DNA from: Halorhabdus amylolytica | GTDB lineage: Archaea > Halobacteriota > Halobacteria > Halobacteriales > Haloarculaceae | Direction of reading: 5' to 3' | Assembly: GCF_004944975.1 (NCBI RefSeq) | Contig: NZ_SPQG01000006.1 | Location: 86,860 to 150,859 of the forward strand | DNA length: 64,000 nucleotides | Part shown: positions 1 through 64,000 of the stretch, piece after piece | How positions within the stretch are numbered: the first letter of the stretch is position 1 | Layout: each line of letters opens with the position of its first letter | Notes under the pieces: generated by a model | The model's input: only the letters and a program-made list of their open reading frames with translations | The model's database searches: none | Told to the model about the DNA's origin: nothing | Program-made: the position numbers and the translations under genes

Positions 1-225
1 GTTCGCCGAGTATTGCGAGGCGAGCCTCGGGAGACGAACGTAGTGAGTCTCCCGGTGTTTGAACCCAGAACCAGACGGTCGTTCGCTTCGCTCACGCTGC
101 GACTGGTAGGGCTTCAAATCCAGTCTATACCGTATTTGCCGCTCGCGGGTTTGCTCGCGCCTCTCACGGGTCGCTACGCTCCCCGTTCGAGAGTTCGGCG
201 ACCCTCACAACATTCGGGTCGCCCA
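1..225. other. Hairpin-rich non-coding stretch beside tRNA-Ser
   Basis: I see no convincing gene here. The stretch holds several inverted repeats: a 6-bp-arm hairpin with a 2-base loop at 16-29, an 8-bp-arm hairpin at 28-54, and an imperfect one at 161-192. Two pieces, near 58-72 and 106-122, resemble the T-arm of the neighbouring tRNA-Ser and face each other as an imperfect inverted repeat. This could be debris from integration at the tRNA, but that is inference. Confidence 0.4.
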
Positions 226-307
226 CGCCAGGACTGGGATTTGAACCCAGAATCCCGAAAGGGAACACGCTTTCCAGGCGTGCGCCTTACCGTTCGGCCA
301 TCCTGGC
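226..307 (-). tRNA. tRNA-Ser (anticodon GGA)
   Basis: Read on the minus strand the sequence folds as a tRNA: a 7-bp acceptor stem (GCCAGGA with TCCTGGC) and a G discriminator base, an anticodon loop CTGGAAA giving anticodon GGA, a variable arm with a CCCTTTCGGG hairpin typical of serine tRNAs, and a T-arm GGGTTCAAATCCC. CCA is not encoded. The length of 82 bases suits a class II tRNA. It decodes UCC and UCU. Confidence 0.95.
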
Positions 308-380
308 TCGTTGGGAACGTCTGTGATGGTCGGGTTAAGCGTTTACGTTCTCGATCGACGAGTGCTCCGCGGCCGGATCC

Positions 381-584
381 TCACTGACGTCCGCGGAGCC
401 GTGGACCGACAATCGCCGCGAGGATTGCCCCGCCTGCGGTGACGAGTATCGCAATCCCGGCCTTCACAGGCGGGTCGACCCGTGCGGGGGTCAGCAGTTC
501 GTACCCCTGGAGCAAGACCAGAAACGAGAGCCCGCCGACCAGGCCCCACAGGAGGGCCGCCCGCCAGTCCGTTTCGGCCGTCAT
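381..584 (-). CDS. Small two-helix membrane protein
   Basis: The 67-residue protein has two predicted membrane segments at about residues 10-28 and 42-59, with a short charged N-terminus and an RLRGRQ tail. I do not recognise a family. It starts one base after the stop codon of ridA, so the two are almost certainly co-transcribed. Its function is unknown; nothing visible links it to the imine deaminase chemistry of its neighbour. Confidence 0.65.
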   Translation of the reverse strand: MTAETDWRAALLWGLVGGLSFLVLLQGYELLTPARVDPPVKAGIAILVTAGGAILAAIVGPRLRGRQ

Positions 585-585
585 C

Positions 586-963
586 TCACAGCGCCGCGAC
601 GGCTTCGATCTCGACGCCGACGCCCTTCGGCAGCGCAGCCACCTCGACGGCGCTGCGGGCCGGCGGGGATTCCTCGAAGAACGTCTCGTAGGCCGCGTTC
701 ATCGCCTCGAAGTCGTCGATGTCCTCGACGTAGACTGTCACTTTCAGCACGTCGTCCATGTTCGCGCCGGCTTCCGCAAGGACCGCCTGGACGTTCTCTA
801 AGGCCTGCTGGGTCTGGACATCGATGTCCGCCTCATCGAGCAGATCTCCGTCTGGCGTCAGCGGGATCTGTCCGGCGGTGAACACCAGATCGTCGGTCGC
901 TGTCGCCTGGCTGTAGGCACCGACAGCGGCGGGTGCGTCGTCAGTCTCGATCGTGCGCTTCAT
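586..963 (-). CDS. ridA: RidA family reactive imine/enamine deaminase
   Basis: The protein is 125 residues, the normal length for the YjgF/YER057c/UK114 family. RidA proteins hydrolyse reactive 2-imino and enamino acids made by PLP enzymes such as threonine dehydratase, in the cytoplasm as trimers. Family marks include GAYSQA at 15-20, the active-site Arg at about 103 in PPARSAV, and E120. I chose the ATG at 963, not the GTG at 990, because a TATA-like TTTTATG lies about 26 bases upstream, as expected for a leaderless haloarchaeal transcript. The next gene downstream follows after one base. Confidence 0.9.
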   Translation of the reverse strand: MKRTIETDDAPAAVGAYSQATATDDLVFTAGQIPLTPDGDLLDEADIDVQTQQALENVQAVLAEAGANMDDVLKVTVYVEDIDDFEAMNAAYETFFEESPPARSAVEVAALPKGVGVEIEAVAAL

Positions 964-985
964 ACGCTCGTTCCCGACGGCCACG

Positions 986-996
986 AGCATAAAACC
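986..996. promoter_or_regulatory. Shared TATA-like box between divergent genes
   Basis: The 80 bases between ridA and the divergent membrane protein gene contain one clear AT-rich core, CATAAAAC on the plus strand and GTTTTATG on the minus strand. It lies about 25-27 bases from the ATG at 963 and about the same distance from the ATG at 1017. A single core may therefore serve both leaderless transcripts. This is inferred from spacing only. Confidence 0.45.
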
Positions 997-1016
997 GCCG
1001 TCGATGCCTGTTACTT

Positions 1017-1334
1017 ATGATGGCGGCCGTCCTCGGATCCCGTATGGATACCCGACTACGGTACGGACTCGGTGTGTTGATGCTCGGCCTGGGGAACCTG
1101 ACCGTCGGGATCACACAGTTTGTTGTCGGCGATCAGTCGACACTGATCGTCGTGTTGGAACTGGTCGTGGGCGTCCTCTTGATCGGATTCGGCGCCGCCG
1201 TCGTCAACAATCCCGACCGGCTCGACGCCGATCAGATCTCGACGCGGCTGTTTCAGGCGATCGGCTGGATCGGTATCGTTCTGGGTGGATTGATGTTGGT
1301 CTGGTCGGCAATAGTCGTCGTCGGGGCGCTGTGA
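1017..1334 (+). CDS. Small haloarchaeal membrane protein, four helices
   Basis: The protein is 105 residues from this start and almost entirely hydrophobic, with segments at about 14-32, 42-60 and 78-102. The first ATG at 1017 fits a leaderless transcript from the TATA-like core near 990. An in-frame ATG at 1044 (MDTRLRYG) removes an unconserved-looking prefix and may be the true start. I do not recognise the family. It is divergent from ridA and convergent with hisH. Confidence 0.65.
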   Translation: MMAAVLGSRMDTRLRYGLGVLMLGLGNLTVGITQFVVGDQSTLIVVLELVVGVLLIGFGAAVVNNPDRLDADQISTRLFQAIGWIGIVLGGLMLVWSAIVVVGAL

Positions 1335-1356
1335 TCGGATTTCGGATCGCGGGCGG

Positions 1357-2004
1357 TCAGCGATCCGCACAATACTCGACGAAGTTCCGGAGGATGCGAA
1401 GGCCGGCGTCGCCCGACTTTTCGGGGTGAAACTGTGTTCCCATGACGTTACCCGCCTCGTTGGCGACGACGCTGGCGAAGTGCTCGCCGTAGTCGGTCGT
1501 GGCGACGATCGCAGCCGGATCGTCCGGCCGGGCGTAGTAGGAGTGGACGAAGTAGGCGTGTTCCCCGTCGACACCGGCGACCAGCGGGTGGTCGCGTTCG
1601 ACTGAGAGTTCGTTCCAGCCCATGTGTGGGACCTTCCGATCGCCGTTGAATCGGAGGTTCGTTCCCGGGATAAGGTCCAGTCCCTCGACGTCGCCCTCGC
1701 CGGCATGTTCGGCCTCCTCGCTGTCGGTCAACAGCATCTGCATGCCGAGACAGATCCCCAGCAACGGCTTGCCGTCCGCGGCGGCATCGAGCAGGACATC
1801 ACGGAACGGGCCTGCGTTATCCATCCCCTCGCTGAACGCCCCTACCCCCGGCAGCACGATCCCGTCGGCGGCGTCGAGATCGGCCGGGTCGTCCGATATC
1901 TCGACGTGGGCGTCCGCGCGTTCGAGCCCGCGCGTGACACTCCGGAGATTACCCAGTCCGTAATCGAGGACGACCACCTCGGCGGTCGCCTGGCGCTCGG
2001 TCAT
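1357..2004 (-). CDS. hisH: Imidazole glycerol phosphate synthase, glutaminase subunit HisH
   Basis: HisH hydrolyses glutamine and passes ammonia to HisF to make imidazole glycerol phosphate and AICAR, in histidine and purine metabolism. The 215-residue protein is a class I glutamine amidotransferase: nucleophile C85 in GICLGMQ, then H193 and E195 in QFHPEKSG. The N-terminal DYGLGNLRS and the PHMGWN segment are typical of HisH. hisF is not in this window, as is usual for haloarchaea, where his genes are scattered. It is monocistronic here. Confidence 0.97.
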   Translation of the reverse strand: MTERQATAEVVVLDYGLGNLRSVTRGLERADAHVEISDDPADLDAADGIVLPGVGAFSEGMDNAGPFRDVLLDAAADGKPLLGICLGMQMLLTDSEEAEHAGEGDVEGLDLIPGTNLRFNGDRKVPHMGWNELSVERDHPLVAGVDGEHAYFVHSYYARPDDPAAIVATTDYGEHFASVVANEAGNVMGTQFHPEKSGDAGLRILRNFVEYCADR

Positions 2005-2095
2005 ACCTGTCGTTCGATCGGCCCGGTCTTGGCCCTTTCCGTTCGCTCAACAGTTGCCGATCGTGCCCAACGTGATCCGGCTCGTCCGTCGGCAC

Positions 2096-2830
2096 TCACT
2101 CCGTCGCGGATCGGGCGACCGAATCGAGGTTCGGGTCGCGATGGGGTGACCGACCGAAGACGGCGTCCGCCAGCCCCTGTTCGTCGAGTTGGTCTTCGAG
2201 TACCCGCTCCAGACGGTTGACGCTCGTCTGATCGAGACCGTGGATTTCGATCAGATTCTGATAGGCCGACTCGTCGCTGATCGACGTGAACAGCTCGTAC
2301 AGCGAGGCCATCTCGTCGGCCGTCAACTCGGCGATCCGCTCGGCGTCCTCGAGACCGAGCTGTCGCCGACGCTCGGCGTCGACGACGTGGCGGATGACCA
2401 CCAGCGCGACCGTCGGGATCCCCCGCTGACTCCCGAAGGCCGTCAGGTTGAGTTCGGTCATGATCCCCAGGACGCGGTCGCGCTCCCAGGGCGTCAGATC
2501 GAGGGCGTTACAGAGCGCGTGAGTGATTCGCGCCTTGTCCAGGCGGTGCATCCGCTCGGCGTGGCCGGCCATTGCCGGGTGCTGCTCGTCGTGGAGACGC
2601 CGGAGAGATTCGTCGATGTCGGCGTCCGGGCGATCGGGGCGGCCGATGATCGTTGCACCTGGCGTTACCACGTCCCACTGTCTGATCGTCGCGTCCCGGT
2701 TCGCCTCGGCCCGCGAGAGCGTTCCGTCCCCCGGTTGCGTCGAGAGTTCCCGCTCCTCGCGCCACTCCCGACGCTCCCGATCGGCCGGCTCACGGGCCCT
2801 GTTGACACCGTTCTCTCCCTCGCTATCCAT
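2096..2830 (-). CDS. Probable haloarchaeal DNA-directed RNA polymerase subunit epsilon
   Basis: The 244-residue protein is hydrophilic and acidic. The central region (TLSRAEANRDATIRQW, then a GATIIGRPDRPD segment) and the C-terminal AVFGRSPHRDPN segment match my memory of the haloarchaeal protein annotated as RNA polymerase subunit epsilon; I cannot confirm this with a search. An ATG at 2830 is preferred over the GTG at 2851 because GAGGAG lies upstream of it. The upstream region carries two copies of a 45-bp promoter-like repeat that also precedes serS, which fits a growth-linked housekeeping role. Confidence 0.6.
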   Translation of the reverse strand: MDSEGENGVNRAREPADRERREWREERELSTQPGDGTLSRAEANRDATIRQWDVVTPGATIIGRPDRPDADIDESLRRLHDEQHPAMAGHAERMHRLDKARITHALCNALDLTPWERDRVLGIMTELNLTAFGSQRGIPTVALVVIRHVVDAERRRQLGLEDAERIAELTADEMASLYELFTSISDESAYQNLIEIHGLDQTSVNRLERVLEDQLDEQGLADAVFGRSPHRDPNLDSVARSATE

Positions 2831-2912
2831 CACTACGTAACTCCTCGCCACGGACAGTTGAATCCACTGGGTCCGGATGAATTCACGTCCACTGAATTCC
2901 GACTCGTTCGCA

Positions 2913-2957
2913 GAAACCCCGTCTATATCTCCACCTTGTAACGGGAAGTACTTAAAG
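2913..2957 (-). repeat. 45-bp promoter-like repeat, copy 1
   Basis: This is the first of four copies of a 45-bp sequence in the window. Read on the minus strand it starts CTTTAAGTACTTCCCGTTAC and ends ATATAGACGGGGTTTC. It points towards the RNA polymerase epsilon-like gene that starts at 2830. It differs from copy 2 at one base. The CTTTAAG start resembles a haloarchaeal TATA box. Confidence 0.85.
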
Positions 2958-3028
2958 AAAGCCGGGAGCGAGTCAGTCGTCGATGACGTGCTGCTCGACA
3001 GCGTGTACCGAACCGAAAATCACCGAGA

Positions 3029-3073
3029 GAAACCCCGTCTATATCTTCACCTTGTAACGGGAAGTACTTAAAG
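3029..3073 (-). repeat. 45-bp promoter-like repeat, copy 2
   Basis: This copy begins 116 bases from copy 1 and has the same orientation. The core read on the minus strand is CCCGTTACAAGGTGAAGATA. It lies about 15 bases beyond the uracil-DNA glycosylase stop codon. Together with copy 1 it makes a tandem pair reading towards 2830. Confidence 0.85.
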
Positions 3074-3090
3074 AGGTTCGGGGAGAGTGC

Positions 3091-3675
3091 TTAGAAGTCC
3101 CCCAGTTCGGCCTGCCCGCCGTCGCCGGCCAGGTCAGCGGCTTGCCGGATCGTTTCCTCGAACGTATCGCGCTGACTACGATCGTACAGCGTCGCCGCCG
3201 GATGCACGCAGACCAGCACGCGCCGCCGCGCGCCGCCGATTTTCACTTCTTCGATCGACCCGGCCTCGCTCGTGACGGCAACGTCCCGCCCGAGGAGGTG
3301 TTCACCCGGCACCTTTCCGAGCGTGACGATCGCCGCGGGATCGAGCAGTGCTATCTCCCGTTCGAGATAACCGCGGCAGTTTTCGAGTTCCTCGCTTCGG
3401 GGATCCCTGTTCTCGGGCGGGCGACACCGTACGCAATTGGTGATCCGAACGTCCGCGCGGGCCAGTCCGGCATCCCTGAGCGCGTCGTCGAGCACGTCAC
3501 CGCTCCGGCCGACGAACGGTTCGCCGTCGCTGTCCTCCTGTTCGCCGGGCGCCTCGCCGACAAACAGTAGATCCGCGTCAGCTGGTCCGACGCCGTCGAC
3601 GATTCGCGACCGCGAGGCGACGAGTTCCGGGCAGCGTTCACAGCCCGTCACCGTGAGATCGTCCATGTGGTCCAT
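3091..3675 (-). CDS. Family 4 uracil-DNA glycosylase (Fe-S type)
   Basis: The enzyme removes uracil from DNA after cytosine deamination and starts base excision repair. The 194-residue protein has motif A GEAPG at 40-44 followed by GEPFVGRSG, and motif B HPA at 158-160. Cysteines C12, C15, C84 (or C81) and C100 match the 4Fe-4S ligands of family 4. I start at ATG 3675 (MDHMDD), with an alternative ATG at 3666. A much longer open frame upstream overlaps the DUF99 gene on the same strand and is not real. Its 36-base upstream gap to DUF99 suggests co-transcription. Confidence 0.92.
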   Translation of the reverse strand: MDHMDDLTVTGCERCPELVASRSRIVDGVGPADADLLFVGEAPGEQEDSDGEPFVGRSGDVLDDALRDAGLARADVRITNCVRCRPPENRDPRSEELENCRGYLEREIALLDPAAIVTLGKVPGEHLLGRDVAVTSEAGSIEEVKIGGARRRVLVCVHPAATLYDRSQRDTFEETIRQAADLAGDGGQAELGDF

Positions 3676-3710
3676 GGTCGGGCGTGCGAACCGGGTCGGC
3701 AAAAGCCCCC

Positions 3711-4274
3711 CTATCGCTTGCCGGAGACGAACGCGCCATCCGCAGCGCGGGCCGCCAGCCGCGCCACTCGGAGCGGCTCGGGTCGCCCACCCTCGGGAGT
3801 GAACGACCGGACGACCTCGCGTGCTTCTGCCCCGCCACAGCCGACCTGACGAACGTAGACCGTCTCGTCGTTGACGGATAACCGCACGCGCTCGGGATGA
3901 GTGCGGTAGGTCGCCAGTCGGCCTTCGAGTGCCTCGCCGGAGAACTCCTCGCGAAGCGTCGACTCCAGCCCGTCGCTCTCCTCGAAGGTGACAGAGATCA
4001 CCGGCCGTCCGGTTGCCTCGTGTACCCTCCGCAGATCGACGACGTTGAACCATGCCGGGGCGATCCCGGCGACGAGCAGGTAGCGCACGTCCTCGCGGTC
4101 GATACGCTCGACCATGTCGACGATCGCGTCGGTGGCGTCAGTCCCACCGACAGTGCAGGTTCCGAAGACGAACCCGTCGACGACACGGCTAGCGCGGACG
4201 ACCGCGCCGGCCAGTGTCGAGCGCTCGTCGACAAATGATTCGGCGATACCCAGGGCACGAACGCCCGCTTTCAT
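3711..4274 (-). CDS. DUF99 family (UPF0215) protein
   Basis: The 187-residue protein matches the archaeal DUF99 family, which is distantly related to endonuclease V. Family marks are the start KAGVRALGIAES, the FVFGTCTVGGTDATDAI segment, and LLVAGIAPAWFNVVD. No activity has been established for the family as far as I know. It lies directly upstream of the uracil-DNA glycosylase gene on the same strand, which is suggestive of a link to nucleic acid repair but not proof. Confidence 0.88.
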   Translation of the reverse strand: MKAGVRALGIAESFVDERSTLAGAVVRASRVVDGFVFGTCTVGGTDATDAIVDMVERIDREDVRYLLVAGIAPAWFNVVDLRRVHEATGRPVISVTFEESDGLESTLREEFSGEALEGRLATYRTHPERVRLSVNDETVYVRQVGCGGAEAREVVRSFTPEGGRPEPLRVARLAARAADGAFVSGKR

Positions 4275-4364
4275 GACGATAGCCGCCGGGAACGATCCCG
4301 CCAGACGGACGCGACCGAGATCCGCACCGAAGACGGCAATCGGCCGACGGTCACGCCAGCCACG

Positions 4365-4544
4365 TCAGGTGTTCTCCTTGATGTCCGATAACTTATCGAT
4401 CAGTTCGTCGTTCGAGGCGGTAAACTCGAACTCCACGTCGCCATCGTGTGTGTTTTCGGCGGCGTTGACCCCTTCGTCGTCGTCAAAATCAGCGTCGAGA
4501 TCTTGCTTGTCCTGTTCGGATTCGTCGTAACTCCCGAACCCCAT
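4365..4544 (-). CDS. DUF5786 family small acidic protein
   Basis: A 59-residue frame starts MGFGSYDESEQ and ends DKLSDIKENT. The start block and the FEFTASNDELIDKL segment are what I recall of the haloarchaeal DUF5786 family. The middle is a run of Asp and Glu, giving a strongly acidic protein without membrane segments. An AT-rich GATTTTTC lies about 30 bases before the ATG. It sits between DUF99 and the divergent MBL gene. Function unknown. Confidence 0.85.
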   Translation of the reverse strand: MGFGSYDESEQDKQDLDADFDDDEGVNAAENTHDGDVEFEFTASNDELIDKLSDIKENT

Positions 4545-4673
4545 GTCGTGTGTCCCTATGACGTTCGTGGTGAAAAATCACACGCACCACCTTGTGCCGT
4601 GGTAGCAACTCGGAATGCGTGCCATCGAATCCCACCGCCAGACTCAACAGGCCGTTCGACCCAATCCAGTCGT

Positions 4674-5279
4674 ATGGACGTTCACAACGTGACCGAAGAG
4701 GCCGAGACGTTCACTTCCAACGCCTATCTGGCGACCGGTGAGCGCCCGACACTCGTCGATGCGGGAGCCATGTCAGGCGTCGTCGACGTGATCCGCGAGC
4801 GCACCGACGAACTCGACGCCGTCGTGTTGACTCACCAGCACGGCGATCACGTCGCGGAACTCGGTGCGGTCCTCGAGGCCTTCGACGCCGATCTGTACGC
4901 CTATGCCGAGCATCCTCGGCGGACTGCCGCGCTTGAGGACGGCGACACCGTCGATATCGGCGACGAGTCCTTCGAGGTCGTCTACACGCCGGGCCACGCC
5001 GACGACCACGTCTCGCTGGTCAGCGAGACCTCCCTCTTTTCGGGCGACGTGGTCGTCCACGACGACGGTGCCTTCGAGTACGGGAGCTTCGGCCGAACGG
5101 ACAACCCCGGCCAGTCCCGGGAGCGTCTCATCGAGTCGGTCCGGGGGTTGCTCGATCGGATGCCCGCGAGCGTCGAAGACATGTACAGCGGCCACGGCGG
5201 CGTCTTCCACGGCGACGTTCGGGACGTCGTCGAGACGGCGCTTTCCCGTGCCGAGAAGCGCGAACCGAAGTACGACTGA
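4674..5279 (+). CDS. MBL-fold metallo-hydrolase
   Basis: The 201-residue protein has the metallo-beta-lactamase fold signature THQHGDH at 53-59, then PGHADDHVS, SGDVVVHDD and a late SGHGG, together giving a two-metal site. Members act as thioesterases, glyoxalase II-like hydrolases or sulfur-metabolism enzymes; the sequence does not tell which. The chosen ATG gives the usual compact start MDVHNVTEEAETFTSN. The longer in-frame start at 4446 would run through the divergent DUF5786 gene and is rejected. Confidence 0.9.
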   Translation: MDVHNVTEEAETFTSNAYLATGERPTLVDAGAMSGVVDVIRERTDELDAVVLTHQHGDHVAELGAVLEAFDADLYAYAEHPRRTAALEDGDTVDIGDESFEVVYTPGHADDHVSLVSETSLFSGDVVVHDDGAFEYGSFGRTDNPGQSRERLIESVRGLLDRMPASVEDMYSGHGGVFHGDVRDVVETALSRAEKREPKYD

Positions 5280-5324
5280 TCGTCGCTGGGAGCGTCCGAC
5301 GATTCACTCGAGTCGCCGTTCTCG

Positions 5325-5369
5325 CTTTAAGTATCTCTGGCTACAAGGTACCGATATAGACGGGTTTTC
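5325..5369 (+). repeat. 45-bp promoter-like repeat, copy 3 (diverged)
   Basis: This is the most diverged copy: CTTTAAGTATCTCTGGCTAC, then GATATAGACGGG. The TATA-like start and the GATATAGACGGG core are kept. It points rightwards towards serS, the reverse of copies 1 and 2. Confidence 0.8.
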
Positions 5370-5445
5370 TCCGAGCAGTTCTTATCGCCAGTTCACGTTA
5401 GTATTTTGACGGACGATAGAGCGGCCGATCGAGGATGCCGGCGTT

Positions 5446-5490
5446 CTTTAAGTGTTTCCCGTTACAAGGTGAAGATATAGACGGGGTTTC
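5446..5490 (+). repeat. 45-bp promoter-like repeat, copy 4
   Basis: This copy is nearly identical to copy 2, starting CTTTAAGTGTTTCCCGTTAC. It begins 121 bases after copy 3 and lies about 100 bases before the serS start codon, in the direction of serS transcription. Confidence 0.85.
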
Positions 5491-5590
5491 TGGCGGCAGT
5501 TTTCCGCATTGCTTATCGCCGAGGCTGGGGTCGATAGAGGCTGGCCGCCAGAGCGATACGGTTTTGAGACGCCACCGAGAAGCCGTGTCC

Positions 5591-6949
5591 ATGTTACCAC
5601 GCCAGTACGTCCGCGAGCATCCCGAGGAAATCAGGGAGGCCCTCGATGCTCGCGGCGTCGAGGATGTCGATCTCGACGAGATGTTGAAGATCGACGAGGA
5701 GTGGCGCGAACTCAAAGCCCGCGGGGATGACCTGCGACACGAACGCAACGAAGTCTCCTCGAAGATCGGCGAGCTAAAACAGGAGGGTGATGAGGAAGCC
5801 GCCCAGGAAGCCATCGAACGCTCCCAGCAGCTAAAAGAGGAACTTCAGGAGGTAGAAGAACGCGCCGACGAACTCGAAGGCCAGTTACAGGAGCGACTGC
5901 TGGAGATCCCCAATATCCCACAGGACGGCGTTCCCGAGGGCGACGACGAGCGCGACAACGTCGAGGTCCGGAGGTGGGGCTTCGACGAACTGCGGGACCT
6001 GCCGGATGATGTCACGCCCCACTACGACCTTGGCGAGGAACTCGACATTCTGGATTTCGAACGCGGTGCGAAAGTCTCGGGCGGCGGGTTCTACTTCTTG
6101 AAGGGCGATGCCGCTCGCCTGGAACACGCTCTCATCCAGTTCATGCGTGATATTCACCGCGAACAGGGATACTCGGAAGTGTTCCCGCCGATCCCCGTCT
6201 CCAGTGAGTCGATGACCGGAACGGGCCAGCTACCGAAATTTGCCGACGACGCCTACAAACTCGAAGACGAGGACCTCTGGCTGTGCCCGACTGCGGAAGT
6301 GCCGGTAACGAACATGTATCGCGACGAAATCCTGCTCGCGGATGACCTTCCGCTGAAACACCAGGCCTATACTCCAAACTTCCGCCAGGAAGCCGGGGAA
6401 CATGGCACCGAGACCCGCGGGATGGTCCGCGTCCACCAGTTCAACAAGGTCGAACTGGTCAACTTCGTCGAACCCGAGGACAGCGACGAGCGACTCGGGG
6501 AGCTACTCGACGAGGCCGAGGAGGTGCTCAGGCGGCTCGGACTGCCTTACCGCGTGCTGGATCTCTGTACCGGTGATCTGACCTTCGCCTCGGCGAAGAC
6601 CTACGACATCGAGGTCTGGGCGCCGGGCGACGACATGGAGGAGGGCCCCGAGACAGGCGGGCGCTGGCTGGAAGTTTCTTCGGCGTCGAATTTCGAGGAC
6701 TTCCAGGCCCGGCGGGCAGGTCTGCGTTATCGGCCCGAACGCCACGAATCCGCCGAACACCTCCACACGTTGAACGCCTCCGGGCTTGCGCTACCGCGCG
6801 TGATGGTCGCGATCCTGGAGTACTACCAGAACGACGACGGCACCGTGACGGTCCCCGAGGCGCTCGTCCCCTACATGGACGGTCAGGAACTGCTCGAAGG
6901 TGGAGAGCCGGTCGGCGAGAGCGCACTCGGCGCCGGCGATCGGGACTGA
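5591..6949 (+). CDS. serS: Seryl-tRNA synthetase
   Basis: SerRS charges tRNA-Ser with serine; a tRNA-Ser gene lies 5 kb away. The 452-residue protein has the N-terminal long coiled-coil arm at about 30-110 that grips the long variable arm of tRNA-Ser, then a class II core with motif 2 (FRQEAGEHG) and motif 3 (GLALPRVMVAILE). It is the common bacterial-type enzyme, not the rare methanogen type. The ATG at 5591 (MLPRQYVREHPEEIREA) matches family starts. The 311-base upstream region has the two promoter-like repeats and no other gene. Confidence 0.97.
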   Translation: MLPRQYVREHPEEIREALDARGVEDVDLDEMLKIDEEWRELKARGDDLRHERNEVSSKIGELKQEGDEEAAQEAIERSQQLKEELQEVEERADELEGQLQERLLEIPNIPQDGVPEGDDERDNVEVRRWGFDELRDLPDDVTPHYDLGEELDILDFERGAKVSGGGFYFLKGDAARLEHALIQFMRDIHREQGYSEVFPPIPVSSESMTGTGQLPKFADDAYKLEDEDLWLCPTAEVPVTNMYRDEILLADDLPLKHQAYTPNFRQEAGEHGTETRGMVRVHQFNKVELVNFVEPEDSDERLGELLDEAEEVLRRLGLPYRVLDLCTGDLTFASAKTYDIEVWAPGDDMEEGPETGGRWLEVSSASNFEDFQARRAGLRYRPERHESAEHLHTLNASGLALPRVMVAILEYYQNDDGTVTVPEALVPYMDGQELLEGGEPVGESALGAGDRD

Positions 6950-7074
6950 GCGGTCGGCACTCGGTCACGTTCCGGGCTCAAACCGATCCCGTACTCGGGC
7001 GTCCGTTTGCGCACCTGCTCGAAGGGTCCGCGTTCGGCGACAGGTCCAAACGGGTGGCGACAGTGCTCACATCT

Positions 7075-7407
7075 ATGGCCGACGATCAACTCGCGGATCT
7101 CGCCGGATCGGTACTCGAACTCGAAGACCTGCTGGACTATCAGGACGGGGCAATCGTCAGCCGGACGCTGGTGGACCGGGAGGCCGCGACGCTGACGATC
7201 TTTGCCTGCGACGAAGGCCAGACGATCAGCGAACACACCGCCCCCCACGAGGCACTTCTGCAGGTACTCGACGGCACCGCCCGTGTCACGATCGACGAGA
7301 CGGATTACGAACTGGAAGCAGGCGAATCGATCGTCTTCCCCGCCGACACGCCCCACGCAGTCGCCGCTGAAGAACGGTTCAAGATGCTATTGACGATGAT
7401 TCGATAG
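7075..7407 (+). CDS. Cupin domain protein
   Basis: The 110-residue protein is a single small cupin barrel: EHTAPHEALLQVLDGTARV is motif 1 and GESIVFPADTPHAV is motif 2, with His residues that could bind a metal. Such small cupins are often dioxygenase-like or ligand-binding proteins, and the substrate is unknown. ATG 7075 (MADDQLADLA) is chosen over 7054. It follows serS by 125 bases. Confidence 0.8.
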   Translation: MADDQLADLAGSVLELEDLLDYQDGAIVSRTLVDREAATLTIFACDEGQTISEHTAPHEALLQVLDGTARVTIDETDYELEAGESIVFPADTPHAVAAEERFKMLLTMIR

Positions 7408-7434
7408 ATCGCTCCGTCGGCGTCCGGGAGCGTA

Positions 7435-8055
7435 CTACTCGGGACCTCTGAAGACCCGGATCGTGTCGCGGTTCGTCCGCTCGACGAGAAGCTGTGCCAA
7501 TCCCAGATCCGTGAAGACGGATTTCCAGTCGCGGTGATAGAGCGGGAAGTCGTCATTGACGTAGCTGACCTCTTCGGCGTCCGGCCCTCGGTTGGGTCGA
7601 TTCCCTTCATTCTCGGCGGTGATCAGCAGATCGCCGGTGATCCGAACGAGTTCCTCGAAGACCCACGCGTCGTCGGGGTGGACGTGCTGGAGGGTTTCGA
7701 CCGAGTAGACGACGTCGTAAGCGTCGTCGGGAAACTCCGGAAGGTGGTCCTCGATCGCACCGCTGAGGAAGGTTCCGGTGTCGGCGAGGCGCGGATACTC
7801 CTCGGCCATCACTTCGAAGGAGTCGTCGTTGATGTCGATCCCGGCGAGGTCCTTGTAGCCGGCCTCAAGGAGGTGGGCGAGATGGCGACCCGAGCCACAC
7901 CCGATTTCCAGAATGCTCGCGTCCTCTGGCGCGTAGTACTCGATGACGGTCGCGAGCGTCTCGCTCACCTCGTTCTCGCCGATGTGGGCGTAGTACTCCG
8001 GCGAGTAAGCGCCGTCGCGCTCGGCCCAACTCCGGCGGTTGTCCTCCGGGTCCAT
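7435..8055 (-). CDS. Class I SAM-dependent methyltransferase
   Basis: The 206-residue protein has a Rossmann methyltransferase core: motif I ILEIGCGSGRHL at about 48-59, an acidic loop GIDINDDS, and YDVVYSVETLQHV as motif IV region. The substrate cannot be told; the fold class covers small molecules and macromolecules. It converges on the cupin gene with a 27-base gap. Confidence 0.85.
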   Translation of the reverse strand: MDPEDNRRSWAERDGAYSPEYYAHIGENEVSETLATVIEYYAPEDASILEIGCGSGRHLAHLLEAGYKDLAGIDINDDSFEVMAEEYPRLADTGTFLSGAIEDHLPEFPDDAYDVVYSVETLQHVHPDDAWVFEELVRITGDLLITAENEGNRPNRGPDAEEVSYVNDDFPLYHRDWKSVFTDLGLAQLLVERTNRDTIRVFRGPE

Positions 8056-8156
8056 GCGAGTTACGGGGAGTAGGACGGTGGGCGCAAAAAGGGCGACGAA
8101 CCGGCCTATCGCGGTGATGGCCGTCGCTCAGGACGCTGGTATTCGCTTGGCTCATA

Positions 8157-8204
8157 ATGATACTTCAGAGTATCATACTTCAGAGTATCATACTTCAAAG
8201 TACG
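8157..8204. repeat. Three tandem copies of a 15-bp palindromic unit
   Basis: The unit ATACTTCAGAGTATC occurs twice exactly and once with changes between 8160 and 8204. It contains the inverted repeat ATGATACT-TCAG-AGTATCAT at 8157-8176. The motif CAGAGTATC recurs on the far side of the DUF234 remnant near 8558. Confidence 0.85.
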
Positions 8205-8483
8205 ATCATTCACGAAATCGACGTGGTGGGCATCACGACGGGCCAGACGCTGATCGTCGGCGAGTGCAAGTTCACGCAGACTCCGCTCGGGTACGACGCG
8301 TTCTCGAAACTTCAGGATCACGTCGAGGAACTCCGATGGACGCCCGAAGACGGGGGCGATCGGGTCGAGACGTACGCGCTCTTTTCCCGGAGTGGATTCA
8401 CCACGGCAGTCGAAGAAGCCGCTGAGGAACGCGACGATCTCAAACTGTTCAGTGCCGGTGACGTCGTCGAAGCGCTCTCATGA
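8157..8483 (+). pseudogene. C-terminal remnant of a DUF234-type archaeal ATPase
   Basis: From about residue 17 the frame reads HEIDVVGITTGQTLIVGECK, then TPLGYDAFSKLQDHVEELRW and YALFSRSGFT. This resembles the C-terminal nuclease-like DUF234 domain of archaeal AAA ATPases, with the E-x-K of a restriction-endonuclease fold. The ATPase part is missing. The first 16 codons are only the 15-bp tandem repeat at 8160-8204 (ILQSI three times), so the reading frame was created by fusion with that repeat. Expression is possible but unproven. Confidence 0.75.
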
Positions 8484-8834
8484 GCGGGTTTTGGAGTGAC
8501 AGAGTGGGGGGCTGCACAATCGTCACTGGCCCTTCCCTCACTGAGCGAAATAACGATCAGAGTATCGTTATCGTTGCTGGATGGCGTGCAGGATCGAGGG
8601 CGCAAATTCATCACAGTTGTACCACGATTGAGTTGATCGGAGTCATTACAACCAATTCAGTCCCAAAGAACGGACGCGTATTGCTTTCTCGGGAAACCGG
8701 TCGGCCGTCACAGGGAATACGAGACGGTGCTTGTCCTTTCACGGCCGCGCCGATACCGCTCTGACATCAAATACCACCACCCTCGGAGTGAATCGGCCTC
8801 CACTTTTTTCCAATCCATGGGCATACTGGCAGGC
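8484..8834. other. Intergenic stretch with one perfect inverted repeat
   Basis: I see no gene in these 351 bases. At 8550-8571 there is a perfect inverted repeat with 8-bp arms, ATAACGAT-CAGAGT-ATCGTTAT. It shares CAGAGTATC with the tandem repeat left of the DUF234 remnant. The right part is upstream of the membrane protein gene at 8835. Confidence 0.5.
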
Positions 8835-9560
8835 ATGGCTCCCCGCGATAGATACCTCCTCTTGTTCGCCCTGGGGCTGGTGCTCGTGGTAAATCCGGTG
8901 TACCTCTTCCCGAACGGCGTCCCCCGCGAGGAAGCAGTCACTTATCGGGCCGAACAGATAGAAACTGTCGAAGACGCACACAACGAATTACCGGTCTTTG
9001 CAGTCCTCGACTGTGCGCGAACGATCACCCACCGCGAGTGCGTCCAGGCCCGCCAGGTCGGATATGACGGACGACTTGCCGTCGATACCGATACGGAGGT
9101 CGTCCCCGAAGATGACGAGACCGGCCTCTACTTCGGCTACGACTACGTCCGGTTTGCCCAGGGCTATGCAAAACCAAATGCCTCACTCGACGACGGCACG
9201 CTCGTTCTCTCGTTCGGCCCCGTGTCTCGGGACCATGTCCTGGGTACGTACGCTTTCCCGTTCGATGAGGTGCCACCGCTCGGCAAGCGAGCGATCCGCA
9301 ACGGAACCGCCTCGACGACCCGGCTGTTCACGGAGTTCGACGACATTGACCCGATCATCGACGAAGAACAGCGGCTCGTCAACCGGAGCGGGACGTTCTA
9401 TCGACTCGAGCTCGAAAAGAAAGTGTCCAACCGGCAGTTTCCGCCGTGGATACTCGGGATGGTTCGAATCATCGGCGTGATCGGTGGCGGGGCGCTGGCG
9501 TTTCTCGCCAGCGGTCGATACACGCGTCTCTCTGTCTCTACGCATGGTGCTCGAGAATAG
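8835..9560 (+). CDS. Membrane-anchored protein with an extracytoplasmic middle domain
   Basis: The 241-residue protein has a membrane segment near residues 7-25, a long polar middle (about 30-205), and a second segment near 208-230 (PWILGMVRIIGVIGGGALAF). This predicts both ends inside and a loop outside. I do not recognise the family. The start is uncertain: ATG 8835 (MAPRDRY) is preferred, ATG 8817 is possible. Two Cys in the middle part (LDCARTITHRECVQ) could form a disulfide. Confidence 0.7.
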   Translation: MAPRDRYLLLFALGLVLVVNPVYLFPNGVPREEAVTYRAEQIETVEDAHNELPVFAVLDCARTITHRECVQARQVGYDGRLAVDTDTEVVPEDDETGLYFGYDYVRFAQGYAKPNASLDDGTLVLSFGPVSRDHVLGTYAFPFDEVPPLGKRAIRNGTASTTRLFTEFDDIDPIIDEEQRLVNRSGTFYRLELEKKVSNRQFPPWILGMVRIIGVIGGGALAFLASGRYTRLSVSTHGARE

Positions 9561-9721
9561 GGGAGGGGGGCGATATGAATCGACACAGAGAGCAACCATC
9601 GAAAATGTATGCTACTGATTCTATCCTCTACATCTTGCACAGCTCGATCCCAAAATTTCGAGACAAATAGCACTGTTCGGTGTCTTCGGTACGAGCACCG
9701 TCACCTCAGGCTGACGCCGCG

Positions 9722-11056
9722 CTACAACGCTTCTTTGTAGGCGTCCAGGGCCGTCTCGATATCTTCCTCGGTGTGGGCTGCCGAGACGAACTGCGATTCG
9801 AACTGGTTCGGCGTCAGGAACACGCCCTGTTCTTTCATCGCGGGCCAGAAAAGTCGCTCCCAGCGCTCGGTCTCGGCCCGATCCACGTCCCCGCCGTTCT
9901 TCGGGCAGGCCTCGTAGCTCGGACACGATTCGCGCTGGCGACACCCCGACCCGCAGTGGTTCTCGCCGCTTGCCCCGTCCCGCGTGAAGATCACCTTGAA
10001 CATCGAGTCCGACCCGACGACGGTGTACTCGGGGGCGCGATCCGCGACGATGTCGGTCAGTCCCTCGCGCATCTGCTCTCCCAGATCGTTGACCTGCTCC
10101 CAGACGCCGTTCTCGGCGGCGTAGCGAAGCGTCTCCAGGCCGGCGGCCATCGTCACCGGGTGCCCCGAAAAGGTCCCCGACTGGAAGACCTCCCCGGCGG
10201 GCGTGAACGACTCTACGATCTCGCTTTTCCCGCCGATCGCGCCGACCGGGAACCCGCCGCCGACGATTTTTCCGAAGGTGGTCACGTCGGGCTCGATGCC
10301 GAACTTGCCCTGGGCGCACTGCGGGCCACCGACGCGGAAGCCGGTGATCACCTCGTCGAAAATCAGGAGGGAGCCGTAGTCGTCACAGAGGTCCCGAAGG
10401 GTTTCGTGATAGCCTTCGACGGGGTGGACGATGCCGTGATTGCCCAGGATCGGCTCGGTCATGACCGCGGCGATCTCGTCGCCGTGGTTCTCGAAGACGC
10501 CCTCGACGTATTCCTCGTCGTTGAACGGCACGGCTATCGTGTGCTCGGCGAAGCTCTCGGGGATGCCGGGGCTCGACGGAGCAGTGTGACAGCCTTCGCC
10601 CTCGACGAGGGTCGACTCCTGGGCGCCGTGATAGGAGCCCTGCATGATGACGATCTTGTCTCGTCCTGTATAGCCGCGGGCGAGTCGGACGGCCGAGACA
10701 GTTGCCTCAGTCCCCGAATTGACGAAGCGGACCATCTCGACGCTGGGGACGTGGCGCGCGACGAACTCCGCGAGTTCGACCTCGACCTCGGTGGGCGCGC
10801 CGTACATCGGTCCCTCGGCGGCCCGCTGCTGGATCGCGGACTGGACCTGTTCGGGCAGGTCGTGGCCCAATAAGAGGGGTCCATAGCCCATCACGAAGTC
10901 CAGGTAGCGGTTGCCGTCGGCGTCGATGACATGGCCGCCGTCGCCGCGCTCGACGAAGAACGGGTACGGTTGGATCGCCCGGACCGAGGAGTTGACCCCG
11001 CCCGGGGCGACCGACAGCGCGCGATCGTACAGTTCGCGGGAGCGATCGTGGTTCAT
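9722..11056 (-). CDS. hemL: Glutamate-1-semialdehyde 2,1-aminomutase
   Basis: HemL turns glutamate-1-semialdehyde into 5-aminolevulinate, the C5-route entry to haem and cobamides. The 444-residue PLP enzyme has the catalytic lysine K263 in [12 protein letters not shown], the FDEVITGFR segment, and [15 protein letters not shown]. Near residues 367-383 it has an insertion with four Cys (CGSGC, then C377 and C383) that ordinary HemL lacks and that could hold a metal; I recall similar insertions in other haloarchaea. The next haem gene, hemB, is 6 kb away on the same strand. Confidence 0.96.
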
Positions 11057-11158
11057 GGGCGGCGGTTCGGCCGGCAGTGGAAAGTAGTTGACGACGAATG
11101 GACGACGACAGTTCATCAGCGCCCGTGCCTTTACTGTCCTTGCCGCCGCCGTTCTCGT

Positions 11159-11791
11159 ATGCACGATCTCACTCATCCGATCGAGACCGGAATGCAGACG
11201 TATCCGGGTGATCCGCCCGTCAGCGTCGAGCCGGTTGCGACCCACGACCAGGACGGGTACCGCGAATCCAAACTCATCTGTGGCACTCACGCTGGAACTC
11301 ACGTCGACGCCCCCGCCCATATCGTCCCTGGCGGTCGAACGCTGGGGGCGTTCGATCTCGAATCGTTCGTCCGGACGGCTCGGGTCGTCGACTGTCGTGA
11401 GTTTGACGCCCGCGAGGCGATCTCACCCGACTGCGTGCCGTCGGTCGGTCCCGACGTGGACTGTCTGGCCTTTCGGACCGACTGGGACGAACACTGGGGA
11501 ACGAAACGGTATCTCGATCATCCCTATCTCTCGCCGGCGGCCGCCGAGTGGTGTAGCGACCAGGATTTGGCAGTCGCTGTCGACACACTCAATCCCGATC
11601 CGACCCCGAGCGACCGCGCCAGTGACGACGATCCCGACGGATTTCCGTCCCATCACGCGATTCTGGGGGCGGGACAACTGATCTTCGAGAACCTTCGAAA
11701 TCTGGGGTCGGTCGACGAACGATTCGAACTCCAGGCGTTTCCGCTCAAACTCGACGGCGATGGCGCACCCGTTCGTGCCGTCGGCCTGTGA
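11159..11791 (+). CDS. Cyclase family protein (kynurenine formamidase-like)
   Basis: The 210-residue protein carries the metal-binding motif [11 protein letters not shown] at 44-54 of the cyclase/Kyn formamidase family, plus the typical start [18 protein letters not shown]. Members hydrolyse N-formylkynurenine, isatin or polyketide-type substrates; which applies here is unknown. ATG 11159 is preceded at about 30 bases by TTTACT, suiting a leaderless transcript. It is divergent from hemL. Confidence 0.88.
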
Positions 11792-11812
11792 GTGGAACTG
11801 TCTCGGCGTCGA

Positions 11813-12190
11813 TCAAACCGCAAGCACGACGGCAGCGGTCGTCAACGCACTCAACGTGACCCCCGCAACGGCGAGTTTGGCGGCCTGGACGTCGTCGGCC
11901 CGTCGGTAGTTCGGATCGTCAATCTCGCCGGACGTGCCGCCGGCCCCGCGGAAGTCGTAGCGGCCCAACAACGCCAACCGGACGCAAAAGGCCGTGTGGG
12001 CCTGTAGCCCCCACTCGAAGCCGATCGCCAGCGGCACGAATACGCCGACGAGGACGGGATCCGGGAGCCAGCCCAGCACTGTCGCGACGACCTGGGCTGT
12101 CGCCAGCGCGAACGCCGCTACCGCGACGGCGAGACGGCGACGACGCTGGTCTGGTCCGATATTGCACGCCCCGGGCTGGTAGGAACTCAT
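11813..12190 (-). CDS. Haloarchaeal membrane protein of unknown function
   Basis: The 125-residue protein starts MSSYQPGACNIGPDQRRRR, a start I recall from other haloarchaeal membrane proteins. Membrane segments are at about 22-60 (two) and 104-125. A cytoplasmic basic patch precedes the first. It lies just downstream of the amt1-glnK1 pair on the same strand with a 69-base gap and may be read through. No function can be assigned. Confidence 0.72.
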   Translation of the reverse strand: MSSYQPGACNIGPDQRRRRLAVAVAAFALATAQVVATVLGWLPDPVLVGVFVPLAIGFEWGLQAHTAFCVRLALLGRYDFRGAGGTSGEIDDPNYRRADDVQAAKLAVAGVTLSALTTAAVVLAV

Positions 12191-12259
12191 CGGTTCATCT
12201 TTGCCCGCAACGTCGGAGTGCCTTGCGATACCGGCCTCAGTGAGGGCTGCCGTCCTACC

Positions 12260-12688
12260 TCAGACGGCGTCGGCCCCGCGCTCGCCGGTACGAACCTGGA
12301 CGGCGTCGGCAACCGGCAGCACGAATATCTTTCCGTCGCCTTTCTCGCCGGTGTGGGCTGCCTCCCGGATCGCCTCGACGACATCTTCGCTAGGAACGTC
12401 GGCGACCACGCACTCGATTTTGACTTTCTGGTGGAGGTCGACCACGTACTCCTCGCCGCGCCACTGGCCCGTCCTGGCGGCCTGTGAGCCGCGACCCGAA
12501 ACCTGCGTCACCGTCAGGGAGGGAGCACCGACCTCCGCCAGTACGGTCTTGACGTCCCCGAGTTTCTCCGGACGGACGATAGCCATCACGAGTTCGATGT
12601 CGCGTTCGCCCGTCGTCGAGTCGTCCGTAGCTGGATCGTCCGCCGCGTCGTCAGCGGTCGCAGTGTCCGACGATCCGTCGTCATTCAT
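12260..12688 (-). CDS. glnK: PII nitrogen regulatory protein GlnK (first copy)
   Basis: PII proteins sense 2-oxoglutarate, ATP and ADP and block Amt channels with their T-loop. The 142-residue protein has the PII core from [12 protein letters not shown] onward, T-loop with Tyr in [10 protein letters not shown], and the C-loop signature [15 protein letters not shown]. It carries an extra acidic N-terminal tail of about 28 residues absent from the other two copies. ATG 12688 overlaps the end of amt by 8 bases, so the two are translationally coupled. Confidence 0.95.
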
Positions 12689-14021
12689 CGTGACCACTCC
12701 CGTCGGTGCGAAGCTGCGGAGCGCCGTCGGTCATCACCGTCGGTTCCTCGCCGGCCCCGAACTCGGGGTACGTCTCGACGCCGTGTTCGGAGGCGTCCAG
12801 ACCGTCGCGCTCGTGTGGGGCCGAGACGCGGGCCTCGCCGATCGCACGGAGCCCGCCCCAGACGAGTGCCGTTGCCAGAACCGTCCAGGCGGCGATGATC
12901 GAGACGCCGAGTAGCTGGGCGACGAACGCCTCGAGGACGGAGACTCCGCGGTCTGCGAGTACGCCCGGCGCGGCCACGAAGGGAAAGGCCAAGGCCCCGA
13001 GTATCCCGGCACTGCCGTGGACGGGGAAGACCGCACAGACGTCGTCGATGTGGAGGCGCTTCTCGACGAACGTGAACACGACCGGCAGTTGCGCGCCGGC
13101 CAGCCCGCCGACGAGGAACGCGCCCCACCAGGCTGTCGTGTTCGGGATCGCCGTGATCCCGACGAGGCCGGCCAGCAGGCCGTTGGCGACGTACAGCGTG
13201 TCGACCTTGCCGGTCTTCAGCCAGGCGACGAGGCCAGCCCCCATCGCTCCGGCGGCCATCGAGAGGGTCGTCGCCATCGCGACCCGCCCGAGTGCGTCGC
13301 CCATGAACGCGATCCCGTCACCCTGCGTGACGAGAATTTCGAACTGCGTGCCGACGTTGAACCCGTACCAGCCGAAAGCAAGCATGAGCGTGCCCAGGAC
13401 GGCGAACGTGATCGAGTGCCCCGGAATGACAGTGACCGAGTCGTCGTCGAAGCGCCCGAGACGGGGACCGAGGATCCAGGCTGCTGTCAGCCCGGCGATC
13501 CCACCCATCCCGTGGACGATCATCCCGCCGGCGAAGTCCTGAAAGACGACTTCGGTTCCGAGCACCATTCCGGTGATCGAGGCGACCAGTCCCGTCTCGG
13601 CAGTCCAGGTGAACCCGATCACGACGGGGTAGATGACCGCCGCGAGAACGATCGTGTAGGTGACGTACGCACGGAGCTTCGCCCGGCCGGCAACGGCCCC
13701 GGAGACGATCGTCGCCGCCGTCATCGCGAAGACGGCCCCGAACAGCCAGTCGATCCAATCGGTCGGCGCGAGTTCGAACGCGGGCGTAAAGCCCAGGCCC
13801 GCGACCAGATTCGAAACCCCGAATCCGACGAGGAAGAAAAGCGATACTCCGACACTCCAGGTCAACAGGTTCTTCGTCAACTGGTTGGCGACGTTTTTGG
13901 CCCTGACCTGGCCAGCCTCCAGCATCGCAAAACCGGCGTGCATGAAGAAAATCAGGAACGTCACGACGAGGATCCAGAGGTTGTTCACTCCCTCTGTCAG
14001 CACTGACGGATCGACGGCCAC
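12681..14021 (-). CDS. amt: Ammonium transporter Amt (first copy)
   Basis: Amt carries ammonium across the membrane and is gated by GlnK. The 446-residue protein has about 11 membrane segments and both conserved pore histidines (VHGMGGIAG and [10 protein letters not shown]). The start is GTG, preceded at about 8 bases by GGGGGTG, which resembles a Shine-Dalgarno site; the same GAACGGGGGTGT block precedes the second amt. The acidic C-terminal tail after residue 400 is typical. glnK follows with overlap. Confidence 0.95.
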
Positions 14022-14190
14022 GTCAGCAACACCCCCGTTCGATGGGGATCAAATTCGGTGCGTATTTGTCCACCTTTCTATCCTCAGCTGCCACGTCCAT
14101 TGCATTCATCACGGGTCGACGGGTGGGGCATTGGAATACAAATAGGTTTGGTTTAATACGTCACAAATTAGGATTCTAGGGTTGATGTAT

Positions 14191-14241
14191 GTCCAAAATG
14201 GAGAACAATATTATGCATATAAGGACATTCATCGTCCGGTG
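14191..14241 (-). promoter_or_regulatory. Conserved amt promoter-like element, copy A
   Basis: A 51-base block with TATA-like CCTTATATGC (14215-14224, minus strand) and a downstream CCATTTTGGAC part. It aligns with the block at 16676-16725 upstream of the second amt. The box lies about 198 bases before the amt start, implying a leader of roughly 170 bases. The rest of the 14022-14328 gap holds no gene that I can support. Confidence 0.6.
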
Positions 14242-14328
14242 TGAGGCAGGATTTGGGCGACAGAACTGGACGTTCGTACGCCAGTTTGGGACAGAAAGAG
14301 GGGTGATCGCGGGGGGACCGCGCGCGGC

Positions 14329-14787
14329 TCAGTCGTCAGTGGTCTCGATCCGCAACGGTTCGCATGTCCGGACGGTGTCAAGTACCACGTCGACGGTGAC
14401 TGATCGAACCGCCGGTTCGGTCAGCAGTTCGGCGACGTGCTCGTGCATGTCGTCGGTGTCGCGGAACCGCCCGACCAGGACGAAGTCGTCCTCGCCGGTC
14501 ACCTCGTAGGCCGAGCGGACCCAGGCGTATTCCCCGAGCGTCTCGGCCACGGCTTCGGTCGATCCGCCGACGTGTAACCGAACGACGGCAGTCACGTCGT
14601 ACCCGAGCGCGTCGTAATCGACCCGGGCAGTGTAGCCCTCGATGACGCCGGCGTCCTCGAGAGTTTCGATCCGCCGTTCGGCCGTCTCGACGGCGACACC
14701 GACCGTACCGGCGATCTCGCGGATCGAGGCACGGCCGTCCTCGAGGAGGGCATCGACGAGCGCGCGATCGGTGTCGTCTAGGTCCAT
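14329..14787 (-). CDS. Lrp/AsnC family transcriptional regulator
   Basis: The 152-residue protein has an N-terminal winged helix-turn-helix (DTDRALVDALLEDGRASIREIAG, split here in two parts by Gly) at about 4-50 and a RAM-type ligand domain at 65-145. It sits between the two amt-glnK pairs and is transcribed the same way, 15 bases after glnK2, so it probably belongs to that operon and may control nitrogen genes. That role is inferred from position only. Confidence 0.9.
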   Translation of the reverse strand: MDLDDTDRALVDALLEDGRASIREIAGTVGVAVETAERRIETLEDAGVIEGYTARVDYDALGYDVTAVVRLHVGGSTEAVAETLGEYAWVRSAYEVTGEDDFVLVGRFRDTDDMHEHVAELLTEPAVRSVTVDVVLDTVRTCEPLRIETTDD

Positions 14788-14802
14788 GCCGTCTCCGTGT
14801 TC

Positions 14803-15156
14803 TCAGACTGCTTCGGGCCCGCTCTCTCCGGTACGGACCTGGATGGCGTCCTCGACGGGCAGGACGAAGATCTTGCCGTCGCCCTTCTCGCCGGTGTGGG
14901 CCGCCTCCCGGATCGCCTCGACGACGTCCTCGGCGGGGACCTCCGCCACGACGCACTCGATTTTGACCTTCTGTAGCAGGTCGACGACGTACTCTTCGCC
15001 GCGCCATTGGCCCTTCTTTGCGGCCTGGGATCCCCGCCCGGAGACTTGCGTCACCGTCAGGGAGGGGGCGCCGACCTCCGCGAGAGCCTGCTTGACTGCA
15101 CCCAGGCGATCGGGCCGGATCATCGCCATGACCAGTTTGATCTCGTCGTCACTCAT
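14803..15156 (-). CDS. glnK: PII nitrogen regulatory protein GlnK (second copy)
   Basis: The 117-residue PII protein is close to copy one over the core: T-loop [13 protein letters not shown], then [18 protein letters not shown]. It lacks the acidic N-terminal tail. Its ATG overlaps the stop of the upstream amt in ATGA, the usual coupled arrangement. It should partner the Amt encoded just upstream. Confidence 0.95.
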
Positions 15157-16508
15157 TCGTTTTCACCCCCGTTGGGCGAGTGACCGCCGTCCGTCCGGAC
15201 CTCCCCGCCGTCGGGGCTGACGGCCGGACCGGTCCCCGGCGAGCCGGGTTCGCCGCCGACGAATTCGGGGTAGACCGTGACGCCGTGTTCGCCTTCGTCG
15301 AGGCCGATGTCCTCCTCCTGGTCGGTGACGCGAAGCCCGAACAGAGCGTCCGCGATCCCGAAGGTGATCGCCGTGGCGACGATCGCCCAGAGGGCGATGA
15401 CGACGACGCCGACGATCTGCATCGCGAGCTGGGTGCCCGAGAATCCGGCCGTCGAGAAGACGGGGATCAGTGCAGTCCCGACCGCGCCGGCGACGCCGTG
15501 GACCGCGAAGACGCCACAGACGTCGTCGATGCCGAGCGTGTCGACGGTGAACCGGAAGGCTGGCAGGACCAGCGCCCCGGCCAGCCCGCCGAGGATCATC
15601 CCGCCCCACCAGGTGACGTGCGGGACGGCACCCGTCACGGCGACTAACCCGGCCAGCAGGCCGTTTGCGGTCCAGAGCGGGTCCGGCTTGCCCTGCCAGG
15701 CGTTGGAGACGACCATCGCCATCACCGCACCGGCACCCATCCCGAGCGTCGTGTTCAACGCGACGCGGCCGAGTTGCTCGCCGAGGAACTCCCCGCTGCT
15801 CGTAAAGATCGACGACGTCCCGACGTTGAACCCGTACCAGCCGAAGGCCAGGATCAGCGTTCCCAGGACGGCCAACAGCATCGAGTGGCCGGGGATCGGC
15901 TGGCTGTTACCGTTCTCGTCGTAGCGACCCTTCCGCGGACCGACCATGTACGCGCCGACGAGCCCGGCAATACCGCCGAGCATGTGGACGACGGTCGCAC
16001 CGGCGAAGTCGAGGTAGCCGACGCCGATCGCCTGGCCAATGAAACCACCGGACGCCAGCAGACCGCCCCACCACGTTATCCCTTCACTGACGGGGTAGAT
16101 CACGGCGGTCATCACCGCGGCGACGAAGACGTACGCGCCGAAGTTCATCCGCTCGGCGACAGCCCCGGAGACGATCGTCGCCGCCGTCATCGCGAAGACC
16201 GCACCGACGAGCCAGGTGACCCAGCCGCCGGGACTGCCCCAGTAGGCGAAGGCAGCACCGATGTCGATGCCCCCGCCACTGGTCGCCGGGCCGACGATCC
16301 CGGCGAGCCCGTACCCGATCAGGAAGTACGCGATCACGCCGAGCGTCCAGTCGGTCATGTTCTTCATCAGGACGTTCCCGACGTTCTTCGCGCGGACCTG
16401 GCCGGCCTCCAGCAGTGCGAACCCGGGTTGCATGAAGAAGATGAGGAACGCCACCGTCAGCGCCCACACCATGTTGATACCGCTGGCGACTTCCCCGCCG
16501 ACAGCCAT
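15153..16508 (-). CDS. amt: Ammonium transporter Amt (second copy)
   Basis: The 451-residue paralogue keeps both pore histidines ([10 protein letters not shown] and [10 protein letters not shown]) and the [19 protein letters not shown] region. The tail after about residue 405 is long and rich in Gly, Pro and acidic residues. ATG 16508 is preceded by GAACGGGGGTGT, as for the first amt. The two copies differ enough to be old paralogues. They could serve different ammonium ranges, which is inference. Confidence 0.95.
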
Positions 16509-16675
16509 CTACGACACCCCCGTTCCAGCGTTTGCGGCTATTTCTGATATTTCGTGTACTTTTCCGCCGTATTCGGCCACGTTCGTAGTTGCCATCTCGG
16601 TTCCACTCCATGAAAGGGTGGTATATAATTCCTGGGGTCGACACACCTTTATTTCCAGTCTATTATAGGATAAAC

Positions 16676-16725
16676 GTCCAATATTGGGTAGTATATTAAG
16701 GATATAAGGTCATCGTTCGTCCAGC
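16676..16725 (-). promoter_or_regulatory. Conserved amt promoter-like element, copy B
   Basis: The counterpart of the element at 14191-14241: TATA-like CCTTATATCC (16700-16709, minus strand), then CCCAATATTGGAC, in which CCAATATTGG is a perfect palindrome. The TATA-like box is about 196 bases before the amt start, two bases different from copy A. The rest of the 16509-16842 gap holds no gene that I can support. Confidence 0.6.
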
Positions 16726-16842
16726 GTTCTCGAATAGGTGCTCGGGGAACTGGACGATCATCAACGGTATCGAACGGTGTCGAGCGACGAACGATGGGAT
16801 TGGCGTCGCGCGCGCTTCGATCGACGAGAAAACTGCCAGCGT

Positions 16843-17199
16843 TCAGAGTGCGTCGGTCCCGCGATCACCGGTACGGACCTGCATAGCGTCGCTGACGGGC
16901 AACACGAAGATCTTGCCGTCGCCCTTCTCGCCGGTGTTCGCCCCCTCGCGGATCGCCTGGGCGACGGTCTCGGTCCGATCAGCCTCGACGACGCACTCGA
17001 CCTTGATCTTCTGATGGAGGTCGACGACGTACTCCTCGCCGCGCCACTGGCCCGTCTTCGCCGGCTGGGAGCCCCGTCCGGAGACCTGGGTCACCGTCAG
17101 GGAGGGCGCGCCCGCTTCCGCGAGGGCGGCCTTGACGTCGCTGAGTTTCTCCGGCCGGACGATCGCCATCACCATTTCGAGGTCGGTGGCTGCCGACAT
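16843..17199 (-). CDS. glnK: PII nitrogen regulatory protein GlnK (third, unpaired copy)
   Basis: The 118-residue PII protein keeps the T-loop [13 protein letters not shown] but has [17 protein letters not shown] in place of the HTGEKGDG form. ATG 17199 (MSAATDLEM) has GGTGG upstream and a GTTTATGC box about 30 bases before it, so it has its own promoter. No amt adjoins it in frame; it may act on either Amt or on another target. Confidence 0.93.
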
Positions 17200-17267
17200 A
17201 CGGAGCCACCTGCGGTGTCGGCGTGCATAAACCCCGGGCAAAACGACAGTGGTGGTGAGTCCGACGA

Positions 17268-17351
17268 CGCGTCAACGCTACAGCCGCCCTGCCAACGCGT
17301 CCACGCTACAGCCGCCCTGCCAACGCGTCCACGCTACAGCCGCTCGGCAAG
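17268..17351. repeat. Three tandem 28-bp units at the hemB 3' end
   Basis: Two almost identical 28-bp units (17268-17295, 17296-17323) are followed by a third at 17324-17351 that contains the hemB stop codon. The common part is CGCTACAGCCGCCCTGCC-like. The outer units look like copies of the end of hemB, each with its own stop codon in the matching position. Confidence 0.85.
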
Positions 17352-18326
17352 ATCCTCGGCGAAGTACGTCACAATCAGATCCGCGCCCGCACGCTTGACA
17401 GACAGCAGCGACTCGTAGGCGGTCTCCTCGAGGTCGAGCCATCCCTGCTCCGCGGCGGCGTGCAACATTGCGTACTCCCCGCTGACGTTGTACGCGGCGA
17501 CGGGGTGATCGAAGCGTTCGCGGACGTCACGGACGATGTCGAGATAGGGTAACGCGGGTTTGACCATCAGCACGTCGGCCCCCTCCTCGACGTCAAGTTC
17601 GACCTCGCGCATGGCCTCGCGTGCGTTTCCGGGGTCCATCTGGTAGTGTCGCCGGTCGCCGAAGGTGGGCGCGCCGTCGGCGGCGTCCCGGAAGGGGCCG
17701 TAGAAGGCCGACTCGTACTTGGCGGCATAACTCATGATGGGGACGTCGGTGTGACCCGCGTCGTCTAACCCTTCGCGGATCGCCCCGACCATGCCGTCCA
17801 TCATCGCCGATGGGGCGACCATGTCCGCGCCCGCTTTGGCATGAGAGACGGCGATCCGGGCGAGCGCCGAGAGCGTCTCGTCGTTGCGGACTGTCAGCGT
17901 CGGGTCTTCCCGTGCGCTTGATTCGATGAGTCCACAGTGGCCGTGCTCGGTGTACTCACACATGCAGACGTCAGTAATGACGTAGGCGTCGGTCTCGGCC
18001 GTGATCCCCCGGACGGCCTCCTGGACGACGCCGTCGTCGGCCCAGGCTTGCGATCCTTCGCTGTCCTTCGATTCGGGGATCCCGAAGACGATGACGGCCT
18101 CGACGCCGGTCTCGCGGATCTCCGCGACGCGTTCGGCAGCCTGCGTGACTGGGACGCGCTCGTGGCCGGGCATCGTCTCGATCGGCACCCGTTCGTCGGT
18201 CGTCGCATCGACGAACACCGGTGCGATCAGGTCACTCGCCGCGAGGGTCGTCTCCCGGACCAGCGGTCGAACGCCGTCCGTCCGAAGTCGACGCGGTCGC
18301 CGAGTGAGCCCTGGCTCGTCGGTCAT
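17334..18326 (-). CDS. hemB: Porphobilinogen synthase (delta-aminolevulinate dehydratase)
   Basis: HemB joins two 5-aminolevulinates into porphobilinogen. The 330-residue protein has the zinc-binding [11 protein letters not shown] segment (C121, C123, C131), the Schiff-base lysine regions [18 protein letters not shown] and [11 protein letters not shown], and the metal-dependent type of active site. Only 54 bases separate its upstream end from cofG, in the same direction. Its 3' end is part of a tandem repeat. Confidence 0.97.
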
Positions 18327-18380
18327 ACTCGCAGTTGGGCCGAGTGCGGCAAAGTCGTTATGTCTCCCCGCCGTCGTCCG

Positions 18381-19475
18381 TCAGATTGTCGATCCCCCGA
18401 GAACCGTCCGGAATCGCTCGCCGGCCGCGTCCCTGGCCCTGATCGCTTCGAGAACCGGCTCGTCCAGCCACCCCCCCTCGACGTAGCGCTCGTAGACTGG
18501 AAGGCGCTCCCGCAGCGGGACCCCTGCCTCGTCGGCGATCGCTCGAAGTTCATCGAGGGCCGGCCAGGCGTAGTCGGGGTTGACGTGGTCGTCGGTGACC
18601 GGTGAGACGCCGCCGAGATCGTCGACGCCGCAGTCAAGCAACTCGCGGGTTCGAGCGAGGTTCGGCGGCACCTGCACCGCGATCTCCTCGGGTAGTCCCG
18701 CCCGCGCCATCGCCACCGTCCGGCGCATCGTTTCGAGACTCGGCGGCTCCCGGTCCCAGCGTTCGTTCGGCGAGACCGGCTGGACGATCACTTCCTGGAC
18801 GTGGCCGTATCGCTCGTGCAGTGCCCGTATCGCGAGCAGGCTTTCGGCACGGTCTTGCCAGTCCTCGCCGATTCCGACGAGGATGCCCGTCGTGAAGGGG
18901 ACGCCGAGTTCGCCGGCCGTCCTGATCGTCGCCAGTCGCTGGGCTGGCTCTTTCCGGCGGGAACCCGAATGGGCGCGGACGTCGGCAGTCGTCTCCAGCA
19001 TCACGCCCATGCTGGCGTTGACGTCCGCCACCGCGGCCATCTGTTCGTGGGTCTGATCGCCCGGGTTGGCGTGCGGAAGCAGTCCCTCCTCTAAGGCGAT
19101 CTCGCAGGCTTCCCGCAGATAGGTGTGGATCGAGTCGTGGCCCCACTCGGCGAGTTGCGCGTGGACCGCGTCGTAGCGGTCGTCCGGATCGTCACCGAAG
19201 GTCAACAGCGCTTCGGTACAGCCAGCGTCGGCTCCCTCTCGACAGATCTCTCTGACTTCCTCGGGACTCAACAGCGACGCCTGCCCCGGCGGGTCGTAGT
19301 AGGTGCAGTACGTACAGGTGTACCGGCAGGCGGTCGTCAGTGGCACGAAAACGTTCCGGGCGAAGGATAGCTCCGATGGCCCCGAGACGTCCTCCGGCGT
19401 GACGGACAGCAATCGCTCACGCTCGGCGGGATCGATTTCGATGTCGACGTCGTACTCCTGGGCCCCGGGAATCAC
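18381..19475 (-). CDS. cofG: FO synthase subunit CofG
   Basis: CofG is the radical SAM half of FO synthase, which makes the deazaflavin core of coenzyme F420 from a CofH product. In the 364-residue protein the cluster ligands are C50, C54 and C57 (CRYTCTYC). I start at GTG 19475, giving MIPGAQEYDVDIE, which fits family starts; the TTG at 19502 is less likely. cofC lies 84 bases upstream, on the same strand. cofH is not in the window. Confidence 0.95.
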   Translation of the reverse strand: MIPGAQEYDVDIEIDPAERERLLSVTPEDVSGPSELSFARNVFVPLTTACRYTCTYCTYYDPPGQASLLSPEEVREICREGADAGCTEALLTFGDDPDDRYDAVHAQLAEWGHDSIHTYLREACEIALEEGLLPHANPGDQTHEQMAAVADVNASMGVMLETTADVRAHSGSRRKEPAQRLATIRTAGELGVPFTTGILVGIGEDWQDRAESLLAIRALHERYGHVQEVIVQPVSPNERWDREPPSLETMRRTVAMARAGLPEEIAVQVPPNLARTRELLDCGVDDLGGVSPVTDDHVNPDYAWPALDELRAIADEAGVPLRERLPVYERYVEGGWLDEPVLEAIRARDAAGERFRTVLGGSTI

Positions 19476-19559
19476 GCCCCGAAATCGGGACAGCCCGGAC
19501 AAAAACGTTCTGACGGCGGCAGTGACGAAGTCGAAACGACACGAGACGTCATCGACCGC

Positions 19560-20168
19560 TCAGCGTTTGATGCCAACTCGTCCCGGTTCGATGGCAATTT
19601 CAAAACCACGCTCGCGGAGCCACCTGCTGGCCTGTCCCTCACTGTGTAATAGCACTTCGGCGAGATCCTCTGGCTCGTCGATGTCGGTCCCCAGCCGGTA
19701 GGAATCAACCTCGATCGGGTCCACTCCGATCTTCGTTGCGATCGCCCGGTGATCCCGGATCGAAGCGTCGTGGTAGTCGACACGGAAGTCGGGGTGTCGG
19801 GTCACGAGCGCGTTCGTCCCGCCGCCCCGTCCCGGGGCGAGGACGACCTCGCCGTCGACACTGAACAGTCGATCTATCGTTTCGGGCGTGACCAGCGGCA
19901 GGTCGGACATGATGACGGCTGTTGGGACGACTGCGTCCGCGAGGCGATCGTTCACGGCGTCATCGAGCGGCCGTTCGTCGACGGTTACCGGCACCTGCAT
20001 GTCGATCGGTTCGGTGGCCACGACAGTCGGGTCGCCCCCGGTACCTTCGATCGCCGCGAGCACATCCGCCAACATCGCCCGGGCGAAATCCATACGCTCG
20101 TCGGGTGCGAGAACGGGATCGAGTCGCGTCTTGGACTCACTCGCATCGAACGGGACGAAAATCCGCAT
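19560..20168 (-). CDS. cofC: 2-phospho-L-lactate guanylyltransferase CofC
   Basis: CofC activates 2-phospholactate with GTP to build the side chain of F420. The 202-residue nucleotidyltransferase has the start [15 protein letters not shown], the metal-binding VIMSDLPLV, and [12 protein letters not shown]. It sits between a secreted protein gene (9-base gap) and cofG, all on the same strand, so an operon from cetZ to cofG is plausible. Confidence 0.95.
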
Positions 20169-20177
20169 TCTGGAGAG

Positions 20178-20954
20178 TCAGCGTAGCTTGTCGTAGTCGT
20201 CCTGCTGGGAGCGGTAGTAGTAGATCCCGCCGCCGATCAACGCCAGCACGACGATGGCCCCGACGCCGTAGAGGACGTATTGCATCGTCTGGGCGGAGGA
20301 CTCGGCGGATTCGGCCGTGTCCTGTGCGTCCGCGGCGGCCGTCCGTGCCGTGTCGAAGCTCCCGTCCTCGAACGCGGAGATCGCAGTGTTCAATCGGTTT
20401 CGGGCGTCTTGACTGTCGGAATCGTTGACGGCGGCCTCGGCTTCTTCGATCACTCCCCGGGCGTCTTTGCTGTCGGGCGTGTAGTGGTGGATAGAGACGG
20501 TTTCGATCTCTTCGACCTGTCCGCCACCTTCCCGCGTGAGCGTCACAGCCTCGAAGCTCTGGGGCGGATCGTAGGAGAACGCCTGGACCTGCGGGACGGT
20601 CCCGGTGACAGTGACGTTGACGTGATCGAGGTTCTCCCCGGCTTCGATCGGGACCTCGAAGGTTTCGCCGTCGAACGTGCTCGTCCCGCCTTCCCCGCTC
20701 GGCGTGACCTTTGTCACTTCCCACCCCTGGACATCGACGAGGCCCGTCGAGCCGGTCAGCGTCCACTGATCGGCATCCTCGTAGACGTCCGAGATCGTGA
20801 TCGTGACCGAGGTCACTTCGCCTGCCTGTGCTTCCGACGGCGCGTTCGTGTCGACCGTGACCGCTGCACCGGTCCCGACCGCCACGAGCGTCAGCGCCAG
20901 TACCGCCAGTAGGGTGATCCCCTTAGAAGAGCGGATCCAACTCATCCTCTTCAT
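20178..20954 (-). CDS. Secreted, C-terminally anchored protein
   Basis: The 258-residue protein has a Sec signal peptide at about 10-32 (GITLLAVLALTLVAVGTGAA), an extracytoplasmic beta-rich domain (35-150), a helical acidic stretch rich in Asp, Ala and Ser (165-220), and a membrane anchor at about 225-246 followed by a charged tail. I do not recognise the family. Its start overlaps the end of cetZ by 32 bases, which implies tight coupling with CetZ. Confidence 0.82.
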   Translation of the reverse strand: MKRMSWIRSSKGITLLAVLALTLVAVGTGAAVTVDTNAPSEAQAGEVTSVTITISDVYEDADQWTLTGSTGLVDVQGWEVTKVTPSGEGGTSTFDGETFEVPIEAGENLDHVNVTVTGTVPQVQAFSYDPPQSFEAVTLTREGGGQVEEIETVSIHHYTPDSKDARGVIEEAEAAVNDSDSQDARNRLNTAISAFEDGSFDTARTAAADAQDTAESAESSAQTMQYVLYGVGAIVVLALIGGGIYYYRSQQDDYDKLR

Positions 20955-22107
20955 CTTCCACCAACTCCGCTAAGTTCTCTTCGCTTTCGCTCCGGAGGTC
21001 GTCGATGTTGTCCTGGGCCTCGATGGCGACCTGTTGGAGCTCCTTGACACGGGGGACGTTGTGGACGCCCGACACGAGGATCGAAGCGGCGACGTACTTG
21101 GAGTCGCTGACGGGGTAGTCCCCGCCCCGGACTTCCATGCTTCCGGTCTGCTCCTCCAGCCATTTGCGACCACGTTCGATGCCTTTCCGATTGAGTTCCC
21201 GTGGCGGACCACTGATCACCAGCAGGACGCGTTCGGCCCCTTCGATCTCACACGGCAACGTCAGCCGGCCCAGTGCTGCCTTCCGGACCAATGAGGTGAT
21301 GCGATTGGTCGTGTTGGCCGTTTCGAGGCCGTCGTCGCCCCCGTCGCCGCCGCGGAACCGCGAGAGGAGACCGCCGCCCGATCCTTCGAGATCGACCTCC
21401 TCGGCTGCGTACCCGACCGTCGAGACGCCGCCTCCATCGAGCGTGTTGATGATCTCGCTGGAGTCGACGACGCTCTCGGCGACTTCGCCGTGCTTCTCGA
21501 CCTCGCCGGCGCCAAAGAGGATGCCGAAACGCTTGACGATCTCGTCGTTGATTTCGGCGTAGCCGCCTTCCATGGACTCGCCGGTCTGTCGCCAGGCGTC
21601 GTTGTCGAAGACGAGGAGATTGTCCACCTCGCGGACGAAGGTCTGGAACGAGCGAGCGGCGTTGAGCGTGTAGATTCCTCCCTCGTCGCTCCCGGGCAGG
21701 ATCCCGAGCCCGTAGACCGGCTCGGTGTAGATCCGTTTGAGGTGCTTCGCCAGGACGGGCGAGCCACCGGAGCCGGTCCCACCACCGAGCCCGGCGACGA
21801 TGAGGAACGCGTCGACCTCGTGGACAGGGATGTTGTCGATCGCCCCCTGGATCTCGTCGATGTCCTCCTCGGCGATCTCCGCGCCGAGTTCGTTGTCGGC
21901 GCCGACACCGTGGCCCTTCACCCGGGCCTGGCCGATCAGTACACGGTTCTTTTCCGGCACGCGTTCGAGCCCGAGCAGGTCCGCTTTGGCAGTGTTGACT
22001 GCGACGGCCGAGCGGACGATCCCGCTGTCGGTCCGTTCGTCGTACTCCAGGAACTTGTCGACGATCTTCCCGCCGGCCTGCCCGAAGCCGATCATCGCGA
22101 GTTTCAT
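20923..22107 (-). CDS. cetZ: Tubulin-like protein CetZ
   Basis: CetZ proteins are haloarchaeal tubulin/FtsZ superfamily GTPases; CetZ1 of Haloferax controls cell shape and motility. The 394-residue protein has the GTP-binding tubulin signature GGGTGSGG at 108-115, an N-terminal GFGQAGGKIVD, and NTAKADLLGL. The acidic C-terminal tail ends DELDPLF. The linked cofC and cofG genes recall the CetZ1 neighbourhood of Haloferax as I remember it. A GCTTATA box lies 40-46 bases before the ATG. Confidence 0.93.
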   Translation of the reverse strand: MKLAMIGFGQAGGKIVDKFLEYDERTDSGIVRSAVAVNTAKADLLGLERVPEKNRVLIGQARVKGHGVGADNELGAEIAEEDIDEIQGAIDNIPVHEVDAFLIVAGLGGGTGSGGSPVLAKHLKRIYTEPVYGLGILPGSDEGGIYTLNAARSFQTFVREVDNLLVFDNDAWRQTGESMEGGYAEINDEIVKRFGILFGAGEVEKHGEVAESVVDSSEIINTLDGGGVSTVGYAAEEVDLEGSGGGLLSRFRGGDGGDDGLETANTTNRITSLVRKAALGRLTLPCEIEGAERVLLVISGPPRELNRKGIERGRKWLEEQTGSMEVRGGDYPVSDSKYVAASILVSGVHNVPRVKELQQVAIEAQDNIDDLRSESEENLAELVEDEEDELDPLF

Positions 22108-22146
22108 ATTTGGTAAGTCTCGACCTGAAAACAGTCGGAAAGCGGG

Positions 22147-22153
22147 TATAAGC
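22147..22153 (-). promoter_or_regulatory. TATA box for cetZ
   Basis: On the minus strand AAGCTTATACCC lies 40-46 bases before the cetZ ATG, predicting a leader of about 15 bases. No other gene lies in the 22108-22335 gap. Confidence 0.5.
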
Positions 22154-22247
22154 TTTTTGCCAGCGATATTCGGTCGTGTAACTCTTCCCCTGTCCGCAAT
22201 TCCCGGCGATCATAACGGATAGTGGCGAATCCGCCGGCTGCGTGTCT

Positions 22248-22275
22248 AAAAGCCTCGGGCCATCGCGCCCGAGGC
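22248..22275 (-). terminator. Hairpin and T-run after the GT87-like gene
   Basis: On the minus strand an 8-bp perfect stem GCCTCGGG/CCCGAGGC with an 8-base loop is followed directly by TTTT. It lies 61 bases beyond the stop codon of the upstream membrane protein gene and before the cetZ promoter, so it can insulate the two. Confidence 0.6.
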
Positions 22276-22335
22276 TGTTTACACCGGCTACTGATTCGTC
22301 GGTCCCGTCGGGAGAGAACGGTCCCTGGAGACGTG

Positions 22336-23646
22336 CTACCGGTCGAACCAGTCACGGATCGTCTCCGGACCGGGCAGCGCCGCGTGTTCGGCGACGCGGT
22401 AGCCCGCCAGACCCACCAGGAGGAACGTTCCCCACATGCCCGGCTGGAGATACGGCCCGAAGTCGTACAACAGCGCCGCGCCGGGGAAGTTCCCCTCCGG
22501 CTGGGTGAGAAACACGATCACGTATCGGTGGACGTGGACGAGCAACACTGACAGCACCGGCATCCAGGCGTATCCGTCCGGACGATCGAGTTCGTACGCG
22601 AGGAGGATCACGGCGGGTACCACCAGCACGACGAGGTCGTGGCTGTCTGCCTTCGGCGCGAACAGCGGGACGACGGCGACCCCCAGCGCGAACGTCACGT
22701 GGCGTGCCATCCGGGAGTCGCTGGTCCGTGTAGCCAACGTCAGCCCGATGACCGTGAGGATGCCGAGTATCTTGAGATAGAGCCCCAGACTACCGAAGGC
22801 GTGCATCGGACGGTAGGCCGCGGCGGTGTCCCAGGCGTACATCGCCTTGTTCTCGCCCCAGCCTTTCCCCCAGGTGAGGACATCGAGGTACTGCAGGTTG
22901 GTCTCGACGCCAAAGACGGCCAGCGAAACGACCAACAACCCGGCTGCGGCCGCCATCGCGCCGGCGAAGCGCTTGCGATCCCGAAGCAGATGGGCGCCCG
23001 ACGTGGCGTAGAACAACTTGAAACTGCTTCCGAGCGTCGTAAACGCGCCGCTGGCGTACCGGTACAGCGATCGGGTCCGTTCGCTCACCTCGCCGTCGCC
23101 GTACGCTGACGTTTTGCTCTCGGCACGCTCCTGAAAGTAGAACGCAAAGGCGAGCAAGGCGGTGAGCAGGGTTGCAGTCTGGGCCCACCGGAAGTTGCGG
23201 ATCACCGGCTGGAAGCTGAACAGCATCACCAGTACCCCGAGCCGCTCCCAGATCCGCAATCGGTAGCCCAGCGTCCGTATCGTGGCTTCGAGACCGAGCC
23301 ACAGCAGGACGATCGCAGTGAACCCGAACAGCACCGCCCCGGTGTCGAACCCTGTCGTCTTGAAGGGGTAGAAGGCCAACACCGTCACCGGCGGATAGAG
23401 ATATTCGCCGAAGTAGCCGCCGTTGTCCTGGGGGACGTACATCTGCGTTCCTTCGAGCCAGCGGTTCAGCGCTTCGGTGTACGCGCTGAAGTCGTTGAAG
23501 GTGTACGGCAATCCCATCCCCATCTCCCTGAGGTGGTGTTCGACGGGGAGCCATCCCAGCAACGTCACGATCGTCACGACCGAGACGATCACGAAAACCG
23601 GCCGCTCGCGCCGGTATGTCCAGAGTTGACGCGGGATCGAGGACAT
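22336..23646 (-). CDS. GT87/DUF2029-type polytopic membrane protein
   Basis: The 436-residue protein has about ten membrane segments and, after the first, a polar loop FNDFSAYTEALNRWLEG plus YLYPPVTVL. This layout is that of glycosyltransferase family 87/DUF2029 proteins, which move sugars from polyprenyl carriers on the outer face of the membrane. The carrier and acceptor are unknown. ATG 23646 has GGGGAG just upstream; ATG 23664 is possible. It follows an NDUFA9-like gene on the same strand across a 167-base repeat region. Confidence 0.78.
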   Translation of the reverse strand: MSSIPRQLWTYRRERPVFVIVSVVTIVTLLGWLPVEHHLREMGMGLPYTFNDFSAYTEALNRWLEGTQMYVPQDNGGYFGEYLYPPVTVLAFYPFKTTGFDTGAVLFGFTAIVLLWLGLEATIRTLGYRLRIWERLGVLVMLFSFQPVIRNFRWAQTATLLTALLAFAFYFQERAESKTSAYGDGEVSERTRSLYRYASGAFTTLGSSFKLFYATSGAHLLRDRKRFAGAMAAAAGLLVVSLAVFGVETNLQYLDVLTWGKGWGENKAMYAWDTAAAYRPMHAFGSLGLYLKILGILTVIGLTLATRTSDSRMARHVTFALGVAVVPLFAPKADSHDLVVLVVPAVILLAYELDRPDGYAWMPVLSVLLVHVHRYVIVFLTQPEGNFPGAALLYDFGPYLQPGMWGTFLLVGLAGYRVAEHAALPGPETIRDWFDR

Positions 23647-23692
23647 ACTCCCCGGTGGGTGCATCCGACGGATAGCTCTGACGGATTCCGGC

Positions 23693-23804
23693 GGCCCAGG
23701 ACCGCTCTGGCTGGTGACTGCTCCTGGACCCGGACGACCACTCTGCCCGCTGAGTAGTTTCGCGGGCCCAGGACCGCTCCGGCAGGTGACTGCTCCTGGA
23801 CCCG
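23693..23804. repeat. Two 40-bp direct repeats between two genes
   Basis: Two copies of a roughly 40-bp unit (about 23693-23733 and 23764-23804) share GGTGACTGCTCCTGGACCCG and differ at two or three bases. Within each, CCAGGA and TCCTGG form a 6-bp inverted repeat around about 22 bases. They lie between an upstream gene's 3' end and the next gene's start on the same strand. Confidence 0.75.
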
Positions 23805-23813
23805 CTCGGGGCG

Positions 23814-24689
23814 TCACTTGGGACCGAGATACGCCGCGAGCGTCAGCATTTCGCCGGGATCGACCCCGAAGGCCGCCACGTCGTTGTCACTGGTGGTGTT
23901 GTCGAAACGCAGCGAGCGGTACTGGTCTCTCCCCATCGGGAACCCCGGGATCGCGCCCCCGATCGAGAGGCCGACGCCGGCCAGAGCCATCGGAACGGGC
24001 ACGACCGCGACGCGCCCACGAACGAGCTTGGCGATCTCCCTGAGTGTCAGCTTCTCGGGGCCGCCGAGTTCGTAGGTTTCGCCTGTCCGGTCGTCTTCCG
24101 TGGCGCAGTCGGCGAGAATCGGCGCGAGGTTCTTTACCCAGATGGGCTGGAAACGGGTCTTCCCGCCGCCCGGGAGTGGTGCGACCAGCGGGGGCGTCAG
24201 TTTCTTCGTGAAACCGACGAACTCCCCGCCTTCGCCGAAGACCACCGATGGCCGGACGATCACCCACTCCAGGTCCGACTCGCGGACGACCTCCTCGGCC
24301 CGCCCTTTCGCACGGATATAGTGAGTCGCCCCCTCAGGGTCCGCGCCGAGCGCACTCACCTGGACGAGGCGCTCGACGCCAGCCGCCTCGGCCGCCGCGA
24401 CGACATTTTCCGTGCCGCCGAGGTGGATTCGCTCGTGCATCTCGTTGCCGCCCCTCGGGACGAACAACGGCGAGAGGGCAACCAGGTTGACGACGGCGTC
24501 GATGCCTTCGAAAGTCCCATCGAGCGTGGCCGGATCGGTCACGTCGCCGGAGACGGTCCCGACACCTTTGGCCAGGACGCTCGGGTCGGGATCCCGCGAG
24601 AGCGCTGTCACGTTATGGCCCCGCTCGTCGAGTTCCGTACAGAGGTACCGTCCGATGAAGCCGTCGCCGCCGGTGACAAGCACGTGCAT
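23814..24689 (-). CDS. NDUFA9-like NAD(P)-binding epimerase family protein
   Basis: The 291-residue protein is an atypical short-chain dehydrogenase with TGGDGFIG at about 6-13 for NAD(P) binding and no clear catalytic Y-x3-K, as in the complex I NDUFA9-like group. FVGFTKKL, RFQPIWVKNLA and YELGGPEKLT are typical of that group. Possible roles are in respiratory chain assembly or quinone metabolism; neither is shown by the context. Confidence 0.85.
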   Translation of the reverse strand: MHVLVTGGDGFIGRYLCTELDERGHNVTALSRDPDPSVLAKGVGTVSGDVTDPATLDGTFEGIDAVVNLVALSPLFVPRGGNEMHERIHLGGTENVVAAAEAAGVERLVQVSALGADPEGATHYIRAKGRAEEVVRESDLEWVIVRPSVVFGEGGEFVGFTKKLTPPLVAPLPGGGKTRFQPIWVKNLAPILADCATEDDRTGETYELGGPEKLTLREIAKLVRGRVAVVPVPMALAGVGLSIGGAIPGFPMGRDQYRSLRFDNTTSDNDVAAFGVDPGEMLTLAAYLGPK

Positions 24690-24737
24690 GTATGTGTCAT
24701 GGTACCGAACAACCCTAAAGGCATGGTGCGCGGCAAT

Positions 24738-24819
24738 CGTTTTCGACGGCGTGCCAGAGGGTTACGAGGCGATGGACGAGCGCGAGGTACTGAAAGTCAT
24801 GGTGAAACCCGATGAATAG
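24738..24819 (+). pseudogene. 3' remnant of a zinc-type alcohol dehydrogenase gene
   Basis: A frame ending at the stop codon 24817-24819 reads VFDGVPEGYEAMDEREVLKV, followed by MVKP. This looks like the last 25 or so residues of a medium-chain (zinc-containing) alcohol dehydrogenase. Nothing upstream in the same frame continues the protein, because 24690 and below belongs to the oppositely transcribed gene. It is a decayed gene end. Confidence 0.55.
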
Positions 24820-24896
24820 CGTCTCGGCGAGCGACCGACGTACAATGCCCCAGATAGCACACGGAACTGGAATCAAGGCAACTTAAACACCCTTTC

Positions 24897-24915
24897 CTGA
24901 TAGGATCAGTCCTAT
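24897..24915. promoter_or_regulatory. Nested palindromes upstream of the SDR gene
   Basis: CTGAT-AGG-ATCAG (24897-24909) and ATAGGA-TCAG-TCCTAT (24900-24915) overlap. They lie just after an ACTTAAAC box at 24881-24888, at the expected transcription start, a usual site for a repressor. The gene starts at 24942. Confidence 0.5.
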
Positions 24916-24941
24916 TCAGTGCAGGACACTCCATTCGGGTG

Positions 24942-25799
24942 ATGTCATCGACGCTTGAGTCCGACGGACAGGTCTGGTTCATCACCGGTGCGAGCCGTGG
25001 TATGGGTCTCGAATTCGCCACGGCCGCCCTGGCCGCGGGACACGCTGTCGTGGCCACCGGCAGGGACACCGATGCCGTGGCCGAGGCCGTCGGCGAGTCT
25101 GAGAGCCTGTTGGTAGCTGAGTTGGACGTTACGGAGCCTGCCGACGCCGAGTCGGCAACGCAGTCAGCTGTGGACCGGTTCGGCCGAATCGACGTACTGG
25201 TCAACAACGCCGGCATCTCCTACAAGGGCTTTTTCGAGGAGATGGAGATCGAGGAGATCAAACACCAACTGGAGGTGAATCTCTTCGGGGCGATGTACGT
25301 CACCCGTGCGGTCCTCCCGGTGATGCGCGACCAGCAGTCTGGACACGTCATCTCCATTTCGTCGGGCGCGGGGCTCCTCGGGTTCGGGTTCAGTTCAGCT
25401 TACGCCACATCGAAATTCGGTCTCGAGGGGTGGATGGACGCACTGCACGACGAGATCGAACCGTTCGGAATTGACACGACGATCGTCAATCCAGGGTTTT
25501 TCCGCACGACCCTCACGTCCGAGGAATCGATGCCATTCACCGACCCCACCATCGAGGACTACGACGAGCGACGCGCGGAGCAAATCGGGTGGTGGAAAGA
25601 TCAAGGCGGCCAGCAGCCAAACGACCCGGCCAAACTCGCCGACGCGCTGGTCGAGATTGCCGCCGAGGACGACCCGCCCCGCCGGTTTGTCGCCGGTGAA
25701 GATGCGATCGAACTCGCCGAGGAGAAAGTCGCCGAACTCCAGGAGCAAATCGACGCCTACCGTGACCTCTCGACATCGATGGCGTACGACGACGCGTAG
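24942..25799 (+). CDS. Short-chain dehydrogenase/reductase
   Basis: The 285-residue protein is a classical SDR: TGASRGMG at 15-22, NNAG at 88-91, catalytic Ser in SISSG, and Y154-x3-K158. Preference for NADP or NAD and the substrate are unknown. It starts an apparent three-gene set with the MFS transporter (21-base gap) and a cupin. ATG 24942 is preferred to the GTG three bases before it. The upstream palindromes suggest substrate-controlled expression. Confidence 0.9.
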   Translation: MSSTLESDGQVWFITGASRGMGLEFATAALAAGHAVVATGRDTDAVAEAVGESESLLVAELDVTEPADAESATQSAVDRFGRIDVLVNNAGISYKGFFEEMEIEEIKHQLEVNLFGAMYVTRAVLPVMRDQQSGHVISISSGAGLLGFGFSSAYATSKFGLEGWMDALHDEIEPFGIDTTIVNPGFFRTTLTSEESMPFTDPTIEDYDERRAEQIGWWKDQGGQQPNDPAKLADALVEIAAEDDPPRRFVAGEDAIELAEEKVAELQEQIDAYRDLSTSMAYDDA

Positions 25800-25820
25800 G
25801 GGAATTTCGAAGAACGGACG

Positions 25821-27035
25821 ATGACACGAACTGAGGGACCCACGGCACGCGAGGAAGCACTTGACTCTGCACAGGGCTGGCTGCTGGTCGCATTGGGCGT
25901 CTGTATGCTCACCACCATCTGGGGGACGCTCTTCACGTTCACCGTCTACGCGAGTCGACTCTCCGCAGCGTTTGGCCTTTCCGGGTTGCAGACGTCGTCG
26001 GTGTTCTCGATCACGACCGCTGTGTTCTTGATCTCGGGTGGTATCTTCGGCGTTGTCGCGGCGAGGCTCCCACTCCGACCGGTCGTCGCGGCGGCCGGCG
26101 TCGGGCTGGTGGCCGTCGCCGCTGGTTTTCAAGTCGTCGACTCGTACGTCGGCGTCCTTGTCGTGTTCGCACTCCTCGGGATGACAGCCGGCACCGCGTT
26201 CATCGTCGTCGTCTCGCTCGTTCCGCAGTGGTTCGACGCGTACGAGGGGAGCGCGATGGGCCTCACGCTGACCGGCAACGGACTCGGCGTACTAACCTTT
26301 CCGTTCGTGTGGCTCTGGCTGTTCGACCGCGTAGACTTCCGCCTCGCCTTCGCCGCTGTCACTGGGGCGGCCGCACTCGTGGTCTTCGCGTCGAGTGTCG
26401 TCTACCGGCGCCCGCCGGGCGGATCGACTGACGCCCCCGACGTCGACCTCGCGTGGCTTCGCTGGCGCGTCGGCGACCGGCAATTTCTCGTCGCCGCGAC
26501 CGGGTACGCCCTCCTCTGGGCCTGGTACTACGTTCTCTCCTCGCAACTCGTCGATATCCTCACCGCGAACGGCATCGATACTACCGTCGCCGCGGGCGCA
26601 TTCGGCATCGTCGGCGGCGTCAGCATCGTCGCCCGCGTCGGCGGGGGATTCATCGGCGACCGCGTCGGCCAGCGTGACGTGTTCGCATCGTGTGTCATTC
26701 TTGCTGCCGCCAGCGTCGTCGTGCTCCCTGCTATCGGGTCGCGACTGTCACTCTACGTCGTTCTTGTAGGGTTTGGAATCGGCAACGGGACGCTCGCTGC
26801 TCTCTGGTCGCCGATAGTCCTCGGGCGCTTTGGGACCGAGAACGCGACCGCGACTGTCGGACTCCTCAACACCGCGATCGCAGGGTCGGCCTTCCTCGCA
26901 CCGCTCGCCGTTAGCGCGCTACGCAGGATCACAGGCAGCTACACCGCCCCGCTTGTCAGTCTGAGCGTTATCACTGTCGTCGGAGTTGCCCTCTTCTATT
27001 GGGGGACTGCGTCTGAACACAGCGTCAGTATTTAA
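25821..27035 (+). CDS. MFS transporter
   Basis: The 404-residue protein has twelve predicted membrane segments and a central loop near residues 190-215. The pattern, including the long-range GFGIGNGTLAALWSPIVLGRFG, resembles the oxalate/formate antiporter-like (OFA) or monocarboxylate-type MFS group. It follows the SDR gene by 21 bases and probably imports or exports the SDR substrate or product, which is inference. Confidence 0.88.
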   Translation: MTRTEGPTAREEALDSAQGWLLVALGVCMLTTIWGTLFTFTVYASRLSAAFGLSGLQTSSVFSITTAVFLISGGIFGVVAARLPLRPVVAAAGVGLVAVAAGFQVVDSYVGVLVVFALLGMTAGTAFIVVVSLVPQWFDAYEGSAMGLTLTGNGLGVLTFPFVWLWLFDRVDFRLAFAAVTGAAALVVFASSVVYRRPPGGSTDAPDVDLAWLRWRVGDRQFLVAATGYALLWAWYYVLSSQLVDILTANGIDTTVAAGAFGIVGGVSIVARVGGGFIGDRVGQRDVFASCVILAAASVVVLPAIGSRLSLYVVLVGFGIGNGTLAALWSPIVLGRFGTENATATVGLLNTAIAGSAFLAPLAVSALRRITGSYTAPLVSLSVITVVGVALFYWGTASEHSVSI

Positions 27036-27074
27036 ATGGCCTTTCAAGATAGCATCGGACTCAAGCAACTGACT

Positions 27075-27089
27075 GTTCTCAATTAGAAC
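27075..27089. promoter_or_regulatory. Inverted repeat just upstream of the cupin gene
   Basis: GTTCT-CAATT-AGAAC is a perfect 5-bp-arm inverted repeat ending 6 bases before the ATG at 27096. A TATTTAAATG box near 27030 lies upstream, overlapping the end of the MFS gene. The repeat may be an operator. Confidence 0.4.
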
Positions 27090-27095
27090 CGAATT

Positions 27096-27476
27096 ATGGA
27101 CGTTACCAACGTTCCGTCCGCGGACAGGGAAGAATCGGACCACCCAGTGCAGGTCGGCTCGCCGCTGATCACTGGCGGCGTCGAGAGTGCCTTTGACGGG
27201 ACGACCGTCAGCGCCGCAGAAGTGACGTTCCAGCCGGGCGAGCGCACCAAGTTTCACGCCCACGCCGGCGTCCAGATCTTGTATATTACCGGCGGTATCG
27301 GGATGGTCGGCAACCGCGAGGAAGAACGGGAAGTGTCAGCGGGAGACCTCGTCGTCTTCGAACCCGGCGAAGAACACTGGCACGGGACGAGCGAGGACGC
27401 CGACAGCGAGTTTAGCCACGTCTACTTCCTCGCCGAACCAGACGAGGGCGAACTAGAGATTCAGGAGGCTCCCTGA
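27096..27476 (+). CDS. Cupin domain protein
   Basis: The 126-residue cupin has motif 1 around ERTKFHAHAGVQILYITGG, with two His and a Gln where Glu is common, and motif 2 GDLVVFEPGEEHWHG. The family includes small-molecule lyases, dioxygenases and sensors. Its place after the SDR and MFS genes suggests a joint catabolic or detoxification role. Confidence 0.82.
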   Translation: MDVTNVPSADREESDHPVQVGSPLITGGVESAFDGTTVSAAEVTFQPGERTKFHAHAGVQILYITGGIGMVGNREEEREVSAGDLVVFEPGEEHWHGTSEDADSEFSHVYFLAEPDEGELEIQEAP

Positions 27477-27920
27477 AGTAGATCTAGGCGCACGTATTCT
27501 GGGACTCACAGATGCATCTCGGTCTGTGCCAGAACCTCGTGGCCAACCCAGGCGCACGGAGTTTCGCCGTCGACTCGACCGCGAGCGGACATCCCCTGGA
27601 ACACAAGCATCGCGCTCGAATCCGTGACCTATCTCTCGAGCGGATCAGTCGCGGGGCTGGGGCGCGTCCTCCACTCGAACGTCCGGGTCCTCGTGGTGTC
27701 TTTCCGGACGCCATCGGCCTTAGCTGGATATAGGCGCTAAGCCCCTACCCTCAAGGAGCGAACGGCGTCAGCCGTGAGCGAGTAGGGTAGTTCACTCCCC
27801 TCGATGCCACTGCCAAGTCGGTCAGTGAACCGGTGTTGCTGGTGAGGAACACGAATATGCTTTGGCGGTCGGAAGCTTGATCCGGTGTATCACGATGTCG
27901 CTGCCACACCAGTGCCGTCG
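27477..27920. other. Non-coding stretch with a transposon-end remnant
   Basis: No gene is supported in these 444 bases. The centre, about 27746-27795, matches the right end of the IS1341-type element at 54661-54770. The right part, about 27800-27920, precedes the amylase stop codon and shows nothing recognisable. Confidence 0.5.
27746..27795 (+). mobile_element. Solo right-end remnant of an IS1341-type element
   Basis: The sequence GCGAACGGCG, then GCCGTGAGCGAGTAGGG, aligns with the end of the tnpB element at 54671-54755. Only TCA separates the two parts here, where the full element has about 58 bases with two hairpins. CTACCCT and AGGGTAG flank the piece as an inverted repeat. No transposase part remains. 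Confidence 0.65.
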
Positions 27921-29279
27921 TTACTGTCCCGGCGTCGCGTAGAAGACCCATCCTTCCGATGGGACCGTGATCTGGGCCGTACCGTCGGAGTTGGTCGTAA
28001 CCGGGTCGCCATTGCCGGCGTAATCTTTGAGATCCTGTCGGGACCAGGACGTCTCGACCGTCTTGGTCCGGTCGTAGCTGCTGTTGTTGAGTCCCACGAG
28101 TAGGTTGCTCTCGCGTTCGTAGACGGCCAGATCGGTGTCGGTATATCGCCAGAGTGTCTCCCCGCCAGCGAGATTCGACTTTACCCAGACCATGTTGGTG
28201 ATGGCGTCGTTTTCCAGAATCCAGTCGGGGTAGCGGTTGTAAACGACCGGGTACCCCTCGATAGTCAACACGAATGCGTGGGCCAGTTCGTACTGAGTGG
28301 GTCCGTCTTGGTCGTGGTTTTCGACGAAGGGCATCGCTCGCCACGGATTCTGGGCGACCAATCCCGCCCCTTCGAGTCGGCTCATATCGCCGTGATCGAA
28401 GACTCCCTGCAGCACGAAATACAGCGGGTAATCGAAGGCGTGCATACCCGGGCCGGCGTTCACGTACCCGGAGACGTAGTCAGTCGAACCGCTGAGTACC
28501 TCACCAACCCGGAACATGTCCAGGTTCTCCGCCCACTGGTTGGCGTAATTCGCAAAGAAAGACTCCGGGATGTGCTTGACGGCGTCGAAACGGTAGCCGT
28601 CGGCACCGAGCGCAGCGATGTCCTCCATGTACCGCTTCAATTGGTCCCGGACATACTGCTTATTCTGGTCGAGATCCTTCAGTCCGAGCAGGTCGCCGTC
28701 CTCGACCATATCCGGATCACATTCGATCTTGTCCGGGTCCTTCGGGGACCCGTTCTCATAACAGCGGTCGTCACGCGGATCAAACTGGTAGGCCCAGTCT
28801 TCGATCCCGCCCTCGTTGTGGAAGTCTCGCGAGGAGAAATACGGGAACGTGTCGTCAGGCTCGGCCGCCATGTGGTTCATGACTGTGTCCAGATACACCT
28901 CGACACCGTTGTCGTGTGCAGTGTCGATCAGTGTCTCGAGTTCTGTTTCGGTCCCCAGCTCGCTGTCGAAGTTCCGCAGATCGACCGGCTGGTACCCCAG
29001 CGGCGGGTCGTTCCGACCGTTCTGCTCCTCTTTCGTCACCGCGCCCTTGGCGGGCTGCTGGATCCAGATCGCGTCGTATCCCCTCGATGCGACTCGATCG
29101 AGGTCGTTCGTGATCGTCTCCCAATCCTCGTGAAAATACTGGAATGCAACCGACTCGCCCCCCGAAGCCGCAGCCGGCATGAAACAGCTAACGCCCGTCG
29201 TCACTGCTGTGGCCGCCCCGCCGATCCCTTTCAGTACACTCCGCCTCGATACATTGACACGCTCTCTCGCATGTGACAT
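27921..29279 (-). CDS. Tat-exported alpha-amylase (GH13)
   Basis: The 452-residue protein cleaves starch-type alpha-1,4 glucans outside the cell. A twin-arginine signal SRRSVLKG at 11-18 precedes a hydrophobic stretch, the common export route of haloarchaea. The GH13 catalytic residues are nucleophile D232 (GYRFDAVKH), acid E260 (RVGEVLS) and D323 (VENHDQD), with DTVMNHMA as region I. The C-terminal beta domain ends near 452. ATG 29279 puts the signal near the N-terminus; a start at 29300 is possible. Confidence 0.95.
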   Translation of the reverse strand: MSHARERVNVSRRSVLKGIGGAATAVTTGVSCFMPAAASGGESVAFQYFHEDWETITNDLDRVASRGYDAIWIQQPAKGAVTKEEQNGRNDPPLGYQPVDLRNFDSELGTETELETLIDTAHDNGVEVYLDTVMNHMAAEPDDTFPYFSSRDFHNEGGIEDWAYQFDPRDDRCYENGSPKDPDKIECDPDMVEDGDLLGLKDLDQNKQYVRDQLKRYMEDIAALGADGYRFDAVKHIPESFFANYANQWAENLDMFRVGEVLSGSTDYVSGYVNAGPGMHAFDYPLYFVLQGVFDHGDMSRLEGAGLVAQNPWRAMPFVENHDQDGPTQYELAHAFVLTIEGYPVVYNRYPDWILENDAITNMVWVKSNLAGGETLWRYTDTDLAVYERESNLLVGLNNSSYDRTKTVETSWSRQDLKDYAGNGDPVTTNSDGTAQITVPSEGWVFYATPGQ

Positions 29280-29689
29280 GCAAGTAGTACTTCGGAACAA
29301 TTAACATTAGATTGTCGTTATGGGATACATCACGGATATATTTGAAATATAGAAGTGACGTTCGGGTTTCGGTTGAATATCTCGTCCTGACGAGGCAACC
29401 ATTCCGGGGACCATCCGTAAGTCACGTCGTAGAATTGGGAGTCTTCGGAGTCAGGGAGACGTAATCTTCCGTGATGAGCGTTGGAGTACGTCCGACGAAC
29501 CCGCGACTGCGCGGGGGAGGCAATTTCATCGCCTCGAGTTCGCGGCGCTGTGTGCCACGCATGGTTCGCGAGCAGATGACGAGTGCCGGAGTTTCTCGAA
29601 CCACCCGACTACGGCGCGATTCTCTCGCTGAAAGAAGCTAGCCGCCAGATCGACCACGGCAGTAGACGAGTCGGCAGTCCCGATCTGGC
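29280..29689. other. Intergenic stretch, upstream of the amylase gene
   Basis: The part 29280-29360 is AT-rich and carries CAAATATATCC on the minus strand about 55 bases before the amylase start, a likely promoter. The remainder, including short frames at 29422-29604, shows no recognisable gene. Confidence 0.4.
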
Positions 29690-30412
29690 TCACTCGTCGT
29701 CGGTCGGTTCTCGTTGGACGACCAGCACGGGACCGAGGAACCGGTCGGCAACCTGGTCGGCGGGCATCCCGAAGACGAACGTCGCAAGCGTCGGATCGGA
29801 TTCGCCCATGACCACGACATCGTACGTTTCGGCGAGGTCGGCGATCGCGTCGACCGGTTTCACGTCCCGGTCGGTCCGGGTCTCGATCCGGTCGGGATCG
29901 ACGTTTTCATCGGCCAGACGGTCTGCGAGTCCCTCCAGCAGGACGTCCACGTCGGCGTCGGTCTCGTCCTCGCTGGTCACGTGATACAGGGTCACGTCGA
30001 TGTCGCGATCGGCAAACAGGCCCGCGACCACGCGTGCCAGCCGGTCGATCCCCACGGTGCCCCGGACGGCGACGAGGACGTCTTCGAGGTCGGCCAGGGT
30101 CCGCGGGACGAGTGCGGCCAGACAGTCGTTTTCGGCGATCTGGCGGTTGATCGTCTGCTGGGCGTCGTGTGTAAACACCAGCCGGTGGTCGACGGTCGCG
30201 CCTGCCTCGGTCAGTACTGCTTCGAACTCCTCGATGCGAGCCAGTGCCTGCTCCTCGAACTGCATCCGGGCCTGTCCGGGCGCAGTCTGTCCGGGGATGA
30301 CGTGATAGCCCAGCAGGACGACGTGGGCGTTCGTCAGGAGTTCCGGCGTTCCTTCGGGGAGCGATTCGCCTTCGAGCACCTGGATCGGGACGAGTACTGA
30401 TGGTCGGGTCAT
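29690..30412 (-). CDS. Universal stress protein family protein
   Basis: The 240-residue protein has a UspA-like C-terminal part from about residue 95, with VVMGESDPTLATFVFG in place of the ATP-binding GxxGxxxG signature, so nucleotide binding is doubtful. Its ATG is one base beyond the stop of the APC permease gene. Haloarchaeal permeases often carry such a Usp partner, fused or adjacent, and it probably regulates the transporter. Confidence 0.85.
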   Translation of the reverse strand: MTRPSVLVPIQVLEGESLPEGTPELLTNAHVVLLGYHVIPGQTAPGQARMQFEEQALARIEEFEAVLTEAGATVDHRLVFTHDAQQTINRQIAENDCLAALVPRTLADLEDVLVAVRGTVGIDRLARVVAGLFADRDIDVTLYHVTSEDETDADVDVLLEGLADRLADENVDPDRIETRTDRDVKPVDAIADLAETYDVVVMGESDPTLATFVFGMPADQVADRFLGPVLVVQREPTDDE

Positions 30413-30413
30413 G

Positions 30414-31853
30414 TCAGATGTCTCCTTTGAGTCGCACGTCGTCGGCGTAGTAGCGATACCAGCCGTAGGACAGGGCCATGATCACGACGCCGATAACGAT
30501 CGAAGCGGCGTTCATGAACGCGATCAGCGCGACGCTGGCGACCGCGCCGATCGCCGGCAACGCGGGTGCCCCCGGCATCCGGAAGTCCGGGTCGTACCAC
30601 GCTGGATTGCGTCGTCTGAGGACGAGCAATGCCACGCAGATCAGCGCGTACATCACGAGGTGCAGGAACGAGGCCACCTCCGCGAGGATCTCGACGCTGT
30701 CGGTCGCCACGAGGACGAGGATCGGGCCGCCGGCCATCGCAAGGGCGACGTGAGGTGTTCCGTATTTGAGATTGATCTCGCTGGCCTTCCGCGGAAGCAG
30801 GGCGTCGCGACTCAGGGCATAGATTGACCGCGAGGCACTCAGTATCGAGGCATTGGCGCTCGAAAACGTCGCCAGCAGACCGGCGACGAGGATCAGGACG
30901 GCACCCGGCAACCCGAGCAGATTTCGCCCCACGTTGACCATCGCAGTTTCCCCGAAGGTCCCCAGTCGATCCGCCCCGAAGGTGCTGGTCGCGACGAGGA
31001 TCGTCACCGCGTAGAAGACGGTGACGACGATCACCGACCCGACCATCGCCAGCGGGAGATTCCGGCTCGGACGCTTGATCTCGCCAGCGACCGTCGCGAC
31101 TTGGGCGAACCCGAGATACGAGGTGAACACCAGCGCGGCGGTCGAGAGCACCGGGAAGTACCCCTTCGAGAAGAACGTATCGGGGACAGTCTGGCGGCCG
31201 AACACGCCGAGCGCATCGAGAACACCGTAGGAGAGTACACCCGTCAGGATGACCAGCAGGACGACGACAATCACGTTCTGAAGGGCCGCCGTTCGCTCGG
31301 TCCCGGCGACGCTGAGTGCGGTGAGTGTGGCCCCCGCGATCAGTCCGAGGACGACGTGTGGTGGGGCCGGCCCGAGCGAGAGGGCGATCCCGATCTCCGC
31401 GAGGACGGCGACGACGTAGTGGCCCAGGCCGACGAGATAGAATGCCGCGGCAAAGACCAGACCCAGCCACAGTCCCAGGCCGACGATCGCGCCGCCGGCC
31501 GTGCCCAGGCTGCGGGAGATGAAGTAGTAGCCGCCACCGCTACGGGGCATCGCTGTCGCGAGTTCCGAGGCCGGCAGCGCCACCAGCAGGGCGATCACGC
31601 CGCCGATGGCAAAGGAGAGCGCCGCTGCCGGCCCGGCCTCGTTGGCGGCGAGGCCGGGGAAGACGAAGATTCCGGCACCGATCATCGTCCCGATCCCGAT
31701 CGCCAACCCGCCGACGAGACCGATCGTCCGCTCTAGCTCGACGCCTTCGTCGTGGGCCGTCGTCTCGTCGGTGACTGCTTGGGGTTCGGGCTCGGGCTGT
31801 TGTCCCTCGATGTTCTCACCGCCGGTCGAGACGTCGACCCCGTTCGCGCCCAT
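30414..31853 (-). CDS. APC family amino acid permease
   Basis: The 479-residue protein has about twelve membrane segments. The start region [20 protein letters not shown] is the unwound TM1 substrate site of the amino acid-polyamine-organocation superfamily. A 40-residue hydrophilic acidic N-terminus precedes it. Substrate not determinable. It is co-transcribed with the universal stress protein downstream. Confidence 0.93.
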
Positions 31854-32051
31854 ACTCCGAATTTGTATGCAATCGGTAAAATGATGGCGCCGGGTATGGC
31901 GGTCCCGTTTTCGCTTCGAAAGGACGCCGATGTCCGAGAGCCGACTGGGAACAGGATTAACACTGTTGTCTACGATTGTAGCACAAGTAATGATCTACAA
32001 CAGGGTGACGACGGCAGTCTCCGGCGGCGTCGTTGCGGGGGTGACTGTCCC

Positions 32052-33245
32052 GTGGCGCTGACGTTCTGGCTGCTCGCGATCCTGGCGACACTCACCTGCG
32101 TCGGGATGGCCTGGGCGCTCGGAGCGAACTCCAATTCGCCGCCCTTTGCTCCGGCAATCGGCGCCAACGCCATCTCGACGATGCGGGCAGCCTTCCTGAT
32201 CGGGATCCTTGCTGCCCTCGGCGCGCTGTTGCAGGGTGGGTCCATCTCCGAGACCGTCGGCCGAGAACTCATTCTGAACGTCGGAATTTCGCCGCTTGCG
32301 GCGACGGCTGGGCTACTTACGGCGGCGGCATTCATGGCCTTCGGCGTCCGGTCCGGCTATCCGGTGCCTGCCGCTTTCGCCACGACGGGCGCGATGGTCG
32401 GCGTCGGTCTGTCGCTGGGCGGCGCGCCCGCGATGGCGAAGTACCGGGAACTGGCGATCTTCTGGCTGCTCGTCCCCCCCGTTTCGGGTGGGCTCGCTTA
32501 CGGGACAGCGACGATCCTCCGTCGCGACGACATTCCGGAGACAGTCGGGGTTCCGCTGCTCGCCGCCGTCGTCTCGGGGATCGTCGCGAACGTCGAACTC
32601 GGCATCGTCCCGGCCCCCGACGGGGCGTCCCAGAACTCGTTGGCCGGGTTCGCAGAAATGCTCGTCGAGTTACCTCAACCGCTCGTCCGGATCGTGATCA
32701 CGGTCGCGTTTGCCACGCTGGGATTCGTCGCGATCAGGCGACGAACGCAGGCGTCGGTCGAGCGCGGTATCCGGACCTTCTTGGTCGTTCTGGGCGGCGT
32801 CGTGGCGTTCTCTTCCGGCGGCAGCCAGGTCGGTCTGGCGACGGGGCCGCTTGAAGCGCTGTTCGTCACGGAATTGGGGCTCCCGACACTCGTACTGCTG
32901 GCTATCGGTGCGGCGGGAATCCTCGCCGGTGCGTGGATGGGTGCCCCGCGTCTCCTGCAGGCGACTTCCAGAGAGTACGCCCAGCTCGGCGCTCGCCGAT
33001 CGATCGCGGCGCTCGTCCCCGGGTTCATCATCGCTCAGATAGCCATCGCACTTGGTATCCCCATCTCGTTCAACAACATCATCATCTCGGGCGTGATCGG
33101 CGGCGGCCTCGCGGCCGGTTCGGCGGGCGTCTCCCGGCGGAAGATCGGCGTCACCGTCTCTTTCTGGCTGATAACGCTCGCCTCGTCGGTCGGGGTCGGC
33201 TACGGGCTCTACTGGGCGTTCTCGACGGCACTGGGTATCCGGTAA
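32052..33245 (+). CDS. Inorganic phosphate transporter, PiT family
   Basis: PiT proteins import phosphate, usually as a metal or sodium symport. The 397-residue protein has ten or so membrane segments and the two inverted signature regions, GANSNSPPFAPAIGANAIS early and SFNNIIISGVIGGGLA late. I chose the GTG at 32052 because GGGGGTGA, close to the Shine-Dalgarno consensus, lies a few bases before it. Longer in-frame starts would overlap the divergent permease gene. Confidence 0.9.
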   Translation: MALTFWLLAILATLTCVGMAWALGANSNSPPFAPAIGANAISTMRAAFLIGILAALGALLQGGSISETVGRELILNVGISPLAATAGLLTAAAFMAFGVRSGYPVPAAFATTGAMVGVGLSLGGAPAMAKYRELAIFWLLVPPVSGGLAYGTATILRRDDIPETVGVPLLAAVVSGIVANVELGIVPAPDGASQNSLAGFAEMLVELPQPLVRIVITVAFATLGFVAIRRRTQASVERGIRTFLVVLGGVVAFSSGGSQVGLATGPLEALFVTELGLPTLVLLAIGAAGILAGAWMGAPRLLQATSREYAQLGARRSIAALVPGFIIAQIAIALGIPISFNNIIISGVIGGGLAAGSAGVSRRKIGVTVSFWLITLASSVGVGYGLYWAFSTALGIR

Positions 33246-33262
33246 CTGTCCTCGGTCCCGGG

Positions 33263-35749
33263 TCAGGGATCGTATTCGCTGCCGACGACCTTGCGGATCC
33301 GCGTGGCGGTGACCTCGCCCACTCCCTCGACCTCCTGTAGGTCGTCTTCGTTTGCGGTCATCACCGCTTCGACAGTCCGGAACTCTTCGAGCAGTGCTTG
33401 GGCGGTCACCGGGCCGACGTCGGCGATCGAGGCGACGACGTACTCCTGCTGTTCAGCCAGCGTCTTCGATTGTTTCTCGCCGTGGACGCTGACCTCCCGA
33501 TCCGCCGTCTCCTGCTCGCGAGTCGCGATCGTCGCCAGCAGGTCGGCCGTCCCCTCCTCGTCCGTCGTCCGGAGGACGCTCGCTCCGAAGTCGACCGCGA
33601 GCGACGCTAGCGCGCCACGGATCGCGTTCGGGTGGACGTTGCGCTCCTCGTAGAGGCCCCCGCCTTCGAGGATCACGACCGGCCGGTCGTAGTAGCGGGC
33701 ATCGTCTTTGACCTGCTCGAAGACCGATCGGTCACCGCCAGTCAGCGTATCGAGGAAGTCCGAGACCGTCTTTCGCTCGACCACCACGCGATCGGAGAGC
33801 ACGTAGTCGCCGACTTCGAGGGTCTCCAGGCGCGTCTCGATCCCCTCGCGGCGCGCGAGGTCCCGCCCGATCGCGCTGTCGAGTTCCCGCTGGTCGATGA
33901 CGATCTCGCTCCCCTCGTCGGTCCCAGCCGTGGCGACCGTCCCCTCCGGTTCGCCACCGTCGCTATCGTCGTCTTCCCCGTCATCGGCTGACTCGACCAT
34001 ATCGTCTCCAGTCGGCGCGAAAGCATCTAGGCCGGTCTGGCCATCGGCGTCGTCTGTGGCCTCGCTGGTAGTGTTTCCCTCGGGTTCGTCTTCGGACCCG
34101 TTATCGATACCTTCGTGAGTATCTTTTCTTTCCGTGGTATCAGCACTGTCATCGCTTGCCTCGAAGGCCGTCAGATCGACCTGCTCGTCCAGCCGGGACT
34201 CGATCTCGCCCGCGACGTCCTTCAACGTTCGGAGTTCCTCCTCCATGCGCTTCTCGTCCTGTCGGGACTTCCAGAAGTAGGCCTCGTCGCGGGTGTCCTC
34301 GGCGATCAGGACGACGACTGCACCCTCGGTCTGGCGGCCGGTCCGACCCTTGCGCTGGATCGACCGGATCGCGGTCGGGACGGGTTCGTAGAAGAGCACG
34401 AGGTCGACTTCCGGGACGTCCAGGCCTTCCTCGGCGACGCTGGTCGAAACCAGTACTTCGAACTCGCCCGCCCGAAAGTCCTCTAAGGTCTCGTGCTGTT
34501 GGGACTGGGTCATCCCGTCGCTGCCGTCGGTGTCGCTCTGGCCGACGAACTTCCGGGTCTGGAAGTGTTCACCCAGGAAATCGGTCAGCGTCTCGGCGGT
34601 GTCTCTGGACTCGGTGAAGACGATGACGCGTTCACCGTCCTCGATCCCGAGCGTTTCGGCGATCAACATCCGCGTCCGCCTGAATTTCGGGTGGAGATCG
34701 TCGAAGTTCTCGGCCTTCCGGACGGCCTCGCGGACTTTGGGCTCGCTGACCAGGCGCTGGTCTGCTTTCGAAGCGCCGGATGAACGGGCGGCGTTCTTCA
34801 GGCGTTCGAGGTACCGCCGCAGAGACTCGACACTCTGAGTCTCGGCGTAAGTGACGGCCGTCCGGAGTTTGCGGACTTCGGCGAGCAGGCTCATCCCCTG
34901 GTAGCCCTCGGACTGGTCCGCGTCCATCAACTCCTGAATTCTGGCCTGGATCTTGCGGATCTCGCGTTCGGAGACGTCGGGCTGGGTCTTGGAGGTGACG
35001 CCCAGCTTCTTCAGCTGGACCATCCGCTCTTTGATGACTTCCTGGAGACCATCGCGGATCTCGATGACAGGTTCGGGCAACTCGACGCGTTCCCATTCGA
35101 CGCTGGTCTGATGTGTATACTCGGCCACGTCGGCGTCGTCTTCGGTCATCACCTCGACCTCGCGGATGCCGAGGTTGGCACAGACGTCTAAGATCGCCTC
35201 CTCGTCGTCGCCGGGCGAGGCGCTCATCCCCGTCACCAGGGGCGACTCGGCCTCGGCGTGGTAGCGCTCGGCGATGAACGTGTAGGGGTACTCCCCGCTC
35301 GCCCGATGGCATTCGTCGAACGTGCAGTGAGTCACGGGAGCGAGGTCGATCCGTGACCCCAGGATGTCGTTCTCGACGACCTGGGGCGTCGCGATCACGA
35401 TTGTCGCCTCGTCCCACAACTCCGTGCGGTCGTCTGGACGCACTTCGCCGGTGAAGACGACGATTTCCTCGTCGTCGATCGTCAGTGCCTCCCGATAGAA
35501 GTCGGCGTGTTGCTGGACGAGGGGTTTCGTCGGCGCGAGCAGGAGGGCCTTGCCGTCGGCGTCGTGCAGTCGATGGGCGGTCACCAGCAGGCTCACGGTC
35601 GTCTTGCCCAGCCCTGTGGGGAGACAGACGAGTGTGTGAGCTGACAGTGCCGTCTCGGCCAGTCGGAGCTGGTACTCCCGGCGCTGGAGGACGCCCGGCT
35701 CGACGAGCGGACGGTCGATAAACTCGTCGGCGGCGTCGGTCGTCGGCAT
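33263..35749 (-). CDS. hef: Hef helicase-nuclease (FANCM/XPF family)
   Basis: Hef unwinds and cuts branched DNA at stalled forks. The 828-residue protein has a superfamily 2 helicase part (Walker A PTGLGKT at 44-50, DECH at 145-148, and a C-terminal helicase domain ending near QRKGRTGRQ), an acidic low-complexity linker at about 525-630, an XPF-type nuclease domain with VVERKTVSDFL, and a tandem helix-hairpin-helix at the C-terminus. All parts look intact. It converges on the PiT gene with a 17-base gap. Confidence 0.96.
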   Translation of the reverse strand: MPTTDAADEFIDRPLVEPGVLQRREYQLRLAETALSAHTLVCLPTGLGKTTVSLLVTAHRLHDADGKALLLAPTKPLVQQHADFYREALTIDDEEIVVFTGEVRPDDRTELWDEATIVIATPQVVENDILGSRIDLAPVTHCTFDECHRASGEYPYTFIAERYHAEAESPLVTGMSASPGDDEEAILDVCANLGIREVEVMTEDDADVAEYTHQTSVEWERVELPEPVIEIRDGLQEVIKERMVQLKKLGVTSKTQPDVSEREIRKIQARIQELMDADQSEGYQGMSLLAEVRKLRTAVTYAETQSVESLRRYLERLKNAARSSGASKADQRLVSEPKVREAVRKAENFDDLHPKFRRTRMLIAETLGIEDGERVIVFTESRDTAETLTDFLGEHFQTRKFVGQSDTDGSDGMTQSQQHETLEDFRAGEFEVLVSTSVAEEGLDVPEVDLVLFYEPVPTAIRSIQRKGRTGRQTEGAVVVLIAEDTRDEAYFWKSRQDEKRMEEELRTLKDVAGEIESRLDEQVDLTAFEASDDSADTTERKDTHEGIDNGSEDEPEGNTTSEATDDADGQTGLDAFAPTGDDMVESADDGEDDDSDGGEPEGTVATAGTDEGSEIVIDQRELDSAIGRDLARREGIETRLETLEVGDYVLSDRVVVERKTVSDFLDTLTGGDRSVFEQVKDDARYYDRPVVILEGGGLYEERNVHPNAIRGALASLAVDFGASVLRTTDEEGTADLLATIATREQETADREVSVHGEKQSKTLAEQQEYVVASIADVGPVTAQALLEEFRTVEAVMTANEDDLQEVEGVGEVTATRIRKVVGSEYDP

Positions 35750-35830
35750 TTGCGTCGTCTTCGCGGTCGTCGCGGTTAAGCGTTCATCAACCGCGGTGAA
35801 AGTGATCCCACACTGGCACTGATCGGGGAC

Positions 35831-36475
35831 CTACAGCGCCAGCACCGACAGGAACTCCACGGCCAGATGCATTGTCACTGCGGCGGCGATCGGAATCGTC
35901 AGATTGTCGTCGATGACGTACCCTCCGACGACCGGCTTGATCCCGTCGGCGACCGTCGCTGTGGCCGCGCCGATCACCGCGACGGGCGTCGGGACGAACG
36001 AGGACGCAAGTAACAGGCAGAGCCCGAACGTCGCCAGGAGCACCCACGTCTGCTTGGCCGGACGGAGTTCGCCCGTGCCGAGCAACCCGCTGAACGGATC
36101 GGCGATCGTCAGCATGAGCATCGCCGGCACGGCGGCCGGTGACTCCGTCAGGCCGGCGACGAGATGTTCCGATCCCGGGGGCGTGAACGCGAACGCGACG
36201 ACAGCGAGCCCGAACGCACCCAGAAAGTACCCGGCCAGGTTCTCCTGCTCGTAACTCCGGGTGAGTCTGTCGAAGATCGCCCAGTCCAGCCCGACGTACA
36301 GCCGAACGATTTCGAGGCCGAACGCGGCCAGTACGGCCACGCCGAGAAACGACTGAACGACTCGCCAGGTTATCTCCTCCAGAAACACGTACGACAGCGG
36401 GACGGCGCTCGTGCTCGCGTGGACCAGCCGACGGGCGATTTCGTCGTCGAGCCGTTCGAGCGCGCCGTCAATCAC
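35831..36475 (-). CDS. Dolichol kinase-like CTP-dependent lipid kinase
   Basis: The 214-residue protein has about six membrane segments and ADPFSGLLGT plus TVADGIKP, which resemble the CTP-binding and catalytic regions of dolichol kinase and phosphatidate cytidylyltransferase-like enzymes. In archaea such a kinase would recycle dolichol for glycan assembly. The start is GTG, four bases beyond the glyS stop, so it belongs to the glyS transcript. Confidence 0.8.
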   Translation of the reverse strand: MIDGALERLDDEIARRLVHASTSAVPLSYVFLEEITWRVVQSFLGVAVLAAFGLEIVRLYVGLDWAIFDRLTRSYEQENLAGYFLGAFGLAVVAFAFTPPGSEHLVAGLTESPAAVPAMLMLTIADPFSGLLGTGELRPAKQTWVLLATFGLCLLLASSFVPTPVAVIGAATATVADGIKPVVGGYVIDDNLTIPIAAAVTMHLAVEFLSVLAL

Positions 36476-36479
36476 GGAT

Positions 36480-38243
36480 TTAGATATCCTCGAAAGCGTC
36501 TTCGCCCGACAGCAGTGTTTCGATGGTCCCCGCTAACTCGTCGACGGCGACCCGCTTCTGTGCGGTGGAGTCCCGGTCCCGGATCGTCACGGTGCCGTCC
36601 TCCAGCGTGTCGTAGTCGACGGTCACGCAGTAGGGCGTCCCGATCTCGTCCTGGCGGCGGTACCGACGACCGATCGCGCCGGAGTCGTCGTAGGCCACGG
36701 ACACCCCGTCGTCGCGCAACGTGGCGGCGAGTTCGCGGGCGCGCTCGCCCAGCCCGTCCTTGTCCATCAGCGGGAAGACGCCGACGGTCGTCGGCGCGAC
36801 TTCCGGCGGAAGTGCCAGGTAGGTCCGCTCCTCGCCGTCGACCTTGTCCTCGCGATAGGAGTGATCCAGGGCGGTGTATAGCGCCCGGTCGATCCCCAGG
36901 GAGGGCTCGACGACGTGGGGTGTGACGTGCTTGCCGGACTCGGTGACCTCCTCGACCGCGAAGCCGGTTTTCTCGACCGGAACGGTGTAGGACTCGCCGT
37001 CGACTTCGACCGACACTTCCTCGCCTTCGAAGGCATCGGATTCCTGCTCCGCGAGGTCCGCCAGCGCGTCGGCGACGTCGCCCGCCCGTCCGCCGAACTC
37101 GGGGCCGAGGTAGCTCATGTCTGGATCGACCGTCGCTTTCTCGACGGTGATCGGCTCGTCGTACTGCTTGAACACGGTGAAGTCCTCCTCGGAGTGGGCG
37201 TCGTGTTTCGAGAGGTCGTAATCGGCGCGGTAGGCGAACCCGCCGAGTTCGATCCAGTCCGGCTCGGCGCCGGGGTCGCTCACGTCGCCCTCGGCGTCCC
37301 AGCAGTCCTCGGAGTAGTGGGCAAGTTCGCCCGGCCGGTGCTGGCGGAAGCGGAACCGATCCATGTCGAGACCGATTCGCTGGTACCACTCGGCGGCGAC
37401 GCCCAGATAGTAGGCGATCCAGGGGTCGGCGACGATCCCCTCCTCGACGGCCGCGCCGATCGTGGTTTCGATCGGCTTGCCGTCTTCTCGGTCCTGCTCC
37501 GCGGCGGGATAGAACCGCGCGCGGGCGTCCGCGACCGATGAGAGGTCGGGTTCGTTTTCCTCGGGGTCGACGAACAGTTCGAGTTCGGCCTGGCTGAACT
37601 CACGCACCCGAAGCAGTGACTTCCGGGGACTGATCTCGTTGCGGTAGGCCCGGCCGATCTGGGTCACGCCGAAGGGGAGCTGATTGCGGGCGTACTCGGC
37701 GAGTTGGGGGAACTCGATGAAGATCCCCTGGGCCGTTTCGGGTCGAAGGTAGCCCGGCGCAGAACTCCCGGGACCGATCGTCGTCTCGAACATGAGGTTG
37801 AACTGCTCGATAGCCTGGCCGGCCAGTCCCGTCCCGCAGGTCGGACAGACGAGTTCGTACTCGGCGATAACCTCCTCGATCCGTTCGGGGGCCAGGGACT
37901 CGGCCTCGTCGATCCCCGTATCTGGGTCGTCCTCGACGATGTGGTCGGCGCGGTGAGACTGACCACACTCGGGACACTCCACGAGCATGTCGTCGAAACC
38001 GTCGAGGTGTCCGGAGGCCTCGAAGACGGGCTCGGGAAGGACGGTCGGTGCGTCGACCTCCATGTGGCCCTCCTGGATGGCGAAGCGATCACGCCAGGTG
38101 TCCTCGATGTTTCGTTTGAGGGCGGCTCCCTGCGGGCCGAAGGTGTAGAAGCCGGAGACGCCGCCGTAGGCGCCGGCCGATTGCAGGAAGAACCCGCGCC
38201 GTTTCGCCAGTTCGACGAGGGCTTCGGCGCTGACCTGCGTCAT
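36480..38243 (-). CDS. glyS: Glycyl-tRNA synthetase
   Basis: The 587-residue class II enzyme is the dimeric alpha-2 type of archaea and eukaryotes. Marks are the N-terminal RRGFFLQSAGAYGGVSGFY segment, a zinc-ribbon-like insertion (CPECGQSH and CPTCGTG), RPETAQGIFIEF, FRNEISPR-like YRNEISPRK, and the C-terminal anticodon-binding domain from about 470. It overlaps the CBS gene by 4 bases at its start, and the dolichol kinase-like gene follows. Confidence 0.97.
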   Translation of the reverse strand: MTQVSAEALVELAKRRGFFLQSAGAYGGVSGFYTFGPQGAALKRNIEDTWRDRFAIQEGHMEVDAPTVLPEPVFEASGHLDGFDDMLVECPECGQSHRADHIVEDDPDTGIDEAESLAPERIEEVIAEYELVCPTCGTGLAGQAIEQFNLMFETTIGPGSSAPGYLRPETAQGIFIEFPQLAEYARNQLPFGVTQIGRAYRNEISPRKSLLRVREFSQAELELFVDPEENEPDLSSVADARARFYPAAEQDREDGKPIETTIGAAVEEGIVADPWIAYYLGVAAEWYQRIGLDMDRFRFRQHRPGELAHYSEDCWDAEGDVSDPGAEPDWIELGGFAYRADYDLSKHDAHSEEDFTVFKQYDEPITVEKATVDPDMSYLGPEFGGRAGDVADALADLAEQESDAFEGEEVSVEVDGESYTVPVEKTGFAVEEVTESGKHVTPHVVEPSLGIDRALYTALDHSYREDKVDGEERTYLALPPEVAPTTVGVFPLMDKDGLGERARELAATLRDDGVSVAYDDSGAIGRRYRRQDEIGTPYCVTVDYDTLEDGTVTIRDRDSTAQKRVAVDELAGTIETLLSGEDAFEDI

Positions 38244-39091
38244 CGTAGCGCTTTCAGGACGTCGATGTCGCGGACGATGCCCGCGAGTTCGTCGCCCGAT
38301 ACCAGGGGCACCTGCTCGATGTCGTGACGGATGAGTAGCTGGGCCGCTTCCTGTGCCGTCCGGCGGCTCCCGATGGTCACGAGGTCGGCCGTCATGTACT
38401 CACTGACCGGCTCGTCCGGGAACTCGACGTTCCGGGTCGGCATGTAGCTGTTCCCGACTGCCTTGATCCCTTCCCACATCCACTCGTCGTCCTGGTTGGC
38501 GATGGACTCGCCTGTCTCGGTTTCGCCCTCGACGACCTCGGCGACCGTCAGCACGTCGACCTCGGTCAGCATACCAGACATCTCCGCGTCGTCGTCGAGG
38601 ACGACTCCGTACGGGACGTCGGCGTGGCTGAGTTCCCGCTCGGCGACCGTCAGGGGCGTCCCGGCGTAGACGCAGTTGACGTCCCGTCTGGCGAGTTCCC
38701 CGACGGGCCGATCGCAGTCCTCGGCGTCACCCTCGGCGATCGCCCGGATGAGATCCGTGATGGTGACAATCCCTTCGAGGCGTCCGTCGACGACCGGAAT
38801 TCGTGGCTCGCCCGTCTCGAGGATAGTTCGTGCGACCTCCTGTAGAGCGGTCTCGGCGGTTGTCGTCGGCACCTCCTCGACGAGCAGGGCCAGTTGATCC
38901 TCGTCCGGATGCTCGATCAGCGCGTCCCGCGTGACGATCCCGCGGAACTCCTCGCCCTCGTCGGTCTTCTTGATGACCGGCACCGACGAGAATTTTCGCT
39001 CCTGGAGATACTCGAGGACGTCGTCTCTGGTCCCCGGAATCTCGACCGAGACGACGTCAGCGCGTGGCGTCATGACGTCCGCGACGTTCAT
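38240..39091 (-). CDS. Protein with four CBS domains
   Basis: The 283-residue protein is two tandem CBS pairs (about 1-120 and 125-283) and nothing else. Such Bateman modules bind adenosine nucleotides or SAM and pass on energy status. ATG 39091 (MNVADVMTP) has GGGAG upstream; a start at 39121 is less likely. It overlaps glyS in ATGA, so it could regulate or report on translation in ways not known. Confidence 0.9.
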   Translation of the reverse strand: MNVADVMTPRADVVSVEIPGTRDDVLEYLQERKFSSVPVIKKTDEGEEFRGIVTRDALIEHPDEDQLALLVEEVPTTTAETALQEVARTILETGEPRIPVVDGRLEGIVTITDLIRAIAEGDAEDCDRPVGELARRDVNCVYAGTPLTVAERELSHADVPYGVVLDDDAEMSGMLTEVDVLTVAEVVEGETETGESIANQDDEWMWEGIKAVGNSYMPTRNVEFPDEPVSEYMTADLVTIGSRRTAQEAAQLLIRHDIEQVPLVSGDELAGIVRDIDVLKALR

Positions 39092-39291
39092 ACTGCCAGT
39101 TACTCCCGTGTCCACGTACAAAACTTTGTTTAGTCACGGTGTCGGGCGTGCCGACCCGTCTCCGTGACCCTCGAAGTCAATGGATTCGCCGATTCGAGCC
39201 GGCGACACCGTCTGACGCATGTCGGACGGATCTCGGTATCGTCCGTGGGTTTTCGGCACGTTTATGTATGGGTGTGACTTACTCACATAGT

Positions 39292-39462
39292 ATGTCGCAA
39301 GAGCCCGACGCGCTCGCGGCAGCGAGTCGATTCGACGGCGAAGTCATGGCCTCGGTCGACGAGGGCGAGGAGGACCTCTTCGTCATCGCCGACGTCACAC
39401 GCGACGGGGCGTATCTGTCGACGCCGCTCTCGGAAGCAGCGATGCTGTCCGCGTGGCGGTAG
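39292..39462 (+). CDS. Small acidic haloarchaeal protein (DUF7556-like)
   Basis: The 56-residue frame reads MSQEPDALAA, then GEVMASVDEGEEDLFVIADV and ends LSEAAMLSAWR. I recall a similar short protein in other haloarchaea under a DUF7556-type name; this needs a search. It is soluble and acidic, with a compact beta-rich look. It is divergent from the CBS gene. Confidence 0.65.
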   Translation: MSQEPDALAAASRFDGEVMASVDEGEEDLFVIADVTRDGAYLSTPLSEAAMLSAWR

Positions 39463-39513
39463 GGCTCGACGTGCGATCGTTCTGCTGTCCGTATTCTGTC
39501 CGTACCCGCTGGT

Positions 39514-39623
39514 GAGATATTCCCTCTGGGCAAGTCGATGAGGTATTCCCTCTGGGCCAGTCGATGAGGTATTCCCTTCGCACCCGTCGGTGATGAGCCA
39601 TTCCCTTCGCACCCGTCGGTGAT
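39514..39623. repeat. Four tandem 26-29-bp units of two types
   Basis: Two 26-bp units (39514-39539, 39540-39565) and two 29-bp units (39566-39594, 39595-39623) lie head to tail. All share a GAGNTATTCCCT-like start, while their right halves form two distinct types. There is no coding potential and no spacer-like diversity. Confidence 0.9.
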
Positions 39624-39626
39624 TCC

Positions 39627-39644
39627 TTTCTCGCGCGCGAGAAA
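39627..39644. promoter_or_regulatory. Perfect 18-bp palindrome before the SerA-like gene
   Basis: TTTCTCGCG-CGCGAGAAA is a perfect palindrome starting 54 bases before the ATG at 39681 and directly after the tandem repeats. A dimeric regulator could bind it. Confidence 0.5.
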
Positions 39645-39680
39645 ACAAGCGTTATGCCGGGTCGTGCAGTCACCCCTGAT

Positions 39681-41258
39681 ATGGAGATCGTAGTAACGGG
39701 GCCGGTCGAGGAGGCCGGACTGGCGCTGCTCACGGACGCCGGCCACGACGTACGTACCGTCGAGGCCGAGGGACCTGCGGATCTGGCGTCGGCCGCTACC
39801 GAGGCGGACGCGTTGATCGTCGCGGGCGACGTGGCGGTGACCGCCGAGGTGTTCGAACGCGCCTCGAACCTGCAGATCGTCGGTCGTGCGGGGATCGATG
39901 TCGGAACCATCGACGTCTCCGCGGCGACCGAACACGGCGTGATCGTCGCGAACGCCCCGGAAGAGACCGTCCGCTCGGTCGCCGAATACGTCATCGGCCT
40001 GCTGTTTGCCACGGCCCGCGGGATCCCACAGGGCCACGTCAAACTCAAGGACGGCTACTGGGCGAAGGGTGACATCCTCGGATCGGAACTCGAAGGCAAG
40101 ACCGCCGGTCTCGTCGGCTTCGACGACGTCGGCCAGGAGGTCGGAAAGCGCCTGGACAACCTGGGCGTCGACCTCGTGGTTCACGCGCCAGCGGCCGCCG
40201 ACGACCGGATCACCCGGATCGGCGCCGAATCGGTCGACCTCGAAACGTGTCTCGACCGAGCGGATTTCCTCTCGCTGCACGCCAGTAGCGAGGACGTGCC
40301 CCGCCTGGGCGAGTCCGAGTTCGAGATGCTCGGTGAGGGGTACGTCGTCAACTGCGGCGATCCGGAACTCCTCGAAGAAGCTGCCCTCGCCGATGCGGTC
40401 GCAGACGGCGTTCTCCGTGGCGCCGCTCTGGACGCGGTCGCGACCGAGCCGTTGGCCGAGGACAGTCCGCTGCGTGGCGTCGAGGACGTTATTGTGACTC
40501 CCGGTGTCGCTGCCAGCACTGTCGGCACGGCGGAGTCGGTATCGACGACCATCGCCCGGGAGGTGCTCGCGGCCTTCGACGACGGACCGGTCGAGAACGC
40601 CGTCAACGTCCCCGCGATCCCCCCGGACGAGTATCCGACGATCCGGCCGTACGCCGACCTGGCCGAGACGGCCGGTCGCATCGCTGTCCAATTGTTCGAC
40701 GGCGACATCGACGGTGTCGAGGTGACTTACGCGGGCGAGATCGCAACGGAGAACGTCGAGCCGATCACGGCCAGCGCACTCGCCGGCGTCCTCGATTCCC
40801 TGGGACTTGACGCCAACGCCGTCAACGCCCGACTGGTGACCGATCGGGAGGGAATCGAGGTCGACGTCGTGACGGACCACGAAGCCCCGGACTTCCGGAA
40901 CCTGATCACGCTCACTGTCCGCAGTGACGGAACCGAACTCAGCGTCGAAGGCACGCAGTTCGCCAACGGGGACCCGCGGATCGTCCGGATAGACGAGTAC
41001 CGCGTCGAGGCTGTTCCCCACGGATACATGCTGATCGTCCGTAACGCCGACGCACCGGGCGTCATCGGATACATCGGAACCGTCCTCGGCGACCATGACG
41101 TCAACATTGCGGGCATGTTCAACAGCCGCGAGGCGTTCGGCAACGAGGCGCTGTCGGTGTACAATCTCGACTCCCGACCGACTGAGGACGTTCTGGAAGC
41201 CCTCCACGACGACGAGCGAATCCTCGAGACGACGGTCGTCGAACTCAACGGCTTCTGA
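39681..41258 (+). CDS. SerA-family protein with altered active site (D-3-phosphoglycerate dehydrogenase homologue)
   Basis: At 525 residues it has the full layout of long SerA: substrate and NAD domains (1-305), an intervening domain (about 310-440) and a C-terminal ACT domain (about 450-525). But key residues differ. The nucleotide loop is GFDDVG (146-151) instead of G-x-G-x-x-G. NCGDPELL stands where the catalytic Arg motif NCARGG is expected, with Asp at 227. G275 stands where the catalytic His of TPH is expected. E256 is kept. It may be a pseudoenzyme or have a new activity. ATG 39681 is chosen. Confidence 0.85.
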   Translation: MEIVVTGPVEEAGLALLTDAGHDVRTVEAEGPADLASAATEADALIVAGDVAVTAEVFERASNLQIVGRAGIDVGTIDVSAATEHGVIVANAPEETVRSVAEYVIGLLFATARGIPQGHVKLKDGYWAKGDILGSELEGKTAGLVGFDDVGQEVGKRLDNLGVDLVVHAPAAADDRITRIGAESVDLETCLDRADFLSLHASSEDVPRLGESEFEMLGEGYVVNCGDPELLEEAALADAVADGVLRGAALDAVATEPLAEDSPLRGVEDVIVTPGVAASTVGTAESVSTTIAREVLAAFDDGPVENAVNVPAIPPDEYPTIRPYADLAETAGRIAVQLFDGDIDGVEVTYAGEIATENVEPITASALAGVLDSLGLDANAVNARLVTDREGIEVDVVTDHEAPDFRNLITLTVRSDGTELSVEGTQFANGDPRIVRIDEYRVEAVPHGYMLIVRNADAPGVIGYIGTVLGDHDVNIAGMFNSREAFGNEALSVYNLDSRPTEDVLEALHDDERILETTVVELNGF

Positions 41259-41285
41259 CTGCCATCCCGTTTCACTTCCGTTCTC

Positions 41286-41603
41286 TCATCCCCGTTCTGT
41301 CTCCTCCCTGCGAACGCGATCGCGATCCGGAGCCGTCCAGACGAAACACCCGTCGCTGTCCTCGCCACAGTAGGTCTCCCAGAGACCCTCTCTGGCCGCG
41401 ACTGCGCGGTGGGTCTCGGTCGGATTCCATAACGGCGAACCGCCGCGGTCGACGGTCGTCGTCCGGGTGGTCGAGGGACCAGTTCGTTTCTCGTCACTGG
41501 ATTCGACGACACGTCTGTCGTCTCGCGGGCCTCCAGTTGCCGTCCGTCCCGGCGCCGGCACCTGATCCGCTGGTGTCGATTGGGAATCGTGTTCTGCTGA
41601 CAT
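41286..41603 (-). CDS. Small hypothetical protein
   Basis: The 105-residue frame has a disordered N-terminal half rich in Thr, Arg and Asp and a C-terminal half SPLWNPTETHRAVAAREGLW with Trp and Cys residues that looks folded. I do not recognise it. It lies between the convergent end of the SerA-like gene (27 bases) and thrC. The start ATG is preceded by GGGAGAGTGA-like sequence. It could still be a chance frame. Confidence 0.5.
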   Translation of the reverse strand: MSAEHDSQSTPADQVPAPGRTATGGPRDDRRVVESSDEKRTGPSTTRTTTVDRGGSPLWNPTETHRAVAAREGLWETYCGEDSDGCFVWTAPDRDRVRREETERG

Positions 41604-41706
41604 GGCAACTCACGTCACTCTCCCACACGCAAAAAGGGGCGGCAGACGGGCGTCGGCCTCCGGCAAGACGGGCGTCAGTCGCGGACGAACCGTCCGCGGT
41701 ACCCGT

Positions 41707-42978
41707 TCAGGATTGCAGGTGTTCCAGCACTGCGTCGGTGTCGGCGGGGACCGGTTCGGGTTCAGTACCCGCCTCGACGGCGGCGTCGGGGTCTTTCAGG
41801 AGATGGCCGGTCGTCAGACAGACTACCCGTTCGTCCTCGTCGACGACGCCCCGATCCCGGAGTTTCCGCAGGCCGGCTATCGAGGCGGCTGAGGCGGGTT
41901 CGACGCCGATCCCTTCTTCGGCGAGCGTGCGCTGGGCGTCGGTGATCTCCGCATCGCTGACGGCGACGGCGGTCCCGTCGGTCTCCCGGATCCCCGGCAG
42001 CGCTTTGGGCGCGTTGACCGGGTTGCCGATCCGGATCGCGGTCGCCTTCGTCTCGACGTCGTCCCAGCGCTCGATGTGATCCCAGCCTTCCTCGATGGCC
42101 TCGACCATCGGTGCCGAGCCCTCGGCCTGGACGCCGGTGAGTTTCGGGATTTCGTCTTCGTCGATCGCACCGCTGGCCTCGAGTTCTCTGAATGCCTTGT
42201 ACAGCGCTGCGGTGTTGCCCGCGTTGCCGACCGGCAGGACGATCCGATCGGGAAAGCCACCCTCTTCGGCGTCGAACTGCTCCATGATCTCCAAGCCGAT
42301 GGTCTTCTGACCCTCCAGCCGGAAGGGGTTCAGCGAGTTCAGCAGGTAGGCCTCGCCACGATCGGCGAGGTTCTGGACGATGTCCAGACACCGATCGAAG
42401 TTGCCGTCAACTTCCAGAATCCGTGCGCCGTGGAGGCTCGCCTGTGCGATCTTCCCGGCGGCGACCTTCCCCTCGGGAAGGAGGACGAGTACCTGCAGTC
42501 CAGCCCGTGATCCGTAGGCCGAAAGCGCGGCGGAGGTGTTCCCCGTCGAGGCACAGGCCAGCCGATCCACGCCGACCTCCTGGGCGACCCGGACGCCGAC
42601 GGTCATTCCGCGGTCCTTGAAGCTCCCCGTCGGGTTCATCCCCTCGTGTTTGACTCGCAGGCGCTCGACGCCGATCTTGTCTTCGAGTCGTGGCACCTCG
42701 TGCAGCGGGGTGTTGCCCTCCGGGAGCGTCACTCCCGTGTTGAAGGGGAGTGCCGCACTGTACCGCCAGACACCGCCGTGGAACGCCGTCCCCTCGTCCC
42801 CGAAATTCTCGAAGGTCGGCAGATCGGCGTACCGGACTTCGAGCAGTCCTCCACAGTCGTCGCAGGTGTAGCGGATCCCCTCGAAAGGCGCGAAGGTCTC
42901 GCCGCACTCGATGCAGGTCAGCCAGACGCCGTCGGTCGCCGCGGCCGGTTCGTCCTGCGTGATCTTCAGGTAACTCAT
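41707..42978 (-). CDS. thrC: Threonine synthase
   Basis: The enzyme makes threonine from O-phosphohomoserine with PLP. The 423-residue protein has an N-terminal zinc ribbon (CIECGETF, CDDCGG), the PLP lysine in NPTGSFKDRGM, the STGNTSAALSAYG segment, and the phosphate-binding PVGNAGNT. This is the class with an N-terminal zinc ribbon often found in archaea. A run of VapBC genes lies upstream in the opposite direction. Confidence 0.96.
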   Translation of the reverse strand: MSYLKITQDEPAAATDGVWLTCIECGETFAPFEGIRYTCDDCGGLLEVRYADLPTFENFGDEGTAFHGGVWRYSAALPFNTGVTLPEGNTPLHEVPRLEDKIGVERLRVKHEGMNPTGSFKDRGMTVGVRVAQEVGVDRLACASTGNTSAALSAYGSRAGLQVLVLLPEGKVAAGKIAQASLHGARILEVDGNFDRCLDIVQNLADRGEAYLLNSLNPFRLEGQKTIGLEIMEQFDAEEGGFPDRIVLPVGNAGNTAALYKAFRELEASGAIDEDEIPKLTGVQAEGSAPMVEAIEEGWDHIERWDDVETKATAIRIGNPVNAPKALPGIRETDGTAVAVSDAEITDAQRTLAEEGIGVEPASAASIAGLRKLRDRGVVDEDERVVCLTTGHLLKDPDAAVEAGTEPEPVPADTDAVLEHLQS

Positions 42979-43137
42979 TGTGCGATCCGACGCGTCCCAC
43001 CGGAAAAAAGCCGCGGTTCCAGCCCTCCAGCTTTTTGTTCGTCGGGTATCCACGGCTCGCTGCGCGAGCCTTCGTATACCACTCCTCAGTCCACATGTGG
43101 AGGAACATGTATGTGACAGGAGCCAGTATCCACACGT

Positions 43138-43383
43138 ATGGGTACTGAAGCGGGGCCCGAGGAAACGAAAGTCAGCGATCGCGGAATGGTCACTATTCCG
43201 GCGGCGTTTCGCCGACACCTCGGCATCGAAGCGGGGGACAAGCTTCGGTGGACGATCGACGACGAAGGGAGCCTCTCCGTCAAAGTGCTTCACCAGCGGG
43301 AGGGTGTCTTCGACGACTTTGAGCCGGTTGATGCCGGTGAGACCGACGCCGTCGAACTCGAAGCGGAGTTCGGGACCGAGTGA
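43138..43383 (+). CDS. vapB: AbrB-type antitoxin (VapB)
   Basis: The 81-residue protein has the swapped-hairpin AbrB fold: KVSDRGMVTIPAAFRRHLGI, then GDKLRWTIDDEG. The acidic C-terminus (about 58-81) would wrap round the toxin. Its stop overlaps the start of the PIN gene (TGATG). Together they form a VapBC toxin-antitoxin pair. Confidence 0.9.
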   Translation: MGTEAGPEETKVSDRGMVTIPAAFRRHLGIEAGDKLRWTIDDEGSLSVKVLHQREGVFDDFEPVDAGETDAVELEAEFGTE

Positions 43384-43823
43384 TGTCACACGCTGTCCTC
43401 GATACGAACGTCCTCTTCGCGAGCGCCAGCGCCCGTGATCGTCACCACGACCGCGCACTAGAAATCGTTCGCGGGATCGATCATGGAGACTTCCCGGAGG
43501 CCGTCGTCTCGAACTACGTCCTCGCCGAGACCTTGAATCTCACGCGTGAGAAACTCGGTCCTGAGGTCGCGAACGCACTTCTCGATCGGTTGCTCGAAGG
43601 GGCGAACTTCGAACTCGTCCACGCGCCGACGGTCGATTTCAACGCCGCCCAGGCGCTGTTCCGTCGGTACGACGAACTCTCGTTCGTCGATGCGACCATC
43701 GTCGCGTATATTGAGCGGGAAGGAAGCGAGTATCTGTATTCCTTCGACGACGATTTCGATGCGGTCGAGGAGCTGACGCGACTCCATACCGCCGTTAATC
43801 CGTTCGATTCCGGTGCTGACTAA
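43383..43823 (+). CDS. vapC: PIN-domain ribonuclease toxin (VapC)
   Basis: The 146-residue PIN protein has the acidic catalytic set: D7 in VLDTNVL, E49 in VLAETLNL, D in LSFVDATIVAY and the DDDFDAV cluster. VapC toxins cut RNA, often tRNA or rRNA. ATG 43383 overlaps the antitoxin stop. The GTG at 43380 is an alternative. A copy of the argF 3' end lies 15 bases downstream. Confidence 0.9.
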   Translation: MSHAVLDTNVLFASASARDRHHDRALEIVRGIDHGDFPEAVVSNYVLAETLNLTREKLGPEVANALLDRLLEGANFELVHAPTVDFNAAQALFRRYDELSFVDATIVAYIEREGSEYLYSFDDDFDAVEELTRLHTAVNPFDSGAD

Positions 43824-43838
43824 GCCCACGGGAGATCG

Positions 43839-43878
43839 TTATGACCGCTCGGCCAACCACACCACCAACCCATCCATG
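43839..43878 (-). repeat. Duplicate of the argF 3' end
   Basis: On the minus strand this piece encodes GLVVWLAERS then a stop, and matches the true argF end GLLVWLSER at 44036-44072 over about 35 bases with few differences. The 157 bases between (43879-44035) contain GC-rich inverted repeats such as GCGTTTC-C-GAAACGC (43931-43945) and no gene. Confidence 0.7.
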
Positions 43879-44035
43879 AGCCACCTTTTTCTCCTCGGGT
43901 TCGCTCGCTCCGCTCACGGCTTTGTCGTTCGCGTTTCCGAAACGCTCCCGTTGGTCGCGTCTCGCTTCGCTCCCGAACCGCTCGTCGAAAAAGCTGGACC
44001 AAAAAGACGCTCGCTCCCACAGGTCGCTCGCGGGA

Positions 44036-44926
44036 CTACCGCTCGCTCAACCACACCAGCAATCCCTTTTGGGCGTGGAGCCGATTTTCAGCTTGATCCC
44101 AGACGATCGCGTTGTCGCTCTCGATGACCTCGTCGGTGACCTCCTCGCCGCGGTGGGCCGGCAAGCAGTGCATCAGCGTGCGGTCGCCGAGCAGGTCCGT
44201 CGTGACCTGAAAGTCCTCGAAGGATTCCAGCTTCTCCTCGCGCTCGTCTTCCTCGCCCATGCTGACAAAAACGTCCGTATAGACCACGTCGGCGTCCTCG
44301 ACAGCGGCTTCCGGATCGTGTGTCGTCTCGGGAGCGGTCCCCAACTCGGCCGCCCGATCCAACACCTCGGCGTCGATGCCGTACCCTTGAGGTGTCGCCG
44401 CCGTCAGATCGAGGTCGACCATCGCCGCGCCGAGGACGAACGATTGGGCAACGTTGTTGCCGTCGCCGACCCAGGCGACACTTACGTCCTCGAATCCACC
44501 GAAGTGTTCGCGGATGGTCAGCAGATCCGCCAGCGTCTGGCAGGGATGGGCGTCGTCAGTGAGCCCATTGATGACGGGAACAGTCGCGTATTCGGCCAGT
44601 TCCTCGGCGTCAGCGTGATCGAACAACCGCGCCATGATCGCGTCGGCGTACCGTGAGACTGCCCGGGCGGTGTCCTTGATCGGCTCGCTGTCTCCCAGGT
44701 GGATGTCGTCCGGTCCGAGGAATATAGCGTGGCCGCCGAGTTGAGTCATCCCGGTCTCGAAGGAGACCCGCGTCCGGGTCGAGGGCTTCTCGAAGATCAT
44801 CGCGAGCGTCTCGTCTTCGAGTTGCCTGTCTTGCTCCTCGCCGGCCTTGATCGCGGCCGCGCGGTCGAGCACGGTCGTCAATTCCTCGGCCGAGAGGTCG
44901 TCGACGTCGAGTACGTTGCGTGTCAT
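44036..44926 (-). CDS. argF: Ornithine carbamoyltransferase
   Basis: ArgF carbamoylates ornithine to citrulline. The 296-residue protein has the carbamoyl phosphate site KPSTRTRVSF, the MARLFDH and VINGLTDDAHPCQ segments, and HCLPAHRGEE near the C-terminus. It is the last gene of the arginine operon, overlapping argE by 4 bases. A near copy of its 3' end lies 200 bases downstream. Confidence 0.97.
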   Translation of the reverse strand: MTRNVLDVDDLSAEELTTVLDRAAAIKAGEEQDRQLEDETLAMIFEKPSTRTRVSFETGMTQLGGHAIFLGPDDIHLGDSEPIKDTARAVSRYADAIMARLFDHADAEELAEYATVPVINGLTDDAHPCQTLADLLTIREHFGGFEDVSVAWVGDGNNVAQSFVLGAAMVDLDLTAATPQGYGIDAEVLDRAAELGTAPETTHDPEAAVEDADVVYTDVFVSMGEEDEREEKLESFEDFQVTTDLLGDRTLMHCLPAHRGEEVTDEVIESDNAIVWDQAENRLHAQKGLLVWLSER

Positions 44927-46002
44927 GGTTCCTCTAGGAGGGTCCGCGTCACGTCGTCCAGTACCGCGACCGAGCGATCGTACTCGGGCAACGGCAGGTG
45001 TTCGTCGGGGGCGTGATCCAGATCCGAGTCGCCGGGACCGTAGGTCACCATCTCTGCATCCCAGGCGTCGGCGTAGATGTTCATGTCGCTGGTCCCGGTC
45101 TTGCGCAGGAGGCGTGGATCGCCGTCGCGTTTCCGGATCGCCGCGCGAAAGGCCCGGGCGACTTCCGTCCGGGGACTCATCATCACCGGCTCGACCCAGT
45201 CGTCCCAGTTGACGGTCCCGTTCGCCAGGTGACCGTCGGCCATCTCGCGGATCTCGTCGGTCGCGTACTCCGGTGGGACGCGCAACTGAACGCGCATCGT
45301 CGTCTCGACGGAAAGTCCATCATCACTGATCCCGCCGTCGATATCCACCGGCTTGCAGGTCACGCGCTCGAAGACCGGGTGCCACTCGTCTTTGGCAAAC
45401 TCCGACTCGACGCGGTTCCACCAGTCGATGGCGTCCTGGATCGCGTTGTTGTCCGGCCGACTGGAGTGGCCCGATTCGCTCGTGGCGACGTAGGTGCCAC
45501 CGAGCAGGCCGCGATACCCGAGCGTGATCCCGTCCCAGCCGGAGGGTTCGCCGTTGATGACAACATCCGGCTCGCTGTCGCGGTCCTCGACCAGATAGCG
45601 ACCGCCAGTCGAGTCCACTTCCTCACCGACGACGCCGACGAAACTCGCACCTGTCCGGACCGCAACGGCGGCCATCGCCGCCAGGGGCCCCTTGGCGTCG
45701 ACGCTTCCCCGGCCCCATAGCACTTCCTCGCCGTCGTCGTTCTCGTCCAGTCTGACGGGGATGTCGCCCGGCACAGTGTCGATGTGAGACGTGAGGAGGA
45801 CCCCGTCGTCGGCGGGCGCGCGAACGTTGCCAACGTCGTCGATCCAGACCTCGCGGTCGTGTGTCTCGAAGAAGGCTGCCAGCGCCTGGGCGGCATCGTC
45901 CACGTCGCCCGATACCGACGGGATCTCGACAAGGTCGATCAGCAATTTGCGAGCCGTTTCTGTCGAGACTTCTTCCGTCGGAGTGTCAGTGGCGGCGCTC
46001 AT
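44923..46002 (-). CDS. argE: LysW-type ornithine/lysine releasing hydrolase (ArgE/LysK)
   Basis: This M20-family metallopeptidase cleaves the amino acid from the LysW/ArgW carrier, giving ornithine. The 359-residue protein has SHIDTVPGD, GRGSVDAKGPLAAM, VGEEVDSTGG and TGTSDMNIYADAWDAEMVTYGPGD, the metal-binding and specificity segments of LysK. It overlaps argF and touches argD. Function assumes a carrier exists, which the operon does not show. Confidence 0.93.
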   Translation of the reverse strand: MSAATDTPTEEVSTETARKLLIDLVEIPSVSGDVDDAAQALAAFFETHDREVWIDDVGNVRAPADDGVLLTSHIDTVPGDIPVRLDENDDGEEVLWGRGSVDAKGPLAAMAAVAVRTGASFVGVVGEEVDSTGGRYLVEDRDSEPDVVINGEPSGWDGITLGYRGLLGGTYVATSESGHSSRPDNNAIQDAIDWWNRVESEFAKDEWHPVFERVTCKPVDIDGGISDDGLSVETTMRVQLRVPPEYATDEIREMADGHLANGTVNWDDWVEPVMMSPRTEVARAFRAAIRKRDGDPRLLRKTGTSDMNIYADAWDAEMVTYGPGDSDLDHAPDEHLPLPEYDRSVAVLDDVTRTLLEEP

Positions 46003-47129
46003 CAGTCGATCGCCTCCGCGAGCGCGTCGACGACCGCGTCAGCCTGCTCCTCGTCGACGATCAGCGGCGGGAGTAGTCGTACCACAGTTCGACCGGCCGG
46101 CAGCGCCAGCACCTGGTGGTTCAGCGCGAGGTCCTTGAGCACGCGGTTGGCCCCCCGCTTGATCTCGACGCCGATCATGAGTCCTTCGCCACGGACCTCG
46201 CGGGTATTGTCGCCGAGTTTCTCGCGGAGCTGCCCACGAAGGTACTCTCCGACGTCGGCGGCGTGGTTCGGAACGTCTTCCTCGACGAGCGTCGAGACCG
46301 TCGCCTCGGCGGCCGCGGAAACGACCGGCCCGCCGGAGAACGTCGAGGCGTGGGAGCCGTAGTCCTCGGCGATCCAGTCCCGACAGAGTGTCGCACCCAT
46401 CGGGAAGCCGTTGGCGAGTCCCTTCGCCGTCGTGAGCATGTCCGGCACGATGCCAGCTTTCTCGCACGCCCACAGCGTCCCGGTCCGTCCCATCCCGGTC
46501 TGGACCTCGTCGAAGATCAACGCCGCACCGGCATCGTCGGTGATCTCGCGGGCCGCTTCGAGGTACTCGGTCGAGGCGGGGTGGATGCCGCCTTCGCCCT
46601 GGATCGGTTCCATGATGACCGCCGCCGTCTCGTCGTCGACAGCCTCGGCGAGCGCCTCGCTGTCGTCGTAGGGAACGAACTCCACGTCCCCGATCAGCGG
46701 CTCGTAGGGTTTCTTGTACTTGTCCTTCCAGGTCGTCGCCAGCGCGCCCATGGTCCGGCCGTGAAAGCCCTGCATCGTGGCGACGATCTTCGACTCGCCC
46801 GTCGCCGACCGGGCGAACTTCAGCGCCGCCTCGTTGGCCTCCGTCCCCGAATTGCACAGCCAGACGTTGTCGATGTCGCCCGGCGCGACGGTCGCGAGCG
46901 TGTCGTACAGTCGCGTCCGGGTTTCGACGGGATAGGACGCCTGAACGTAGGTCAGGTCGTCGATCTGTTCTTTCGCGGCCGTATCGACGGCCTCGTGGCT
47001 GTGCCCCAGCGGGACACAGGCGTAACTCGCGCCCATGTCCAGATACTCTCTGCCTGCGTCGTCGTAGACGACGGCGCCGTCACCGTCTTCGATCTGTATC
47101 GGCTTCTCGGAAAATACGAATCCGCTCAT
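46002..47129 (-). CDS. argD: LysW-type aminotransferase (ArgD/LysJ)
   Basis: This PLP aminotransferase converts the carrier-bound semialdehyde to the amine in ornithine (and perhaps lysine) synthesis. The 375-residue class III enzyme has NSGTEANEAALKFAR, the PLP lysine in TTAKGLANGFPMGA, and LIFDEVQTGMGRTG. It overlaps argB by 4 bases and argE by one. Confidence 0.95.
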   Translation of the reverse strand: MSGFVFSEKPIQIEDGDGAVVYDDAGREYLDMGASYACVPLGHSHEAVDTAAKEQIDDLTYVQASYPVETRTRLYDTLATVAPGDIDNVWLCNSGTEANEAALKFARSATGESKIVATMQGFHGRTMGALATTWKDKYKKPYEPLIGDVEFVPYDDSEALAEAVDDETAAVIMEPIQGEGGIHPASTEYLEAAREITDDAGAALIFDEVQTGMGRTGTLWACEKAGIVPDMLTTAKGLANGFPMGATLCRDWIAEDYGSHASTFSGGPVVSAAAEATVSTLVEEDVPNHAADVGEYLRGQLREKLGDNTREVRGEGLMIGVEIKRGANRVLKDLALNHQVLALPAGRTVVRLLPPLIVDEEQADAVVDALAEAID

Positions 47130-48013
47130 GACTCGACCTCCGTTTCTATGGCTGTCTCATGGACGTGTGTCCCACTGCCTTCGAGGGCAGAATTGATCGG
47201 TTCCTCGGCGTTCGCGTCCGCGACGACGACCTCGGGGGCCCCGCCCTCCAGAGCCTCCTCGGCGGCCATGATCTTTCGCTCCATGAACCCCTCGGCCGCC
47301 GCTTCGAGCGCTTCCCAGTCCTCGCTCGTTTCGACGGACTCGATCAACGTTTCCGGATCGTCGGGATCCGCGTAGACGCCTTCGACATCCGTCAGCAGGA
47401 CCAGCGTCGCCGAAAGCGCTCCCGCGATCGTCGCCGCCGAGCGGTCTGCGTCGGTGTTGACCGGAATCCACTCCGCTCGCGGTTCCTCACCGTCACCGCT
47501 CGCATTCTCCGGGGCGCTTCGTTCCTCGCGCCCCGCCATCGGTGGCCCTGCGACCGGTGTGTATCCATCGTCTAACAACGTATACAGCAGGTCGTCGTTG
47601 ACTTCCTTGATGGACCCCGAGTGATCGCCGCGCTTGATCTTCCGCTTGCCGTCCTCAACGATGCGTACGGCGGATTTCCGTGGCCCGGCCAGGAGTTTCC
47701 CGTCGACGCCGTTCAGGCCGACCGCGTCGACACCCTGGCTCTGGAGTCCCGCGACGAGTTGCGTGTTGAGGTGGCCAAAGACCATCTCGAAGACTTCCAT
47801 GGTCGCTTCGTCGGTGAACCGCCCGACGACGCCCGACGGCGTTTCGACGTACTGGGGGTCGATCCCCATGCGTTCGAGGGTGTCGTCGACGGCCGTCGAG
47901 CCGCCATGGACGACGACGACGTCTTCCCCATCTTCAACTAGCGACGCCACGTCCGCCAGTGCGCCTTCGGGATCGACTGCGCGAGCGCCGCCGACTTTGA
48001 CGACTACCGTCAT
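47126..48013 (-). CDS. argB: LysW-type amino acid kinase (ArgB/LysZ)
   Basis: The kinase phosphorylates the carrier-bound glutamate (or aminoadipate). The 295-residue protein starts MTVVVKVGGARAVDP, with VVVHGGST for substrate binding and LVLLTDVEGVYADP for ATP. ATG 48013 has GGAGGTG eight bases upstream, so I prefer it to the GTG at 48022. It has an insertion near residue 165 (REERSAPENASGDGEEPR) that looks like a loop. Confidence 0.95.
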   Translation of the reverse strand: MTVVVKVGGARAVDPEGALADVASLVEDGEDVVVVHGGSTAVDDTLERMGIDPQYVETPSGVVGRFTDEATMEVFEMVFGHLNTQLVAGLQSQGVDAVGLNGVDGKLLAGPRKSAVRIVEDGKRKIKRGDHSGSIKEVNDDLLYTLLDDGYTPVAGPPMAGREERSAPENASGDGEEPRAEWIPVNTDADRSAATIAGALSATLVLLTDVEGVYADPDDPETLIESVETSEDWEALEAAAEGFMERKIMAAEEALEGGAPEVVVADANAEEPINSALEGSGTHVHETAIETEVES

Positions 48014-48029
48014 CCGAGACACACCTCCA

Positions 48030-49088
48030 TCATGGTGATCCCACCGGGTGCATTCCCGCGAAGTCCAGCCCGGCCGTTTCTTCGAGGCCGAGCGCGATGT
48101 TGGCGGCGTGGACCGCCTGACCGGCCGAGCCTTTCATCATGTTGTCGATGGCCGAGAAGACGACCAGGCGTTTGTTTCCGGGGTCGAGTTCGAACCCGAC
48201 TTCGGCGTAATTCGAGCCAGCGACAGCTTTCGGTTCGGGGTACCGATAGACGCCACCGCCGCCAGCGACCATGCGGACGAACGGCTCCTCTTCGTACGAG
48301 CCGCGGTAGGCCCCCCAGAGGTCGCCCTTCGAGACAGGTTCTTCGGGGAAGACGTGGATCGTCGCGCTCGCGCCGCGGATCATTTCCACCGCGTGGACGG
48401 TAAAGGAGACGCTCGTCCCGAGGAACTGCTCGATCTCGGCTTCGTGGCGGTGGCCCGTCGGCGCATAGGGGCGGACGACACCCGAGCGCTCGGGATGGCT
48501 TGAGGCCTCGCCGCCCCCTGCGCCACCTTCCGAGGACCCGACTTTCACGTCGACGACGATCTGTTCGTCGCCGGTGAGCACGTCGTTCTCGAACAGCGGC
48601 AGCAGGCCGAGGATCGTCGCCGTGGCGTTACAGCCGCCGGAGGCGATCAGGTCCGCGCCGGCCAGGTTCTCGCGGTTGAGTTCCGGGAGCGCGTACTCGG
48701 CGTCGGCCAGCAATTCGGGGCGACTGTGGCCGTCGTACCACTCGTCGTACTGCGCTTCCGAGTCGAGGCGGAAGTCCGCCGAGAGATCGACCACGGTGTC
48801 GGCGGCGTCCTGGAACGCGTCGATGTGCTCCATCGAGACGCCGTGGGGCGTCGCCGCGAACAGCATTTCCACCGACTCCAGGTCCTCGGGCGAACTGAAC
48901 CGCAGGTCCAGCTCGCGGAGGTTCGGGTGGACGTGCCCGATCGTCTTGTTCTCTTTCGAGCGGCTCGTCGCCTGCGCGATCTCGAAGTCGGGGTGGCCGG
49001 CGAGCAACCGCAGGAGTTCGCCGCCGGTGAAGCCGCTCGCACCGACGACCGAGGCAGTGAGTGACGCCTCTCCCTCGCTCGCGGCCAT
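48030..49088 (-). CDS. argC: LysW-type phosphate reductase (ArgC/LysY)
   Basis: The NADPH-dependent reductase makes the carrier-bound semialdehyde. The 352-residue protein has the nucleotide motif GASGFTGGELLRLL at about 16, the nucleophile in GGCNATATIL, and the His of VRPYAPTGHRHEAEIEQ. ATG 49088 overlaps argX stop by one base (TGATG). The GTG three bases before it is an alternative. Confidence 0.95.
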   Translation of the reverse strand: MAASEGEASLTASVVGASGFTGGELLRLLAGHPDFEIAQATSRSKENKTIGHVHPNLRELDLRFSSPEDLESVEMLFAATPHGVSMEHIDAFQDAADTVVDLSADFRLDSEAQYDEWYDGHSRPELLADAEYALPELNRENLAGADLIASGGCNATATILGLLPLFENDVLTGDEQIVVDVKVGSSEGGAGGGEASSHPERSGVVRPYAPTGHRHEAEIEQFLGTSVSFTVHAVEMIRGASATIHVFPEEPVSKGDLWGAYRGSYEEEPFVRMVAGGGGVYRYPEPKAVAGSNYAEVGFELDPGNKRLVVFSAIDNMMKGSAGQAVHAANIALGLEETAGLDFAGMHPVGSP

Positions 49089-49963
49089 CACTCGCTCACC
49101 TCCGCTTTCGTCTCCAGCCAGTCGACGACCTGGCCGGGCACGTCCGTCTCGACGGCGTCGTTCAGCGCCTTAAACTCGACGGTGTGATTGACTTCGTGGA
49201 CGGTGTATCCCGTCGGATTCCCATCTTCGTCTGCTCCCGTCTCCATCAAGTCGATTCCCAACAATCCGCCGCCGACGGCCTCGCTCGCCTCGGCGACCAA
49301 CTCTCCGGCGCGGTCGTCGAGTTCGAAGGCGTCGGTCTCGGCACCCTTCGCGGCGTTGGTCAGCCAGTGGTCCGAGGAGCGGACCATCGCCGCGATCGGT
49401 TCGCCGTCGGTCGCCAGCACGCGAATGTCCCGGCCGGGCTTTGCGACGAACTCCTGGACGTAGAAGACCTTGTGCTCGTAGTGGCCCAGGGTGGCCTTGT
49501 GTTCGAGGATCGCCTCGGCAGCGTCGCGGGTGTCGATCTTTGCCATCAGGCGGCCCCACGAGCCGATGACGGGCTTGAGCACGCAGGGATAGCCGAAGTC
49601 CTCGATGATCTCCAGGGCCGTGTCCTTGGTGAAGGCGACTTCCGTCTTCGGGGTCGGAACGCCGGCTTTCTGCAGTTCGAGGCTGTTGGTCACCTTGTCG
49701 GCACAGGTCTCGGCCGTCTCGTGACTGTTGACGACGGGGATGTCGTAGGCGTCCAGAAACTCCGTCGCGTAGAGACTCCGGCTCGTCGCCAGACAGCGAT
49801 CGAGGACCACGTCGACGCCCTCGAAATCCGCCGGGGGCGAATCGAGGCCGAAGCGTTGCTTGCGTACGTCGATCTTTGTGACCTCGTGGTCGCGCTCGCG
49901 CAACTCCGAGAGGAGCAGCTTCTCGTCCTGGCGGATCCGCGAGTACAGCAATCCGACGTTCAT
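49088..49963 (-). CDS. argX: Glutamate-LysW ligase (ArgX/LysX)
   Basis: ArgX is an ATP-grasp ligase that couples glutamate (or aminoadipate) to the C-terminal Glu of the carrier ArgW/LysW. The 291-residue protein has LKPVIGSWGRLM, FVAKPGRDIRV and the metal-binding VHEVNHTVEFK. All ATP-grasp landmarks look intact. Its ATG overlaps in ATGA with the odd small frame that sits where argW is expected. Confidence 0.95.
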   Translation of the reverse strand: MNVGLLYSRIRQDEKLLLSELRERDHEVTKIDVRKQRFGLDSPPADFEGVDVVLDRCLATSRSLYATEFLDAYDIPVVNSHETAETCADKVTNSLELQKAGVPTPKTEVAFTKDTALEIIEDFGYPCVLKPVIGSWGRLMAKIDTRDAAEAILEHKATLGHYEHKVFYVQEFVAKPGRDIRVLATDGEPIAAMVRSSDHWLTNAAKGAETDAFELDDRAGELVAEASEAVGGGLLGIDLMETGADEDGNPTGYTVHEVNHTVEFKALNDAVETDVPGQVVDWLETKAEVSE

Positions 49964-50094
49964 TTCGTCTCACCGCCGGAGCCTGCGGTCGTCGGGGCTG
50001 TCGGTGTTGCTCCGCCGGCGGTCGGCGGGTGACGCGATACCGTACTCGGTGTCCTGGACATGGCGTGGATCGCTGTGGTGGTCGTCTCAGACAT
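49960..50094 (-). CDS. Small frame in the argW/lysW slot, not a carrier protein
   Basis: Between argH and argX lies a 44-codon frame starting MSETTTTAIHAMSRT and ending GSGGETK. Start and stop are coupled: it overlaps the argH stop and the argX ATG. ArgW/LysW is normally 50-60 residues, with Cys pairs of a zinc ribbon and a C-terminal EDWGE-type end that takes the substrate. None of these occur in any frame here. The sequence is rich in Ser, Thr, Pro and Ala. It may be translated, or be spacer left after loss of argW. Confidence 0.4.
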   Translation of the reverse strand: MSETTTTAIHAMSRTPSTVSRHPPTAGGATPTAPTTAGSGGETK

Positions 50095-51580
50095 ACGTCT
50101 GTACCTCCGCCTGGAGCGTATCGCTGGCCTCCTCAAGCATCGCCCGGCGATCGGCCAGCGCATCGCTGTCGGCCGCGTGTTCGTCCCGGGCAGCCACAAG
50201 CTGGTCGGCGACCGCGTCGGGCGCAGGGCCGCCGGCCGAGTCACGACTGGCGACACTCTCGGCGGGATCGATCGCTGCCTCGACCGTTTCGCGGTCGACG
50301 AACTCAGTCAATGATTTATCGAGTACTTTCCGCGTGGCGGCGTCAAGCGTCTGGAAGTCCGTCTCGCCGGCCGCTTGTGCCGCGCTCGCGACGACTTCGT
50401 GGGCCGTCCGGAACGGGACGCCCGCCATCGCCAGCGCGTCGGCGACGCCCGTCGCCGTCGAGAACCCCTCGCCTGCCGCATCCGCCAGCGCGTCGTCGTT
50501 CCAGTCGGCCGTGGCTATTGCACCGGCCGCGACCTCCGTCGCCTCGCTGACGCCGTCGATCGCCCGCCAGGCGTGCCCGCCGGCCCGCTGGAGGTCACGG
50601 TTGTACGCCCGCGGGAGTCCCTTCAGCGTCGTCAGCAGGCCGTTGAGGCCCGCCGCAGCGTCGCCCGCACGTGCCCGGACAAGTTCCAGCGTGTCGGGAT
50701 TCTTTTTTTGTGGCATGATCGAGGAGGTCGAGGCGTAGGCGTCGTCAACCTCCACGTATCCCGACTTCGCGTAGATCACGACGTCCTCGGCAAGTCCCGA
50801 GAGGGTCGTCGCCAGGGACGCCAGGGCAGCGGTCGACTCCACGAGGAAGTCCCGTGCCGAGACGGCGTCCATCGCGTTGGCCATCGTGCCATCGAAGCCC
50901 AGCAACTCGGCTGTCCGCTCGCGGTCGATGTCGAAGGGCGTGCCTGCGAATGCGGCCGCACCGAGCGGCGACTGGTTCGTGCGGTCGTAGGCCTCGAACA
51001 GGCGAGCGGTCTCGCGGGCCAGCGCGCGCTCGTAGGACAGCGCCCAGTGAGCGACGGTCGTCGGCTGGGCCGGCTGGAGGTGCGTAAAGCCCGGCATGAC
51101 TGTCTCGCGCTCGGCTTCGGCGGTCTCGATCAGTGCGCCCCGCGCTTCGAGTGTCGCCTCGATCGCGTCGAGGAGGTCCTCACGTAGGCGGTAGCGGATG
51201 CAGGTCGCCACCTCGTCGTTGCGCGAGCGGGCGGTGTGCATCCGACCGCCGTCGGGGCCGACGCGGTCGATTACGGCCGTCTCGATGGCCTCGTGGACAT
51301 CCTCGCCGTCCGGCAGTTCGTCGTGTCCAGCGTCTTCGATCTCGTCGAGGGCGGCCAGGATCTTGCCGGCTGTGTGCGCATCGACGATTCCCTGTTCGGC
51401 GAGCATGACGACGTGGGCGCGATCGACCGCCAGATCCGCGGCGAAGATGCGCCGATCAGCCCCTAGCGACGAGAGGAACCCCCGGGCGGGGCCGCCGCTG
51501 AAGCGCTCCCGGCGGACGACGCTCCCGTCGCCAGCATCGCCGTCGTCGTTTGTACTGCCGTCCGTGGGTTCCTCGGGCAT
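50087..51580 (-). CDS. argH: Argininosuccinate lyase
   Basis: ArgH splits argininosuccinate into arginine and fumarate. The 497-residue protein has TARSRNDEVATCIRYRLRE, PGFTHLQPAQPTTVAHW, and the signature SSIMPQKKNPD. It follows argG by 3 bases; GAGGAG near the argG stop can serve as its ribosome binding site. Its first 30 residues are a variable hydrophilic tail. Confidence 0.97.
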   Translation of the reverse strand: MPEEPTDGSTNDDGDAGDGSVVRRERFSGGPARGFLSSLGADRRIFAADLAVDRAHVVMLAEQGIVDAHTAGKILAALDEIEDAGHDELPDGEDVHEAIETAVIDRVGPDGGRMHTARSRNDEVATCIRYRLREDLLDAIEATLEARGALIETAEAERETVMPGFTHLQPAQPTTVAHWALSYERALARETARLFEAYDRTNQSPLGAAAFAGTPFDIDRERTAELLGFDGTMANAMDAVSARDFLVESTAALASLATTLSGLAEDVVIYAKSGYVEVDDAYASTSSIMPQKKNPDTLELVRARAGDAAAGLNGLLTTLKGLPRAYNRDLQRAGGHAWRAIDGVSEATEVAAGAIATADWNDDALADAAGEGFSTATGVADALAMAGVPFRTAHEVVASAAQAAGETDFQTLDAATRKVLDKSLTEFVDRETVEAAIDPAESVASRDSAGGPAPDAVADQLVAARDEHAADSDALADRRAMLEEASDTLQAEVQTYV

Positions 51581-51583
51581 GGC

Positions 51584-52807
51584 TTACTCCTCGCCGTCGT
51601 CGGTCAGGGACTCGGTAACTCCCTTGGCCAGGCGCGACTGGAACCCGTGGTACTTGGCGACGCCCGTCGCATCGTCCTGCGTGATCCCGCCGGTGACGGC
51701 CTCCTCGTTGAACGAGGCTGCCGACTCACTGTACACCGAGTAGTCGGATTCACGCGAGACGGCCCGACAGTGGCCGCCTTCGAGTTTGACCGTCACCGTC
51801 CCGGTGACGCGGGACTGTGTTTCGTCGATAAATCCTTCGAGATCCTTCACGAGGGGTGCGTCGATCAGTCCCTCGTAGGCCTTCTCGGACCAGCGCTGGT
51901 CGATGGTGGTCTTGAACTGGCGCTCCTCGGCGGTGAGGACGAGTCCCTCTAAGGCCTCGTGGGCCGTCAGCAGGACCGTCGCGGCGGGGTGCTCGTAGTT
52001 CTCACGCACTTTGAGGCCGAGCATCCGGTCTTCCATCATGTCCGTCCGGCCGATCCCGTGTGCGCCGGCACGTTCGTTGAGCGCCTCGATGAGTTCGACC
52101 GATCCCATTTTTTCGCCGTCGACCGCGACCGCGGTGCCGTCCTCGAAGCTGATCTCGACGAGTTCGGCCGGCTTGCCGGAGGGATTGTCCGTCCAGAGGT
52201 AGATATCGTCCTCTGGGATCGTCGCGGGGTCTTCGAGTTCCGACCCCTCGATCGAGCGACTCCAGAGGTTCGTGTCGATGGAGTAGCGACCGCCGGCCCC
52301 GCCCTCGACGGGCAGGCCCTTCTGCTCGGCATACTCGTTCTCCCACTCGCGGGTGAGTCCGAGTTCGCGGATCGGCGCGATGACCTCCATGTCGGTGTCT
52401 CGCCAGACGGCCTCGAAGCGCAACTGGTCGTTGCCTTTCCCGGTGCAGCCGTGAGCGAGGGCGCTACAGCCCTGCTCTCTGGCGACCTCGGCGATCCCTT
52501 CGGCGATAACCGGCCGTGCGAGTGCGGTTCCCAGCGGGTAGCCCTGGTAGTCGGCGTTGGCCTTCACTGCGTCGAGACAGAGGTCGGCAAACTCCTCCGT
52601 CGCGTCGACGACGTAGTGATCGAGACCGAGGGCCTCGGCGGTCTCCTCGGCCTCGTCGAACTCGTAGTCGGGTTGGCCGACGTCGACCGTGACGCCGATG
52701 ACGTCGTCGTAGCCGTATTCTTCCTTGAGCAGCGGTACGCAGACTGTGGTGTCGAGCCCGCCGGAGAAGGCGAGCGCGACCGTTCCGTTTCCGTCCTGTT
52801 GTGACAT
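51584..52807 (-). CDS. argG: Argininosuccinate synthase
   Basis: ArgG joins citrulline and aspartate at the cost of ATP. The 407-residue protein has the PP-loop ALAFSGGLDTTVCV at about 11-24, the GCTGKGNDQLRFE segment, and YSIDTNLWSRSIEG. It is the first gene of the nine-frame arginine operon that runs to argF at 44036. Confidence 0.97.
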   Translation of the reverse strand: MSQQDGNGTVALAFSGGLDTTVCVPLLKEEYGYDDVIGVTVDVGQPDYEFDEAEETAEALGLDHYVVDATEEFADLCLDAVKANADYQGYPLGTALARPVIAEGIAEVAREQGCSALAHGCTGKGNDQLRFEAVWRDTDMEVIAPIRELGLTREWENEYAEQKGLPVEGGAGGRYSIDTNLWSRSIEGSELEDPATIPEDDIYLWTDNPSGKPAELVEISFEDGTAVAVDGEKMGSVELIEALNERAGAHGIGRTDMMEDRMLGLKVRENYEHPAATVLLTAHEALEGLVLTAEERQFKTTIDQRWSEKAYEGLIDAPLVKDLEGFIDETQSRVTGTVTVKLEGGHCRAVSRESDYSVYSESAASFNEEAVTGGITQDDATGVAKYHGFQSRLAKGVTESLTDDGEE

Positions 52808-53318
52808 GGGTACTGTGAGCTGTCGGGTGAACGATGACCGCCCCGAAACCCGACGGTGGGCGGCGATGAAAGCGATGCGAAACCGGTCTGGATGTGGATA
52901 TATTCGGGCCTAACGGCCCGGTCGTCGTCGGAGAAGGGAGACGGACCCGCCGGTCCCGAACACGCTCGCGCCGGACCGGTGGATCGGCGTCATGTACCCC
53001 GGAATATCCGGCAAGCGGTACTAATATCTTCCGGGTTTCTGTTGAAAGCTTCAATTCAGATTGAAGAGCGGAATCGAACAATCTGGCGAGTGGTCAGCAG
53101 TTTCGAGGCGGAGCCTCCGGCCTCAAGAAGCGAGGACTTCCGACGACAGTCGGAAGGACGACGTGAGTAGGCCGGAGAGGACAGCGAGGCGCTACGCGCC
53201 TCGGGCCGTGCGAGCGGGCGGAGCCCGCGCGCAGAAGCCGACAACCCCGAAACATACCACGGACTGTTGCCGCCCTTTCTCCCCAACGCTGATAAACTAC
53301 CAGCCATACATCTGACGT
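52808..53318. other. Intergenic region: argG promoter and hairpin block before tnpB
   Basis: GAATATATCC on the minus strand (52896-52905) is a likely TATA box for argG, with a leader of about 65 bases. At 53049-53066 is a perfect inverted repeat CTTCAAT-TCAG-ATTGAAG. From 53105 to 53228 follow four short perfect hairpins. No gene is supported. Confidence 0.55.
53105..53228. repeat. Block of four short perfect hairpins upstream of tnpB
   Basis: Hairpins: GAGGC-GGA-GCCTC (53105-53117); CTTCCGAC-GACA-GTCGGAAG (53137-53156); CGAGGCGC-TAC-GCGCCTCG (53185-53203); GCGGGC-GGA-GCCCGC (53214-53228). The flanks of the last (CCGTGCGAGCGGGC, then GCAGAAGCCG) resemble those of the hairpin at 54714-54730 in the downstream end of tnpB. 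The block may be a right-end remnant of another element. Confidence 0.75.
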
Positions 53319-53900
53319 ATGGAGGTGCGGCGTACTGTCCCGGTGAAACTCGACGTGGACAGCGACGACGCCGCACTTCTCCGCGAGACAGTCGATGAGT
53401 TTCTATGGGCTGCCAACTACGTCGTTGACCACGCTTGGCAAGGCAACTACAAGACCACAAGCAAGGTCCAGTTGCAGGAGGAAACCTACGACGACGTGCG
53501 CGACCGGACCCGGTTACACGCGAATCTCGTCCAGAACGCCCGCAACAAGGCCGCCGACGCCGTACAGGGCGTCGTTGCTCGTTGGAAGCAAGGTGAGTAT
53601 GCTGGCAAACCACACTTCTCGAAGCCGACCGTTGTCTACGACAAGCGGTGTGCGACCTTCCACGACGACCATGTTTCCCTCGCCACGATAGACGGACGCA
53701 TCGAAGCCCAGTACGTCCTACCAGACGGCGGCCGCGACACACCTCACAGTCGGTATCTCGACAACGACGACTACGGGGTGACGGGGGCAGAACTCCACAA
53801 CAAGGACGGCGAGTGGTTCCTTCATCTCCGCACAAAGGCGGAGGTGGAGTCGGACACGCCGGAGCAGGCAACGACCGAGCACAGCACAGTCCTCGGCGTT

Positions 53901-53956
53901 CACAAGAGCGAAGCTCTTGTGCAGCCCATCAGAAATCGAAGATTTCTGAGGACGTT
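53901..53956 (+). repeat. 56-bp twin-hairpin insertion in tnpB
   Basis: It contains CACAAGAGC-GAA-GCTCTTGTG (53901-53921) and TCAGAAATC-GAA-GATTTCTGA (53929-53949), both with perfect 9-bp arms and a GAA loop, 7 bases apart. CGTT occurs on both sides (53897-53900 and 53953-53956) and may be a target duplication. Confidence 0.85.
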
Positions 53957-54559
53957 GACCTCGGTGTGAACCAACTCGCGGTCACGTCAACGGGCACGTT
54001 CTGGAGCGGGAACGAGTTCGACCACTGGCGACGGGAGTACGAGAAACGCCGAGCCTCACTCCAACGGTGTGGCTCACGTCACGCTCACGAGAACATCCAA
54101 GCGGTCGGTCGCAAGGAGACGGGTCGGTTCAAGATGATGCTCCACCGGATTGCGAACGGCATCATTGAGGAAGCCGTCGAGAACGGTTGTACGGTCATCG
54201 CCTTCGAGGAGTTGACCGGCATCCGCGACCGCCTATCCGGTGCCTCGTGGGGGCACAAGTGGGCGTTCGAGCGGTTGTACGAGTACGTCGAATACAAGGC
54301 CGAACTCCACGGTATCGACGTGGAGCAGGTGGACCCAGAGAATACATCACGCCGTTGTTCACACTGTGGGTTCACGCACCCAGACAACCGCGACGGCGAG
54401 GACTTCGAGTGTCTGAAATGCGGCTACGAGAACCACGCCGACTACAACGCCGCCAAGAACATCGGCTTGCGGTATCTCCGCCGTAACCAAACTGGGGACG
54501 GCGGAGGCGCACCCGTAGGCGTGTGCTTGAATCGCGGGACGTTGAACGCGAACGGAGAG

Positions 54560-54775
54560 TATGAACCTCCTGCCGAAGATTTCGGCCAGAGCGGGAGTCC
54601 ACGCGAAAGCCCCAGTGGAGGCTCACAGCCTCCACGTCGTCAGACCTCGTCTGACGGAACCCTCAACGAAGCGAACGGCGATAGCGCGGAACGAAGTTCC
54701 GCGGACCATTCGAGCGGGCCTGCGGCCCGCGAGAAGAAGCCGTGAGCGAGTAGGGTGGGGTAGTTTACAAGACGT
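54560..54775 (+). ncRNA. Possible right-end (omega-type) RNA of the tnpB element
   Basis: TnpB systems use a guide RNA overlapping the 3' end of tnpB and the element's right end. Here that region has four perfect hairpins: 54615-54635, 54638-54656, 54685-54703 and 54714-54730. This is position-based inference; two of the hairpin pairs may be later insertions, in which case the RNA may not work. Confidence 0.3.
54615..54730. repeat. Two further twin-hairpin units in the tnpB tail
   Basis: Unit one: GTGGAGGCT-CAC-AGCCTCCAC (54615-54635) and CGTCAGA-CCTCG-TCTGACG (54638-54656). Unit two: CGCGGAAC-GAA-GTTCCGCG (54685-54703) and GCGGGCC-TGC-GGCCCGC (54714-54730). Unit two is absent from the matching remnant at 27746-27795, which joins its flanks with three bases. 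Confidence 0.85.
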
Positions 54776-54922
54776 TCGACTCATGATCGAAAAGCAATCA
54801 TCTTCAAGTGTAGTTGTCTCGACTGGCTGACATTTTTAAGCGACTTTCTTCGACCCTGTTGGCCGATAATATCAATTGTCGGAAATGTCTTCGAGTAATC
54901 CACACTGCCACCGTTTGTTTCC

Positions 54923-55078
54923 TCAATCAGAAAATGCATGATAGAAGGTAGTAGACGCACCAAATATGACAAATAGGAACCCGACATAAAACAATACCGA
55001 GTGTTGGAACACCCATGCAATAAAGAGTCCTAGAATGGAGAGCTGGACGCCGACAACCGTTTCATCATTTACCGCCAT
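54923..55078 (-). CDS. Small membrane protein in the AT-rich island
   Basis: The 51-residue frame starts MAVNDETVVGVQLS and has two membrane segments (about 9-25 and 28-46). TTATAAC lies about 30 bases before the ATG, fitting a leaderless transcript. The base composition is clearly AT-richer than the core genes around it. I do not recognise it. It lies downstream of the Tat-signal gene on the same strand. Confidence 0.55.
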   Translation of the reverse strand: MAVNDETVVGVQLSILGLFIAWVFQHSVLFYVGFLFVIFGASTTFYHAFSD

Positions 55079-55115
55079 TGTTGAACTAATTTGGAGTAAT
55101 ACCGTTATAATCTGA

Positions 55116-55991
55116 TTATTCAAGTGGTTTTTTCGTAGCTTCGTGCTTCCAAGCAGTCGATGCTCCAGACGGAAGATCGACCCGAAGTGCACCAAGAGCG
55201 ATGCTGACATCGATGCCGCCGAGCGGGAGCAATGCATAGGTGTGCTCGTATGAGAATTGCACAGGGATATTGTCGTTTCCGCTATCCACTCTTGTTAGTT
55301 CAGTTCTCATTGTGACGGTTTTCTCCGCGGGACCGCCCACTTCATGGTGGACTTTGGCTGTCGGCCCATAGTTCGGATTGTATTCATTATGCTCCGCGTG
55401 AATAGGGTTATACTCCCCTTCGTCGAAATACCTGACCCCCTCCTCACTGGGTTCGAGAGCGCTCCATTCTGAACTGTCAAAGACGATGCCACACGCGTCA
55501 GCCACGTTGTTCGGAGTCCCGTTTGAATATGGAGGATCACCTTCGTCATGGAAAGCTATACTCCCATAAGCCGACCAAACGTCATCATGTTCTTTGTAGA
55601 GGTAGATCGCAATATCGGTAGTCGATTCCGAATGAAACCACTGTGGACTGATTTCCTCATCTGAAGCACTGACTTTCTTCTCCCCGTCTGGTCCAATGAC
55701 TTGCTTGTCATATCCGTGTGGGACGTCATTCGTTTCAAGCAGATCACTTGCTTCTTCGAATTCGCCTTGCAGGATCATATCCTCGACATCACTTGTGATC
55801 CCGACGTCCTCTGTTCCGTTTGTGTCTGAGTCTGTATCGGCGACGCTCGAAATTGACAAGGATGAGATTCCGGTTACTCCCAGTACGCTAGCGCCCGTAC
55901 TTTTCAGGAATGATCGTCGATTTGAACGCATTGACGACTCTCGTTGGTTTTCGCGGATTAGTCTGTTTGGATTGGCTTTTTCATCTGCCAT
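55116..55991 (-). CDS. Tat-exported protein of unknown function, AT-rich island
   Basis: The protein has a twin-arginine signal NRRSFLKSTGASVLGVTG and then an acidic, Tyr- and Asn-rich secreted domain with few hydrophobic parts, ending DLPSGASTAWKHEATKK. Start choice is uncertain: ATG 55991 gives 291 residues; ATG 55931 (MRSNRRSFLK) puts the signal at the N-terminus and may be better; a TTTAATAT box near 56025 argues against the start at 56042. Composition unlike the neighbours suggests recent transfer. No family recognised. Confidence 0.65.
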   Translation of the reverse strand: MADEKANPNRLIRENQRESSMRSNRRSFLKSTGASVLGVTGISSLSISSVADTDSDTNGTEDVGITSDVEDMILQGEFEEASDLLETNDVPHGYDKQVIGPDGEKKVSASDEEISPQWFHSESTTDIAIYLYKEHDDVWSAYGSIAFHDEGDPPYSNGTPNNVADACGIVFDSSEWSALEPSEEGVRYFDEGEYNPIHAEHNEYNPNYGPTAKVHHEVGGPAEKTVTMRTELTRVDSGNDNIPVQFSYEHTYALLPLGGIDVSIALGALRVDLPSGASTAWKHEATKKPLE

Positions 55992-56276
55992 TCTTGAATC
56001 AACAATGAGAAAACCATTTTGGAATATATTAAATCTTTTCATTTGTTCTACCTTTTAGTTGTAGTGTGAATTTAAGTCATACACATCAGTATATTTCGAG
56101 AAAATGACCTACATCCCCAAATCCCCTCTGATAAATCAAAAATCAACCTTGACACGGTGGATGCGATCGGGCAAAATTGCGCCGGTGGCTCCTGAAATAC
56201 TTTATTGAGTCTGTTTCCACTCTATATTTGATATACTTCCACAATGCCTATGCTGTTCGCCTGTGGACTTTCATAC

Positions 56277-56456
56277 ATGAACCTCGACGTCGAAGACCTC
56301 CTGAAGATCGTCCTCGTGTTGGTTCTGGTCTGGATCGTCCTCGAGATCGTCTCGGAGATCATGGGCCTGTTCGCGTGGCTGCTCGGGCCGTTCCGCCCGC
56401 TGCTCGGGTTGATCATCGTCGTCCTGATCGTGTTGTGGCTTCTGGATCGGATCTAA
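56277..56456 (+). CDS. Small haloarchaeal membrane protein
   Basis: The 59-residue protein starts MNLDVEDLLKIVLVL and has two membrane segments (about 8-30 and 36-57), ending LWLLDRI. I recall similar short proteins in other haloarchaea (a DUF7554-type name), not confirmed. ATG 56277 is preferred to 56244. It marks the return to normal GC content after the island. Confidence 0.65.
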   Translation: MNLDVEDLLKIVLVLVLVWIVLEIVSEIMGLFAWLLGPFRPLLGLIIVVLIVLWLLDRI

Positions 56457-56531
56457 TGGGCATCATTCGGACGTCGTTCTGGACTGGAGGCGATCGGCGC
56501 GCTTATTCTGCTCGACCACTCCCATGGAGAC

Positions 56532-57035
56532 GTGTACAGTCTGAACGTCCCGGTCCCCTCCTCGGTGGCTCGCTTAGCGAGCGACCTGGCTGGGGACGTG
56601 CCACGGGCCAGGGAACGATCCCGCGGCGAGCACACACTCGTCCTCAAACGGATCGAGGGAGAGCGATCCGTGCCACGGGTTCGCGCCCGGGTGCGTGAGC
56701 ACCTCACGGGCCAGCCAGCCTTCGAGGCACGGGTGACCGGGATCGACTACTTCGCCGAGGCGACGAGCGGTCCCTCACCGGTCGTTTATCTCACCGTCGA
56801 GAGTCCGGAACTCCGCCGGCTGCACGGGCTACTCCTCGAGCTATTTTCGCCAGTCGAGGGGATGGAAGGTGACGAGTACACCCCTCACGTCACGATCGCA
56901 CGGGGTGGCGACCGCGACGCGGCAGTCCGCTTGACTGAGCGCTCGATCGAGCCGATCACTTGGACGGTGACGCGACTCACCGTCCGTGACGCCAGACGCG
57001 GAGAACCTGCCAGTAGCGTCTCGCTGCCGGCCTGA
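56532..57035 (+). CDS. 2H phosphoesterase family (RNA 2',3'-cyclic phosphodiesterase-like)
   Basis: The 167-residue protein has the two H-x-T/S motifs of the 2H superfamily: HTLVL (about 35) and HVTIA (about 117). LigT/ThpR members hydrolyse 2',3'-cyclic phosphates or ligate RNA ends. The start is GTG at 56532 (MYSLNVPVPSS). It ends 17 bases before the convergent M50 protease gene. Confidence 0.82.
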   Translation: MYSLNVPVPSSVARLASDLAGDVPRARERSRGEHTLVLKRIEGERSVPRVRARVREHLTGQPAFEARVTGIDYFAEATSGPSPVVYLTVESPELRRLHGLLLELFSPVEGMEGDEYTPHVTIARGGDRDAAVRLTERSIEPITWTVTRLTVRDARRGEPASSVSLPA

Positions 57036-57052
57036 CACGTCGTCCGTCAGTT

Positions 57053-58297
57053 TCAGTCCTCGAAGCGGCGGTCTTCCCGACTCGCTTCCTGTTCGTCTTC
57101 CTGGGACAACGTCGTCGGCACGCCGTTACTCAGTGTCCGTCCGCCCGCCACGGTGTTACGGCCGCTCTCCTTTATGATGGAAAGCGCCGTCATGAGGTCC
57201 GAGCGGGTGATCAGTCCGACGAACTCGTCGTCTTCCATGACGATCAGTCGGCCGATGTTGTTCTCCTGCATCCGCGTCAGGGCCGTCATGGCGTTCTCGT
57301 CCGGGTGGATCGATTTCAGGTCCGTCGTCATCACTTCCTCTGTCCTGAACGCCTCGCGTTCGACCTCCCGGACCGCGCGGGCGTCCTCTAAGGTGACCAG
57401 CCCGAGGATCTGGTCGTTCTCGACGACGGGGAAGCCGGTGTGACGCTCGCGGAACATCAGCTCCATCAGTTCGGCGACCGACAGCTCGGGGTCGACCGAC
57501 TGGACGCGATCGGCCGGCGTCATCACGTCCCTGACGGCCACACCCTCGAAGGCGGCTTTCATCGTCGTCATTTGGGCCTCGCCTGAGGCGCCGATGTAGA
57601 TGAAAAAGGCGATGGCGACCAGGAAGAGTCCGCCACCGCCGAACAGACCGAACAGGCCCAACAGGAGGGCAAAGAGCTTGCCGACCTCCGCGGCGATCTG
57701 GGTCGCGCGAGCGTACGGACGATTCCTGGCCAGCAGGGCTCGGAGGACCCGTCCGCCGTCCATCGGGAACCCCGGCATCATGTTGAAGACCGCCAGCACA
57801 ATGTTCATCAGCGCGAGGTACCCGAGCAGGAACTTCACGGAAGCAATCCCGACCGAATCGCCCGTCGGGACGAGCCAGAACCCGGCGTAGGAAAGCCCTG
57901 CGAGGGCGACGCTGACGAGCGGTCCCGCGAGCGCGATGAACAGCTCCTGTTTCCAGTCCTCCGGCATCTCGTCGAGCTGGGCGATCCCGCCGAACAGCCA
58001 CAGCGTGATCGAGGAGATCGGGAAGCCAAAACGCATCGCCGTCAGGGAGTGGCCGAGTTCGTGGAGGACGACACAGACGAACAGCCCGACGGCCGCCGCG
58101 ATCCCGAGCAGCCACGGGAGCTGTCCGCTGGACAGCGGTTCGACGGGGATGCCGGCCCCCCAGACCTCGTTCATCAACTCGACGGACTGCCCGACCTGTG
58201 CGCCGATGAGCCAGGCGAAAAGCGGGAGCACGAGCAGGAACGTCAGATCCAGTTGTATCGGGATCCCGAACGCGCTGCCGATCCGGAAACGTCGCAT
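57053..58297 (-). CDS. M50 family (site-2) membrane protease with CBS domains
   Basis: The 414-residue protein has the zinc motif HELGH at 79-83 inside the membrane, the second site NMMPGFPMDGGRV, about five to six membrane segments, and two cytoplasmic CBS domains at about 245-375. Such proteins cut membrane-bound regulators, with the CBS pair sensing nucleotides. ATG 58297 (MRRFRIGSAFGIPIQLD) is the family start. It is divergent from the helicase gene. Confidence 0.94.
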   Translation of the reverse strand: MRRFRIGSAFGIPIQLDLTFLLVLPLFAWLIGAQVGQSVELMNEVWGAGIPVEPLSSGQLPWLLGIAAAVGLFVCVVLHELGHSLTAMRFGFPISSITLWLFGGIAQLDEMPEDWKQELFIALAGPLVSVALAGLSYAGFWLVPTGDSVGIASVKFLLGYLALMNIVLAVFNMMPGFPMDGGRVLRALLARNRPYARATQIAAEVGKLFALLLGLFGLFGGGGLFLVAIAFFIYIGASGEAQMTTMKAAFEGVAVRDVMTPADRVQSVDPELSVAELMELMFRERHTGFPVVENDQILGLVTLEDARAVREVEREAFRTEEVMTTDLKSIHPDENAMTALTRMQENNIGRLIVMEDDEFVGLITRSDLMTALSIIKESGRNTVAGGRTLSNGVPTTLSQEDEQEASREDRRFED

Positions 58298-58444
58298 GGT
58301 GCGGTCTACTCGCGGGAGTCTCTTAAGAACCCGTGTCACAGACGGGACTGCCGACTGATCCGGGCTGGTACTGCCGGGCGGATCGAACCCGTCACCGACG
58401 CCGGGTCCGAGCGACTCAAGTACCGCCCTGCCCCACGTGGAGGT

Positions 58445-60544
58445 GTGTCCCAGCAGCTTTCGGCCGTCGACACGCTGTTCCTCCACGAGGACGGCGAGGA
58501 CTTCCGGGTAGTCGTCCAGCAGGACGGACAGCGGGTTCTGGGCGGTCGGCTGGAGATCAAGGAGACCTCGGCCGGTCCCCGACCCGCACGCCTCCGGGTC
58601 CAGCGCGGTAGCCAGGAAGACCTCCGCAGCCCCGACCAGTTCGTCGAACTCGCCCGCCGGGCTGAACGGATCCGTGTCTCCGAACAGACCTCGCCGCGGG
58701 GACGACGCGTCGCCCGCGAGATGCTTGAGGCCTACCAGCTGGACGCCAAGGTCGTCCGGACCTGCCGGTACTGTGCCTCCTCGGGGGAGTACTCGCCGAT
58801 CACGAGCGAGACCGCGATTGCGGCTGACGGCGAGGAGATATGTCCCGATTGTGCGATCGCCGAACTCGAACGCGAACTCGCTTATCACGGCGACGTGACC
58901 GGGACCGCCCGCGATCGACTGGAAGAACTTCTGCTGGAGGTCCAGGACCTCGAACGCATCACGAAGCTTCTCTCGGGCGAACTCGACCCGGAACTCACGA
59001 AGTTCGACGAGATCAGCGCCACCGTCGAGGACGTCGAGCTCGTCCCGACGGACTCTCTTTCTCTCCATCCGGGAATGCAACAAAAGCTCGAATCGCAGTT
59101 CGACGAACTCCTGCCGGTTCAGAGCCTCGCGGTCGAACACGGCGTCACAGCGGGCCAGGATCAACTGGTCGTCTCCGCGACTGCGACGGGCAAGACCCTG
59201 ATCGGCGAGATGGCCGGGATCGATCGCGTGCTCAACGGGAAGGGAAAGATGCTCTTTCTCGTCCCGCTAGTGGCGCTTGCAAACCAGAAGTATCAGGACT
59301 TCCAGGCGGAGTACGGCGACATCGTGGACGTAAGTCTCCGGGTGGGATCGAGTCGTATCCGTGGCGAGGGCGGCGGCTTTGATCCCAGCGCCGACGTGAT
59401 CGTCGGGACCTACGAGGGGATCGATCATGCGCTCCGGGTCGGTCACGACCTCGGCGAGATCGGGACGGTCGTCATCGACGAGGTCCACACGCTCGGGGAG
59501 GGCGAGCGGGGCCACCGCCTCGATGGCCTCATCTCCCGGCTGAAGTACTATTGTGAGGCGGATGGGCGGACAGCCGCGCGCGACGGTCGGGGGGATGACG
59601 CGACCTGGGATGGAACTGCCGCGAGCCCTGGCGACACGCAGTGGATCTACCTCTCGGCGACCGTCGGCAACCCTGGGTCGCTTGCCGAGTCCCTGGAGGC
59701 CCAACTCATCGAGTTCGAGGAGCGCCCGGTCCCGATCGAGCGCCACGTCACCTTCGCCGACGACTACGAGAAGGTCGACATCGAGAGCAAACTCGTCAGA
59801 CGCGCGTTCGACTCGAAATCCTCGAAGGGGTATCGCGGCCAGACGATCATCTTCACCAACTCTAGGCGGCGCTGTCACGAGATCTCCCGCCGGCTGGAGT
59901 ATTCTTCCGCGCCGTATCACGCCGGACTGGACAACAGCCGCCGCGGGAAAGTGGAGTCGATGTTCGCCGACCAGGAACTGGCCGCAGTCGTGACCACGGC
60001 GGCCCTGGCAGCGGGTGTCGACTTCCCGGCCTCCCAGGTCATCTTCGACTCCCTGGCGATGGGTATCGAGTGGCTCACTGTCCAGGAGTTCTCCCAGATG
60101 CTCGGACGGGCGGGCCGACCGGACTACCACGATAAGGGCACCGTCTATCTGCTGGTCGAACCCGACGGCGTCTATCACAACAGCCAGGAGATGACCGAGG
60201 ACGAGGTCGCGTTCAAACTCCTCAAGGGGGAGATGGAACCGGTGACGAGTCTCTACGACGAGAGTGCGGCCGTCGAGGAGACGCTGGCGAACATCGTCGT
60301 CGCGGGCAGTGCTGCCAAGCGACTCAACGATCGGATGCTCGGGGATGTCCCGACCAAGCACGCCCTCGGGAAGTTACTGGAGTACGAGTTCATCGACGGG
60401 CTGGAACCGACCCCGATGGGTCGAGCCGTGACGCGGCACTTCCTCTCGCCCGACCGGGCGTTTCTGCTACTCGACGGGATCCGCAAGGGGATGGATCCCT
60501 TCGAAATCGTCGCCGAGACGGAACTCGCAGACGAGGAGCTATAG
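58445..60544 (+). CDS. DEAD/DEAH-box helicase with N-terminal zinc-binding part
   Basis: The 699-residue protein has an N-terminal domain (1-190) with CRYCASSGE and CPDC cysteine pairs, then a superfamily 2 core: SATATGKT as Walker A, VIDEVHTLG, and QMLGRAGRPDY as motif VI, as in the Ski2/Hel308-like group. The GTG at 58445 sits right after GGAGGT, too close for a normal Shine-Dalgarno spacing, so the start is not certain. The stop overlaps the convergent channel gene by six bases. Confidence 0.88.
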   Translation: MSQQLSAVDTLFLHEDGEDFRVVVQQDGQRVLGGRLEIKETSAGPRPARLRVQRGSQEDLRSPDQFVELARRAERIRVSEQTSPRGRRVAREMLEAYQLDAKVVRTCRYCASSGEYSPITSETAIAADGEEICPDCAIAELERELAYHGDVTGTARDRLEELLLEVQDLERITKLLSGELDPELTKFDEISATVEDVELVPTDSLSLHPGMQQKLESQFDELLPVQSLAVEHGVTAGQDQLVVSATATGKTLIGEMAGIDRVLNGKGKMLFLVPLVALANQKYQDFQAEYGDIVDVSLRVGSSRIRGEGGGFDPSADVIVGTYEGIDHALRVGHDLGEIGTVVIDEVHTLGEGERGHRLDGLISRLKYYCEADGRTAARDGRGDDATWDGTAASPGDTQWIYLSATVGNPGSLAESLEAQLIEFEERPVPIERHVTFADDYEKVDIESKLVRRAFDSKSSKGYRGQTIIFTNSRRRCHEISRRLEYSSAPYHAGLDNSRRGKVESMFADQELAAVVTTAALAAGVDFPASQVIFDSLAMGIEWLTVQEFSQMLGRAGRPDYHDKGTVYLLVEPDGVYHNSQEMTEDEVAFKLLKGEMEPVTSLYDESAAVEETLANIVVAGSAAKRLNDRMLGDVPTKHALGKLLEYEFIDGLEPTPMGRAVTRHFLSPDRAFLLLDGIRKGMDPFEIVAETELADEEL

Positions 60545-62716
60545 CTCCGAGCGTTTGACCAGCGCGTAGATCAACAGCGCCGAGAGGATGACGCTCAGGT
60601 AGGCCTCGCTGACCGCCAGTACGACGGCGGCCGGTCCCTTCGGGTCCATCACGCCGTACCCGATCGTCGTGTAGGAAATGTAGCTGAGGCGGGCGTTTTC
60701 GAAGAGGATCGTCAGTCCTTCCGGAGAGAACACCTGCCCGATGTTTGCCAGTGCGATCTGCTTGCCGTCGGCCGCCCCTGTCTGGAACAATGATCCACCG
60801 AAGACGTACGGAAAGACGTACAGGACCGGAGCAACCACGAACGCGAGCGCGATCCGGATCGGCCGCATTCCGTGGCCACACGTCGCACCGAGGAAGTAAT
60901 TCTCGAAGGCACGACCGGCGTTTTTGACGCGAGTCGAGAGCCCAGCGGAGGCGTCTCGAATGACTTCGAGGTTCTTCCGGCGGCTGTATTGCTGGCGCTT
61001 GACCCGGAATTCGCCCGCGACTTTCATGTCACCGGCCTCGGCGGCCGCCTGTTTGGCCTTGAGGTACGTCGTCTCGACCGCCTCAGGTGTCATCTCCAGT
61101 TCGTAATCGGGCTCGGCTTCGGGTGGCTCATCGAAGGTGTGGAGGTCCCAACTGTTTCGATCGAGGTAATCCCGGTGGTCGCTGAAGTCGAATTCGAAGT
61201 CCGAGAACTCGTCGAACTCCGTCCGGCAGAACCGAAAGTAATCCAGCAGCTCCTGGGAATCGGACTGTTTCTCGACCGTGAGTTCGAGGTCGCCAACGCT
61301 GGCCAGGGTCATATCGTAGCGTACCCACCCGTCGGCGGGCTGGCCGATCCGGCCGCCCTTGATCGAGGCCCGGGAGAAGTCGACGAAGGCATCGCCATCG
61401 ATCTGAGTGGCCTCGAAGTCGACGCGATCGCTGAAGGTACACCCGCTGAAATCAATTTTCCCGCCGAAGAAGGTCTCGGCAAAGTTCGCGGACGTAAACT
61501 CGGCGTCGTGGAAGTAGGCGTCAGTCCCGAAGTAGGCGTTGGCGAAGGTGGCGTCGTCCTCGAGGAAGTTGTCGTCGCCGGTGAATTCGGCGCCCCGGAA
61601 GGTACACCTCGCTTCGAAGCGGACGTTGCTGAAGCTGACGTCGCCGCCGAAATGGGCCTCGTCGAAGTCGGCCTCGTCCCGGAAGATAGCGCCCTCGAAG
61701 ACAGCGTCGCCGTCGAAACGTGCGTTCTCGAAGTCGGCCCGGCCATCGATCTCGACGGTCTGCAACTGTGCGCCGCGGAACCGCGCCCACTGGAAGTTCG
61801 CTTCGCCGTGGAACTGGGCCCCGGCGAACGTCAGGTCGGCTTCGAGGGCGCGTTGACCGCCCGCGAACGCCGTGCCCCTGAAACTCGCGTCGGCCTGGAA
61901 CTCGACGGAGGCGAAGTCGGTGTCCTCGCCAAAGCGCGCCTCGTCGAAGTTCGCGAGCGAGTCGAAGACGGCCCGGGTAAATTCCACGTCGCCAGTCAAG
62001 GCAGTCTCTTCGAAGACGGCCTCGCTCGCGAACCGAACATCTTCGAAGTGGACGCACCCGAACTCCGCCTGTGTGAAGTCGGCACGGCCACGAAACGTGG
62101 CACCGGTGAAGCTGGTGTTGTCGTCGAGTTGGTTCGAATCGCCGTGGAACTCGGTTCCCCGGAACGCGGCCCGGGCCTGGAAGGTTCCGTCGTCGAAGTC
62201 CACGTCGTTGTCCAGGACTGCATCATCGAACCGAACCGGTGCCTCGAACGTCACACCGTCGAAACACACGTTCCCGTCGAAGCGTGCCTCGAAGGCGTCG
62301 ATTTCACCGGTGACTGTGAGGTTCGATGCCGACAACCGCCCGGTGAACCGCGCGTTCCTGAAGTCAAACCCGCCGACTGTCGCCCCATCGAGACGGATCG
62401 GGAGACCGATCGTCGCGAACGCCGCCGAGATCGGTCCTTCGATCGTTGCCTCCCGTAGATCGATCGGATGTTTGTCGACACCTTCCAGCCGTTGTCGGTC
62501 GAGATCGAGCGCTGGTAACGTAATACCACGCAGATCCTTCTGTTCGGCGTTGCCCCGACGTGCCACTACGAGAAACGCCTCACTGACCGTCTGTTCGTCG
62601 ATTCCCCGGTCCCGACGCTCGGCCGGTGAAAGCCGGAGAATCTCCAATTCCCGGGTCAGGTCCGTCGACCTCGGGCCCCCGTGATCCCCGTCACTGAGTT
62701 TCTTCCCGTCAGACAT
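60539..62716 (-). CDS. Pentapeptide-repeat protein with a C-terminal ion channel
   Basis: The 725-residue protein has a long run of A(D/N)F-x-x pentapeptide repeats at about 100-470, which form a beta helix, a linker, and a C-terminal two-helix channel module with the potassium selectivity filter TTIGYG near residue 685, followed by a last helix SVILSALLIYALV. It belongs to the pentapeptide repeat/Ion_trans_2 group. The beta helix may gate or localise the channel. TTAATATATAGG 26 bases upstream of the ATG suits leaderless transcription. Confidence 0.88.
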   Translation of the reverse strand: MSDGKKLSDGDHGGPRSTDLTRELEILRLSPAERRDRGIDEQTVSEAFLVVARRGNAEQKDLRGITLPALDLDRQRLEGVDKHPIDLREATIEGPISAAFATIGLPIRLDGATVGGFDFRNARFTGRLSASNLTVTGEIDAFEARFDGNVCFDGVTFEAPVRFDDAVLDNDVDFDDGTFQARAAFRGTEFHGDSNQLDDNTSFTGATFRGRADFTQAEFGCVHFEDVRFASEAVFEETALTGDVEFTRAVFDSLANFDEARFGEDTDFASVEFQADASFRGTAFAGGQRALEADLTFAGAQFHGEANFQWARFRGAQLQTVEIDGRADFENARFDGDAVFEGAIFRDEADFDEAHFGGDVSFSNVRFEARCTFRGAEFTGDDNFLEDDATFANAYFGTDAYFHDAEFTSANFAETFFGGKIDFSGCTFSDRVDFEATQIDGDAFVDFSRASIKGGRIGQPADGWVRYDMTLASVGDLELTVEKQSDSQELLDYFRFCRTEFDEFSDFEFDFSDHRDYLDRNSWDLHTFDEPPEAEPDYELEMTPEAVETTYLKAKQAAAEAGDMKVAGEFRVKRQQYSRRKNLEVIRDASAGLSTRVKNAGRAFENYFLGATCGHGMRPIRIALAFVVAPVLYVFPYVFGGSLFQTGAADGKQIALANIGQVFSPEGLTILFENARLSYISYTTIGYGVMDPKGPAAVVLAVSEAYLSVILSALLIYALVKRSEL

Positions 62717-62736
62717 ATCCGCGCTGTAGGATGACT

Positions 62737-62748
62737 CTTAATATATAG
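62737..62748 (-). promoter_or_regulatory. TATA box for the pentapeptide-repeat channel gene
   Basis: CCTATATATTAA on the minus strand is centred about 26 bases before the ATG at 62716, which puts the transcription start at or next to the start codon. Confidence 0.6.
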
Positions 62749-62826
62749 GTTCGCACTCGCTGCTGTGTCAAACAGACCCATACTGATAAGCGGATCAAGC
62801 AGGGTGATCGAACGACCGACGCCGTC

Positions 62827-63366
62827 TCAATCGGTCGGGTGGCCCATCGGCTGACGTTCATTCGGCTCCCGGTCCGTTGGATCGGGGTTGGGAACGGGCT
62901 CGAAGCTCGTCCGCGTATAGAGCGCGAGGTCGAATTCCGGATAGGTGTGGTAGGTTTCGTAGCCCGTCGCCCCGATAGTCACCGTCGTCGCGGCGTCTTC
63001 CTCGAACCAGTAGGCGAGATCGAACGTCGCGTCGGCGGGGAACGTCGCCAGTGGACGCCGCTCGATTTTCGTTTCACAGCGTACGCGTTCCGTTTCATAC
63101 TCGAGGCTGATAGCTGTCGAACTGTGGCCGTCACTGTCTTGCTGTGGGCCGTCTAGGGCGATCCGCTCACCTGCGTCACCCGACAACTGCTCACAGGAGA
63201 CCAACTCGTGAAAGTCGTAGGCTGGAGCGCTGATGTAATGGGAACTCCCGATAACTCGGAACGTGAATGACGTCCCCAGCACGCGGGTCGTCAGCGAGTC
63301 GAACACCTGGAGGTCGATCGATGGCGGCTCGGTACTGTGGACGAATTGGAGGGTGGATCGAGTCAT
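62827..63366 (-). CDS. DUF2617 family protein
   Basis: The 179-residue protein starts MTRSTLQFVHSTEPPSIDL, with TSFTFRVIGSSHYISAPAYD and a late VTIGATGYETYHTYPEFDLA. I recall DUF2617 proteins of this kind next to spermidine synthase-like genes, which is the case here (overlap ATGA at 63363-63366). Function unknown. ATG 63366 is preferred to 63444, which lies inside the neighbour. Confidence 0.75.
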   Translation of the reverse strand: MTRSTLQFVHSTEPPSIDLQVFDSLTTRVLGTSFTFRVIGSSHYISAPAYDFHELVSCEQLSGDAGERIALDGPQQDSDGHSSTAISLEYETERVRCETKIERRPLATFPADATFDLAYWFEEDAATTVTIGATGYETYHTYPEFDLALYTRTSFEPVPNPDPTDREPNERQPMGHPTD

Positions 63367-64000
63367 TTGTCGACGATGATGTCGTAGTTGGGATCGAAGA
63401 CGCTGTTCGGCTCCACACCGCGGTAGCGGGTCAGCGGTTGCCACTCCCAGCCGTCGTATTCCTCGGCTGTCTCATCGAGAAATTCACTCCGCGATCGTGA
63501 GATGTCGGGCGTCGGCATCGCATCGTCCGAGAGCAGATAGAACTGCTCACCGCGCTCGCGCTCGCCGTCGTCATCGAAGTCCTCATAGACTGCGTATGGC
63601 AGGTGGCGGTCGAATCCCGCTGCTCTGAGGGTGTTCACGAGGGTCTTGTGATGCTGGCCGTAGAAATTCGAGGAATAAGTCCAGGTGACCGCAATACCAC
63701 GATCAGTGAGATGCCGATTGAGGAGTCGATAGAACTCACTCGAGTACAGCCGCATGGAATCGTCGTTGCGTGCGCCTGGGACGTCGAGTATCACCAGATC
63801 GTAGCGCTCGTCGGTCTGTCGCAGGTACGTGAACGCGTCGCCAGTGGTGGTGTTCAGTCTCTCGTACCTGTAGGCTCCGTCGTTGAACTGCCGCAAGTAC
63901 TTACGCTGGCGGGCCATCCGCATGAACTCCCCGTCGATGTCGACCTGGTCGACGCTGACGCCGTAGCGCCGCAGGTGTTTGACGGCCACGTAGTCGCCGC
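63363..64000 (-). CDS. Spermidine synthase-like protein, C-terminal part (runs off the window)
   Basis: The frame is open to the right edge and lacks its N-terminus. The visible 212 codons include the end of the SAM-binding Gly region (GDYVAVKHLRRYG), DQVDIDGEFMRMAR as the acidic loop, LVILDVPGARND and a C-terminal VFDPNYDIIVDK. The complete family members in haloarchaea often have N-terminal membrane helices. Whether it makes a polyamine is open. Confidence 0.85.
   Translation of the reverse strand, partial: GDYVAVKHLRRYGVSVDQVDIDGEFMRMARQRKYLRQFNDGAYRYERLNTTTGDAFTYLRQTDERYDLVILDVPGARNDDSMRLYSSEFYRLLNRHLTDRGIAVTWTYSSNFYGQHHKTLVNTLRAAGFDRHLPYAVYEDFDDDGERERGEQFYLLSDDAMPTPDISRSRSEFLDETAEEYDGWEWQPLTRYRGVEPNSVFDPNYDIIVDK

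Follow-up and report, generated by a model that had tools for sequence, protein, structure and literature searches.

What are the paired hairpins that crowd around and within one tnpB gene of the haloarchaeon Halorhabdus amylolytica, and can they move? The gene lies in a 64,000-nucleotide stretch of contig NZ_SPQG01000006.1 that we analyzed in full (hereafter "the window"). It belongs to an IS1341-type element at 53.1–54.77 kb, with the left end near 53.1 kb and the right end near 54.77 kb. A preliminary description of this DNA had listed ten short perfect hairpins there, arranged as five similar pairs, and had proposed that they represent a mobile unit defined by its structure. We located each of the ten hairpins in its place. 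The features are given below with their window coordinates and strand. A caret marks a point of insertion, and labels beginning with L and G denote loci and genomes, respectively.

53105..53117, + strand: pair 1, first hairpin; conserved left end of the element, with the same or nearly the same sequence in L034, L060, L063, and L033
53137..53156, + strand: pair 1, second hairpin; variable left-end hairpin, with a variant in L063 and L060 and none in L034
53182..53235, + strand: pair 2; unit C, 54 nt, target GGA^, right end CAGA^
53319..54745, + strand: tnpB (IS1341-type), frame broken by unit A; Pfam OrfB_IS605 and Cas12f1-like_TNB
53899..53954, + strand: pair 3; unit A, 56 nt, target GGCG^, right end GACG^
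54615..54659, + strand: pair 4; 45-nt twin-hairpin insert at GCCCCA^CCCTCAAC
54682..54737, + strand: pair 5; unit C, 56 nt, in the loop of the right-end hairpin (AACGGCGA^AGCCGTGAG)
27761..27786, + strand: right end of a second element without unit C (AACGGCGTCAGCCGTGAGCGAGTAGG); empty counterpart of pair 5

Of the two Pfam matches in tnpB, TNB scores above the cut-off and OrfB_IS605 slightly below it.

Hairpin pairs are concentrated at the tnpB element

The hairpins in the window are genuine and non-random. All four pairs of adjacent perfect hairpins in the 64 kb that have arms of at least 8 and a gap of no more than 30 nt fall within the 1.6-kb region, compared to a mean of 0.1 (maximum 1) in first-order shuffles of the window. 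When arms of at least 7 are allowed, there are seven pairs in the window, five of them within the region, compared to 0.25 in shuffles. The preliminary description had suggested shuffled sequence as a check, and hairpin pairs are indeed far more common in the window. Single hairpins with arms of at least 8 number 22, versus 7.3 in shuffles. Pairs 2 to 5 fold as drawn when treated as single-stranded DNA, with z values from -4.0 to -5.9. The sole other such cluster in the window, at positions 42351–42414, consists of three successive hairpins with arms of 7.

Four of the five pairs are absent from related elements

Among relatives of the element, the second hairpin of pair 1 is replaced or absent, and a clean empty site for it was not seen. 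Pair 1 is mostly the element's own left end and not a mobile unit of this kind. Pairs 2, 3, 4, and 5 are inserts that are present in some elements and absent from others, with clean empty sites in related elements. The site of pair 2 is empty in L034 (GAGAGGA^AGCCGAC) and L063 (GAGGA^AGCCGAC) and filled in L060 and L062. The two hairpins of pair 3 (53901–53921 and 53929–53949) occupy a site (GTCCTCGGCG^TTGACCTCGG) that is empty in L061, L062, L063, and L065 and filled at the identical base in L033, L034, and L040. Removal of the 56 nt from 53899 to 53954 restores the peptide VLGVDLGVNQ and a single open frame from 53319 to 54745.

The site of pair 4 is empty in seven loci (L027, L040, L059, L060, L061, L063, and L065; nine with duplicate fetches). 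In L009 the site holds a homologue, also of 45 nt, whose hairpin 1 has different arms; the insert in L062 is a 53-nt twin hairpin of unrelated sequence. Pair 5 is absent from L021/L004, L053, and the other right end in the window at 27761. Its empty site is less exact than the others because the loop bases of the compared ends differ.

Both insertions that had been named in the preliminary description are therefore borne out, namely that pair 3 interrupts tnpB and that pair 5 is missing from the end at 27761–27786. The search for empty sites in relatives, which it had proposed, also gave clean ones for pairs 2, 3, 4, and 5. Its view of five alike pairs stands for pairs 2 to 5 as inserts (with pairs 2 and 4 going beyond what it had claimed) and fails for pair 1, the conserved left end. 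Likewise, the sequences differ between pairs for the most part, with the exception of pairs 2 and 5, which are two copies of one family (unit C) and are 70% identical over 40 nt. The left end of L033 upstream of tnpB (no more than 260 nt before position 926) also carries a unit C-like copy, at a third position where the related window element has none.

Unit A is a dispersed family with covarying hairpin arms

A blastn search with one copy of unit A gave matches in 73 of the 146 genomes of the host's family, and a covariance model built from 18 copies gave matches in 132 of them. In an evenly drawn sample of the phylum, 19 of the 24 genomes belonging to the host's order had unit A, compared to none of 124 genomes outside it. 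These whole-genome counts come from model searches, and match counts include reverse-strand half-unit matches and are not copy numbers. Pair 3 itself scores 86.9 bits (E = 2.7e-25) with a model for which it was among the 18 building copies. Searches of phages and of IMG/VR, the latter with a strict pattern, gave no match to the units.

Across 72 distinct copies of unit A, 99.5% of stem cells are paired and there are 191 double (compensatory) changes, a level that none of the shuffles approached (42 in shuffles), in an alignment that was fitted to the model and is biased toward structure. The unfitted first set of 18 copies agrees (100% paired, 35 double changes). When partner columns are slid by one to three positions, pairing falls to 40–48%. 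There are very few G-U pairs, and the stems are almost always closed by C-G, with GNA or TNC loops. Such triloops make up 55 of 72 and 57 of 72 in unit A, versus 103 of 428 background triloops. C-GNA-G is an unusually stable DNA triloop. The rarity of G-U pairs and the C-G-closed GNA and TNC loops are as expected if constraint acts on DNA hairpins.

Each stem of unit A has 8–9 bp, begins with CAC or TCA, and carries a loop mostly of 3 nt, and the linker between the hairpins reads CAGCCCA or TCGCACA. The loops have opposite polarity, C(GNA)G in hairpin 1 (51 of 72) and mostly C(TNC)G in hairpin 2 (39 of 72), and the outer ends are inverted (CGTY...RACG), making unit A a head-to-head pair. The tag is CGTT in 67 of 72 copies and the right end is GGACG in 64 of 72. 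Entropy is 0.5–0.6 bit in the arms, 1.0–1.4 in the loops, 0.5 in the linker, and 0.2 at the right end; the arms vary, yet the framework is conserved as well. Outside the arms, conservation within the family lies in the CGTY...GRACG ends and the linker.

Homologues of unit C occur in 81 of the 146 genomes. Between families (A, C, D, and the 45-, 51-, and 53-nt units), only the shape is common. The notion of a unit defined by structure is upheld by the covarying arms and by this sharing of shape alone between families. Within a family, however, the terminal tag, linker, right end, and most arm positions are kept, so "structure alone" is too strong there. One unit A copy, in L054 (about 1504–1625, minus strand), has a twin-hairpin unit from a different family nested exactly within its linker; the nested unit follows GCAG and ends in ACAG.

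Unit A occurs at many unrelated places, inside genes and in intergenic DNA. Copies adjoining tnpA or tnpB make up 13 of 30 in a set found by similarity to a tnpB-side copy and about 3 of 40 in multi-copy genomes (two self-matches discounted); the latter figure indicates that most copies lie elsewhere. Many copies (L038, L042, L044, L190, L192, L193, L197, L215, and L227–L235) have the common context CTTTTTC..(A, G, or C)ACG^TTTTT; this has the look of a further repeat, dispersed between genes, that serves as a target.

Units follow short targets and form tandem arrays

Nearly all of the 72 unit A copies follow an NNCG^ target (GGCG in 29, GACG in 19, CACG in 7), and the unit ends in GACG. Its empty sites are exact, and a 2-nt duplication of CG would look the same as a target that equals the right end. 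For unit C, the target is GA in most copies and the right end is AGA. Unit D, as it occurs in IS605 loops, is without matching target and right ends.

In genome G277, L279 carries two units at the place where L284 carries one, and the second unit begins immediately after the GACG^ of the first. Unit A-like copies are arrayed head to tail in L278, L279, and L281 of this genome, two or three at a time, with three in L281. The right end of one unit can therefore be the target for the next.

Insertion sites of unit A lie inside a hairpin in 31% of cases, compared to 21.5% of control CG sites, which is a weak difference. For unit C the values are 67% versus 19% with arms of at least 5, with little difference at arms of at least 6 and with some sites double-counted, and a preference of unit C for hairpins is suggestive only. 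The guide-sequence rule for REP cleavage sites (PMC8266576), applied by hand to the targets of units A and C, gave no consistent match.

An IS605 transposon carries filled and empty sites

A scan with the Y1 transposase of the window's genome returned 80 loci, most of them haloarchaeal and named. The IS605 that we examined has an identical palindrome at both ends (CCTCGGGG-cttga-CCCCGAGG) and seven unit sites: the LE loop, the RE loop, the tnpB C-terminus, and four in tnpA. Most copies have no unit at these sites, and the others carry one that fills the site precisely; this named transposon gives the best test of gain and loss. The LE loop is filled in about 8 and empty in 54, and the RE loop is filled in 9 and empty in 43. 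The tnpB C-terminus is filled in 6 (two with unit A, four with unit D) and empty in 43, excluding a false pattern match in L111 (tree labels carry 7, and the true filled count is 6). The tnpA sites at nt 57, 64, 156, and 206 hold units of 45, 51, 54, and 54 nt, respectively, and the type of unit at a given site is nearly always constant.

Loci with units inside tnpA: L095, L113, L117–L120, L123–L125, L127, L134–L136, L139–L141, L143–L145, L149, L157, L158, and L160

On a tnpA tree of 67 sequences, the filled rows are scattered. For the four tnpA sites, the numbers of filled rows and changes are 4 and 4, 8 and 6, 13 and 11, and 3 and 3, where the changes are upper estimates from a quick tree with many weak forks and may be gains or losses alike. 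Elements that are about 97–98% identical can differ by a unit. L090, L095, and L123, which are about 96–99.6% identical over most of the element, differ at one spot, where the first has unit A, the second no insert, and the third unit D. Together with L056, they form a single supported tnpA group of close relatives with different unit sets. What the preliminary description had observed is thus confirmed and its mobile-unit idea largely holds, in that a two-hairpin unit with covarying arms comes and goes as a whole and leaves many clean empty sites.

Alternative explanations for the presence/absence pattern

The scattered presence and absence could arise from recombination between element copies or from precise deletion. 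The main rival builds on this and holds that units rarely enter each site, with the pattern made by gene conversion among transposon copies and by slippage deletion at end repeats of 2–4 nt. It would suit the constancy of type at IS605 sites (nearly always 45 nt at tnpA 57, 51 nt at 64, and 54 nt at 156 and 206), as well as the short direct repeats at the unit ends (CG with CG, GA with GA). We nevertheless consider it unlikely, given that unit A is found at many unrelated places, that one site holds A, D, or nothing in near-identical elements, that the pair 4 site holds two unrelated units, and that tandem copies exist.

Still less probable is an origin as terminal-only PATEs, that is, IS605-type ends fused after loss of the core and moved by the TnpA of the parent. 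Terminal-only PATEs of 52 bp, formed by two fused near-terminal palindromes, are recorded for Haloquadratum (PMC3119063). However, the LE and RE palindromes of the examined IS605 are unlike the unit hairpins, and a longer element with unit ends was not found. A comparison with parental ends, covering one IS605 type at about 60 loci and a sample of other TnpA subfamilies, found no unit hairpins at true ends such as would mark an IS200/IS605-derived MITE. The mode of insertion is that of such MITEs, 3' of a short fixed target, without duplication and with a precise empty site.

The inserts within tnpA raise the idea of intron-like or bypassed sequences that are removed at the RNA or translation level, which would leave tnpA and tnpB functional. 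Of the 27 tnpA inserts, 25 have a length that is a multiple of 3 (45, 51, or 54 nt) and preserve the frame, and the remainder of tnpA is mostly open. Eight of the inserts at nt 156 carry an in-frame TGA in a tnpA that is otherwise mostly intact and has the usual third-position bias after the stop. This idea has very little probability in our view: unit D is likewise 54 nt long where it lies outside genes, the 56-nt unit A frameshifts tnpB, and third-position bias can predate a recent insertion. Units inside tnpA and tnpB do bear on how transposons are switched off or tolerate inserted peptides.

It is hardly credible that the pairs are simply normal structural components of the transposon ends (LE/RE hairpins or TnpB omega RNA). 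This holds for the first hairpin of pair 1, and pairs 4 and 5 lie where we presume the omega RNA to be, which counts in its favor. For pairs 2–5 it is refuted by their empty sites: the sequence of related ends continues uninterrupted where pairs 2, 4, and 5 are lacking, and unit A also occurs inside genes and in intergenic DNA.

A proposed insertion scheme and the search for a transposase

The explanation that we favor, and hold to be somewhat probable, is that these hairpin pairs are non-autonomous haloarchaeal mobile units, REPIN-like twin hairpins, that insert by the scheme proposed here with an HUH Y1 step. The scheme draws on what was observed directly: the shape and its covariation, precise presence and absence, repeated use of sites, short fixed targets, and tandems. 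A unit, about 45–57 bases long, consists of two hairpins of 8–9 bp with loops mostly of 3 nt in head-to-head order. Unit A is bounded by a short inverted tag (CGTY...RACG), and its two hairpins are joined by a linker that is short and conserved. A unit would insert behind a short target (NNCG^, mostly GGCG or GACG, for unit A; GA^ for unit C). The right end would repeat the last target bases, with other bases neither gained nor lost, and as the right end GACG is a target in its own right, units could be added head to tail. The arms would be free to change when both sides change together because recognition would fall on the hairpins. A single-strand transposase (HUH, Y1 TnpA-type) supplied in trans would cut and join the units, and IS605-type elements may be frequent hosts because of their single-stranded DNA passage.

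Movement by an HUH Y1 transposase is our best guess, by analogy to what has been proposed for REPINs and is known for IS200/IS605. The hairpin pairs, the lack of target duplication beyond 2–3 bases, and the exact empty sites argue for it. Y1 TnpA (PF01797) was found in 95 of the 146 genomes, with a weak trend by hand count (89 of 132 genomes with units and 6 of 14 without). No Y1 was detected in the unit-rich genomes G016, G051, G052, G003, G039, and G029. Only seven of 40 TnpA loci have a unit model match within a stretch of 2.4–5 kb, and consistent flanking of any Y1 type by units was not found among these 40 loci, a set drawn from genomes with a detected Y1. Furthermore, a half-unit search revealed no unit split by a gene and no autonomous element with unit ends. 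An enzyme that was lost after the units spread, or one outside PF01797, would fit equally well, and many unit copies may be relics.

A bolder proposal, possible but doubtful, is that one haloarchaeal activity moves sequence-unrelated twin-hairpin units by their folded shape, with each family having its own short target. If true, mobility would be inherited by shape and the arms could diverge freely. The units offer a test case for whether transposase specificity can reside in shape and not in sequence, and this question is directly testable because the arms covary.

Integron attC sites are recombination sites that are recognized as a folded single strand and not by sequence. The units have no G^TTRRRY junctions and are not filed as attC members.

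Comparison with known hairpin repeats

We found no paper in the open-access literature that describes haloarchaeal twin-hairpin units. The preliminary description had called a mobile unit defined by structure new to its author. Precedents exist, however: variable stems with compensating changes are also a feature of the paired hairpins in CGTC-tagged REP dimers and in REPINs (PMC3733652, PMC3116915), and the SMR/PATE elements of Haloquadratum behave alike (PMC3119063).

The closest known system is that of the CGTC-tagged REPs and their head-to-head dimers, including Rickettsia RPE-4/RPE-6 (Di Nocera 2013, PMC3733652). These are found mostly as head-to-head dimers, lie in genes as well, and have no known transposase. 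The shared features are outer tags (in unit A, CGTT at the left and CGTC at the right on the other strand), stems of 8–9 bp, a mostly head-to-head order, often as heterodimers, in-frame intragenic copies, some copies within palindromes, and the lack of a dedicated transposase. An unpaired CGTC tag on the outside of head-to-head dimers is found for unit A only; unit C is without it. Unlike the CGTC-tagged REPs, which have loops of 4–5 nt, the haloarchaeal units have loops mostly of 3 nt, no 3-nt CCA tail, stems whose first two positions are not A-T, more variable arms, and short fixed spacers (about 2–12 nt). Because of the differences in loop length, tail, and first stem bases, we did not file them as members of this group, whose published families are bacterial, with archaea named only in the reference list of that paper (PMC3733652).

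The REPIN/RAYT system (Bertels and Rainey 2011, PMC3116915; TnpAREP, PMC8266576) likewise has an inverted hairpin pair as the moving unit, compensatory changes, and loss as a whole, and a REP with an 8-bp stem and a 3-nt loop is known from S. maltophilia. Opposite hairpin polarity is present in most copies of the units. The differences are that the tag is CGTY and not GTAG, that no RAYT lies beside the haloarchaeal units (40 TnpA loci), and that the paired hairpins are not copies of each other. If the mobile-unit reading is correct, REPIN-like mobile hairpin pairs would extend to Archaea and to most genomes of an order, and many named elements would provide clean comparisons of filled and empty states.

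Among haloarchaea, the nearest parallel is with the SMR-A and PATE elements of Haloquadratum walsbyi (Dyall-Smith 2011, PMC3119063). Like the units, these elements have no transposase and no target duplication, and they strongly prefer IS605-type elements and PATEs, palindromes included. The SMR-A families, with the named sequences HqIRS42/43/55, share features without sequence similarity, as the haloarchaeal units do. The published SMR-A elements are about 110 bp long and have terminal inverted repeats, and no twin-hairpin shape is mentioned for them in the passages we consulted. The units are a candidate explanation for these "enigmatic" SMR elements. A tandem double unit, at about 114 nt, comes near the 110 bp of SMR-A.

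Follow-up and report, generated by a model that had tools for sequence, protein, structure and literature searches.

A two-hairpin, probably mobile element of Halobacteria directly before the RuvC-I aspartate codon of a tnpB gene

The byp elements in the mitochondria of the yeast Magnusiomyces are short DNA hairpins that lie within coding genes, between codons that match. Translational bypass is known for these elements and for gene 60 of T4. In Archaea, the closest known kind are the palindrome-associated transposable elements (PATEs) of Haloquadratum, which include 52-bp forms consisting of the termini only (PMC3119063). PATEs are haloarchaeal, non-coding, about 52-60 bp long and often located in or near IS1341/IS605 elements; they have palindromes near both ends and no room for a transposase, lack terminal inverted repeats and do not duplicate their target. 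CGTC-tagged REPs are paired stem-loops of 8-9 bp with a CGTC-like tag in intergenic and intragenic positions. A dedicated transposase is not known for them, and the phyla listed for these repeats do not include Archaea (PMC3733652). The Rickettsia palindromic elements RPE-4 and RPE-6 lie in frame in unrelated protein genes, to which they add about 20-30 residues (PMC3733652). Here we describe a haloarchaeal element that resembles each of these in part.

The window, a stretch of 64,000 nucleotides from the haloarchaeon Halorhabdus amylolytica, contains an IS1341-type tnpB on the plus strand (53319..54745) that is split by an insert. An earlier note, made from the letters alone, had placed 56 extra bases directly before the RuvC-I aspartate of this gene, and the open reading frames and a structure alignment bore out the frame, the length and the site. 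The upstream frame (53319-53969) reads STVLGV, runs through the 56 extra bases and stops with a TGA at 53969, giving a product of 216 amino acids; the downstream half is read in a different frame, up to 54745. This half matched the Pfam family Cas12f1-like_TNB (E 1.8e-23), and with its RuvC-I Asp motif and TNB zinc-finger domain the gene has the features of TnpB. Since TnpB and Cas12f chains of solved structures align over the junction (VLGVDLGVN), the insert was placed directly 5' of the RuvC-I aspartate, whose catalytic codon (53957..53959, plus strand) lies 2 bases 3' of the insert. The same junction was found in Haloplanus sp. HW8-1, where the tnpB (88.8% identity) has an exact empty site without the 56 bases. 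The segment is present in some tnpB copies and missing from most, as expected for an insertion into an otherwise normal gene and not for a translated part of all TnpB proteins.

Two side observations concern this tnpB and its relatives. A third hairpin with a GAA loop (CGCGGAAC-GAA-GTTCCGCG) is present at 54685-54703, towards the 3' end of this gene, where the guide RNA of tnpB would be expected. In Haloplanus sp. GDY1 (L020, NZ_CP098516), a close relative of the gene is broken by an IS5-family transposase gene instead.

Homology defined the element as the 56 bp TTCAC...GAGGACG at 53899..53954 on the plus strand, 2 bases to the left of the interval given before. The covariance model R1 matched 53897-53954 with 86.1 bits and E 3e-26, the window copy itself being one of the 13 sequences of the model. 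On the left stands the 3' end of the target, the CG at 53897..53898 (plus strand) in the context CTCGGCG. Two hairpins with 9-bp arms and identical GAA loops follow on the plus strand as the note had seen them, hairpin 1 (CACAAGAGC-GAA-GCTCTTGTG) at 53901..53921 and hairpin 2 (TCAGAAATC-GAA-GATTTCTGA) at 53929..53949. They are separated by the linker CAGCCCA (53922..53928, plus strand), which is invariant in 13/13 aligned copies, and are followed by the conserved right end GGACG (53950..53954, plus strand). The family consensus is TTC-hairpin-GCAGCCCATC-hairpin-GAGGACG.

The arms of hairpin 1 covary across the copies, and in hairpin 2 five pairs were changed on both sides. When the 13 distinct copies were aligned over 60 columns, 99.1% of the structure cells were paired, seven pairs were changed on both sides, and the covariation score was 0.38 compared with 0.11 after shuffling. 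Folded as DNA, the window insert had a z of -4.9. The loops vary freely among the copies and mostly have 3 nt. Element length ranges from 53 to 62 nt, not enough to encode a transposase, and 56 nt is the commonest length, non-coding sites included. Inspection of the termini, TTCAC... and ...GAGGACG, revealed no inverted repeat between them.

The repeated nature of the insert across the class is not visible from the window sequence alone. A strict pattern, GTGCAGCCCATCAG-N-CTGAGGACG, had 15 matches, which were spread over 11 of the 59 genomes searched, and 0 matches when reversed. The absence of control matches, the fold z and the model E show that the two-hairpin insert is not a product of chance. 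In a larger sample of 292 Halobacteria genomes, a strict pattern located about 145 copies in 87 genomes, again with 0 reversed-control matches, and at E<=0.001 the covariance model matched 268 of the 292, some of these matches being sister types. With a looser junction pattern, most matches were due to chance, and the analysis was therefore confined to those containing the element core. When a phylum-wide sample was searched at E<=1e-6, 33 genomes were matched, all from the order to which the window belongs, against 0 of 187 genomes outside it (226 sampled minus 39 counted as own, same family or same order). Among plasmids, 46 records had a copy, and all of those listed were haloarchaeal; the H. 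walsbyi plasmid PL47 had none, which is a weak test with a small plasmid. Carriage by viruses was rejected, as no copy was present in the viral contigs and phage records searched. A known RNA family was likewise rejected, since Rfam gave no match for the window stretch even at E<=1 and none at gathering score in seven loci. We conclude that the 56 bases are a copy of a structure-conserved family that is repeated throughout the class.

Related types were also observed. A sister type with the linker CGCACACC or AGCACACC and the end GGGGACG occurs in the genome of the window itself (L003:1500-1560), upstream of the tnpB junction in L119 and in the left flank of L064; in L008, L009 and L017 it adjoins the main type head-on. 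A third type, GTGAGCCAATC...GATGACG, is present at least 19 times in the genome G083 (L311-L330). Almost every copy lies within a larger conserved repeat that starts with GGGACTCAAAGGGGCAG and has ACGTAAGCACCGCA behind. In L226, two elements of the same orientation bracket the 5' part of a tnpB, and in L227 one element joins the outer flanks of an L226-like arrangement, as expected from a deletion between two copies. In L059, L061, L191, L192, L196, L197, L199, L206, L221 and L247, the element has TTTTTC within a few bases on its left and TTTTTG or TTTTTC immediately on its right, possibly a recurrent terminator-like context.

The target was analysed in the flanks of 104 copies, which gave 73 distinct pairs. 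The left flank was mostly CGRCG, the element started with TTC and ended with GAGGACG, and the right flank was variable. CG stood left of the element in 73/73 pairs, but CG, TTC and GAGGACG were built into the search pattern, so that independent support comes from the bias at the 3 bases before CG and from the variability on the right side. The CGTT on both sides of the window insert had been taken for a possible 4-base target duplication. This reading was rejected by clean pairs of filled and empty sites: in the L119/L069 pair, an element of the sister type (TTGAC...GGGGACG), the filled site reads GACGGCG, 54 nt and ACGACGCAG, the empty site reads GACGGCGACGACGCAG, and nothing is duplicated. 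The left CGTT in the window is therefore made up of the target CG and TT of the element, and the right one of CG of the element and TT of the host. The element enters after a target ending in CG, without duplicating it.

With its anatomy and target known, the element can be compared with the described systems. It shares with PATEs the properties listed above. PATEs are not described there as lying in frame within core genes, where the present family is found (PMC3119063). In PATEs, the palindromes are related to the ends of IS605-type transposons. Hairpins 3' of the tnpB in L022 resemble the element by eye, but the loci examined gave no firm connection to such ends, and we call the element PATE-like rather than a PATE; the likeness is one of anatomy. 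The 9-bp stems, the right end GACG (CGTC on the other strand) and the left end CGTT agree with CGTC-tagged REPs, as does the lack of a known dedicated transposase. However, the loops of the element mostly have 3 nt instead of 4-5, there is no CCA tail in the orientation of the tag, and the two hairpins form a fixed unit with a conserved linker. Also, head-to-head dimers predominate among these REPs, whereas the tags of the element are at the outer ends, if the head is the tagged end. The Rickettsia elements belong to another domain of life; in its behaviour within genes, the element resembles both them and the REPs. Filing the element as a CGTC REP or as a Rickettsia palindromic element was rejected because loop length, tail and pair orientation differ.

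The window tnpB is one of several with an insert near the RuvC-I aspartate. Five others (L120, L121, L124, L125 and L128) are filled at the same base (site 1), and seven (L069, L114, L119, L122, L123, L126 and L127) are filled 12 bp downstream, after a second CTCGGCG (site 2), the elements being nearly identical. The genomes with filled sites include Halopenitus persicus, Halorubrum sp. 48-1-W and Halegenticoccus soli. A target as short as CGRCG does not account for the repeated use of these two sites. In trees of the joined coding sequences, the filled tnpBs were scattered among empty ones. Site 2 required seven changes for seven rows and site 1 four for six, at least four of them forced by well-supported branches at each site; these counts do not distinguish gain from loss, and that of site 2 is inflated by L126, which is wrongly placed because of an upstream frameshift. 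A single clade of filled rows was rejected with p 2.7e-66 for site 2 and p 0.048 for site 1.

Such a distribution might also arise if each site was filled once in the distant past and the insert was then spread or inherited with tnpB and precisely lost many times. The tree counts, being blind to direction, would allow this, and the arm sequence correlates with the site (p 0.005), which also fits a spread of filled alleles. However, the 56-nt elements of L124, L125 and L128 are identical despite a dS of 0.35-0.58 between their tnpBs, and in the trees the filled rows pair with different empty sisters. Nor is there a shared tract beside the insert, where filled tnpBs were no more alike than over the whole gene; local gene conversion was rejected as the source of the shared sites for the same reason. 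An ancient origin is thus unlikely. The trees and the missing conversion tract point to repeated, independent and recent insertion at both sites as the simplest reading.

The insertions at these two sites have the same consequence for the reading frame. All of them (13/13) are 56 nt long, 2 over a multiple of three, and break the frame. The earlier note had concluded that the insertion inactivates TnpB unless the ribosome shifts frame. The broken frame stands and loss of the nuclease activity of the window copy is the most likely outcome, but the filled genes are no more decayed than the empty ones: lesions elsewhere in the gene were found in 5/13 filled and 9/29 empty tnpBs (p 0.73), the 29 being a sample selected by the junction. 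The dN/dS of filled pairs was 0.08-0.2, like that of intact pairs. The normal dN/dS and the missing excess of lesions fit recent knock-outs and do not by themselves demonstrate loss of function.

The same dN/dS would be expected if the split gene still gave one protein, with the ribosome shifting frame or bypassing the 56 nt between the GTT before and the GTT after them, as the byp elements would suggest. All 13 copies are equal in length, both tnpB frames are open across the element, and most open reading frames flanking the insert are open. However, 56 nt is the commonest length anyway, also at non-coding sites, the freely varying loops hold no conserved slippery site, and the insertions appear recent. 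Elsewhere in coding DNA, core genes included, the family differs from byp in preserving the frame through its length, and the present data gave no evidence of bypass. We therefore regard a continuous product as very improbable. Still further from likely is a removal of the 56 nt from the RNA by splicing, which would join the frames and is known for some structured introns in archaea. The folded RNA consists of two separate hairpins with no evident bulge-helix-bulge at the junctions, and the same family occurs in non-coding DNA and in frame within core genes, where removal is unneeded. A recent knock-out of the window tnpB remains the preferred reading.

Copies in other genes were mostly in frame. 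In-frame copies, including versions of 54 and 60 nt in core genes, were found in an NAD kinase (L209), an AsnC-type regulator (L228), a PEBP-like gene (L190), a fibrillarin-like gene (L231 and L298) and at two positions of TrpB (L220 and L225). Further hosts were an OB-fold-like protein (L118), an HTH-like protein with two copies (L115) and an apparent intein in a DNA polymerase gene (L212); these three, and L225, whose open reading frame is cut short, were assigned by reading the sequence and not by a family match. The encoded peptide has about 18-20 residues and resembles VRKT..SSSAAHQN..RSED. In the fibrillarin-like gene, which has a single match in each of 97 genomes, the 18-residue insert was present in two genomes and missing from 18 aligned relatives. 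Ten loci have an in-frame copy (57 or 60 nt) close to the C terminus of TnpB itself, and four have one of 57 nt at IPD/D, among them an annotated CDS of Salinigranum marinum that is intact; in-frame copies of 60 and 54 nt occupy two further positions of TnpB. The family thus shows the in-frame insertion into unrelated genes of the Rickettsia elements, and the window copy is out of frame. We found no report of in-frame elements of this kind in Archaea in the literature open to text search.

The length was divisible by three in 10/11 coding and 3/26 non-coding contexts, classed by hand (p 8e-6). Together with the frame-breaking 56-nt copies, this suggests a survivorship filter, by which frame-breakers would persist in dispensable genes and non-coding DNA and frame-keepers in genes that matter. 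A similar idea has been raised for intragenic REPs (PMC3733652).

Taken together, our results make it highly probable that the 56 bases are a non-coding, mobile two-hairpin element dispersed across Halobacteria, which entered the codon before the RuvC-I aspartate, 3' of CTCGGCG, without duplicating its target and probably in recent times. There it breaks the frame, with presumed loss of the nuclease activity of the window copy. It would be mobilised in trans by a single-strand, hairpin-recognising mechanism of the IS200/IS605 or REP kind. Neither a full-length parent IS605 with the same ends, nor a mobilising enzyme, nor half-elements bracketing a transposase were found among the loci examined. 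It is conceivable, and here we are tentative, that the family is an undescribed one with lineages each directed to particular sites, among them the tnpB catalytic codon, where they would silence RNA-guided nucleases, and that copies of frame-preserving length turn into translated parts of core proteins, fibrillarin, TrpB and NAD kinase among them.

The family is present in nearly all sampled haloarchaeal genomes and acts in coding DNA like the Rickettsia palindromic elements. Its small, non-autonomous members repeatedly break the gene of an RNA-guided nuclease at the catalytic codon, and the recurrent sites make the target choice and the mobilising enzyme directly testable.
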